The translations under genes and the position numbers were made by a program. Source: Desulfitobacteriaceae bacterium (lineage in GTDB: Bacteria > Bacillota > Desulfitobacteriia > Desulfitobacteriales > Desulfitobacteriaceae). Taken from it: DNA of 38,452 nt. The notes beneath the pieces were generated by a model. The model made no database searches. It saw only the letters and a list, made by a program, of their open reading frames with translations, and was not told the DNA's origin. Shown here piece by piece: positions 1 to 38,452 of this stretch. The stretch lies in the NCBI GenBank assembly GCA_028704155.1, contig JAQVLN010000009.1, positions 1 to 38,452 on the forward strand. The letters are read 5' to 3'. The number at the start of each line of letters is the position of its first letter. The stretch's first letter is position 1.

Positions 1-1064
1 CCGGAACGGATATATATATGAGCAACTGAATTTGGACTGACAAGTTCAGCAAGTAAAGCATGACCGCCTTCATGCAAGGCTATCCTGTGCAACTCCTCAT
101 GGTTTGGCTTACGATCAAGTCTTTCTCCTAACATAACTTTATCAATAGCTTCACGTAGATGCTTCTCAGTAATTTCATCGACATTTTCCCTTAAAGCAAG
201 TACAGCAACTTCATTGGTGACATTCTCCAGGTGAGCGCCGGAAAAACCAAAGGTTTCCTGGGCGATTCTTTCCAGGTCAATATCTTTAGCCAAAGGTTTA
301 TTTCTCAAATGAATATTTAAAATTGCCAGGCGCCCCCCTTTGTCAGGCAAATCCACTTTTACTTGCCGGTCAAAGCGTCCTGGTCTGAGCAAAGCCTGAT
401 CCAGGGCTTCAGCCCTGTTGGTCGCAGCAATAACCAAAATTTGCGGGCCCTGATCAGTCCCCAGTCCGTCCATTTCCACTAAGAGCTGGTTTAAGGTTTG
501 ATCATACTCGTGGTGAGATACATTCCCCCCACGCTTAACTCCCAAAATATCCATTTCATCAATAAAAATTATAGCACTGTTTTTCTTTTCCTTTCCAGCC
601 ATTTCACGAGCCCGGCGGAATAAATTGCGTACTCTTTCTGCCCCGACACCAGCGTACATTTCCACAAATTCACTTCCGGAAATTGAGATGAAAGCCGAAT
701 CTGTATAACATGCCGCCGCCTTGGCTAAAAGTGTTTTTCCGGTTCCCGGAGGACCCGAGAGTAAAATGCCCTTCATGGGGCGAATACCCAATACTTTCAT
801 ACGTTCAGAGTAACACAAGAAGTCCAAGGCTTCCTGCAGTTCCTTCTTGGCGGTATTTTGCCCACCAATATCGTCGAACCGGATTGCAGAATTTGAAAAT
901 ATTACTCCTTTCCCTGTTGTTCTGACTAATTGGCGCTGAATAATTAGTTTCCATACAAGAAAAATACTAACAAAAAGTAACCCTAACGGCATTACATTAT
1001 AACCCATGACAAATAAGTAGGTAAAAATTCCTATTCCCGTTCCAATTGCTAAGTTAATTAACAT
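1..1064 (-). CDS. FtsH-type AAA+ zinc metalloprotease, 3' end cut off by window
   Basis: The 354 visible codons encode a membrane-bound ATP-dependent protease of the FtsH family, which extracts and degrades membrane and short-lived cytosolic proteins. Two hydrophobic stretches (about residues 4-20 and 26-42) are followed by an AAA+ module with Walker A GPPGTGKT (about 104-111), Walker B IIFIDEMD (about 165-172), the second region of homology with RPGRFDR, and the start of the M41 peptidase with the zinc motif HEGGH (about 331-335). The gene runs off the left edge. The two membrane segments are separated by only a few residues, so the extracytoplasmic domain of classical FtsH is missing; this is probably a shorter paralogue rather than the housekeeping copy. 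The ATG start lies just after the stop of the upstream gene, whose last codons GGA GGG TGA supply the ribosome binding site, so the two are translationally linked. Confidence 0.9.
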   Translation of the reverse strand, partial: MLINLAIGTGIGIFTYLFVMGYNVMPLGLLFVSIFLVWKLIIQRQLVRTTGKGVIFSNSAIRFDDIGGQNTAKKELQEALDFLCYSERMKVLGIRPMKGILLSGPPGTGKTLLAKAAACYTDSAFISISGSEFVEMYAGVGAERVRNLFRRAREMAGKEKKNSAIIFIDEMDILGVKRGGNVSHHEYDQTLNQLLVEMDGLGTDQGPQILVIAATNRAEALDQALLRPGRFDRQVKVDLPDKGGRLAILNIHLRNKPLAKDIDLERIAQETFGFSGAHLENVTNEVAVLALRENVDEITEKHLREAIDKVMLGERLDRKPNHEELHRIALHEGGHALLAELVSPNSVAHIYIRS

Positions 1065-1071
1065 CCATTTC

Positions 1072-1602
1072 TCACCCTCCTTCTAAATTTTTGTTACTGG
1101 TTAAAAACCTAGCCTGTCCATTACGCTCTAAAACAGCAACTAATTGTGCTTCACCTTTATTCAATACCAGATAAATATTATTGTTGTCCATATTCAAATT
1201 AATTTGAACACCTGCATTATCGGCTATAACTTTTACGTTACGCTCCATTTCAGTAAAATTACCGCGTACAATACTTTCCTGTAAAGAAAACTGCATTTGC
1301 TTTAGGATTTGTTCCAATTCATCATTGCGCTGATCCAAATATCGAATTGGCATTTTTCCAGCTAACTTTTCCAGCATCATACTGGTGGCAGGTAAATCAA
1401 TTATTTTTCCTGTCTCTACATCCAGTTCCTGTTGTCCGTTTACTTCAACAATTTTTGCCGATAAAACACCGGGAATCTCTTGACTTTTTTGTAACATAGA
1501 CGCATCCAGCCAAAATTTTTTGTATATGATTTGTCCCCCCATAAGCAAGCCGAACACAAGGAACGCGACAAGGCCAACCAGCGTAATCCGCCGTTTTGTC
1601 AT
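1072..1602 (-). CDS. Hypothetical membrane-anchored protein upstream of the FtsH-like gene
   Basis: I do not recognise a named family. The 176-residue product has a basic N-terminus followed by one hydrophobic segment (about residues 7-25, rich in Gly, Leu, Val), which should act as an uncleaved signal anchor and put the remaining about 150 residues outside the membrane. The outer part is mixed alpha/beta in composition, with no cysteine pairs or obvious catalytic motif. A good GGAGGAG site precedes the ATG. Its stop codon is seven bases before the start of the FtsH-like gene and forms part of that gene's ribosome binding site, so the two are co-translated. The inference, from arrangement alone, is a partner, adaptor or regulator of that protease. 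Confidence 0.75.
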   Translation of the reverse strand: MTKRRITLVGLVAFLVFGLLMGGQIIYKKFWLDASMLQKSQEIPGVLSAKIVEVNGQQELDVETGKIIDLPATSMMLEKLAGKMPIRYLDQRNDELEQILKQMQFSLQESIVRGNFTEMERNVKVIADNAGVQINLNMDNNNIYLVLNKGEAQLVAVLERNGQARFLTSNKNLEGG

Positions 1603-1697
1603 CGTTTCTCCTCCAAATTATTTATAGTTGCATATATCGACATTATATCATGTGACCTGCTGATAACTTACGCGTAAATTTATCCATACAGTTTAAA

Positions 1698-1781
1698 ATC
1701 GAGTAGCTAGAAAACAGGGTGAGTAATCCTGTTTTCTTTGTTCTCACAGAACCGGACTTACGTTTGCCGTATCCGGCTCCA
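1698..1781 (-). mobile_element. Group II intron 3' remnant (domains V and VI)
   Basis: On the minus strand, positions 1779-1749 fold as a group II intron domain V: a nine-pair lower helix between GAGCCGGAT and GTCCGGTTC with the hallmark AGC triad and its G-U pair, a two-base AA bulge, and a short upper helix. The following bases form a domain VI-like hairpin (arms at 1728-1736 and 1711-1719, GAAAACAGG with CCTGTTTTC) and end in CTACTCGAT, the usual form of these introns' 3' ends. No intron reverse transcriptase and no 5' domains are present, so this is a deletion remnant. The upper helix of domain V is three pairs instead of the usual five, consistent with decay. Confidence 0.75.
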
Positions 1782-1795
1782 CATGCCTCGCAAAC

Positions 1796-1824
1796 CAATA
1801 AAAGAGTTTCCCCGGGAAACTCTT
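1796..1824 (-). terminator. Intrinsic terminator downstream of pgsA
   Basis: A perfect palindrome (GAGTTTCCC, centre C, GGGAAACTC at 1804-1822) is followed on the minus strand by TTTTATT. It lies about 175 bases after the pgsA stop and before the group II intron remnant, so it could end the upstream operon. It could instead be a leftover intron hairpin. Confidence 0.5.
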
Positions 1825-1901
1825 AATCAACTTTAATCAACTTTAATTAAACTTATTCTAATAAAAAATGTATCTTAATTTAACTATTTATCAATCGTAA
1901 A

Positions 1902-1996
1902 ACTCCCACTTCAAGTGGGAGTGGGTCCTCCCTACCCTGCTTCGGTGGGGTTAGACCTCCTCACTGAAGTTTCATGTTCAGCTTAAGCTGAACGAG
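1902..1996 (-). repeat. Three-hairpin cluster resembling an IS200/IS605-type right end
   Basis: Immediately after the pgsA stop there are three consecutive hairpins: an 18-base perfect palindrome (GTTCAGCTT/AAGCTGAAC, 1976-1993), a bulged stem with GGTC/GACC outer and CTAACCC/GGGTAG inner pairs (about 1924-1957), and a ten-pair stem (ACTCCCACTT/AAGTGGGAGT, 1902-1922) followed on the minus strand by TTTTACG. Closely spaced subterminal hairpins of this kind mark the ends of IS200/IS605 elements, where the right end also carries the TnpB guide RNA. No tnpA or tnpB is present, so if the call is right this is a solo end or a palindromic MITE. Confidence 0.4.
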
Positions 1997-1997
1997 T

Positions 1998-2555
1998 TCA
2001 CTTACGTAAATATCTCCGTGTTTTTAATATGTAATCAAGCCCGGAAATGATTGTAAAAAATAAAGCAACATATAAAACCGGTTGTCCTATAGGAATACCA
2101 ATCAAGTTAAAAGGCCAATCATGCAATAAAATTGCCGAAATTGCCACTACTTGGGTAACAGTTTTAATTTTCCCCAGTTTACTGGCACTAATAACAACTC
2201 CCTCAGTAGCAACAATCGCTCTCAAGCCGGTAACAGCGAATTCCCGACCTATGATAGTCCAGGCTACCCAAGCAGGAACACTGCCAAGCTCTACTAAAGA
2301 TATCAAAGCCGCGGATACTAAAAGCTTATCTGCTAGCGGGTCCATAAATTTACCCAATTTAGTTACTTGATGTCTTTTTCTTGCAATATACCCATCCAGC
2401 CCGTCAGTGGCAGCTGCTAAAATAAAAATTGCTGCTGCGACTAGATCCTGATGAGGAAAAAGTATATGTCCTTTCGGCGCCTGCAATAACAAAAAAGCCA
2501 TAAAAACAGGGATTAAAAATATCCGGGCTATTGTTAGACGATTGGGCAAATTCAT
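1998..2555 (-). CDS. pgsA: CDP-diacylglycerol-glycerol-3-phosphate 3-phosphatidyltransferase
   Basis: This integral membrane enzyme makes phosphatidylglycerophosphate from CDP-diacylglycerol and glycerol-3-phosphate, the committed step to phosphatidylglycerol and cardiolipin. The 185-residue product begins with the typical MNLPNRLTIARI and carries the CDP-alcohol phosphotransferase signature, with the aspartates spaced as in DGLDGYIAR followed by GKFMDPLADK (about residues 50-78), plus several hydrophobic segments. Length is normal. Its ATG overlaps the rimO stop in an ATGA, so the two are translationally coupled. The neighbourhood rodZ-rimO-pgsA is common in Gram-positive bacteria, although cinA and recA, the usual next genes, are absent and replaced by mobile-element remnants. 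Confidence 0.95.
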   Translation of the reverse strand: MNLPNRLTIARIFLIPVFMAFLLLQAPKGHILFPHQDLVAAAIFILAAATDGLDGYIARKRHQVTKLGKFMDPLADKLLVSAALISLVELGSVPAWVAWTIIGREFAVTGLRAIVATEGVVISASKLGKIKTVTQVVAISAILLHDWPFNLIGIPIGQPVLYVALFFTIISGLDYILKTRRYLRK

Positions 2556-3880
2556 GAAACAACCTCTCCTAATAAATCATAACTATCCGCTTCCCGGATA
2601 TAAACCTGAACCATATCGCCGACAGTAAATTCTTTTCTATGAGTATCAACATATACTTGACCATCAATTTCCGGAGCATCTGCTTCAGTACGACCCACCC
2701 ATCGACCATCCGCTAATTTTTGCTCTAACATAACCGTTTTTATCTGACCAACCAGTCGTTGCTGACATTCAAAAGCAATATCCTGCTGTAAGAGCATCAA
2801 TTGTTCTCTTCTCTTTTCTTTGACTTTCTGCGGAACCTGATCGGTTCTTCTGGCAGCAGGAGTCCCTTCTTCCTGCGAATAAGCAAATATACCAAACCGT
2901 TCAAACTTGATAAGTTTTACAAAATTAAAAAGATTGTTAAACTCTTTTTCAGTTTCACCTGGAAATCCTGTTATCATTGTTGTCCGGATTGTAATATCAG
3001 GCATTATTTGGCGTAACGAAAAAATTAACTTCTCAGCTTGGTCAATTGTTCCACGCCGATTCATATCGCTCAACACTCTGGGATCAGCATGCTGCAAAGG
3101 AAGATCCAAATAACGACAAACCTTGCGTTCCTGACTCATCACCTCAATAAGTTCCTCAGAAAATAGATCAGGATAACAGTACATTAGCCTGATCCATTTA
3201 ATACCTTCGATCGCAGATAATAAGCGTATTAACCCAGGTAAACGCAACTCATCATAAAAATCCAACCCATAGCGGGTAGTATCCTGAGCAATTAGGAGAA
3301 TTTCCTTAACCCCCTGAGCAGCCAACAACTGAACTTCTTTGACAATAGATTCCTCAGGACGACTGCGGAAGTGACCCCGCACCTGAGGAATGACACAGTA
3401 GGTACAATAATTATCGCACCCTTCTGCAACTTTAACATAAGCATAATGCTTTGGTGTCAATCTTTTTCTGGGCATATTCTCATCATAAAGAAAATCCGGG
3501 GAACCTGGTTTAATTAAGGCAGTTCTTCGGACACGGGATTTCATAAGCAGTTCTTCAATTTCATCGATATTACCGGTACCAAGGATCCCATCCAATTCAG
3601 GTATTTCCTGCATTAACTCCTGCCCGTAACGCTGAGCAAGACAACCTGCAGCCAAAAGAAGCTGACAAGAGCCAGTTTCCTTGAAACAGGCCATATTTAA
3701 AATTGTGTTAATGGATTCTTCTTTGGCAGTCTCTATAAAAGAACAAGTATTGACTATGATAACATCGGCATCTTCAGGAGTATCAGTCAATATATGCTTC
3801 CTATCCAAGATGCCTGACATAATTTCACTATCAACTTGATTTTTAGCACACCCTAAAGAAATAATTGAAATCTTTGTCAA
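2552..3880 (-). CDS. rimO: Ribosomal protein uS12 methylthiotransferase RimO
   Basis: RimO is a radical-SAM enzyme with two iron-sulfur clusters that adds a methylthio group to an aspartate of ribosomal protein S12. The N-terminal UPF0004 domain has the conserved ISLGCAKNQVDSE start and the further cluster cysteines in NTCSF and AAGCLAQRY; the radical-SAM core has the CxxxCxxC motif in GCDNYCTYC (about residue 150); a C-terminal TRAM domain binds RNA. Start choice: a TTG at 3880 has GAGGTG four bases upstream and gives a protein beginning MTKISIISLGC, as in the family. An in-frame TTG twelve bases further upstream (3892) has a poorer site. The gene overlaps pgsA by four bases downstream. Confidence 0.95.
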   Translation of the reverse strand: MTKISIISLGCAKNQVDSEIMSGILDRKHILTDTPEDADVIIVNTCSFIETAKEESINTILNMACFKETGSCQLLLAAGCLAQRYGQELMQEIPELDGILGTGNIDEIEELLMKSRVRRTALIKPGSPDFLYDENMPRKRLTPKHYAYVKVAEGCDNYCTYCVIPQVRGHFRSRPEESIVKEVQLLAAQGVKEILLIAQDTTRYGLDFYDELRLPGLIRLLSAIEGIKWIRLMYCYPDLFSEELIEVMSQERKVCRYLDLPLQHADPRVLSDMNRRGTIDQAEKLIFSLRQIMPDITIRTTMITGFPGETEKEFNNLFNFVKLIKFERFGIFAYSQEEGTPAARRTDQVPQKVKEKRREQLMLLQQDIAFECQQRLVGQIKTVMLEQKLADGRWVGRTEADAPEIDGQVYVDTHRKEFTVGDMVQVYIREADSYDLLGEVVS

Positions 3881-3965
3881 CGTACACCTCAACGAACTTC
3901 TTTTCTCTTAGTATAAACCAATATTTCAGGAAGTGTCAAAAGAATATGACCGTACTCTTTTTAGC

Positions 3966-5876
3966 CTAAATTTTGGTTGGCAGAACCCTTCCTTTTTTGT
4001 TTGCTCTTTTGGGAGAGGTTTTCCTTTTTTTATTTGCTTTTCTTTGATCCGGACTATAGATAGCTTTACTTTTCAGGTTTGTTCTCCGCGGTTTAATTAA
4101 ACACTTGGGACCAAATCCAATTAAATCCTCCCTGTGTCCCAATAACAAAGCCTCTTTGACCAACTCATAGTTTGCAGGGTTTCTGTATTGAATCAAGGCC
4201 TTTTGCATAGCCTTTTCATGTAAACTTTTAGGAACATAAACTTTCTCCATAGTACGAGGATCCAGTCCTGTAAAATACATACAAGCAGATAAAGTTCCAG
4301 GCGTTGGGATAAAATCCTGGACCTGCTCGGGATTTACTCCCATATCCCTAATATATTCTGCAAGTTCAATTGCCTCTTTCAAGCTGCTTCCCGGATGAGA
4401 TGACATCAGATAAGGAACAAGATATTGCTTTTTTCCTATTTTCTGATTGATTGCCTGAAAACGGTGTACAAATTTTTCATACGCACTTCGCCCTGGTTTT
4501 CCCATATATTTCAGGACAGCATCACTAATGTGCTCCGGAGCTACTTTCAATTGACCACTCACGTGATGTTTACATAGTTCCTCCAGGAAATCCGACTTAC
4601 GATCGGCAAGAACAGTGTCATACCGAACTCCTGAACGTATAAAAACCTTTTTTACTTGGGGTAACTCCCGCAGACGGCGCAATAAATCAATGTATTCCCG
4701 ATGATCAGGATTTAATTTCTCACAAGCCTGCGGAAACAGACATTGGCGATGATTACATGTTCCCTTTGTAAGTTGTCCACTGCAAGAGGGATGACGGAAA
4801 TTTGCCGTTGGTCCTCCGACATCATGTATATATCCTTTAAAGTGTGGGTTTTGGATTAAGCGTTCCGCCTCACTTAATATTGATTCGGCGCTTCTGCTTT
4901 GGATAATCCGGCCCTGATGAAACGTAAGGGCACAAAAAGAACAGGCCCCATAACAACCCCGGGAACTGACAAGACTGAACTTTACTTCTTTTATTGCCGG
5001 GACTCCCCCCTGCTCTTCATATCGGGAATGATAAGTGCCTGCAAAAGGCAAAGAATAAATTTTATCCATTTCCGCCTGGCTTAAAGGTAAAGCAGGGGGA
5101 TATTGCAGGACTCCTCCACGATTATGTTTTTGATACATAATTTTCCCGCGGATAGGGTCCTGTTGTTGATATTGTATCCGGAAAGCCTCTGCGTAACTAC
5201 GTTTATCTGTTTTCACCTGGTCCCAATCAGGCAATATTAGAGTGTTTTCCGGAGGTCTATCCCTCCATGGAACCATAGTACCACGCACTCCACAAATTTC
5301 CGTGATATCCATCCCGGCTGCCAGTTTCCCCGCAATTTCCAGGATTGGTTTCTCGCCCATTCCATAGACCAACATATCAGCTTGACTATCCAGGAGAATT
5401 GAACGGTTTACTTTATTACTCCAGTAGTCGTAATGAGCAAAACGTCTTAAAGATGCTTCTATTCCACCTATTATAACCGGTATGCCAGGCAAAGCCTCAC
5501 GTACACGATTGGAATAAACAATAGTAGCCCGATCCGGACGAAATCCTATTTTGCCGCCTGGTGAGTAAGCGTCATTAGAACGTTTCTTTTTAGCTGCAGT
5601 ATAATGATTTACCATAGAATCCAAATTACCACCGGATATCAAACATGCAAAACGAGGTTTTCCCATAATTCTGAAAGCACCGAGGTTTTGCCATTTTGGC
5701 TGAGCTATTATTCCCACTTTGAAATTCAAATACTCCAAAATTCTGGCAATGATTGCTATCCCAAAGCTCGGATGATCTACATAAGCATCTCCGGTTATTA
5801 AGATAAAATCCAGTTCATCCCAGCCACGTTTTTGCATCTCGCAGGTATTAACCGGTAAAAAACCGGAATTGTACAC
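3966..5876 (-). CDS. YgiQ family radical SAM protein (UPF0313)
   Basis: The 636-residue protein is a full-length member of the YgiQ family, radical-SAM enzymes of unproven function. It has the family's N-terminal signature ([19 protein letters not shown], then [10 protein letters not shown]), a cobalamin-binding-like N-terminal region, and the radical-SAM cluster motif CYGACSFC near residue 310. The C-terminal tail is very basic ([14 protein letters not shown]), which suggests nucleic-acid or ribosome contact but is often variable. Translation starts at GTG with a GGAGG site seven bases upstream. It is inserted between yajQ and rimO. A yajQ terminator lies upstream, so it may have its own promoter, but none is convincing. 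Confidence 0.9.
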
Positions 5877-5913
5877 TATTTTACCTCCAAAAAGCTTATT
5901 TTGTATATTATGT

Positions 5914-5943
5914 GGAATAAACTCTCACCTAGCAAGTGAGAGT
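5914..5943 (-). terminator. Intrinsic terminator after yajQ
   Basis: ACTCTCAC and GTGAGAGT (5921-5928 and 5936-5943) form an eight-pair stem with a seven-base loop, followed on the minus strand by TTTATT. It lies twelve bases beyond the yajQ stop. The T tract is short, so termination may be partial and allow read-through into ygiQ. Confidence 0.6.
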
Positions 5944-5954
5944 CTAATAACAAA

Positions 5955-6446
5955 TCAGCGATAATTAATAAACTGTAAATCAATACCAAAATCTTCTTTG
6001 CGCAGCAGAGCAATGACGGCTTGCAAATCATTTTTATTTTTACCGGCTACCCGGATCTGGTCGCCTTGAATCGAACTGGTCACTTTTATTTTACTGTCCT
6101 TAATTACCTTCATGATTTGTTTAGCTTTATCCTGAGCCAAACCCTGGATCAGCTTGACTTCCTGTCGGACAGTATCTCCGGTCGCGGGTTGTATTTTTCC
6201 ATACTCCAAAGCCCTTAAGGATACTTGTCGTTTAACCAGTCTGCTCTCCAGGATATCTGTTACATTACGTAACTTAAATTCATCGTCAGATATCAGCAGG
6301 ATTTTTTCTTGGTCCAGTTTTATGGATGACTTACTGTTTTTAAAATCAAAACGTTGTTCAATCTCTTTTTGAGCTTGAATAACAGCATTTGAAACTTCCT
6401 GTAAGTCTATTTGGGAAACAACATCAAATGAAGCATCTTTCGCCAA
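5955..6446 (-). CDS. YajQ family cyclic-di-GMP-binding / nucleotide-binding protein
   Basis: The 163-residue product matches the YajQ (UPF0234) family over its full length: start AKDASFDVVSQIDLQEVSNA, the block RFDFKNSKSSI, and the conserved tail KKNDLQAVIALLR and FINYR (read here with NKNDLQ). Family members have two ferredoxin-like folds; some bind cyclic di-GMP and act as regulators, and earlier work showed nucleic-acid or nucleotide binding. The role in Clostridia is not known. The start is a TTG with AAGGAGAG about seven bases upstream; no ATG fits the conserved N-terminus. It follows the rodZ-like gene by about 40 bases and is probably cotranscribed with it. Confidence 0.93.
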   Translation of the reverse strand: MAKDASFDVVSQIDLQEVSNAVIQAQKEIEQRFDFKNSKSSIKLDQEKILLISDDEFKLRNVTDILESRLVKRQVSLRALEYGKIQPATGDTVRQEVKLIQGLAQDKAKQIMKVIKDSKIKVTSSIQGDQIRVAGKNKNDLQAVIALLRKEDFGIDLQFINYR

Positions 6447-6488
6447 ATTGATTCTCTCCTTTTCAATAAAATAAATCTCAAAAAATTC

Positions 6489-7268
6489 CTATCTGGTACT
6501 TATTGAATCTTTCGTTAAAATAATATTATTAACTACCTCGCCCGAACTGCCCATACTTGGTTGAATCATACCATTAAGTGTTACACTTAGTCCGCCTGCG
6601 TTTCCGACTGTAACAAATTCTATGTTATTAGCTGCTATAAGTTCCTTTGTTGTTCCGCCGGAATATTCTCCTTCCAGGGCAACTTCTCCGTCAGCTTTAA
6701 CTAATAACCAACACTTTTGCTTAAAAACCAATTGAGCAATTAAACCTTCTGTTCCCGGTACTTCCGGCGAATTTGCAGGTGTTGAAGGCTGAGCTTCAGA
6801 AGATGTAACATTTAAGGGAGGGGCAACTCCTGAATCAGTATCCTTAACCTTATTTTCTTCCGGTGCTGAAGACAAAGGTGTATAAGAAATTGGTTTTTGG
6901 CTATGGGTGCTCCAATCAGCAATTACTACTACAGCACTAATGACTAATAAAGCCATTATTACAGCCGTAACCGGACGTCTCCAGAAAGGACGGGAAGAAA
7001 AATTAAAGGGCATCTTTAGAGAATTTTTCTTTTCAGAAACGTAAGTTGATTTAAAAAGTTCAAGGACCTCTCGTGGATCAAGGTCCAAATGCTTGGCATA
7101 AGTTTGTAAAAATCCCTTAACATAAGCTATTCCAGGGATAATCTCGTATTGTTCATTTTCCAATGCTTCTAAATAGCGAGCCCGTATTTTAGTTGCTTCT
7201 TCAGCATCATTTAAACTCCATGCCTTCATTTCCCTCGCAACACGGAGTTTTTCCCCCACACCGGCCAT
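6489..7268 (-). CDS. RodZ-like membrane protein with N-terminal helix-turn-helix
   Basis: A RodZ-type cell-shape protein: an N-terminal Xre-like helix-turn-helix (about residues 5-70, GEKLRVAREMKAWSLNDA and YLEALENEQYEIIPGIAYV), a basic juxtamembrane stretch, one membrane segment (about 100-120, TAVIMALLVISAVVVIADW), a low-complexity Pro/Ser-rich linker, and a C-terminal extracytoplasmic beta domain (DUF4115 type). RodZ links MreB filaments to the wall-synthesis machinery. The start at 7268 is chosen because AGGGGG lies just upstream; a further in-frame ATG at 7295 would put that site inside the gene. The position between ftsK/spoIIIE and rimO/pgsA is the usual one for this family in Firmicutes. 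Confidence 0.88.
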   Translation of the reverse strand: MAGVGEKLRVAREMKAWSLNDAEEATKIRARYLEALENEQYEIIPGIAYVKGFLQTYAKHLDLDPREVLELFKSTYVSEKKNSLKMPFNFSSRPFWRRPVTAVIMALLVISAVVVIADWSTHSQKPISYTPLSSAPEENKVKDTDSGVAPPLNVTSSEAQPSTPANSPEVPGTEGLIAQLVFKQKCWLLVKADGEVALEGEYSGGTTKELIAANNIEFVTVGNAGGLSVTLNGMIQPSMGSSGEVVNNIILTKDSISTR

Positions 7269-7486
7269 AAAAATCCCCCTTTTAAAGTTTACCATTAATA
7301 CCAGAATAATACCTGCAAAATTATGTTATCCATCATGGAAAATTTACTTCATTAGTTAATAACCAGGTCAAATTAATTCTTAATTACTCCAATATTAATT
7401 ACCCCAATCCAATATGTGCTTGCCATTAAACCAGTTTAATATTTCTACAGTATCAATCCTAAATCCTGCCGGATTAATTCACAAAT

Positions 7487-9877
7487 CTACTTACTGGTAA
7501 TTTCTTTCCACCCGTATTTTAGTTCAAATTGTCCTCTTGAAAGCAATACTTCCCGCGGCTTTGAACCCTCATAACCACCAACTACCCCTTTCTCCTCCAG
7601 TAAATCCATAAGCCTGGCTGCCCGTGTATACCCGATACGCAATCGTCTTTGTAAAAGCGAAACTGAAGCATTTGAATTTTCAATAAAAAGTTGAGCGGCT
7701 TGATAAAAAAGATCATCCATTTCTTCTTCAACCTTGTTCGCAGAAGCAAACTCAATATTTGGAAGTTCCTGATATTCAGGTTTTGCCTGGTTCTGTAAAA
7801 ACTTGATAACATTCTCCATTTCCTTGTCTGCCAAAAAACACCCCTGAATACGCAAAGGCTTACCGGCACCCATTGGATAATAAAGCATATCTCCCCTGCC
7901 TAACAATTTCTCTGCCCCATTCAGATCCAATATTGTTCGGGAATCAGTCTGGGAAGAAACGGCAAAAGCTATTCGTGAAGGAATATTCGCTTTAATCAAT
8001 CCGGTTATCACGTCTACTGACGGCCTTTGGGTGGCAACAATAAGGTGTATCCCAGCTGCACGTGCCATTTGGGCAATACGGCAAATCGCATCCTCTACTT
8101 CACCAGGAGAAACCATCATCAAATCAGATAACTCATCAATAATCACTACAACATAAGGCAATATCGCAAGATTATTTTGTTTATCTTGTGTACGAAGATA
8201 GTTATAACGAACTATGTCACGAACTCCGGCAGCTGCAAACAACTCGTAGCGGGTTTCCATTTCTGTGACGATCCATTTCAAAGCACCGGCAGCTTTTTTA
8301 GGATCTGTTACCACTGGTGCTATCAGATGAGGAATTCCATTATAATTCGCTAATTCTACCATCTTTGGATCTATCAGCAACAATTTTACTTCATCCGGTC
8401 TGGCCTTAAAGAGAATACTATGGATTATGGTATTGATACAGACTGATTTTCCCGAGCCGGTTGCCCCGGCAATTAGCATATGAGGCATTTTGGTAAGATC
8501 CGCTATTACTGTTGAACCGGTTATATCCTTTCCCAAAGCCATTGTTATTTTACTTGACGAGTTCTGAAATTCGGGAGTTTCTATGACTTCCCTAAATTGT
8601 ACAGCATTAACTACTTTATTAGGAACTTCAATCCCTACAACAGACTTGCCAGGGACCGGAGCCTCAATACGTACATGAGTAGCAGCCAGTGCAAGGGCAA
8701 TATCATCAGAAAGGTTTGTGATTTTACTAACTTTAACTCCGGAAGCAGGCTGAGCCTCATATCGGGTAAGCACAGGTCCCTGAGTTACATGAGTAACCTT
8801 AACATTCACACCAAAGCTGGCTAAAGTGTCTTCCAGTTTCTTGACATTGTCAGCAAGGTCCTTATTAAGCCTCTGGTTATTAACTTTCATAGACTTCTGT
8901 AATAACAAGAGGGGAGGAAGCTGATAATTGTCCGTATCCCGTACTTGCCGGGAAATAGGAGTACCTGTCAATTTTTGATTAATATTCAGAACCGCATTAC
9001 CTATATCTTCTTCTGAAACCATTTCAAGCACTGGTTCATATTTAACAGGTACATCAATAAACTCTTCAGATTCAAGTGTTTCCCCCAAAGTCCTTATTAC
9101 TAATGGCTTGTCTGAAAAAGATTGGTCTCCATGTTGTGATCCTTTATTGATTTTAACCTTTTTCTTCTCTTTTTTAACAGATGCCATTGAGGTATTATCT
9201 TCAATCGAAGATAATACCTCAGGCTGGCTTTTAAAAACAGAAATGAAATCATAGATTTGCTCTTTCATCCAGCCGGTTATTTGTTTGCTTGCTTCACATA
9301 TATCATGTAGACCACTGATTAAAGAACGGTTTAAAACTAAAAGGGCACCAATCAGGGCTCCCATTACCAGGATTACATAACTACCGTTTAAACCAACCGA
9401 AGTCCTAAGTAATAAAATTAAACCTGCACCTATGATTCCTCCGCCATACCCTGATTTACCCGAACTTAACATTTCTTCTTGAGAAAATGTCTCAATCCCT
9501 GGTAACTGGAGCTGAAGAAGTCCTAAAAAAATTAACCATAATAAAAATAATCCAACACCACGCCGACCCAAACCGGAACGCTTTCGGTTCATAAAGGATA
9601 TTCCCCAAGCACCGATCATTAATAACAGCCAAACATGGCCGCCTCCACAGATCATAAGCAAGCTGCCTTTTATTCTTGCACCTAAAACTCCGTTTTGCTC
9701 GGTAAAAATTACTACCAAACCTAAGCAAACCATCCCAATAATTATAATACCAATTATCTCATTGCGAATTGTTTGTTTAAGGTTGTCAACTTTCCTCCTT
9801 ATTTTGTAGCGGCCCCTACGCTTTGCCACAGATTTCGTCCTCCAACTCATATCAAATTTATTATCAATAGATTCCAC
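7487..9877 (-). CDS. FtsK/SpoIIIE family DNA translocase
   Basis: A 796-residue membrane-anchored DNA pump that moves chromosomal DNA through the division or sporulation septum. After a basic N-terminus come four to five membrane segments (about residues 38-185), a variable linker rich in charged residues, and the RecA-like motor with Walker A GATGSGKS and Walker [13 protein letters not shown]. The C-terminus holds the winged-helix gamma domain ([18 protein letters not shown] in related proteins, here [18 protein letters not shown]), which reads oriented DNA sequences. Length is close to Bacillus SpoIIIE. Translation is assigned to a GTG; the AAAGGA upstream is rather far (about 15 bases), and an ATG at 9850 is an alternative with no clear site. 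It is separated from tepA by a weak hairpin terminator. Confidence 0.93.
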
Positions 9878-9900
9878 AGTGATCAGCCGGAATCCTTTCC

Positions 9901-9930
9901 AGAAATAAGAAAAGCGGCTTAAGGCCGCGG
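9901..9930 (-). terminator. Probable intrinsic terminator between tepA and ftsK
   Basis: GCGGC and GCCGC arms (9914-9918 and 9924-9928) form a short GC-rich hairpin followed on the minus strand by TTTTCTTATTT. It begins about 18 bases after the tepA stop, and the ftsK start follows within 25 bases. It is probably a partial terminator that lowers ftsK expression relative to tepA. Confidence 0.5.
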
Positions 9931-9947
9931 AAGAAACTCATGTTTTA

Positions 9948-10643
9948 CTAACTGCAAACTTCAGTAATCAATTTGTTTAAGGCACTAAACGCGTCTTTCA
10001 GTCCGCCTACTGCTTGAATTAAGCCTGCTTCAACAGCCTCTGGTCCAACCAGTACTGCACCTATATCCTGAGCCAATTCTCCTGTTCGAAACATCAAGCT
10101 GCGAAGCCGCGGTTCAGTTATCTTTGAATGCATACAGATAAAATCGATTACCCGGTCCTGCATTCTTCTTAAATATCCAAACTGCTGGTCTCCGTTAATT
10201 ATCAAGCCGGTGTAACGTATCGGGTGAATTGTCATTGTTGCCGTTGGTGAAATGAAACTTTTTGTACAACTTGTTGCGATAGGTATGCCAATACTGTGTC
10301 CGCCGCCCAAAACCAGGGAAACAGATGGTTTACTCATACCAACTAATAATTCTGCAATAGCCAAACCGGCCTCGACATCTCCTCCGGCAGTATTTAATAT
10401 AACCAGAATCCCTTCAATTTCAGGATTTTGCTCAACAGCCACTAATTGAGGAATTAGATGTTCATATTTCGTTGTTTTATTATTGACGGGTAAAACAATA
10501 TGACCTTCGATCTGACCAATAATAGTCATACAGTGAATATTGCTTGAAAAGTCAGGAAGAGTAATTCCCCCTGTTTCTTTTAGAATTTCCAGAGGTTCAT
10601 TCTTGTTTTCCTCTTCTTCAAGAAACTCCTCGTCCTTCTCCAT
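9948..10643 (-). CDS. tepA: TepA/ClpP-like serine peptidase
   Basis: A 231-residue cytosolic member of the ClpP/crotonase fold, the TepA (translocation-enhancing protein) branch. Seen in the sequence: an acidic N-terminal tail, the Gly-rich oxyanion region NTAGGDVEAGLAIAE, the nucleophile serine in GGGHSIGIPIA, and the histidine in TIHPIR. In Bacillus the gene lies just upstream of spoIIIE and has been linked to protein export or forespore protein degradation; here it is also next to ftsK/spoIIIE, although the small ylzJ gene usually found between them is not present. A good AAGGTG site precedes the ATG by eight bases. Confidence 0.9.
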   Translation of the reverse strand: MEKDEEFLEEEENKNEPLEILKETGGITLPDFSSNIHCMTIIGQIEGHIVLPVNNKTTKYEHLIPQLVAVEQNPEIEGILVILNTAGGDVEAGLAIAELLVGMSKPSVSLVLGGGHSIGIPIATSCTKSFISPTATMTIHPIRYTGLIINGDQQFGYLRRMQDRVIDFICMHSKITEPRLRSLMFRTGELAQDIGAVLVGPEAVEAGLIQAVGGLKDAFSALNKLITEVCS

Positions 10644-11029
10644 TAACAGACACCTTCCATTTCCAGCCGATTATTACGGACTCAAGGTTTCTGTCGGATA
10701 TATAAAAGAAACCCTTCTTAGTATGGAAGTTTATTAATAAAACATACGAATAATAAAATATATTTGATTCACTGTTAAGGATTATTAGGCTCGTGCCATA
10801 CCGTCCGGATGTTCCAGGACATACCAGACTTCCTTCACACAAATAGAATTATCAATACAGAACTTATTTGCATAAAATATTTGGTTATGAATTTCCGGCA
10901 TGTTCCAACAATTGAACCAGCAGTTTGTCCGGTAATCGAACTGGAAACCTTATTAGTAGCCGGATTGGAAACTGAATCCATTAATCTGCTCCTTTTGGAA
11001 ATTTCCCCCAAGACTATTTTTATAAAAGA
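10644..11029. other. Intergenic region between proA and tepA
   Basis: This 386-base stretch has no recognisable gene. A possible very short minus-strand gene (10835-10981) is listed separately. A five-pair hairpin (AGATT/AATCT followed by TTTAT) lies across the proA stop and is too weak to call as a terminator. No tRNA-like fold or family riboswitch was seen. Confidence 0.6.
10835..10981 (-). CDS. Possible 48-residue small protein, unrecognised
   Basis: An ATG preceded by AAAGGAG at ideal spacing opens a 48-codon frame beginning MDSVSNPATNKVSSSITG and ending in a hydrophobic stretch SSVLIILFV. The N-terminal part is rich in Ser, Thr and Asn; the C-terminal 12 residues could touch the membrane. 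I recognise no family. The good ribosome binding site and position between proA and tepA are the only support; codon use does not clearly mark it as coding. Confidence 0.25.
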   Translation of the reverse strand: MDSVSNPATNKVSSSITGQTAGSIVGTCRKFITKYFMQISSVLIILFV

Positions 11030-12280
11030 TTACACAATCTGGCCTTCACCATAAATCATATATTTTATCGTAGTCAGTTCTTTTAAACCCATCGGTCCGC
11101 GTGCATGAAGTTTTTGGGTACTAATACCAATCTCAGCACCGAAACCGAACCTTCCGCCATCTGTAAACCTTGTAGATGTGTTTACATAAACTGCAGCAGC
11201 ATCGACTTCCTTTAAGAAGCGCTGTGCATTTGCATAATTTTCAGTAATAATTGTATCAGAATGCTTTGTACTGTAAGTATAGATATGATCAAGGGCTTCA
11301 TCCAAATCTTTAACTACCCCTATACTTAAGATTAGATCAAGATATTCGGTAGCCCAATCATCTTCTGAGGCCGGAAGAGCATAAGGCAATAACTCACAAG
11401 TTCTTGAACATCCTTTAATTTCTACATTGTGTTTTCTTAATTCTTCCCCTATTAAGGGAAGAAATTGATCAGCTACCGCATCATCTACCAGGAGAGTTTC
11501 CAAGGCATTACAAACACCCGGTTTATTAGTCTTTGAATTTATTACGATCGGTATTGCCTTGGCAAAGTCTGCTGCCCGATCCACATAAGCATGACAAATT
11601 CCCGTACCGGTTTCAATTACCGGAACTGTTGAATTTTGCACAACTGTTTGGATTAAGCCCTCTCCACCCCTGGGAATAACTACATCGACATAAGTATTCA
11701 TTTTTAGCAATTGCTGAACATATTTCCGGTCAGTTTGGGTGACAAGCTGAATAGCGCCTTGGGGCATACCATTTTCTTCGGCAGCATTAGCAATAATTCT
11801 GACTAATACTTTATTACTCTCAATTGCTTCTGATCCGCCTCTCAGAATGACCGCATTTCCGGATTTAAGACAAAGCCCTGCAGCATCAACAGTTACGTTC
11901 GGTCGGGCCTCATAAATCATGGCAACAACACCCAATGGCACGCGGATTCGCTGAATTCTCAAGCCATTGGGCCTGGTCCAGAATTCTCCTTCACCTGTTG
12001 GATCAGGTAAATTGATTACTTCACGCAAAGCCTCACTAATCTCCTTAATACCATCCGGAGTTAAGCTTAAGCGATTAACCAAACTTGATTTTAACCCTTT
12101 GGCAATGGCTCTTTCAACATCAAGACGATTAGCCTCTAAAATCTCTTTTTCGTGAACCAGCAGGGCCTCTGCCATAGCTGATAAGGCCTTGTTTTTTTCT
12201 GCAGTCCCAATAGAAGCTAATTTCCTGGCAGCTTTTTTTGCCATTTGGCCTAAAAAAACCAAATCATACTCGAAATCCAT
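11030..12280 (-). CDS. proA: Glutamate-5-semialdehyde dehydrogenase (gamma-glutamyl phosphate reductase)
   Basis: Second enzyme of proline synthesis: NADPH-dependent reduction of gamma-glutamyl phosphate to glutamate-5-semialdehyde. The 416 residues cover the whole family, with the N-terminal AKKAARKLASIGTAEKN, the cofactor-site block IYEARPNVTVDAAGLCLKSGNAVILRGG, and the catalytic cysteine in NKPGVCNALETLLV. A GGAGG site lies seven bases before the ATG. It follows proB by about 80 bases and forms the usual proBA operon. Confidence 0.97.
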   Translation of the reverse strand: MDFEYDLVFLGQMAKKAARKLASIGTAEKNKALSAMAEALLVHEKEILEANRLDVERAIAKGLKSSLVNRLSLTPDGIKEISEALREVINLPDPTGEGEFWTRPNGLRIQRIRVPLGVVAMIYEARPNVTVDAAGLCLKSGNAVILRGGSEAIESNKVLVRIIANAAEENGMPQGAIQLVTQTDRKYVQQLLKMNTYVDVVIPRGGEGLIQTVVQNSTVPVIETGTGICHAYVDRAADFAKAIPIVINSKTNKPGVCNALETLLVDDAVADQFLPLIGEELRKHNVEIKGCSRTCELLPYALPASEDDWATEYLDLILSIGVVKDLDEALDHIYTYSTKHSDTIITENYANAQRFLKEVDAAAVYVNTSTRFTDGGRFGFGAEIGISTQKLHARGPMGLKELTTIKYMIYGEGQIV

Positions 12281-12362
12281 GAGTATCCTCCATTCTTAAC
12301 ACAAAATATAAGTTTATTATAGCTAGAAAACCTGGTGTTCAGCAACCCCTCCGGCTGTTACT

Positions 12363-13508
12363 TCATTTACCATCCATAGCTGCCGTCAGATCAGTATCAC
12401 AGACAAGGGTCATATTATCCCTGTGCACTACCTCTTCGCCTTCTAATCCAGGAATTAATTCCAGCATTTCTTGGGAATGTTTGCCTATTACTTTCCGCAG
12501 TTCCCTGCTATTCAGCTCTACCAGACCACGAGCAATTTCCTGCCCCTTGGTATTAGCTATACAAACAAGTTCTTTTCTTTCCCAAGAACCCTTAACCTCA
12601 ATTATTCCTTTGGGCAATAAACTCTTGCCTTCGTAAACTAAAGCTGCAACCGCTCCATCATCAATCACAACAGTTCCTTCGGATAAACCTGCGTAAGCAA
12701 TCCAGCCTTTTCGTCCTGCCAAACGACGCTTCTTGGGAACAAAATATGTTCCGTGAGGGCGGTTCCCCACAGGAATTTGCAATATCTCTTCCATACGCGA
12801 AGAATTCAAAAGCATCATTCCTATACCAAAGCGGATAGCAATCAGGGCAGCCTGTAATTTCGTAACCATACCACCGGTTCCAATCGCAGACCCTGCACCG
12901 CCTGCTGCTGCTTTAACTTTGGAAATATCTTTGACTTCCTTAATTAACTTTGCATTCAAATTATCTTTAGGATTTGAAGAATAAAGGCCATCAACATCTG
13001 TCATAATGATTAGCAGATCAGCATGTGCCAATCCCGCAACCAAAGCAGATAAACGATCATTATCCCCAAAGCACAGTTCTTCCACTGCAACAGAATCATT
13101 TTCATTAATAATGGGGATAGCTTGCAGGCGCAACAGGGTTTCAATAGTATTTCGAACATTCTGATAACGCACAGGATCAGCCAAATCCGACCGTGATAAA
13201 AGAATCTGGGCACTAGTCAAACCTTGAGCATCAAAATGGTGGGTATACTTTCCAATTAGCAAACCTTGCCCCACTGCTGACAGTGCTTGTTTCGCCGAAA
13301 TACCAGGCGGCCTGGTCTGGAGATTCAATTGACCCATTCCTGCAGCAACTGAACCCGAACTCACAAGAATACATTCTATTCCCTGGCGGTACAGGTTAGC
13401 AATAACGCCAACAATTTTAGAAATAGCAGTCTCATCAAGACCACCGTCTAAATGATGCAGACTACTGCTGCCAATTTTCAATACAATTCTGCGGATTACC
13501 CCGTTCAC
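12363..13508 (-). CDS. proB: Glutamate 5-kinase
   Basis: First enzyme of proline synthesis: ATP-dependent phosphorylation of glutamate, the step normally feedback-inhibited by proline. The 381-residue product has the amino-acid-kinase domain (about residues 1-260: VLKIGSSSL, VSSGSVAAGMG, NENDSVAVEELCFGDND, and the GTGGMVTKLQAA block) and a C-terminal PUA domain (about 275-370). The start is GTG with GGGGAG eight bases upstream. A TATAAT-bearing promoter lies about 35 bases before it. No T-box or other amino-acid sensor is visible upstream, unlike proBA in some Bacillus species. Confidence 0.97.
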   Translation of the reverse strand: MNGVIRRIVLKIGSSSLHHLDGGLDETAISKIVGVIANLYRQGIECILVSSGSVAAGMGQLNLQTRPPGISAKQALSAVGQGLLIGKYTHHFDAQGLTSAQILLSRSDLADPVRYQNVRNTIETLLRLQAIPIINENDSVAVEELCFGDNDRLSALVAGLAHADLLIIMTDVDGLYSSNPKDNLNAKLIKEVKDISKVKAAAGGAGSAIGTGGMVTKLQAALIAIRFGIGMMLLNSSRMEEILQIPVGNRPHGTYFVPKKRRLAGRKGWIAYAGLSEGTVVIDDGAVAALVYEGKSLLPKGIIEVKGSWERKELVCIANTKGQEIARGLVELNSRELRKVIGKHSQEMLELIPGLEGEEVVHRDNMTLVCDTDLTAAMDGK

Positions 13509-13542
13509 CCTGAAAACTCCCCTTCTTTGTCTATTAGATACA

Positions 13543-13570
13543 ATTATAGCATGTACCCAAGGATAATGAA
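13543..13570 (-). promoter_or_regulatory. Candidate sigma-A promoter for proBA
   Basis: On the minus strand a perfect TATAAT (13548-13543), preceded by a weak -35 (TTCATT, 16-base spacer), lies about 35 bases before the proB GTG and downstream of the leuB terminator. The -35 is poor, so an activator or extended contacts may be needed. Confidence 0.45.
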
Positions 13571-13621
13571 TTAAAAATTGTCTATTGATCGAATAAGAAC
13601 CAAATGAACAGTTTGTTGTTC

Positions 13622-13650
13622 AAAAAAAGAATCCCTGGCTCCAGGGATTT
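13622..13650 (-). terminator. Intrinsic terminator of the ilv-leu operon
   Basis: AATCCCTG and CAGGGATT form an eight-pair stem with a GAGC loop, followed on the minus strand by CTTTTTTT. It lies about 80 bases after the leuB stop and separates the branched-chain operon from proBA. Confidence 0.9.
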
Positions 13651-13728
13651 AAAATTTCCAAATGGAATTTATTTGTCTGGTTTTGTACTGTATTCCCGAA
13701 TAATTAATCAGCCTTCTAATATTAGCAA

Positions 13729-14793
13729 CTATTTTCCTAATGCCTCTAATACTGCGTCTCCCATTTCACTGGTACTCAGGATACGTTCACCGGCTTTTGC
13801 CAAATCAGCAGTCCTCAAACCTTTATCCAAAACCTGCTCAACCGCCCGTTCAATTAACTGAGCTTTTTCTTCCAAGCCAAAAGTACTGCGCAGCATTAAA
13901 GCAGCAGAAAGAATTGTGGCTAAAGGGTTAGCCAAATTTTTGCCGGCGATATCCGGTGCTGAACCATGAGCAGGCTCATAAAGACCCTTTAATCCATTCA
14001 GACTGGCCGAAGCCAACATACCGATTGAACCGCCGAGCATAGAGGCTAAATCTGTAAGAATATCTCCAAACATATTTTCAGTTACTATTACGTCAAATTG
14101 TTCAGGATAACGAACAAGCTGCATGGCAGCATTATCTACATACATATGTGTAAGCTCAACATCCGGGAATTCTTTAGCTACATCCAAGGTCACTTCCCGC
14201 CAAAGGCGAGATGATTCCAAGACATTTGCTTTGTCAACCGAGCACAATTTTTTCTGTCTTTGCTGAGCAGTCTGAAAACCTAATCTGACAATCCGGCGAA
14301 TCTCTTCATCTGAATAGATCAAAGTATCAAAAGCTGAGGGGGGATTATCTTTACGGCCTTTGTCCCCGAAATATAAACCGCCGGTAAGCTCACGGATAAC
14401 TACCATATCAACATTCCGGATTACCTCCGGTTTCAATGTTGAAGCAGAGATTAGAGCCGGGAAAACACGGATAGGACGAATATTGGCATATAACCCCAAG
14501 GCTTTACGCAAGGGAAGCAAACCCGCCATTTCCGGACGCTCCGCAGCAGGTAGATTATCCCACTCAGGACCACCCATTGCCCCCAGTAAAATCGCTTCAG
14601 CTTTTTGGCAGGCTTTCAGTGTTTCTTGGGGTAAGGCATATCCAAGGGCGTCAATGGCTGCTCCACCCACCAGGTGTTCTTCATATTCCAGTTTAACTGG
14701 GTTATCTGCCATAACCGCTTGTAAAACTCTCAGAGCCTGGGGCACAATTTCCTGACCAATTCCATCACCGGGTAAAACAACAACTTTAGCCAT
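13729..14793 (-). CDS. leuB: 3-isopropylmalate dehydrogenase
   Basis: NAD-dependent oxidative decarboxylation of 3-isopropylmalate in leucine synthesis. The 354 residues begin with [14 protein letters not shown] and include the substrate-binding block [14 protein letters not shown], the arginine-rich RPIRVFP and [11 protein letters not shown], and the metal-site block [20 protein letters not shown]. The ATG overlaps the leuD stop by eight bases (AAATGGCTAA context), with GGGGGAGGAAG in the end of leuD as ribosome binding site, so the two are coupled. It is the last gene of the operon. Confidence 0.97.
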
Positions 14794-15274
14794 TTTTCTT
14801 CCTCCCCCGTATATATGGAGCTAAACCTCCGGCTTTAATTAATTCTTGCATAAATGGAGGAAAAGGATGTGCCTGAAAAACAGTTTTTTGAGTAAGATTA
14901 TTTATTTGCCCGCTCTTTAAGTCTACTGTAAGCTCATCTCCGGCTGAAATACCGGCAACTGCTTCAGGACATTCTAAAATTGGCAGGCCAATATTCAAAG
15001 CATTCCGATAGAAAATCCTGGCAAAAGACTCAGCAATAACTACTTCTACTCCGCAAGCTTTGATTGCAATTGGGGCATGTTCGCGGGAAGAACCGCAACC
15101 AAAATTTTTTCCGGCCACCAGAATATCTCCAGGTTTAACATTGGGTGCAAAACTGAGATCACCGTCTTCCATGCAATGAGCGGCAAGATGTTCAGGTTCA
15201 GAACTGTTAAGATAGCGAGCAGGAATAATTACGTCAGTATCGACATCATGACCAAACTTCCATACTTTACCCAT
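14786..15274 (-). CDS. leuD: 3-isopropylmalate dehydratase small subunit
   Basis: Small (swivel domain) subunit of isopropylmalate isomerase, which works with LeuC. The 162-residue form beginning [22 protein letters not shown] is the normal length for the clostridial and archaeal-type small subunit, and [14 protein letters not shown] is present. The start at 15274 is two bases after the leuC stop and uses AGGAGGTG from the leuC 3' end; an upstream in-frame ATG (15358) lies inside leuC and adds a tail not found in the family. Confidence 0.96.
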
Positions 15275-15275
15275 C

Positions 15276-16541
15276 TTAGAGCACCTCCTTAGGATGAACA
15301 ATTTCCCCGCGTATCGCAGAGGCTGCCGCAACAGCAGGATTACACAAGTAAACTTCACTTTCCGGATGCCCCATCCGACCTACAAAATTACGATTTGTTG
15401 TTGCCAAAGCCTTTTCACCTTTAGCAAGGATACCCATATGTCCTCCCAGACAAGGCCCACAAGTAGGAGTACTCACTGCAGCGCCGGCTTCCACCATAGT
15501 GTCAATTATCCCTTCTTTCAGGGCTTGACGATAAATAGCTTGGGTACCTGGGAAAACTAATAAACGAATCTCAGGATGGACTTGTTTTTCACGTAAAATT
15601 TCAGCAGCAATACGTAAATCCTCAATTCTGCCGTTAGTACAAGAGCCGATAACAACCTGGTCAATCTTAACACCGGAGGCTGCTTCGACATCCTTAGTAT
15701 TCTCCGGCAAGTGCGGGAAGGCAACTTGCAGAGGAATGTCGGCAACATCAAACTCCATAACATTTGCATATTTAGCATCTTCGTCACTGAAAAAGCTGGT
15801 ATACGAGCGCCGGGCCCTTCCCTTTAAATATTTATAAGTTTTTTCATCCGGAGCAATAATTCCATTCTTAGCTCCAGCCTCAATTGCCATGTTACAAATT
15901 GTAAAACGGTTATCCATCGATAAGGCAGAAATACCTTCACCGGTGAATTCCATAGCCTGATAACGGGCACCATCGACCCCAATCTTACCAATAACATAAA
16001 GAATAAGATCTTTTCCGCTTACCCATGGCTGAAACTTAGTTCCCTTGAAAATGAATTCGACCGATTCCGGTACGCGGAACCAAGCTTCTCCGGTTGCCAG
16101 ACCCGCAGCTAAATCCGTACTCCCCACACCTGTAGCAAAAGCTCCCAATGCGCCATAAGTACAAGTATGCGAATCCGCACCAATAATACAATCCCCAGGT
16201 AAAGTAATTCCTAACTCAGGTAACAGGCAATGTTCAATACCCATCCGGCCGGCCTGATAGAAGTGTTCAATATCTTGTTTCAGGGCAAATTCTTTAATAA
16301 ATTTGCATTGTTCAGCAGAAGCAATATCCTTGTTAGGTGCAAAGTGGTCTAAAACCAAAGCCACCTTATAAGTGTCAAATACATTGTCAGAACCAAATTT
16401 TTCGAATTCCTTAATGGCAACCGGCGCAGTAACATCATTTGCCAAAACAAGATCCAGTTTTGCTGTTATCAATTGCCCCGGAACTACTTCATCCAGCCCG
16501 GCATGATTAGCGAGAATCTTTTCAGTAATGGTCATGGACAT
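15276..16541 (-). CDS. leuC: 3-isopropylmalate dehydratase large subunit
   Basis: Aconitase-family [4Fe-4S] enzyme that isomerises 2-isopropylmalate to 3-isopropylmalate. The 421-residue length is that of the short (archaeal/clostridial) LeuC type. Cluster cysteines are in [10 protein letters not shown] (about 130), VIGSCTNGR (about 300) and [12 protein letters not shown] (about 360). A strong AAAGGAGGGG site precedes the ATG. The gene upstream is ilvC, 328 bases away; leuA, which makes the substrate, is not in this operon. Confidence 0.97.
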
Positions 16542-16869
16542 TTGTAGAATCCCCTCCTTTACTTAATTTTACTCTATATCTAATCCAGCCACATGATGAG
16601 GCTCGATTCTAATATCAAATAAATTTAATATGCAAGTCCTATAGAACTTGGCAGCATAATTTCATAAGTTGACCGTTCGTTGCATTCAAAATGCTCCTTT
16701 GTCAGAGGTATATATTAGATGGTCGGAAATAAACCAAAACAGAATATTTCCGACCAAAAACTTAAATTCACATCTGGTGTAACAAACTTCCCGCGAGTTT
16801 ATTTTAAATAGTTTCTTTCTATGTTAGTATCAGAATTAAGAAGTCAGATTTATGGATAATACTGCATTC
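16542..16869 (-). other. ilvC-leuC intergenic gap with stub and large inverted repeat
   Basis: This 328-base gap is where leuA usually stands. It contains no full gene. A minus-strand ATG at 16685 with AAAGGAG at good spacing opens only seven codons (MQRTVNL, stop at 16662-16664). The other feature is the perfect inverted repeat listed next. Whether the stub is the remains of leuA cannot be decided from seven codons. Confidence 0.6.
16721..16755. repeat. Perfect 11-base inverted repeat in the ilvC-leuC gap
   Basis: GGTCGGAAATA (16721-16731) and TATTTCCGACC (16745-16755) can form an 11-pair hairpin with a 13-base loop. Neither strand has a T tract on its downstream side, so it is not a standard terminator. 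An mRNA processing or stability element, or a protein binding site, are the alternatives. Confidence 0.65.
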
Positions 16870-17871
16870 TTAGTCTTCACTCGGTTGGGGCAGCCAGCTC
16901 ATCATTGCACGTAATTCCTTACCCACTTTTTCAAGAAGCTGGTTTTCTTCTTTACGAGCAACTGCATTAAAGGAGGGACGATTTGCTTGATTTTCCAATA
17001 ACCAGGCTTTGGCAAATTGACCGGTTTGAATTTCTTCTAAAATCTTTTTCATTTCCTGACGGGTTTCTTGAGTAACAATTCTCTTACCGGCAACCTGATC
17101 GCCATATTGGGCAGTATCGGAAATGGAATAACGCATACGGGTTAATCCGCCTTCGTACATAAGGTCAACAATTAATTTCAACTCGTGAAGACATTCGAAA
17201 TAAGCAATTTCAGGTTGGTAGCCGGCTTCAACCAAGGTTTCAAAACCTGCTTTAACAAGTTCACTGGCACCACCGCAAAGCACTGCTTGTTCACCAAATA
17301 GGTCGGTTTCGGTTTCTTCAGCAAAAGTAGTCTCCAGAACACCGGCTCTGGTTGCGCCTATTCCCTTAGCATAAGCCATAGCCAGGTCTTTTGCTCTTCC
17401 TGTAGCATCCTGGAATACTGCAATCAAAGCGGGTACGCCAGCACCCTCGGTATAAGTACGTCTTACCAAATGGCCGGGACCTTTTGGGGCAACCATGAAA
17501 ACGTCAACATCTTTAGGAGGTATAATTTGTCCAAAATGAATATTAAAACCATGAGAAAAGACCAATGCTTTACCTGCGCTAAGATAAGGTTTGATATCAT
17601 TAATATAAACTGCACTTTGTCTTTCATCAGGTAATAAGATTTGAATAATATCAGCCCGTTTGGCTGCTTCAGCTACAGTAAGAACCTCAAAGCCGACACT
17701 TTTCGCCTGTTTCCGGCGAGCCTCATTCAATTCTGCAATAACCACTTCAAGCCCTGAATCTTTTAGATTCTGGGCTTGGGCATGACCTTGACTGCCATAA
17801 CCCAGCACTGCTATTACCTTACCTTTCAATAAGTCCAGATTGGCATCAGCGTCATAAAACATTTTAGCCAT
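16870..17871 (-). CDS. ilvC: Ketol-acid reductoisomerase
   Basis: NADPH-dependent isomerisation and reduction of acetolactate or acetohydroxybutyrate. The 333-residue class I enzyme begins [18 protein letters not shown] and has the dinucleotide motif [13 protein letters not shown], the block [12 protein letters not shown], and the metal-site [15 protein letters not shown]. The start at 17871 is preferred: AAGGAAAGGAAG lies nine bases upstream and the family starts here; upstream in-frame ATGs at 17880 and 17901 would place that site within or at the start of the gene. It lies 114 bases after ilvN with a hairpin between them. Confidence 0.97.
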
Positions 17872-17914
17872 TAAATTCATCTTCCTTTCCTTTTCCAACA
17901 TCTTCTTATAGCAT

Positions 17915-17958
17915 ACTGTGATGCCATTGAACTCTATCTGAATTAAATGGCAAACAGT
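17915..17958. repeat. Hairpin between ilvN and ilvC
   Basis: ACTGT-GA-TGCCATT (17915-17928) pairs with AATGGCA-A-ACAGT (17946-17958) to give a 12-pair stem with a small internal loop. There is no T tract. It could protect or process the message so that ilvC is expressed differently from ilvBN. Confidence 0.5.
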
Positions 17959-17985
17959 GATAGCCCAAGCAAAACCTTCGATAAC

Positions 17986-18465
17986 CTAACCATCTGAGCG
18001 CATGACTGCAATGGTCCCTGTACGGACAAGTTCCAGAAGTCCGTAAGGACGCATAGTCCGCACAAAAGCGTCAATTTTTTGGCCATCACCGGTTATTTCC
18101 ACCGTGATGTTACTACGTCCCATGTCTACTACCCTTCCCCGGAAAACATTGACAGTATGCAATACTTCCAGTCGTGATTCAGCGTTAACCCTAACCCGGA
18201 CCAAAGCCAGTTCCCGGTCAATAATAGGTTCATTTGTCAAATCTGTCACCTTATGAACTACAACCAGTTTATAGAGTTGCTTGCTGACCTGTTCAATAAT
18301 TGAGTCATCCCCACTGACTACAATTGTCATGCGGGAAATACTGGGATTTTCGGTTTGACAAACAGAAAGGCTATCAATATTATAAGCCCTTCGGGCAAAC
18401 AATCCCACTACCCTCATAAGGACGCCGGGATGGTTTTCAACAAGCACCGCTAAAGTATGCAGCAT
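17986..18465 (-). CDS. ilvN: Acetolactate synthase small (regulatory) subunit
   Basis: The 159-residue regulatory subunit binds valine and activates the large subunit. The N-terminal ACT domain (HTLAVLVENHPGVLMRVVGLFARR, about residues 2-75) and the second alpha/beta domain (about 80-157) are both present; length is normal. The start ATG follows the ilvB stop by five bases, with GGGAGGT overlapping the end of ilvB, so the subunits are translated together. Confidence 0.96.
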   Translation of the reverse strand: MLHTLAVLVENHPGVLMRVVGLFARRAYNIDSLSVCQTENPSISRMTIVVSGDDSIIEQVSKQLYKLVVVHKVTDLTNEPIIDRELALVRVRVNAESRLEVLHTVNVFRGRVVDMGRSNITVEITGDGQKIDAFVRTMRPYGLLELVRTGTIAVMRSDG

Positions 18466-18470
18466 CTTTT

Positions 18471-20132
18471 CTACCTCCCTAGCATATCAGTAATCGCATT
18501 ACCCGGTACAACCATTGGTAAAACTACTTCATCAGGTGAAATAACAAAGTCCATAAGAACAGGACCAGGGTAGGCCATTGCCTTTGTTAAACAGGGTTTT
18601 ACATCCTGAGCTGAAGTAACCCTGATTCCTTTAATCCCATAAGCCTCAGCAACCTTAACAAAATCAGGATTGGCATGAAGCTGAATTTCACTAAAACGTT
18701 CATCATAAAACATTTTTTGCCATTGTCTTACCAGTCCTAATACTCCATTATTCATTAGTACAATTTTAACCGGAAGTTGATGCTGAACTATAGTGGCTAA
18801 CTCCTGAATCGTCATTTGCAGGGAACCATCCCCTGTAATCAGGACAATATTCTTTTCAGGTTGGGCAACTTGAGCCCCGACTGCGGCAGGAAGTCCAAAA
18901 CCCATTGTCCCTAAACCGCCACTGGTTACTAACTGCCGCGGATACTTGAATGGGTAACATTGCGCTACCCACATCTGGTGCTGTCCAACATCTGTTACAA
19001 TAACAGCATCATCCCCGGCTGTTTCAGCAATACTTTCCAGGATTATTTGCGGAGAGAGACGGCCGTCCTGCTCGTATCGCAAAGGATAACTTTTTTGCCA
19101 ACTGTGTATTTGCTCCCACCATTGGGTTATCTTGGGAGGAACCAGACGTGAAACTAATTCCTCTAAAACCAAGTAAACATCTCCAACAATAGGAACGTTA
19201 GCCCTTACGACTTTACCAATTTCGGCAGGATCAATATCTATATGCACAATTTTGGCTTTCGTGGCAAACTTATTTCCCAAGCCACTGGTTACCCTATCAT
19301 CAAAACGCACACCAAGTGCAATTAATAAATCACAATCATCCAGGGCATAGTTTGCTGTAACTGTGCCATGCATTCCTGCCATTCCTAAAAAATTAGGATG
19401 ATCAGAAGGTAAACATCCCAAACCCATTAAAGTAGAAACTACAGGCAAGTTACATTTTTCAACCAAATTCCTTAAGGGACCGGTCGCTCCGGCCCAGATA
19501 ATTCCTCCTCCGCCATAAATAACAGGTTTTAAGCTGTTGGCGATAGATTTGGCAAATTCCTCTATTTGTCCGGTATTTCCCTTGCCAAAAACCTTATAGT
19601 TTTTCAATGTCATTTTTGAAGAAGCCGTTTTTTTGACCTCCTGATTTAATATATCTTTGGGCAAATCAATTAAAACGGGTCCGGGACGGCCTGTCCGTGC
19701 CAAATAAAAAGCTTCTTTAACTATACGCGGAAGCTGTGCAGCATCTTTAACTATATAAGAATGCTTTGTTATGGGAATAGTTATTCCCGTAATATCAGCT
19801 TCCTGAAAAGAATCAGTGCCCAACAATTCTGTTGAAACCTGACCGGTTAAGATTACCATTGGTATAGAATCCATGTAGGCATTAGCAATCCCGGTAACCA
19901 GATTAGTAGCACCTGGGCCAGAGGTCGCCAAACATACACCTACTTTAGAATTTACCCGCGCATAACCATCGGCAGCATGTACGGCACCCTGCTCATGACG
20001 CACCAAAATATGCCGGATTTTACTTCTTAGTAAAGCATCCAGCAAAGCCAGGAGTACTGCACCCGGATATCCGAAAATGTCTTCAACTTCCTCTTGTTCC
20101 AATGCCTCTAATAATACTTCTGCCCCATTCAT
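18471..20132 (-). CDS. ilvB: Acetolactate synthase large (catalytic) subunit, biosynthetic type
   Basis: Thiamine-diphosphate enzyme that condenses pyruvate with pyruvate or 2-oxobutyrate. The 553 residues show the catalytic glutamate in VRHEQGAVHAADGYAR (about 45-60), the FAD-binding middle domain, and the thiamine-diphosphate motif starting at GDGSLQM and ending about 30 residues later in the NN pair of VLMNNG. The adjacent regulatory subunit and the operon context mark it as the anabolic enzyme rather than the catabolic AlsS type. It lies 31 bases after ilvD. Confidence 0.96.
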   Translation of the reverse strand: MNGAEVLLEALEQEEVEDIFGYPGAVLLALLDALLRSKIRHILVRHEQGAVHAADGYARVNSKVGVCLATSGPGATNLVTGIANAYMDSIPMVILTGQVSTELLGTDSFQEADITGITIPITKHSYIVKDAAQLPRIVKEAFYLARTGRPGPVLIDLPKDILNQEVKKTASSKMTLKNYKVFGKGNTGQIEEFAKSIANSLKPVIYGGGGIIWAGATGPLRNLVEKCNLPVVSTLMGLGCLPSDHPNFLGMAGMHGTVTANYALDDCDLLIALGVRFDDRVTSGLGNKFATKAKIVHIDIDPAEIGKVVRANVPIVGDVYLVLEELVSRLVPPKITQWWEQIHSWQKSYPLRYEQDGRLSPQIILESIAETAGDDAVIVTDVGQHQMWVAQCYPFKYPRQLVTSGGLGTMGFGLPAAVGAQVAQPEKNIVLITGDGSLQMTIQELATIVQHQLPVKIVLMNNGVLGLVRQWQKMFYDERFSEIQLHANPDFVKVAEAYGIKGIRVTSAQDVKPCLTKAMAYPGPVLMDFVISPDEVVLPMVVPGNAITDMLGR

Positions 20133-20163
20133 TCTATTGCCTGCCTTTCCCGGTCAAAAATCT

Positions 20164-21846
20164 TTATTGATTATCACCAGTCTTAAACGCCGCTCCCCGT
20201 GCTGCTGACTGCACCATACGGGCATATCGGGCCAAGTATCCCTTTCGTTCGAAAGGTTTTTTATTCGGCGATAACTGTGGATCCCGGCGCCGTTTTTCTT
20301 TAGTTGCTTCATCTAATATCCAATCAATCCGGCCTTGCTGTAAATCAATCCTGATCCGGTCACCGGTCAGGACGTAGGCAATTTCTCCACCTAAAGCTGC
20401 CTCAGGTGAGATATGTCCGATAGACAACCCACGACTTGCCCCGGAAAAACGTCCATCAGTAAGCAAAGCAACACTGGAATCCAAACCCATACCCGCCAAA
20501 GTTGCTGTTGGCCCAAGCATTTCCCTCATTCCGGGCCCACCTTTTGGCCCTTCATAACGAATAACAACAACATCACCGACCACTATTTGACCACTTTGGA
20601 TAGCTATTGCTGCAGAATCCTCATTATCAAAAACTTTCGCTGTCCCTTCAAACACAAGATTTTGATCAGCTAAAGCCCCTTGCTTAATTACCGCTCCTTC
20701 AGGTGCCAAATCCCCGAAAAGAATCTTCAAGCCGCCTTTGGTAGAATAAGGCTGATCTAACGGACGAATAACCTCGGGATCGCTAACCTTGGCATTCCGT
20801 AAACGTTCTGCCTGGGTCACACCGGATACAGTCATTACGGAGCCATCAAAAAGACTTGCCTGAATCAGTTGATTCAGAACTGCACTTACTCCTCCTGCCA
20901 AATGCAAATCAGTTAAATGCTGGTCCCCGGCAGGACTGATCTTACAAATTTGCGGTGTACTTTCACTTACTTCGTTCACAATATTTATATCCCAGGCTAA
21001 ATTGGCTTCCTGAGCGATTGCCGGTAAATGTAGAATAGTATTTGTCGAACACCCCAGGGCCATATCAAAGGCCATTCCATTTAAGATTGCTTTATCTGTG
21101 ATAATATCACGCGGTTTTAATTCCTGCCGGAAAAGCTCTACAATCTGATAACCGGTTTCTTTGGCTAAAACCAAACGCTGTGAATAAACCGCCGGAATCG
21201 TGCCATTACCAGGTAAGGCCATACCAAGAGCTTCGGTCAAACAATTCATGGAGTTAGCTGTGAACAGACCTGAACAGGAACCGCAGGTCGGACAAGCTGA
21301 AGCTTCCAGTTCTTTCAGCCATTCTTGATCATTAAGTTTAGCATGTACTCGTCCAACACCTTCGAATAAAGTACTCAGGCTAACATCCCTGTCCTCAAAG
21401 CGTCCGGCCAACATGGGGCCGCCACTGACAAAGATAGCCGGTAAATTCAAGCGCAAAGCCGCCATTAACATCCCAGGCACAACCTTATCACAACTCGGGA
21501 TAAATACCAAAGCATCCAGTTGATGTGCCATAGCCATTACTTCTACGGAATCTGCGATTAATTCCCTGCTGGCCAGGGAGAAATGCATTCCTTCATGACC
21601 CATAGCCAAACCATCACACACTGCTATACACGGAAACTCAAAAGGTGTCCCGCCATTTTCCCGGATACCGGCTTTAACTGCCTCGCAAATTTGACGTAAA
21701 TGCATATGTCCGGGAACTAATTCATTAAAAGAATTAACTACGCCAATAAACGGTTTGACAATTTCCCGATCAGTAAGACCCAAGGCTTTAAGGAGTGAAC
21801 GATGTGGAGCCCGATCTACTCCTTGCTTAACTTTATCACTATTCAA
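20164..21846 (-). CDS. ilvD: Dihydroxy-acid dehydratase
   Basis: Iron-sulfur enzyme that dehydrates dihydroxyisovalerate and dihydroxymethylvalerate to the 2-oxo acids. The 560 residues carry the cluster cysteines in [10 protein letters not shown] and [19 protein letters not shown], and the C-terminal [11 protein letters not shown] block. The start is TTG with GGAGGGG about six bases upstream; the predicted N-terminus ([19 protein letters not shown]) matches the family. It is the first complete gene of the operon, but a 17-codon frame with its own ribosome binding site lies about 45 bases upstream. Confidence 0.97.
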
Positions 21847-21892
21847 CTAATTCCCCTCCATCACTTTTTAATATATACCCTGAAAACTAAGA

Positions 21893-21946
21893 TCAGTTAT
21901 ACGGAAAGATTTCCGGTACGAATTCCCCGTTGCAATAGCTAATCAT
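21893..21946 (-). pseudogene. 17-codon stub resembling the N-terminus of a branched-chain aminotransferase
   Basis: A minus-strand ATG at 21946, preceded at 11 bases by GAGGAAGG, opens the frame MISYCNGEFVPEIFPYN and then stops. The segment NGEFVP after a short hydrophobic/aromatic start is typical of the first strands of fold-type IV aminotransferases (IlvE/PabC, often YxNGEFVPxEEAK). ilvE commonly stands first in clostridial ilv-leu operons. I infer a truncated ilvE start that kept its translation signals. A genuine leader peptide is possible, but the sequence is not enriched in Leu, Ile or Val. In-frame codons run open upstream to 22126. Confidence 0.4.
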
Positions 21947-22020
21947 CCTTGTTTTTTCCTTCCTCTCCTCTTTGACACTTAGTATAATACAGATAAATAA
22001 TTCACATTCAGTTAAAAAAC

Positions 22021-22096
22021 TGCAAAAAATAAAAACGAAAAACCCTGCGCAGCTCCTTAATCGTGGAATCTTCCGCATGGGTTTCTTACCCACGGT
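22021..22096 (-). promoter_or_regulatory. Candidate transcription attenuator in the ilv leader
   Basis: Within the first about 130 bases after the predicted ilv transcription start, two exclusive hairpins share a strand. The first pairs CGTGGGT (22094-22088) with ACCCATG (22082-22076). The second pairs AAACCC(A)TGCG (22084-22074) with CGCAGGGTTT (22049-22040), ten pairs with one bulge, and is followed by TTTCGTTTTTATTTTTT, so it should terminate. The loop of the second is long (24 bases) and may itself fold (GGAA/TTCC). No T-box 14-mer or ykkC-type core was recognised, and the leader is too short for a T-box. The trigger that chooses between the folds is not visible. Confidence 0.55.
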
Positions 22097-22156
22097 CTTT
22101 AAGTACACTTGAAATATTAAGAACATAACCTAATATTTAATAATTATTTGCTATCT

Positions 22157-22185
22157 AGTTTATCTGATAGTACTTGCGCTGTCAA
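22157..22185 (-). promoter_or_regulatory. Sigma-A promoter of the ilv-leu operon
   Basis: A consensus TTGACA (22185-22180) with a 17-base spacer to TAAACT (22162-22157). Transcription should begin near 22150. The -35 box lies 16 bases from the -35 box of the divergent hom promoter, so one regulator such as CodY could affect both; no clear CodY box was identified. Confidence 0.85.
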
Positions 22186-22201
22186 TCCTTAAAATATGCT
22201 C

Positions 22202-22230
22202 TTGCCAAAACCTCAAAATACGTCTATAAT
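22202..22230 (+). promoter_or_regulatory. Sigma-A promoter of hom-apgM
   Basis: TTGCCA (22202-22207), a 17-base spacer and a perfect TATAAT (22225-22230). The start point should be near 22237, giving a short leader of about 44 bases before the hom ATG. Confidence 0.85.
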
Positions 22231-22280
22231 GTCCACTATAGATAAACAAATGTGCATATATCAAGGAGTGTGGTTCAAAA

Positions 22281-23573
22281 ATGTTAAACAAAGTACACTT
22301 GGGAATTTTAGGTTTAGGAACAGTCGGCAGTGGTGTTGTCAGTATTCTACAACAAAACGCTCAAGATATTCAAACCAGAACAGAATACGAAATCATTATT
22401 AAACGCGTATTAGTGCTAAATCCCAAAGAACCTCAAAAAATAACCGGGGATTTTGAACTCACCGATAAAGCAGATGACATTCTCCTCGATCCGGAAATAG
22501 ATATTATAATAGAAGTAATCGGTGGAATCGAACCAGCACGCAGCTTTATTCTGAAAGCCTTGCACAATGGCAAGCACGTAATTACAGCCAATAAGGATTT
22601 ACTGGCTCTTCACGGACAGGAATTATTGCAAGTAGCCAAAGAAGAAGGAAAAGATCTTTTTTTCGAGGCAAGTGTTGCCGGGGGAATTCCGATTATCGCA
22701 GCAATGAAACAGTCTTTGGCAGCAAACCGAATTTCCCAGATTATTGGAATCATCAATGGTACAACAAACTATATTCTCACCGCAATGGCTGATCAAGGGA
22801 GAGATTATCAGGAAGTTCTGGCTGAAGCCCAAAAACTTGGTTATGCCGAAGCTGACCCTACTTCAGATGTTGAAGGGTTGGATGCTGCACGAAAATTAGC
22901 GATCCTGGCTTCCATAGCTTTTAATTCACGGATTACGCTATCTGACGTTTATGTGGAGGGAATATCGAAAATTACCAGAGATGACCTTCTCTATGCTGCC
23001 GAACTTGGATCCACCATCAAACTTTTAGCAATTGGCAAGCATCAGGATGAAGGTATAGAAATACGGGTTCATCCTGCAATCATACCTAAAACTCATCCTT
23101 TAGCCTCTGTCAGTGGTGTATTTAACGCTATATATATTGTAGGAAATGCTATTGGAGAAACAATGTTTTACGGACGGGGAGCCGGGTCACTGCCAACCGG
23201 CAGCGCTGTTGTTTCAGACCTCATGCAAGTCATTCGTAACATTCAAACTAAATCATCAGCGGCAATCAATTGCTCCTGCTATCTGGATCTTCCGATAAAA
23301 ACATCAAGTGAGTTTTTTACTTCCTTCTATATTCGTTTACTGGTTATCGATGAACCTAAAGTTTTAGCTACTCTGGCATTATTGTTTGCGGAAGCAAATA
23401 TTAGTTTTGCCTCAATAATCCAGAAACCACGCGAAAACAAAGAAGCCGAGATAGTCCTGGTTACCCACCCTTGCCGTGAAGGTCAACTCCAGGAAGCCTT
23501 GGACTCAGTTCGAGCTTACAGTAAAGTCCTCAATATCAAAAATGTTATCCGTTTTGAAACAGATTCCCAATAA
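22281..23573 (+). CDS. hom: Homoserine dehydrogenase
   Basis: NAD(P)H-dependent reduction of aspartate semialdehyde to homoserine, the branch point to threonine and methionine. The 430-residue protein has the N-terminal dinucleotide fold (GLGTVGSGVVS), TANKDLLA, the catalytic-domain signature GGIPIIAAMKQ, NGTTNYILTAM and EADPTSDVEGLDAARK, and a C-terminal ACT domain (about residues 350-425) that usually mediates threonine feedback. AAGGAG lies 12 bases before the ATG. It is transcribed away from the ilv operon and followed after 23 bases by the apgM-like gene. Confidence 0.97.
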   Translation: MLNKVHLGILGLGTVGSGVVSILQQNAQDIQTRTEYEIIIKRVLVLNPKEPQKITGDFELTDKADDILLDPEIDIIIEVIGGIEPARSFILKALHNGKHVITANKDLLALHGQELLQVAKEEGKDLFFEASVAGGIPIIAAMKQSLAANRISQIIGIINGTTNYILTAMADQGRDYQEVLAEAQKLGYAEADPTSDVEGLDAARKLAILASIAFNSRITLSDVYVEGISKITRDDLLYAAELGSTIKLLAIGKHQDEGIEIRVHPAIIPKTHPLASVSGVFNAIYIVGNAIGETMFYGRGAGSLPTGSAVVSDLMQVIRNIQTKSSAAINCSCYLDLPIKTSSEFFTSFYIRLLVIDEPKVLATLALLFAEANISFASIIQKPRENKEAEIVLVTHPCREGQLQEALDSVRAYSKVLNIKNVIRFETDSQ

Positions 23574-23596
23574 GCAAACCGGAAGAAGGATAGAAT

Positions 23597-24820
23597 ATGA
23601 AATATGTAATAGTACTCGGTGACGGGATGGCTGACTACCCGATTCCCCAACTTGATAATAAAACCCCTTTGCAGTATGCCAGAAAACCAAATATTGACTT
23701 CTTGGCTCAACACGGCAAAGTAGGTATTGTACAAACAATTCCTGAAGGTATACCCCCTGGCAGTGATTCGGCCAATCTTTCGGTTATGGGTTATAATCCC
23801 AGGGTTTATTATACCGGACGTTCTCCTTTGGAAGCTGTCAGTATGGGAATAGAACTTTCAGACAGTGATGTAGCTATAAGATGTAATCTGGTAACTTTAT
23901 CTGAAGAAGAAAATTATAGGGATAAAGTCATGCTTGATCATAGTTCTGATGAAATCACCTCTGAGGAAGCAAAAATCTTAATTGAAGAAATAAACAGTCA
24001 TTTTAAAACCGCTGATTTAAATTATTATCCCGGAGTAAGTTACCGTCATTGTCTGATCTGGAAAAATGGCCTGATTAATTTGAATCTTACTCCACCCCAT
24101 GATGTTTTAGATAAAAAAGTTACAGATTATCTTCCCCAAGGTGAAGACAATAAAATACTTCTCAATATGATGGTTGAAAGCAGCAAATTCCTGAAAGATC
24201 ATCCAGTAAACAAGGCGAGAACCAAGAGAGGTCTTCGGCCCGCAAATTCCATCTGGCTGTGGGGTGAAGGTAAAAAACCGGCCTTAGCAAGTTTCTATGA
24301 CAAATATCATTTGAATGGCTCTGTTGTCTCAGCAGTTGATCTGATTAAAGGTATCGGTATTTGCGCAGGATTAAAATCTGTTGAAGTGGAAGGGGCAACA
24401 GGTAATACTCAAACCAACTTTTCAGGAAAAGTTGAGGCAGTGCTTAAAGAACTGGAATCCGGCCAGGATTTCGTATATCTGCATATCGAAGCCCCCGATG
24501 AATGCGGACACCACGCAGAGATTGATAATAAAGTAAGATCAATTGAATTAATAGATGAAAAAATAGTCAGTATACTTCTGAAGGAAATGGAAAAATACGA
24601 TGATTACAGACTGCTAATTCTTCCCGATCACCCAACTCCTATAGCTCTCAGGACTCATACGACCGAACCTGTACCTTTTTTACTTTATCAGAAAACCGCC
24701 GGAATGGAATCAGGCCTTTCAGGTTATGATGAGTTCCAGGCAAAAGAAACCGGTCTGTTTTTTAAAGAAGGCTACAGTTTAATGGATTACTTCTTAATGG
24801 ATTACTTCATAAAAAATTAA
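23597..24820 (+). CDS. ApgM-like phosphomutase-superfamily protein, candidate homoserine kinase
   Basis: A 407-residue alkaline-phosphatase-superfamily protein of the archaeal-type, cofactor-independent phosphoglycerate mutase family: VLGDGMADYP with the metal aspartate, GSDSANLSVMGY with the nucleophilic serine, and the metal ligands DECGHH and LPDHPTP near the C-terminus. Members found next to hom in bacteria lacking thrB form a subgroup proposed to be homoserine kinases; the neighbour here is hom, and no thrB is seen, so the threonine role is a reasonable inference. Plain phosphoglycerate mutase activity remains possible. AAGAAGGATAG precedes the ATG. The last codons contain an exact 15-base tandem duplication (24779-24808). 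Confidence 0.85.
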   Translation: MKYVIVLGDGMADYPIPQLDNKTPLQYARKPNIDFLAQHGKVGIVQTIPEGIPPGSDSANLSVMGYNPRVYYTGRSPLEAVSMGIELSDSDVAIRCNLVTLSEEENYRDKVMLDHSSDEITSEEAKILIEEINSHFKTADLNYYPGVSYRHCLIWKNGLINLNLTPPHDVLDKKVTDYLPQGEDNKILLNMMVESSKFLKDHPVNKARTKRGLRPANSIWLWGEGKKPALASFYDKYHLNGSVVSAVDLIKGIGICAGLKSVEVEGATGNTQTNFSGKVEAVLKELESGQDFVYLHIEAPDECGHHAEIDNKVRSIELIDEKIVSILLKEMEKYDDYRLLILPDHPTPIALRTHTTEPVPFLLYQKTAGMESGLSGYDEFQAKETGLFFKEGYSLMDYFLMDYFIKN

Positions 24821-24863
24821 ACCGTACAATTAAACAGAGCCTATCCCCTCCGGAGTGATCAAG

Positions 24864-24912
24864 GGACTGCTGTATACAAACTTATCAGTCAAATGCAGCA
24901 GTCCTTTTGTTT
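24864..24912 (+). terminator. Intrinsic terminator of hom-apgM
   Basis: GGACTGCTG (24864-24872) and CAGCAGTCC (24896-24904) form a nine-pair stem followed by TTTTGTTT. It begins about 45 bases after the apgM-like stop. Confidence 0.9.
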
Positions 24913-24939
24913 ATAATAAATAGAATCGCTTTTATATTC

Positions 24940-25170
24940 TCAGGCATGATTGGGATGGCTGCATGAACCGGGACAGCAGCCGGGATTACATAAACCGGAA
25001 TCGCACGGACTTTTGTCACCCATACTCCTAATAACATTTACTGTCGTAAAACGTTGACCAATCTTATTACTCCCGCACTGTGGACATTGTTGTTCTTCTT
25101 TTTTACTTATAGAACAAAATGCCGAGAATTTATGTCCACATCCCTGACAAAATAAATCATAACTGGGCAA
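24940..25170 (-). CDS. FmdB-type zinc ribbon protein
   Basis: A 76-residue small protein with the FmdB regulatory-domain pattern: start PSYDLFCQGCGHKF (first CxxC) and CPQCGSNKI (second CxxC), which should bind one zinc. The C-terminal tail is unusually rich in Cys, Pro and Gly (CNPGCCPGSCSHPNH), possibly a second metal site. Function in bacteria is unknown; it may act in nucleic-acid binding or metal handling. The start is TTG with AAGGAGGAA upstream. Confidence 0.85.
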   Translation of the reverse strand: MPSYDLFCQGCGHKFSAFCSISKKEEQQCPQCGSNKIGQRFTTVNVIRSMGDKSPCDSGLCNPGCCPGSCSHPNHA

Positions 25171-25239
25171 AACAATTCCTCCTTAGAATTATTCATTTTA
25201 TGGTTAATTCTTAATTTTAGAATACAAAATATTTGTTGG

Positions 25240-26127
25240 CTATGCCTTTTTTCCCAATGATTCAAGATATTTTATAGCCTGCAGGGTTGCAGTTGCCCCT
25301 TCACCGGCAGCTTTAAGCAATTGATAGGGTTGACCTGTGCAATCCCCGGCAGCAAATAAGCCGGGAATATTTGTCTCCAGATTATGATTAACTTCTATGG
25401 CATTTGCGGATAATTTCAATTCAGGCATAAGCTGTTCCGAAGGTAAATTATCACGTACAATAAATACTCCATCCAAGGCTATTTTTTCATTTTCAAGTAC
25501 CAAATCCTCTAATTTATAATTCCCGTTCAATGACTTAACAGAACCTTTTTTTATCTCTATCCTTGGATCAAGTTTGCCAATCTCATTATAATACGGAATA
25601 TAAATTACATGCTCGGCAATATCGGCAAGATAATTTGCCTCACTTTCACCTTCCTTATTGTAAGCTATTATCGCAACCGTTTTATTGGCATATAAGGGAC
25701 CGTCACAGGTGGCACAATACCCAACTCCCCGCCCCAGCAATTTTGTTTCTCCAAAAAAAAGGTTTTGAGGAGAAACACCAATAGCCAGGATAACTGCATC
25801 TGCCGTAGTAGTATAATCACCACCCAATAAGGTAAAAGGAGGCCCCTTGTAAACATTAGTTATCTTCCAGGGAACAATTTCTATCTTCATCTGCTCCAGA
25901 TGTTTCAGGAAACGTTGCCGGAGCTCCTCCCCTTTTATTTCTGGAAACCCTAAAAAGTTTTCTACTTTCGGGGCCTTAATCATTTTAGGACTGCAAGGCT
26001 CTTTGCCAATTAAAACATAATCCAGGCGTCGTATCTGTGCATTTAAAGCTGCTGCCATACCAGCAGGACCACAGCCAATAATCGCCAATTGATAATGATC
26101 TTTAAGCTTTAATTGAGTTTCTGTCAT
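25240..26127 (-). CDS. Thioredoxin reductase-like flavoprotein without NADPH-binding motifs
   Basis: A 295-residue FAD protein with the low-molecular-weight thioredoxin reductase fold: N-terminal FAD motif IIGCGPAGMAAA, redox-active CATC (about residues 138-141), and C-terminal FAD block GLFAAGDCTGQPYQLLKAAGEGA. The region after CATCDG is where normal enzymes have GGGxSA and HRRxxxR for NADPH; here it reads IIAYNKEGESEA and YIPYYNEIG, so both motifs are lost. This resembles the ferredoxin-dependent (FFTR) or other pyridine-nucleotide-independent reductases of clostridia. A start at 26127 is chosen because the family starts here; in-frame ATGs at 26139 and 26160 add a short tail. Confidence 0.88.
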   Translation of the reverse strand: MTETQLKLKDHYQLAIIGCGPAGMAAALNAQIRRLDYVLIGKEPCSPKMIKAPKVENFLGFPEIKGEELRQRFLKHLEQMKIEIVPWKITNVYKGPPFTLLGGDYTTTADAVILAIGVSPQNLFFGETKLLGRGVGYCATCDGPLYANKTVAIIAYNKEGESEANYLADIAEHVIYIPYYNEIGKLDPRIEIKKGSVKSLNGNYKLEDLVLENEKIALDGVFIVRDNLPSEQLMPELKLSANAIEVNHNLETNIPGLFAAGDCTGQPYQLLKAAGEGATATLQAIKYLESLGKKA

Positions 26128-26316
26128 TATTATGATCATTCCTTTCTGCGAAAGGCGCAAAATGGGATGAAACTGGGTTCCTTTTTGTACCCATTATCCG
26201 CTTCCGTTAGATTCTGGTTTCAAACTTCACCTCTGCAACAAATTGTTTCATACAGAAAGTCTGCCCCATTCAGGTTGGAAAATTGCTTCCGAATGATTAA
26301 TCATATCTATGTTTAT

Positions 26317-26949
26317 TCACTTATCGTAAATCTTAACCGGATAGAGTTCGCTGTACTTTTGATAACTTCTTAAGACTTTTTCCACATATTCTCGTGTTTC
26401 TTTAAAAGGTATATCTTGTTGACGCACTTGTGCAAGATTAATTTGATTATTGTCTAACCATTGCTTCACATGTCCCCGACCGCCATTATATGCTGCAAGG
26501 ATAAGAATAGTATCATTAAACTCCTTTCTGAGGCTCGCTAAATACCAGGTTCCGTACTGGATATTTTTCTCAGGGTTTACCAACATCTGAACATTGTAAT
26601 CTTTATCGCCCAGTTCCTTAGCAATCGCTTGAGCAGTGTTCGGTATTAACTGCATCAAACCCATCGCCCCTTTATGGGATTCAGACCTTGGCAGAAATTT
26701 ACTTTCTTCACGTATTACAGATACAACCAGCAAAGGGTCTATGCCATAAGAATAAGCATATTTTTCAATTATTATCCGGTAAGGATAAGGATAAATGAGC
26801 TTTTGAAAAACTGTCGTCTGCCCCAAGACCCAAAATAACACAAAGCCGATTAAAATGAAAAAAGATATTTTTCTCAGCAAAACCCCAGCCCTTAACTTCT
26901 TTTTCTTATACCTTGACAAATCCTTACCCCCAAATTTTTTTGTTGACAT
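26317..26949 (-). CDS. Lytic transglycosylase (SLT domain), membrane-anchored
   Basis: A 210-residue peptidoglycan lytic transglycosylase: basic cytoplasmic start, one membrane anchor (about residues 27-48, ISFFILIGFVLFWVLGQTTVF), then an SLT domain with the catalytic glutamate in VIREESKFLPRS and the GAMGLMQLIPNTA and ILAAYNGGRG motifs. It cleaves the glycan strand with formation of anhydromuramic acid. The ATG has only a weak ribosome binding site; a TTG at codon 11 after GGTAAGGAT is an alternative start. It follows coaE in the same direction, as in related clostridia. Confidence 0.9.
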   Translation of the reverse strand: MSTKKFGGKDLSRYKKKKLRAGVLLRKISFFILIGFVLFWVLGQTTVFQKLIYPYPYRIIIEKYAYSYGIDPLLVVSVIREESKFLPRSESHKGAMGLMQLIPNTAQAIAKELGDKDYNVQMLVNPEKNIQYGTWYLASLRKEFNDTILILAAYNGGRGHVKQWLDNNQINLAQVRQQDIPFKETREYVEKVLRSYQKYSELYPVKIYDK

Positions 26950-27043
26950 TAATTATCTGTAGGCATAATCATCTTGATCCCATAAATTAATCTCCTAAAT
27001 TATTGTATTTTGAGGATATCAGATTAGTCCTAAATTTATCTTT

Positions 27044-27694
27044 TTATCCGGTTCCAAGATCCTGGTTGACAGAAGTAGCGTCAGGATTTACGTGTTTAAA
27101 AATTAAAAATTCTTTATAATAACCTTCTAATTGAGCTAATGTTTGCTCCCAGGTTCCGGAATTATCTACAATAACATCTGAAAGTTTTGTTTTTTCATCG
27201 AGAGACATCTGTGCTAAAATCCGGTCAAGTATTTCAGTTCTGGTCAACTTGTCCCTGCCAAAAACACGTTCTATTTGTATCTCTTGAGGAACCCAAACTA
27301 CCCACACCTGATCAACATCTTTACGGCGCCCTCCTTCAAACAGCAAAGGCGCGTCCCATATGCAGAGAGTATAACCATGTTTCTCCAGATTGGCCCGTTC
27401 TTGTTTCATAATTAAATTTACACGGGGCTGGATTATTTGTTCCAGTCTTCGGCGAGCTTGCTCATCTCCGAAGACCCTGGCACCGAGAACTCGACGGTTT
27501 ATCTTTTCTCCTGTTTCATCCAAAATTTCCGAACCGAATTCCTTAACCAACTCCGAAATAGCCTCCTGATCCCCGGCAAGAAGACTATGAACAATTTTGT
27601 CGGCATCAATAACCGGTATACCCTTTTCCTTAAACCATTCTGAAACACTGGATTTTCCGCTTCCGATACCCCCAGTAAGCCCGATTGTCAACAT
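27044..27694 (-). CDS. coaE: Dephospho-CoA kinase
   Basis: Last step of coenzyme A synthesis: ATP-dependent phosphorylation of dephospho-CoA. The 216 residues show the P-loop GLTGGIGSGKSSV, the DADKIVH motif, and WDAPLLFEGG with the conserved leucine-rich loop, plus DNSGTWEQT near the C-terminus. The ATG at 27694 has GAGGTG seven bases upstream; an ATG six bases earlier is too close to that site. The gene is part of the polA-mutM-coaE cluster. Confidence 0.96.
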   Translation of the reverse strand: MLTIGLTGGIGSGKSSVSEWFKEKGIPVIDADKIVHSLLAGDQEAISELVKEFGSEILDETGEKINRRVLGARVFGDEQARRRLEQIIQPRVNLIMKQERANLEKHGYTLCIWDAPLLFEGGRRKDVDQVWVVWVPQEIQIERVFGRDKLTRTEILDRILAQMSLDEKTKLSDVIVDNSGTWEQTLAQLEGYYKEFLIFKHVNPDATSVNQDLGTG

Positions 27695-27791
27695 TTTCAT
27701 TCACCTCGTATAATCGATTCTACTAACAAAAGTGAAATAATACCCATAACAAGTAGTAGATAAATTCACCAAAATTAGTGAATTTGTCAAA

Positions 27792-29624
27792 TTACTCACA
27801 GGCCTCAGCCCAAAGATCAAAAGCTTCGTTCAGCTTTTGCCTGACTTCTTCACACGCTTCATGCAAATCCATAGCCTTCTGATAATCTGCTGCCGAAGCG
27901 GCCAATTCGGTTTCCATCTCCTTCAGTTTAAACTCCAGTTCAGCAATATTTGTTTCCATTTGTTGTATGCGCTTCTGCCAGCGTTGGCTTTTTTTGGCTT
28001 CTTCGCGATTATCTTTACCTCTGGTAAACTGCTTTTCATTACTGAAACAGTTCTTTTCCTGAGAACGTTTTTCCAGATAATCAGTGTAATCCCCTTCATA
28101 TATATTCAGTCGGCCAGGAGTAAGCAAGGCAACTTTATTAATTATTTTATCTAAAAAATAGCGGTCATGGGAGACAACCAGGATTGTGCCTTCATAGTCC
28201 ATCAGGAGGTCCTCCAAAACCTCTCTGGTTTCGTTATCCAAATGATTTGTCGGCTCATCCAGCAGTAACAAGTTACTGGGATTGAGAAAAAGCTTACATA
28301 AGGCTAAGCGGCTTTTTTCTCCGCCGCTTAAAGTCCTTACCGGCTTAAAAACCTCCTCTTCCCGAAAACCATAACGGGCCAGTAAGGAACGAATCTCCGG
28401 GTCTTTCAGGTTCGAAGCCGTTCGAATTTCACCGATAACTGTTAAATCATTATGCAAACCCTCATGTTCCTGGGAGTAGTAGGCCATTACCACATTGGCA
28501 CCTATGCGTATGTTTCCCTCATATGGGAGACGCTGTAATATCGCCTTCAACAAACTGGTTTTTCCAACACCATTTTTACCTAAAACGGCAAGTTTGTCCC
28601 CGCGCCCAAGGCTAAGTTCGACATCCTGAAAAAGCACCCGCGGACCAAACGATATTTTTAAGCCATCTATATTTAATACCTGGTCCCCGCTTCTTGGACC
28701 GGAATGAGTAGAAAATTTGAGATTTTGTCCGGTTTTGCCAACTTGCATAGGCGTAAGTTTCCGCAATTGTCTTTCCCGACTGCGGGCTTGACGGGAATTC
28801 ACCCCTGCTTTATTTCTTCTAATAAATTCTTCCAGCCTGGCAACCTTTTTAGCTAACCTTTCCGCCTCCCTGGTAACAGTTTTTTCTTCCAAAGCCCTTT
28901 GCAGTTCGTATTCGGAAAAATTTCCAGAGTAAGTTTTTAGGGCCCCTTTCTCCAGGCTAAGAATCCTGGATACAATATGATCAAGAAAATAGCGGTCATG
29001 GGAGACAATAATAACTGCACCAGGATAATCCTTCAGGAATCCCTCCAGCCATTCCATCGCCATTATATCCAAATGATTGGTAGGTTCATCGAGAATCAAA
29101 AGAGTCGGAGAGTGCAAGAGAAGCTTACTTAAAGCCAAACGGGTTTTTTGGCCACCGCTCAAGTGACTAACAGGGGTATTTATTTCCTTCTCCAAACCGA
29201 GACCGGTCAAAATCCTGCGAATAAGAGCCTCAAGGGCATAACCGCCTTCGTTTTCAAACCTTTCACTTAGCGAGGCGTACTTATCCATTAGCTTATCTTC
29301 CATTTTCTCTTCTAAACTCCGTATTTCCTCCCACAAAGCAATCAGGTCAGACCGTTCCGCCAACATGCTTTCCTGAACTGTCCCAGTTGCTTCCACATCC
29401 GGAGTCTGAGGCAAAAAACCACTGGATCGGGTAATTTGAACCGCACCGCTTTCTAAAGAGACCTCTCCCAGACAGGCCCGCAGCAAAGTACTTTTGCCTA
29501 CCCCGTTTGGACCAACGAGGCCGACTTTTTCCCTATCCTCCAAGGTAAAATTCACATTGCGTAAAAGTGGCTCGCCTGCAACATCAACCCCACAGTTCCT
29601 ACAGGACAACACACTCATTATCAT
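27792..29624 (-). CDS. ABC-F family ATPase (YdiF/Uup type)
   Basis: A soluble protein with two tandem ABC ATPase domains and no membrane part; ABC-F proteins act on the ribosome, some rescuing stalled complexes or giving antibiotic resistance. Walker A motifs are GPNGVGKST and GKNGVGKTS, signatures LSGGQKTRLALS and LSGGEKSRLALC, and Walker B LILDEPTNHLD and LLLDEPTNHLD. The linker (about residues 240-310) is basic and charged, and the C-terminal about 80 residues form a coiled coil. At 610 residues it fits the general translation-factor type more than a dedicated resistance type, but this cannot be decided by eye. AAAGGA lies about six bases before the ATG. Confidence 0.93.
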   Translation of the reverse strand: MIMSVLSCRNCGVDVAGEPLLRNVNFTLEDREKVGLVGPNGVGKSTLLRACLGEVSLESGAVQITRSSGFLPQTPDVEATGTVQESMLAERSDLIALWEEIRSLEEKMEDKLMDKYASLSERFENEGGYALEALIRRILTGLGLEKEINTPVSHLSGGQKTRLALSKLLLHSPTLLILDEPTNHLDIMAMEWLEGFLKDYPGAVIIVSHDRYFLDHIVSRILSLEKGALKTYSGNFSEYELQRALEEKTVTREAERLAKKVARLEEFIRRNKAGVNSRQARSRERQLRKLTPMQVGKTGQNLKFSTHSGPRSGDQVLNIDGLKISFGPRVLFQDVELSLGRGDKLAVLGKNGVGKTSLLKAILQRLPYEGNIRIGANVVMAYYSQEHEGLHNDLTVIGEIRTASNLKDPEIRSLLARYGFREEEVFKPVRTLSGGEKSRLALCKLFLNPSNLLLLDEPTNHLDNETREVLEDLLMDYEGTILVVSHDRYFLDKIINKVALLTPGRLNIYEGDYTDYLEKRSQEKNCFSNEKQFTRGKDNREEAKKSQRWQKRIQQMETNIAELEFKLKEMETELAASAADYQKAMDLHEACEEVRQKLNEAFDLWAEACE

Positions 29625-29651
29625 TCAACATCCTTTAATCTAAGATATAAA

Positions 29652-30473
29652 TCAACTTTGACAACTTTTGCAAAACACTGTCGTTCTTCCGGCTAAACGT
29701 ATTTTTTCCAAAAGCCTGCCACATTTCAGACAAGGTTGGGCACCTCTTCCATAAACCTGCAGTAAATCCTGAAAATTTCCTGCCCGGCCATTGGCATCAC
29801 GATAATCCCGCAAAGATGTTCCATGTGCCAAAATACTGGCCTGCAAGACTTCCCGTATCGCACCATACAACTTGCCGATTTCGTCTGCAGAAAGAGAACA
29901 AACCTTTCTTTCCGGTGCTAAGCCCGACCTGAACAAGGCTTCATCTACATAAATATTTCCCAGGCCTGCTAAAACTCTCTGATCAAGCAAAGCTGTTTTG
30001 AGATTAGTTTTTTTAGAAGCCAAACGTTTACCAAGGGTATTTGCTGTGAAATCAGCGTCCAGCGGCTCAGGGCCAAGTTTAGCCAGAGAGGCCAAACGGA
30101 AACGTAAATCTGTAGGGATCAGCTGAATCCTGCCAAATTTCCTAACATCTGAAAAGTGCAATTCACCTTGATTAAGTGAAAAAACAAGATGGGTATGACG
30201 TTCAGGGACTTGTACGCAAGAATAATAGTTTAACCGTCCGGTCATCCGCAGATGCGCCACCAGCGACCAGCCCTCATCCAGCGTAAAAAGCAAGTACTTA
30301 CCACGCCGTTCAATACTTTCTATTTTACGTCCGCAAACAACCTCTGCAAAAATCCTATCCTGCCAGTTTTGAGCAACCGGCGGCCATAAGACCTTGACTT
30401 CGATTATATTTAAACCCAGAACCCGCTCCAGCAAAGTACGGCGTATAGTCTCTACCTCCGGTAATTCCGGCAT
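29652..30473 (-). CDS. mutM: Formamidopyrimidine-DNA glycosylase
   Basis: Base-excision repair enzyme that removes 8-oxoguanine and formamidopyrimidines. The 273 residues begin with the catalytic PELPEVETIRR, in which the N-terminal proline after Met removal attacks the sugar. The helix-two-turn-helix region contains GLGNIYVDEALF, and the C-terminal zinc finger has CLKCG and CKSC. Full length. GAGGAAG lies ahead of the ATG, overlapping the polA stop region by a few bases; the two repair genes are probably cotranscribed. Confidence 0.97.
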   Translation of the reverse strand: MPELPEVETIRRTLLERVLGLNIIEVKVLWPPVAQNWQDRIFAEVVCGRKIESIERRGKYLLFTLDEGWSLVAHLRMTGRLNYYSCVQVPERHTHLVFSLNQGELHFSDVRKFGRIQLIPTDLRFRLASLAKLGPEPLDADFTANTLGKRLASKKTNLKTALLDQRVLAGLGNIYVDEALFRSGLAPERKVCSLSADEIGKLYGAIREVLQASILAHGTSLRDYRDANGRAGNFQDLLQVYGRGAQPCLKCGRLLEKIRLAGRTTVFCKSCQS

Positions 30474-30482
30474 AATACTTCC

Positions 30483-33266
30483 TCATTTCTTCTCTTTGTC
30501 AATCGGCTTTAAATCATACCAGTCGGGTCCTGCTTTACAATCAACAGTCAGCGGTACAGACAGTTTGAAGGCATTTTCCATCTTATTCCTAACGATTTCA
30601 GCAGTTACCCCCAGCTCTGAAGGGGCAACCTGTAATAACAGTTCATCATGCACCTGTAAGAGCATTACTGCCTGACGTCCTTTCAAACCTTCATCCACTC
30701 GTAGCATAGCTACCTTCATAATATCGGCAGCAGTCCCCTGAATAGGTGTATTCATGGCAATACGCTGACCAAAAAGCCTTTGGTTACGGTTGGAACTATA
30801 TAACTCCGGAATCCGACGCCTTCTATGCATAAGAGTACGTACCTGACCCTCTTGTCTGGCTCTTTTGACGATTTCCTCCAGATAACGTTTGACACCACTA
30901 TAACGGGCAAAGTATTGTTCGATATAAAACCTGGCTTCTTTTCGGGGAATTCCCAGATTCCTGGCCAAACCAAACTCTGTCAATCCATAAATTAAACCGA
31001 AATTAACTGCTTTTGCCTTACGTCTCAAATCCGAAGTTACCTCAGATAAGGGTATCCCAAAAACTTCAGCCGCTGTCCTGGCATGAACATCCTGACCAAG
31101 TCTAAAGGATTCACACAGGACTTCATCCCGGGAATAATGGGCTAATATGCGTAGCTCAATTTGAGAATAATCGGCAGATAAGATCAGCCAATCCTTTTCC
31201 GTCGGCTTAAATACCTTTCGTAACTGCCGGCCGTATTCCAACCGGACAGGAATATTCTGCAGATTAGGCTCAGTACTGGATAAACGTCCGGTTGTTGTTA
31301 CTTTCTGCTGTAAGGTTGTATGAACCCTGCCCTTTTGGATCTGTACAAGCAATCCATCTACATATGTAGACATTAATTTGCTTAATTGCCTGTATTCCAG
31401 AATCTTTTCCACAATCGGATGGGAAGTGCGTAAGTCTTCCAAGGTCTCTGCATCAGTCGAATATCCGGTTTTGGTTTTTTTTGCAGGAGGCAAACCCAGT
31501 TTCTCAAAGAGAATGTAGCCTAATTGTTGCGAGGAATTAATGTTAAAATGTTTCTCTGCCAAACTGTAAATTTCCATTTCCAGAAGCTGGATGGCAAGCT
31601 TCAGTTCCTGACCGAAAGCCTTTAACTGTTCACCGTCAACTGCAATACCGTGCAGTTCCATCTTAGCCAACAGCAGAGCCAAGGGCTGTTCTACATCACG
31701 CAGCAAATCAGCAAGGCCCAGCTCATTAATTTCTGAAACATAGCAGAGAACAACCTGGGCTAAAGCCGCAGCTTCCTGGGCTGTACTCACTAAAGGTAAT
31801 TGATCAGAATAATAGGTTTTGACCAGTTCCCAAGGGTCAAACTTGGTACGGGCAGAATTAATCAGGTACGCAGCCAGACTCAAATCCAGCGCAATACCCT
31901 TTATAAATATATTCTCAGCAGAGAGTACCACATAAAGTTCTTTGCTATCCGCAACAATTTTCCTTACATCTTGGTCAGATAACAATTCATAAAAACCCTG
32001 CTCAACAGCTGCAGAAATTGTTTCTCTGGCCAAGGTGTAAACTTTTCCGGCTGCAGCAATTGCCCATTCCTGCCAGCGCCTTTGCTCCAGGTTATTTCCC
32101 TGAAAACGATAAGCCAGGACAATAACTGTTTCCTGTGCGTGCCACTTCTTAAATTGCTCCAGCCATTCATGGTCAGTCAGGTTTCTTTCCGGCCAATCAG
32201 AAACGAACTGAACTGCGCCCTTAGCCGGATCTTCCATTGAACCAAAAAGTTCATTTGCTTCGAAACTCAAAAGCAAAGGTTGATGTTCCTTACTCTGGAT
32301 TTCAACCCTATTTACATCTAAATCGGTTTTCAAAGATATTTTCTCAGGATATGCAGAAGGATGATTAACACCACCGCCGTTCCGGACAGCCAAATTTCCA
32401 CCATAACGTTCACGCCAAAGACGTTCCACATTACGCAAGGAATACTTATGCAATACACCTAAAACATCGGCACTTTGGGGTTGCTTATAAGCACATTCCT
32501 CCAAGGTAAATTCTATAGGAGTATCCTTAATCATAGTTGCCAAACGTTTACTGAGCATAGCCTGTTCGGCATAAACCTCCAAATTGTGCGGCAATTTTTT
32601 ACCGGAGATTTTATCACGATTAGCCAAAACATTTTCTATATTCTTAAACTCCCACAAAAGTTTTAGGGCGGTTTTTTCTCCAATTCCCGGAACTCCCGGG
32701 ATATTATCCGAGACATCACCCATTAAACCTTTCAGGTCGATAATTTGATGAGATGTCAGTTGATAACGTTCCCAAAGACGTTTCTCATCATATAACTCAA
32801 CTTCGCTGATCCCTTTTTTCGTTAACAGGATTTGAGTTTGGGGCGAAATTAATTGCAGGGCGTCACGGTCTCCAGTGTAAATTATAACCTCCCAACTCTT
32901 TTCTTCGGCTTGTTTGCTTACAGTAGCTATCAGATCATCTGCTTCATAACCCGCAAGTTCCAGCGTGGGTACAGAAAACCCGGCCAATACTTCTTTCAGA
33001 TAATCAAACTGAGGTATTAACCCCTCAGGAGTTTCTTTACGATGAGCTTTATAATGTTCGTACTGTTCAATACGGACATGAGCTTTAGTTTTATCAAAAG
33101 CAACCAGCCAATAGTCAGGTTTCTGTTCAGCCTGTAACCTTAAGAGCATCATCATGAAGCCATGTAAGACATTGGTTGGTCTTCCATCAGGTGTTGTTAA
33201 AACCGGTAAAGCATAAAAAGCCCGGTATGCCAAGCTATTACCATCAAGGATTAACATTTTGGGCAT
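30483..33266 (-). CDS. polA: DNA polymerase I
   Basis: Repair and Okazaki-fragment-processing polymerase of 927 residues. The N-terminal 5' nuclease (about residues 1-290) has ILDGNSLAYRAFY, GYEADDLIATV, YTGDRDALQLIS and GDVSDNIPGVPGIGEKTA. The middle 3'-5' exonuclease domain shows no DxE or other metal-binding motif and is probably inactive, as in Bacillus. The polymerase domain has DYSQIELRILAHYS, the O helix RRKAKAVNFGLIYGL, and QVHDELLLQV. The start at 33266 has AAAGGGG eight bases upstream; an in-frame ATG at 33323 lies at the promoter -35 and is not used. Confidence 0.97.
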   Translation of the reverse strand: MPKMLILDGNSLAYRAFYALPVLTTPDGRPTNVLHGFMMMLLRLQAEQKPDYWLVAFDKTKAHVRIEQYEHYKAHRKETPEGLIPQFDYLKEVLAGFSVPTLELAGYEADDLIATVSKQAEEKSWEVIIYTGDRDALQLISPQTQILLTKKGISEVELYDEKRLWERYQLTSHQIIDLKGLMGDVSDNIPGVPGIGEKTALKLLWEFKNIENVLANRDKISGKKLPHNLEVYAEQAMLSKRLATMIKDTPIEFTLEECAYKQPQSADVLGVLHKYSLRNVERLWRERYGGNLAVRNGGGVNHPSAYPEKISLKTDLDVNRVEIQSKEHQPLLLSFEANELFGSMEDPAKGAVQFVSDWPERNLTDHEWLEQFKKWHAQETVIVLAYRFQGNNLEQRRWQEWAIAAAGKVYTLARETISAAVEQGFYELLSDQDVRKIVADSKELYVVLSAENIFIKGIALDLSLAAYLINSARTKFDPWELVKTYYSDQLPLVSTAQEAAALAQVVLCYVSEINELGLADLLRDVEQPLALLLAKMELHGIAVDGEQLKAFGQELKLAIQLLEMEIYSLAEKHFNINSSQQLGYILFEKLGLPPAKKTKTGYSTDAETLEDLRTSHPIVEKILEYRQLSKLMSTYVDGLLVQIQKGRVHTTLQQKVTTTGRLSSTEPNLQNIPVRLEYGRQLRKVFKPTEKDWLILSADYSQIELRILAHYSRDEVLCESFRLGQDVHARTAAEVFGIPLSEVTSDLRRKAKAVNFGLIYGLTEFGLARNLGIPRKEARFYIEQYFARYSGVKRYLEEIVKRARQEGQVRTLMHRRRRIPELYSSNRNQRLFGQRIAMNTPIQGTAADIMKVAMLRVDEGLKGRQAVMLLQVHDELLLQVAPSELGVTAEIVRNKMENAFKLSVPLTVDCKAGPDWYDLKPIDKEKK

Positions 33267-33293
33267 AAAATAAACCCCTTTCCCTATCTCATA

Positions 33294-33323
33294 AATATAC
33301 CATACCCATTTGTCCGCTGACAA
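33294..33323 (-). promoter_or_regulatory. Extended -10 promoter of polA
   Basis: TTGTCA (33323-33318), an 18-base spacer and TATATT (33299-33294) preceded by TGG, giving a TGn extended -10. The start point lies about 20 bases before the polA ATG, just ahead of the AAAGGGG site. Confidence 0.75.
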
Positions 33324-33559
33324 ACCGTCTCTAACAAAATGCTTAATTGTACTCAGATGTACATTAAATATATTAAACTGAAAAAACCCGGATAAGTAAT
33401 ATCATCTCACAAATCCGAGCAAATATAGTTTTTTGTCATCATTTTCTGTATCTATTAAAAACCTGTTTTTTAATCACTTCCCTGTAACTTAAGTGTTCTT
33501 CTTCAAAATAAAAAGTCCTTCATGAAAAACATAAAAAAGAATAAGCAAAAGGCACAGGG

Positions 33560-33593
33560 TTACTCTCTAAATGTGAAAACATTTAGAGAGTAA
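33560..33593. repeat. Perfect 15-base inverted repeat with GAAA loop
   Basis: TTACTCTCTAAATGT (33560-33574) and ACATTTAGAGAGTAA (33579-33593) form a 15-pair hairpin with a GAAA tetraloop. Neither side is followed by a run of T on its own strand beyond two or three bases. It lies between the MFS terminator and polA. Confidence 0.7.
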
Positions 33594-33604
33594 TTATTCC
33601 CATA

Positions 33605-33631
33605 AAAATTAAAAGGGGTCGTAACGACCCC
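33605..33631 (-). terminator. Intrinsic terminator of the MFS transporter gene
   Basis: GGGGTCG and CGACCCC (33615-33621 and 33625-33631) with a three-base loop, followed on the minus strand by TTTTAATTTTTATG. It lies 25 bases after the stop codon. Confidence 0.92.
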
Positions 33632-33655
33632 ATAAATATCAGAGATAATATTTAT

Positions 33656-34864
33656 TTATGATTTGACAGGTGGTTTGATTAATAAGACTAAAACCAGACA
33701 AACAAAGCAAAGGATCCCTGAAATCATCAGTGGTGTAGCGCTCAATTGACCAGGCACCGGACTTTTCAGAACATCATATAACATCGGTCCGGCAACTCCC
33801 GCAATCCCATAGGACAGGAACACTGTACCATAATTCATGCCCAGGTTCTTTGTACCAAAATAATCAGCCGTTAGTGAAGGATAAACCGCGAGGAAACCAC
33901 CAAAGCAGAAGCCAACCAGGGATACACCGACCAAAATTAAACTTCCTGTCATCAACTTCAGAAATAGCATAGTAATACCGCATATTAAAAAGACAACCAT
34001 CAGGGTCTTGGTACGTCCAAGTTTGTCAGAAACCGTACCCCATGTAAGTCGTCCAACGGCATTGAACACAGAAACTATCATTACAGCAGAGACAGCAAGT
34101 GTTTCACTGATTCCCTGAGCCTGAGCAATCGGTAAAGCGTTGGCAATAATCATCATGCCGGCAGCTGCGCCAACAAGATAGGAAAGCCACATGAGAACAA
34201 ACGGCTTTGTTCTAATCATTTCGCCTGTTGTAAAATCAGCTCCGCCTGCTTTTCCGGCAACCGATGCAGGAGGATTCCAACCAGCCGGCTTATAACCTGC
34301 AGGCGGGTTTTTCAGGAACTGGGCACCAATGATAACACAAATTCCAAAAATAACTCCCAGATAAGCAAATGTATTCAAGGTACCAAACTGAGCTATAAAG
34401 CTTTTAGCAATTGGAGCAAAAACAATTGCACCACCACCAAAACCGGCAACAGACAAACCAGTGATGAGACCTTTTTTATCCGGGAACCATTTTACACAGG
34501 TTGCCAGCGGGCAAACATAACCGGCACCGATACCTAAGCCACCTATAACTCCAAAACTTACATAAAGCCAACCAATAGAAGTTGTCTTACTTGCTAATAT
34601 AAGCCCTAAGGCCAATAATATACCACCGAGAGTTGCTACCTTCTTGGGACCAATTTTATCTTGCAGTTTACCAAAAATAATTGTTCCAATAGCAAAAACC
34701 AGAATTGTAATGGAAAAAGTTAAATTCGTAGCTGCAGGATCCCAACCAAATTCTGTCATTAAGGGGCCTTTAAACACACTCCAGATATATACAGCTCCCA
34801 AAGCAACCTGAATCAGGAGGGCACCAATAACTACGAACCAACGATTCATAACTTTCTCAGACAA
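33656..34864 (-). CDS. MFS transporter, oxalate/formate antiporter family
   Basis: A 402-residue major-facilitator transporter with about twelve membrane segments. It has the OFA-family start RWFVVIGALLIQVALGAVYIWSVF, the loop GKLQDKIGPKKVA between segments 2 and 3, the GGLGIGAGYVCPLATCVKWFPDKKGL block, and in the second half GRLTWGTVSDKLGR. Family members exchange oxalate for formate or move other small carboxylates such as lactate; the exact substrate is not fixed by sequence. The start is TTG with GGAGAG upstream, giving MSEKVMNRW; the ATG at codon 6 is an alternative. It has its own terminator and sits near a carbonic-anhydrase-like gene. Confidence 0.9.
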   Translation of the reverse strand: MSEKVMNRWFVVIGALLIQVALGAVYIWSVFKGPLMTEFGWDPAATNLTFSITILVFAIGTIIFGKLQDKIGPKKVATLGGILLALGLILASKTTSIGWLYVSFGVIGGLGIGAGYVCPLATCVKWFPDKKGLITGLSVAGFGGGAIVFAPIAKSFIAQFGTLNTFAYLGVIFGICVIIGAQFLKNPPAGYKPAGWNPPASVAGKAGGADFTTGEMIRTKPFVLMWLSYLVGAAAGMMIIANALPIAQAQGISETLAVSAVMIVSVFNAVGRLTWGTVSDKLGRTKTLMVVFLICGITMLFLKLMTGSLILVGVSLVGFCFGGFLAVYPSLTADYFGTKNLGMNYGTVFLSYGIAGVAGPMLYDVLKSPVPGQLSATPLMISGILCFVCLVLVLLIKPPVKS

Positions 34865-35000
34865 AATTCTCTCCTACTTTCTCTTTTCCTCTTTTTCTCT
34901 CTGTTGGGTTATTTTATATCTTCTCCGTTCTTAAAATAAGATAATAGCATTTTTTCGGGCTGTAAAGTTTTTCACAACAAGTAATAATTAAGTACATGAA

Positions 35001-35378
35001 TTATTGAATTTGTTCAACCTGCCACTTATCGTCTACCCATAAACCAATATACTCAACCTCATAATTCCAGGAACGAACAATTTTTATTGCTGCATCTAAT
35101 TGTTGTAATTGAATTTCCTTTGACACTGGGTTACCTGCACAGTCATAATGTGCAATAATAGCAATTAATTTGGAACCATGGCCTTCTACTGATATCTTTA
35201 CTCTTTGTCTTATTGATTCCACACCAGCCTGATTCTCCGCTAATATTTTAACAGGGCCCGGCTCAGTAACAGTATCAATAAAATCAAGATTATAGCGATT
35301 TCTTAAATATTCGTTTACAGGTAACTGTGTCCTGCCGTCCATACAATTAATTGCAGTACCAAATGATCCGTGAGCCAT
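35001..35378 (-). CDS. Minimal beta-carbonic-anhydrase-like protein
   Basis: A 125-residue cytosolic protein with the ligand pattern of beta-class carbonic anhydrase: CMDGR (Cys and the Asp-Arg pair, about residue 12) and HYDC (His and second Cys, about residue 79), so Cys-His-Cys zinc coordination is retained. Classical enzymes have about 200 residues; this is a shortened form known from clostridia and relatives, with hydration activity not established for each. The start at 35378 has GGAGGTG five bases upstream; an in-frame ATG at 35420 has no good site. Its own strong promoter is just upstream. Confidence 0.8.
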   Translation of the reverse strand: MAHGSFGTAINCMDGRTQLPVNEYLRNRYNLDFIDTVTEPGPVKILAENQAGVESIRQRVKISVEGHGSKLIAIIAHYDCAGNPVSKEIQLQQLDAAIKIVRSWNYEVEYIGLWVDDKWQVEQIQ

Positions 35379-35437
35379 TTTACACCTCCTCTCCCAGATT
35401 TTTTGTATACAGTTATCCATATGATACAGCCTATGTC

Positions 35438-35466
35438 AGTATACAACTCTTTCAAAAGAAAGACAA
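35438..35466 (-). promoter_or_regulatory. Promoter of the carbonic-anhydrase-like gene
   Basis: TTGTCT (35466-35461), a 17-base spacer and TATACT (35443-35438), about 60 bases before the assigned start. The gene therefore need not depend on transcription from the upstream lipoprotein gene. Confidence 0.75.
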
Positions 35467-35534
35467 TATTAATTGTTTTTCAAATTATACAAATAGCGAA
35501 ACTGCCCCCACTTACGCTTCTCGTATGTTTATTT

Positions 35535-36635
35535 TTATATTAAGACGGCGGTTTCAATAATAAGGTCAAAAACCTTTTGCGAAAGACTATATTGTTTTAG
35601 GTAAGGCAAACCATATTCTTCCTCATATGAGGAAGAATCATCTGACACACCATATTCGGAAAAATAACTCACTAAGTCCTCGTTACTAACCGAAATGCCT
35701 GCGTCCTCCACTACCGCTTGTATCACAAAAGAACATATCGCATTATTCATAATATTGTCAGCATTAGCCTGAACAAATTCGTTTATGCTGGAGAAGCCTT
35801 CATAACTACTGAGAAATTCTGTCAGTTCCATATCGTAATACTCTGCGTACCCTTGATAGTAATTCAGCATTGAGTCTTCCTGATATTTTGTCAGCACATC
35901 AGGTATAGAGCGAATAGTCACATCGGTAGTAAAGTATTGAAGGATATATTGTTGTATAGCGTTTTTTTGAAGCTCCATACGCACACCTGTTTTTGCTTCC
36001 TCAACGGTTGACCAACCATAGTAAGCGGACAGATTCGTAGCAACGAAATCATCGGTAAGTTCCGCCGCAGTTTCTTCAGTAATATAATTTATAGTCGTAA
36101 CAAACAAAGCGTCCTTGTTTTCAAGGTCAGAATTGTTTGGGTAATAGTCAGGGAAAGTAACCTCAACATTTACTGTTTCACCGGGCATATGCCCGATGAT
36201 CTGTGTTAGGAAGTCGCCAATGTAATCTGTACTGCCAGCTGTAACGTCCGTGCCCATTCCCCCGGTGTTACCGCCATCAAATTCAACGCCGTCTATACTT
36301 CCAACATAATCAATGTTGACCATATCTTTGTCAACAACTGCCCGATCCGTTACTTGCTTGTTAGTAGAAAATTCAGACAGCATATTGCTGATCTCATATT
36401 CAACATCATCATCCGAAATTTTATGTACGTCATTCGGGATTATCATTGATTGATAATCAAAAAGCTCAACATAATCAAGCGCCTTAATTCCTTCCCACAA
36501 TCCGTTTTCGTCAATACCGTAGCTGTGCGAAAATGCGGTGTCGTTTGTCGCCACATCGGTATTTGTACTGCAACCAGCTATTAGCAACATAGTAAGCGCA
36601 AGGAAAAAACATAAGAAATTTTTGTAATTTTTCAT
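35535..36635 (-). CDS. Lipoprotein trigger-factor-like peptidyl-prolyl isomerase/chaperone
   Basis: A 366-residue exported protein: signal peptide KNFLCFFLALTMLLIAGCS with a lipobox (LIAG-C), so it should be lipid-anchored on the outside of the membrane. It then has a FKBP-type isomerase domain typical of trigger factor (about residues 98-185: DKDMVNIDYVGSIDGVEFDGG, IIGHMPGETVNVEVTFP) and a C-terminal helical, SurA/trigger-factor-like domain (about 190-360). The ribosome-binding N-terminal domain of cytosolic trigger factor is replaced by the signal peptide and a short linker. The likely role is folding of exported proteins, an analogue of PrsA. The region is acidic (many Asp, Glu), unlike its neighbours. 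GGGAG lies nine bases before the ATG. Confidence 0.85.
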   Translation of the reverse strand: MKNYKNFLCFFLALTMLLIAGCSTNTDVATNDTAFSHSYGIDENGLWEGIKALDYVELFDYQSMIIPNDVHKISDDDVEYEISNMLSEFSTNKQVTDRAVVDKDMVNIDYVGSIDGVEFDGGNTGGMGTDVTAGSTDYIGDFLTQIIGHMPGETVNVEVTFPDYYPNNSDLENKDALFVTTINYITEETAAELTDDFVATNLSAYYGWSTVEEAKTGVRMELQKNAIQQYILQYFTTDVTIRSIPDVLTKYQEDSMLNYYQGYAEYYDMELTEFLSSYEGFSSINEFVQANADNIMNNAICSFVIQAVVEDAGISVSNEDLVSYFSEYGVSDDSSSYEEEYGLPYLKQYSLSQKVFDLIIETAVLI

Positions 36636-36804
36636 TTTTCAATTCTCCCATCAATATTAGATCGGAGTAGTATACTCGATTTCCTCCAAGATAATTGTCA
36701 GAATCAGAATTCCACCTTGTCATTTATATCTATATTATCGTTTATTCTAGTTTCTTTTGTTCCTGACATACGAACCATAAATAAATGTTGGAATATCTTT
36801 ATGG

Positions 36805-36832
36805 TTTACATATGTGACCTTAAAATGATAAT
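36805..36832 (+). promoter_or_regulatory. Candidate promoter of the orphan plus-strand transcript
   Basis: TTTACA (36805-36810), a 16-base spacer and GATAAT (36827-36832), each five of six to consensus. The start would be near 36839, about 120 bases before a strong terminator. Confidence 0.5.
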
Positions 36833-36838
36833 GAAAAA

Positions 36839-36958
36839 GAGGTGTTTCTAATGAAATACACTACGGTTCTATTATGTAAAAAACATATAATATTGTGCTT
36901 TAGCTTCACTGAAACATACAAAGCCTGTACCAAACTGGATGATACAGGCTTTTTTTAA
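36839..36958 (+). ncRNA. Candidate small RNA or 35-codon peptide transcript
   Basis: This stretch runs from the predicted start to a terminator with seven T. It also contains an ATG (36851) after AGAGGTG, opening a 35-codon frame (MKYTTVLLCKKHIILCFSF at the start) whose last codons lie in the terminator stem and T tract; that makes a protein less likely than a small RNA, but a Cys-rich hydrophobic peptide cannot be excluded. An internal A/T-rich hairpin (ATTATGT/ACATAAT-like) is possible. No known RNA family recognised. Confidence 0.35.
36920..36957 (+). terminator. Strong terminator, probably bidirectional
   Basis: AAAGCCTGTA (36920-36929) and TACAGGCTTT (36943-36952) form a ten-pair stem; on the plus strand the stem runs into a seven-T tract. 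On the minus strand the stem is followed by GTATGTTT and lies 25 bases after the stop of the repeat-protein gene, so it may serve both directions. Confidence 0.85.
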
Positions 36959-36981
36959 AAGAGTAAATATATGGTGGACTT

Positions 36982-37674
36982 TTACAGTGCGACAGCGGAC
37001 GAATTACCCGATCTATTTTTCATACCTCCAGGAGCTCCCATGCCGTCTCTGCCACGGCCGTTCATCCATTTGCCGTTTTCTTGCATTTCGGCTCTTTTAG
37101 CTTCCATTTCAGCTTTCTGCTCGTCGGTAAGCTCCGATCTTTTGCCGTCAAATTCAGAACACTTACCATTGAAACCCTGTTTGTCACCCCTCATGCCACC
37201 GAACATAAACGTTTCACCTTTTTCAAGAGCAACAATCATTTCATCGTATTTTTCCTGAGTGATTTTACTATCTGCTAAAGCCTGCACTAACTGTTCCTTC
37301 ATTTTCGCTTCCATTTCAGCTTTCTGTTCGTCAGTTAGTTCCGTTTTTTTACCGCCAAATCCTGATCTGTCGCCTCTCATACCGCCGAATTTGGAAAAGT
37401 CACCATTTTCAAAAGCGGCAATCATTTCATCGTACTGTTCCTGTATGATTTTGCCGTCCGCTAAATTCTGCGCTAATTTTTCTTTCATTTCTGCTACCTT
37501 TTCAGCCTTTTGCTCATCCGTCAACTCAACCCTTTGCAGCTTCTGCATATCTGTCATTACCGGACGTTCTTTTGAGAAATTGCCTTTAGTGTTATTTTCC
37601 GCAAGTGCCACCGTCGTCATTGTTCCGATTAGCGCAATCGCTGAGATTACAGCTAATAATTTTTTTGCTTTCAT
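36982..37674 (-). CDS. Secreted internally repeated protein, function unknown
   Basis: A 230-residue exported protein: signal peptide (KKLLAVISAIALIGTMTTVALA, cut near residue 25), then two full repeats and one partial repeat of about 63-70 residues. Each repeat starts LTDEQKAE, continues with Glu/Lys-rich helix, LADxKIxQExYDEMI, and ends in a Gly/Arg-rich patch GGMRGDxxGF. A third LTDEQKAEMEAK block begins near residue 178 and leads into a Gly/Met/Arg-rich tail. The helix block resembles DUF2680-type secreted proteins of Firmicutes. There is no lipobox, sortase or membrane anchor. AAGG lies about 11 bases before the ATG. Function unknown; envelope or metal binding are guesses only. Confidence 0.8.
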   Translation of the reverse strand: MKAKKLLAVISAIALIGTMTTVALAENNTKGNFSKERPVMTDMQKLQRVELTDEQKAEKVAEMKEKLAQNLADGKIIQEQYDEMIAAFENGDFSKFGGMRGDRSGFGGKKTELTDEQKAEMEAKMKEQLVQALADSKITQEKYDEMIVALEKGETFMFGGMRGDKQGFNGKCSEFDGKRSELTDEQKAEMEAKRAEMQENGKWMNGRGRDGMGAPGGMKNRSGNSSAVAL

Positions 37675-38314
37675 AAGCTATCCAACCTTTCAAATACTAT
37701 TTTTTACCTAACCGATGGTCATCATTTTTAAATCCACATTTCAAATCAACTCCTTCCTCTTTCATGGAACTATTATACCCAATGTTTTCCGCAAAATTGT
37801 CAAGATATTGTGTGAAGATTATCTTATTTTTATAAATTGAATAGTCCCGGCATTGGAGAGACCACAGCACGAAAGATTTTACACGGAAAGCATATATAAA
37901 GTACTTTTTCATCCACAATGCCTACAGGATACCAAAGGTATGGGTTATCGAGTATGTATTAAGCGGCCATTACGCCCAATACCGGCAAGAGCTACAAGTA
38001 CAGGTTTAGTAGTAATTAAAAATGAATGATCAAGAGGACATCGGTTTGCGCTTATGTTCTTTTTTTATATGGAAATAAATTTATATGACTGATATGATTT
38101 ATATTAACAATGTTGTTTTCATTGATATTATTTGTATGGAGGTCTTTTGATGCCGGATGTGAATGAATGAACCTACCCCGGTTAGATAGACACGTAAAAC
38201 GCACAATACCTAGTTCTTTCTCAGTGTAGCTCATTATTTATTACAAAGGCGTTACTCTTTGTTGATTCTTGCCTTCATTATGTTTTTCCGCCCGGGTTAC
38301 CCCCTAGCCCCTAG
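37675..38314. other. Gene-poor region before the insertion sequence
   Basis: No gene of convincing length. The minus strand has a promoter-like pair upstream of the repeat gene (listed). A plus-strand open stretch of 55 codons (37846-38010, with VWVIEYVLSGHYAQYRQEL) has no start and no family I recognise; it could be a gene fragment. Near 38180-38230 the minus strand reads GTGTCTATCTAACCGGGG, which is similar to the end sequences of some IS3-family elements. A GGAGG followed by a six-codon frame (38150-38170) also looks like a truncated gene start. Confidence 0.5.
37772..37803 (-). promoter_or_regulatory. Promoter-like element with 20-base spacer upstream of the repeat-protein gene
   Basis: Perfect TTGACA (37803-37798) and perfect TATAAT (37777-37772) separated by 20 bases, about 100 bases before the repeat-protein start. 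Such over-long spacers between perfect hexamers are typical of promoters activated by MerR-family regulators, which twist the spacer. No MerR gene is in the window. Confidence 0.45.
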
Positions 38315-38452
38315 GAGCCTGTTGCAAAAGTAGCTACAAATGCCTATAAATCAAGGAATTTTGCGCAATCACGTCGAATTATTAACTAAGAGGTGATTCC
38401 GCAAATGTTAGGTAAACAAAATCAGCAAACAAGCTTTTTAGATATAGAATCC
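38315..38452 (+). mobile_element. Left end of an IS1182-like insertion sequence, cut by window
   Basis: A terminal sequence GAGCCTGTTGCAAAAGTAGC begins at about 38315, followed by a short noncoding lead and a transposase start at 38405. CTAG motifs flank the start of the element, possibly part of the target site. The right end is outside the window, so completeness cannot be judged. Confidence 0.65.
38405..38452 (+). CDS. IS1182-family transposase, N-terminal fragment
   Basis: Only 16 codons are visible: MLGKQNQQTSFLDIES, which matches the typical start of IS1182-type DDE transposases (M-L-x-K-x-x-Q-x-S-F-x-D-I-E). GAGGTGA lies about ten bases upstream. The gene runs off the right edge. Confidence 0.7.
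   Translation, partial: MLGKQNQQTSFLDIES

Follow-up and report, generated by a model that had tools for sequence, protein, structure and literature searches.

A stretch of 38,452 nucleotides from a Desulfitobacteriaceae bacterium (the window) carries, before its branched-chain amino acid genes, a leader RNA that is probably the expression platform of a ppGpp riboswitch (ykkC subtype 2a) without its aptamer, acting as a ligand-blind attenuator that holds the operon at a low constitutive level. At the level of sequence, comparison with related genomes shows that the leader is homologous to complete riboswitches, that its aptamer is lost, that P4, the terminator and a scrap of P2 are conserved in two species, and that such losses recur in other lineages.

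Architecture of the ilv leader

The leader lies on the minus strand and extends over about 300 bases to ilvD. The promoter, the remaining structural elements and the neighbouring genes are arranged as follows.

22157–22185, minus strand: ilv promoter, with −35 TTGACA (22185–22180) and −10 TAAACT (22162–22157); homologous promoter in relatives
22100–22110, minus strand: scrap of the 5′ strand of P2, AAGTGTACTTA, recognized by sequence comparison (AAGTGTACCTA in relatives and in the sister species G001)
22076–22094, minus strand: P4 hairpin CGUGGGU/ACCCAUG, the antiterminator (covariance model match, alignment and folds)
22065–22070, minus strand: GATTCC, 3′ strand of P1 (GTTCC in relatives; alignment)
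22024–22086, minus strand: intrinsic terminator, with the stem at 22086–22038 and the U-rich tract at 22042–22024 (folds)
21893–21946, minus strand: ilvE remnant, a 17-codon frame (sequence comparison; G001 has an intact ilvE at this site)
20164–21846, minus strand: ilvD, dihydroxy-acid dehydratase, the first intact gene past the leader (TIGR00110, 740 bits, above cut-off)
18471–20132, minus strand: ilvB, acetolactate synthase large subunit (TIGR00118, 802.6 bits)
16870–17901, minus strand: ilvC, ketol-acid reductoisomerase (PRK05479, 553 bits)
22281–23573, plus strand: hom, homoserine dehydrogenase, the divergent neighbour

The ilv promoter is sigma-70-like, with 10 of 12 consensus matches and a spacer of 17 nt, and would start the transcript at about 22150. 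Since hom is divergent, no gene lies upstream on the strand of the leader, and the terminator can therefore act on the ilv transcript only. The ilv promoter of relatives (L160, L036, L046 and others) contains two copies of a tandem repeat, one (TGTATCATATACACT) covering the −10 element and the other (TGTATTATAACAC) about 25 bases further on. This repeat is conserved before ilvE/ilvD across two families, riboswitch-free loci included, and looks like an operator. It is worn in the genus of the window (window 22175–22120), where control of the pathway seems to be loosening. The divergent hom promoter (TATAATGTCCACTATA...ACAAATGT, window 22202–22260, plus strand) is kept across the loci of relatives, including the bases past its −10 element, and this conserved region is possibly an operator.

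Folding bears out the proposal, made in an earlier sequence-only reading of this DNA, that the ilv-leu operon has an attenuator-like leader with two mutually exclusive hairpins, which have the strand 22086–22076 in common. The P4 hairpin consists of seven pairs (CGUGGGU-AAGAA-ACCCAUG) and lies exactly at 22094–22076, where that reading had placed it. The ten-pair hairpin that it described at 22084–22040, followed by a U-tract, is indeed a terminator, although a longer one: the actual stem runs from 22086 to 22038 and comprises about 18 pairs, interrupted by small internal loops, with a fold energy of −20.1 kcal/mol (z = −2.9 against shuffles). Just 1 of 200 shuffles equals its stability, and TTTTTCGTTTTTATTTTTT comes after the stem. 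The homologous terminator in the sister species reaches −22.8 kcal/mol (z = −4.8), and the fold of the whole window leader has a z value of −2.1, with equally good shuffles in 7 of 200 cases. On thermodynamics alone the terminator is favoured, at about −20 kcal/mol as against about −10 kcal/mol for P4. In the predicted terminated state, the scrap UACUUA (22105–22100) pairs with UGGGUA of P4 (22092–22087), forming a six-pair hairpin that is found in the folds of both species and tolerates a C-G to U-G change. The leader thus presents the elements of a transcription attenuator, namely a conserved antiterminator and a conserved intrinsic terminator, mutually exclusive and placed before the first gene.

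A search of the whole window against Rfam gave no family at gathering score, and a search of the leader up to E = 10 gave nothing except a chance snoRNA match. T-box leaders often control Firmicutes ilv-leu operons by antitermination. The window leader is too short to be one, and this candidate was rejected, in agreement with the earlier reading, as Rfam detects no T-box in the window or in the loci of 20 relatives. Leader-peptide attenuators of ilv genes (E. coli ilv, Corynebacterium ilvB-II, ilvB-OMG; PMC10272879) likewise place alternative hairpins and a terminator before ilv genes, but the window has neither a conserved frame that stops before the terminator nor an Rfam match to them. The frame opening at 22126 does run through the terminator, as had been pointed out in arguing that no leader peptide is present; in G001 it reads ATG TTC TGA and stops after two codons, and a leader-peptide attenuator was rejected because the frame is not conserved.

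Descent from a ppGpp-type riboswitch

Upstream regions for comparison were supplied by ilvD homologues from 40 genomes. In the window's family, ilvE-ilvD is driven in most genomes by a divergent promoter located between hom and ilvE-ilvD, and Desulfitobacteriaceae relatives carry complete ykkC-class leaders with a homologous promoter and the same P4 and terminator as the window. These leaders read GGAAGTGTACCTAGGGTTCCGG...CTGGTCCGAGCGGTACA...P3...TTACACCGTGGGTAGAAAAAGCCCGAGCGGAAAGTTCC, followed by the terminator. One of them matches RF00442 (Guanidine-I) over its full length with 52.5 bits (E = 1.3e-8; gathering score 63), and Rfam gives no match at gathering score in the loci of 20 relatives because ppGpp-type aptamers score under the Guanidine-I threshold. 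Among 14 complete aptamers, 99.5% of cells in P1–P4 pair, a proportion that falls to 52–57% when the partners are slid by one column. Both partners have changed in seven pairs of P1, P2 and P3, a count that none of 500 shuffles reaches. P4 is invariant in the complete copies and is supported by pairing and homology, not by covariation.

It has been reported that ykkC RNAs situated before branched-chain amino acid genes belong to subtype 2a, which senses ppGpp (PMC5912903), and that a G at one position of P4 (G96) marks PRPP aptamers, another base being found there in ppGpp aptamers (PMC6031431). This specificity site, whose position was set by alignment to RF00442, is A in all complete relatives, and we call their leaders putative ppGpp-type riboswitches. 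A covariance model that combines P4 with the P1 3′ strand, built from 14 sequences with the window among them, matches the window (G000:C70:22065-22101) with 47.5 bits (E = 1e-9). Of 74 genomes from the order, 45 are hit by the same model, in nearly every case at one site only, and a wider search across the class brought in no further genome that has the element.

The window shares with the ppGpp riboswitch its site before ilvE/ilvD, P4, the 3′ strand of P1, the 11-nt scrap of P2 and a terminator that also uses the P4 and P1 strands. It differs by deletions that have removed P3, the P1 5′ strand, the joining segment ACACC and all of P2 past these 11 bases. The P1 partner strand GGAA is lost, and GATTCC now serves the terminator only. 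J3-4 before P4 reads AAAGACC in the window and AAAGATC in the sister species, as against TTACACC in relatives, and the guanine-pairing C of this segment is missing. The four-way junction P1-P2-P3-P4 is incomplete and, in view of all these absences, the ligand pocket cannot form. P4 itself differs as well, its ligand-side bulged segment CCC-RAG having become CCC-AUG, which makes continuous, bulge-free pairing possible. What persists of the ppGpp class is a specificity site other than G (U in the window, the sister species and G009), uninformative without the rest of the pocket, together with the branched-chain amino acid genes downstream, ilvD-ilvB-ilvN-ilvC and further genes. The Guanidine-I riboswitch has the parent fold of the ppGpp type and is matched below gathering score by the aptamers of relatives, whereas the window leader is not matched. 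Elsewhere in the window's genome, a guanidine-I-class riboswitch is present (G000:C176:1197-1299, minus strand; RF00442, 82.6 bits, above gathering score).

The statement in the sequence-only reading that the leader has no ykkC/ppGpp core holds insofar as no complete aptamer is present, yet P4 and the terminator come from a riboswitch of precisely that type. Its further suggestion of an undescribed regulatory RNA is not upheld: the descent of the leader can be traced via relatives, and deletion of the sensor, not a new RNA class, best explains the missing ligand.

Conservation and recurrent loss

The sister species G001 carries an equally shortened leader. An assembly artefact is accordingly disfavoured as the source of the truncation, the same form occurring in the assembly of the sister species, and loss of ppGpp signalling was rejected as its cause since each of nine genomes checked carries a gene for a RelA/SpoT-type ppGpp synthetase. 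The deletion has the same form in both species; most simply, it predates their divergence, and purifying selection has acted on the shortened leader ever since. Between these two species of the genus, 72 of 78 aligned positions of the leader core agree (92%). Identity amounts to 58 of 63 positions in P4 and the terminator, 15 of 17 in the scrap and its joint to P4 (22110–22094) and 40 of 79 (51%) in the 3′ leader past the terminator; at fourfold-degenerate sites in ilvB, ilvN, ilvC and hom, it is 289 of 611 (47%). The difference between the core and the fourfold-site rate (p = 2e-17) answers the call for a check of both hairpins in relatives, which the leader passed, and on these identities the core is constrained rather than plain junk.

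The surrounding operon has been eroded in both species. In the ilvE remnant of the window, a CCGGA repeat marks the point where the first 12 codons are fused in frame to the last ones (MISYCNGEFVPEIFPYN). G001 mirrors this arrangement, with ilvE intact and ilvD cut to two C-terminal pieces (L047 4559-4896, minus strand); a second ilvD, 56% identical, is found elsewhere in its genome. The window's genome encodes another aminotransferase on contig C92 (357 codons, 31% identical to ilvE), which may replace IlvE.

Leaders with missing or decayed aptamers also occur in other lineages. In Acididesulfobacillus acetoxydans (G004), P1–P3 are gone and P4 and the terminator are kept, and the leader of its congener G012 is complete. 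G009 has lost P1 and P2 and keeps P3, P4 and the terminator. The aptamer of G018 is decayed, and genus g2 has no such leader at all. The breakpoints in G009 and G004 differ from those of the window. On a tree of ilvB and hom, which come from the locus itself and do not amount to a proper species tree (G001 and G009 have no rpoB match), G004 and G012 are grouped at 100% support far from the window's genus, so that at least two losses are independent. Acididesulfobacillus is at least one further lineage that separately lost its aptamer and kept P4 and the terminator. On the same tree, G009 and g2 fall near the window's genus, but g1, g2 and G009 are grouped weakly (39% support). G009 probably represents another separate loss; a single deletion for G009 and the window was rejected on the differing breakpoints, the window retaining AAGTGTACYTA of P2 and G009 retaining P3. 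The CCC-AUG change in P4 (AAG/GAG to AUG), common to the window's genome, G001 and G009, may be one event that preceded the different deletions.

A leader at L168 (G053), 399, looks complete but has lost the outer part of P2 with CTGGTCC, and its aptamer is possibly beginning to decay. Upstream of ilvE in the sister family f3 (L041, L043 and L044), other leaders have strong terminators (AGCCCG...CCCGGGUUUUUUU) and no aptamer match; in L044, the 5′ half of the terminator contains AUAGGACA, to which UGUCCUAU near the start is complementary. These leaders may likewise descend from the riboswitch by loss of the aptamer, or they may be attenuators of unrelated origin.

Function of the retained platform

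Binding of ppGpp stabilises P1 against the invading terminator and thereby leads to read-through (PMC10687018). In the ancestor of the window leader, bound ppGpp would have held P1 and P4 together and blocked the terminator, turning the branched-chain amino acid genes on in starvation. Deletion would have taken away everything that binds the ligand (P2, P3, the joining C and the 5′ strand of P1) and left the expression platform in place. P4 would then form as soon as it is made, and the terminator would afterwards invade and displace it, so that the majority of transcripts would terminate and a fixed share would read through. Once the terminator is formed, the freed 5′ half of P4 could pair with the leftover P2 strand, which would favour termination and yield the 1:2, 2:3, 3:4 geometry of classical attenuators, here arrived at by deletion. 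A ligand-blind brake is the simplest function that such a leader could have; its blindness to ligand, the direction of its effect and the fixed level of read-through are what we infer from the parts that remain.

Some observations count against this explanation. The terminator is the more stable fold on energy alone, and the comparison within the genus spans two species. The 5′ scrap, unpaired when P4 is formed, is also kept at 15 of 17 positions, which would suit an added switch rather than a fixed brake. After loss of the aptamer, the choice between P4 and the 1:2 hairpin with the terminator might have passed to a new signal, whether a small RNA, a different metabolite or an RNA-binding protein, the strands being the P2 scrap UACYUA (1), UGGGUA (2), ACCCAUGCGG (3) and the terminator 3′ half (4). 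The six-pair hairpin of the scrap with the P4 5′ half is possible in both species, P4 has been rebuilt to a continuous seven-pair hairpin in G000, G001 and G009, and the −10/+20 repeat is worn in the genus, where other control might have taken over. However, the leader yielded no ligand pocket, open frame or protein site that is conserved, the 1:2 hairpin is weak and the comparison spans two species only, and we regard such re-purposing as rather unlikely. The wider proposition, that platforms can outlive aptamers, that more than one loss has occurred in the family and that this genus rebuilt the orphan into a four-strand attenuator answering a new signal, is as a whole likewise rather unlikely. 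It also counts against the ligand-blind brake that ilvE (in the window) or most of ilvD (in the sister species) has gone from the genus, as would fit a decaying operon. Taken further, the leader would no longer matter and its structure would be left over from a recent loss, a view with which the worn promoter repeat, the absence of the whole leader from genus g2 and the decayed aptamer of G018 are also consistent. This is improbable given the 92% identity of the core against 47% at fourfold sites, which is not neutral and disfavours a relic, and given that ilvB, ilvN and ilvC are intact, with proteins 89–91% identical between the window and the sister species.

The genes, P4 and the non-G specificity position shared with ppGpp aptamers (PMC6031431) could also suggest a minimal ppGpp riboswitch that binds its ligand via P4 alone. 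This appears very improbable, as the P1 5′ strand, P2, P3 and the J3-4 ACACC with its guanine-binding C are missing, P2-P4 contacts and P1 belong to the known ligand-bound structure (PMC10687018, PMC6031431), and the bulged segment of P4 is able to pair continuously. The strength of the terminator and the conservation of the 5′ segment could also point to the terminated leader (about 110 nt) being itself a small RNA that acts elsewhere, which would account for the conservation; position and conservation are all that speak for this, the same terminator serves a cis switch in relatives, and we consider it highly unlikely.

The platform of a sensor-deleted switch, which from its sequence and folds the window leader is taken to be, retains the on/off hairpins and is unusual yet made of known parts. 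No description of aptamer loss with the expression platform kept was found in the open-access literature searched, and what appears new is a conserved aptamer-less platform whose counterpart in relatives, at the same operon, is still a complete switch. The full ppGpp-type leaders found there score under the Rfam gathering threshold and are not annotated by Rfam. A single family thus offers, at a single operon, a natural series from complete riboswitch to decayed aptamer, platform only and leader gone, in which the order of riboswitch dismantling can be studied. It also serves as a warning that loss of the sensor from a riboswitch may lie behind some ‘orphan’ attenuators for which there is no ligand.
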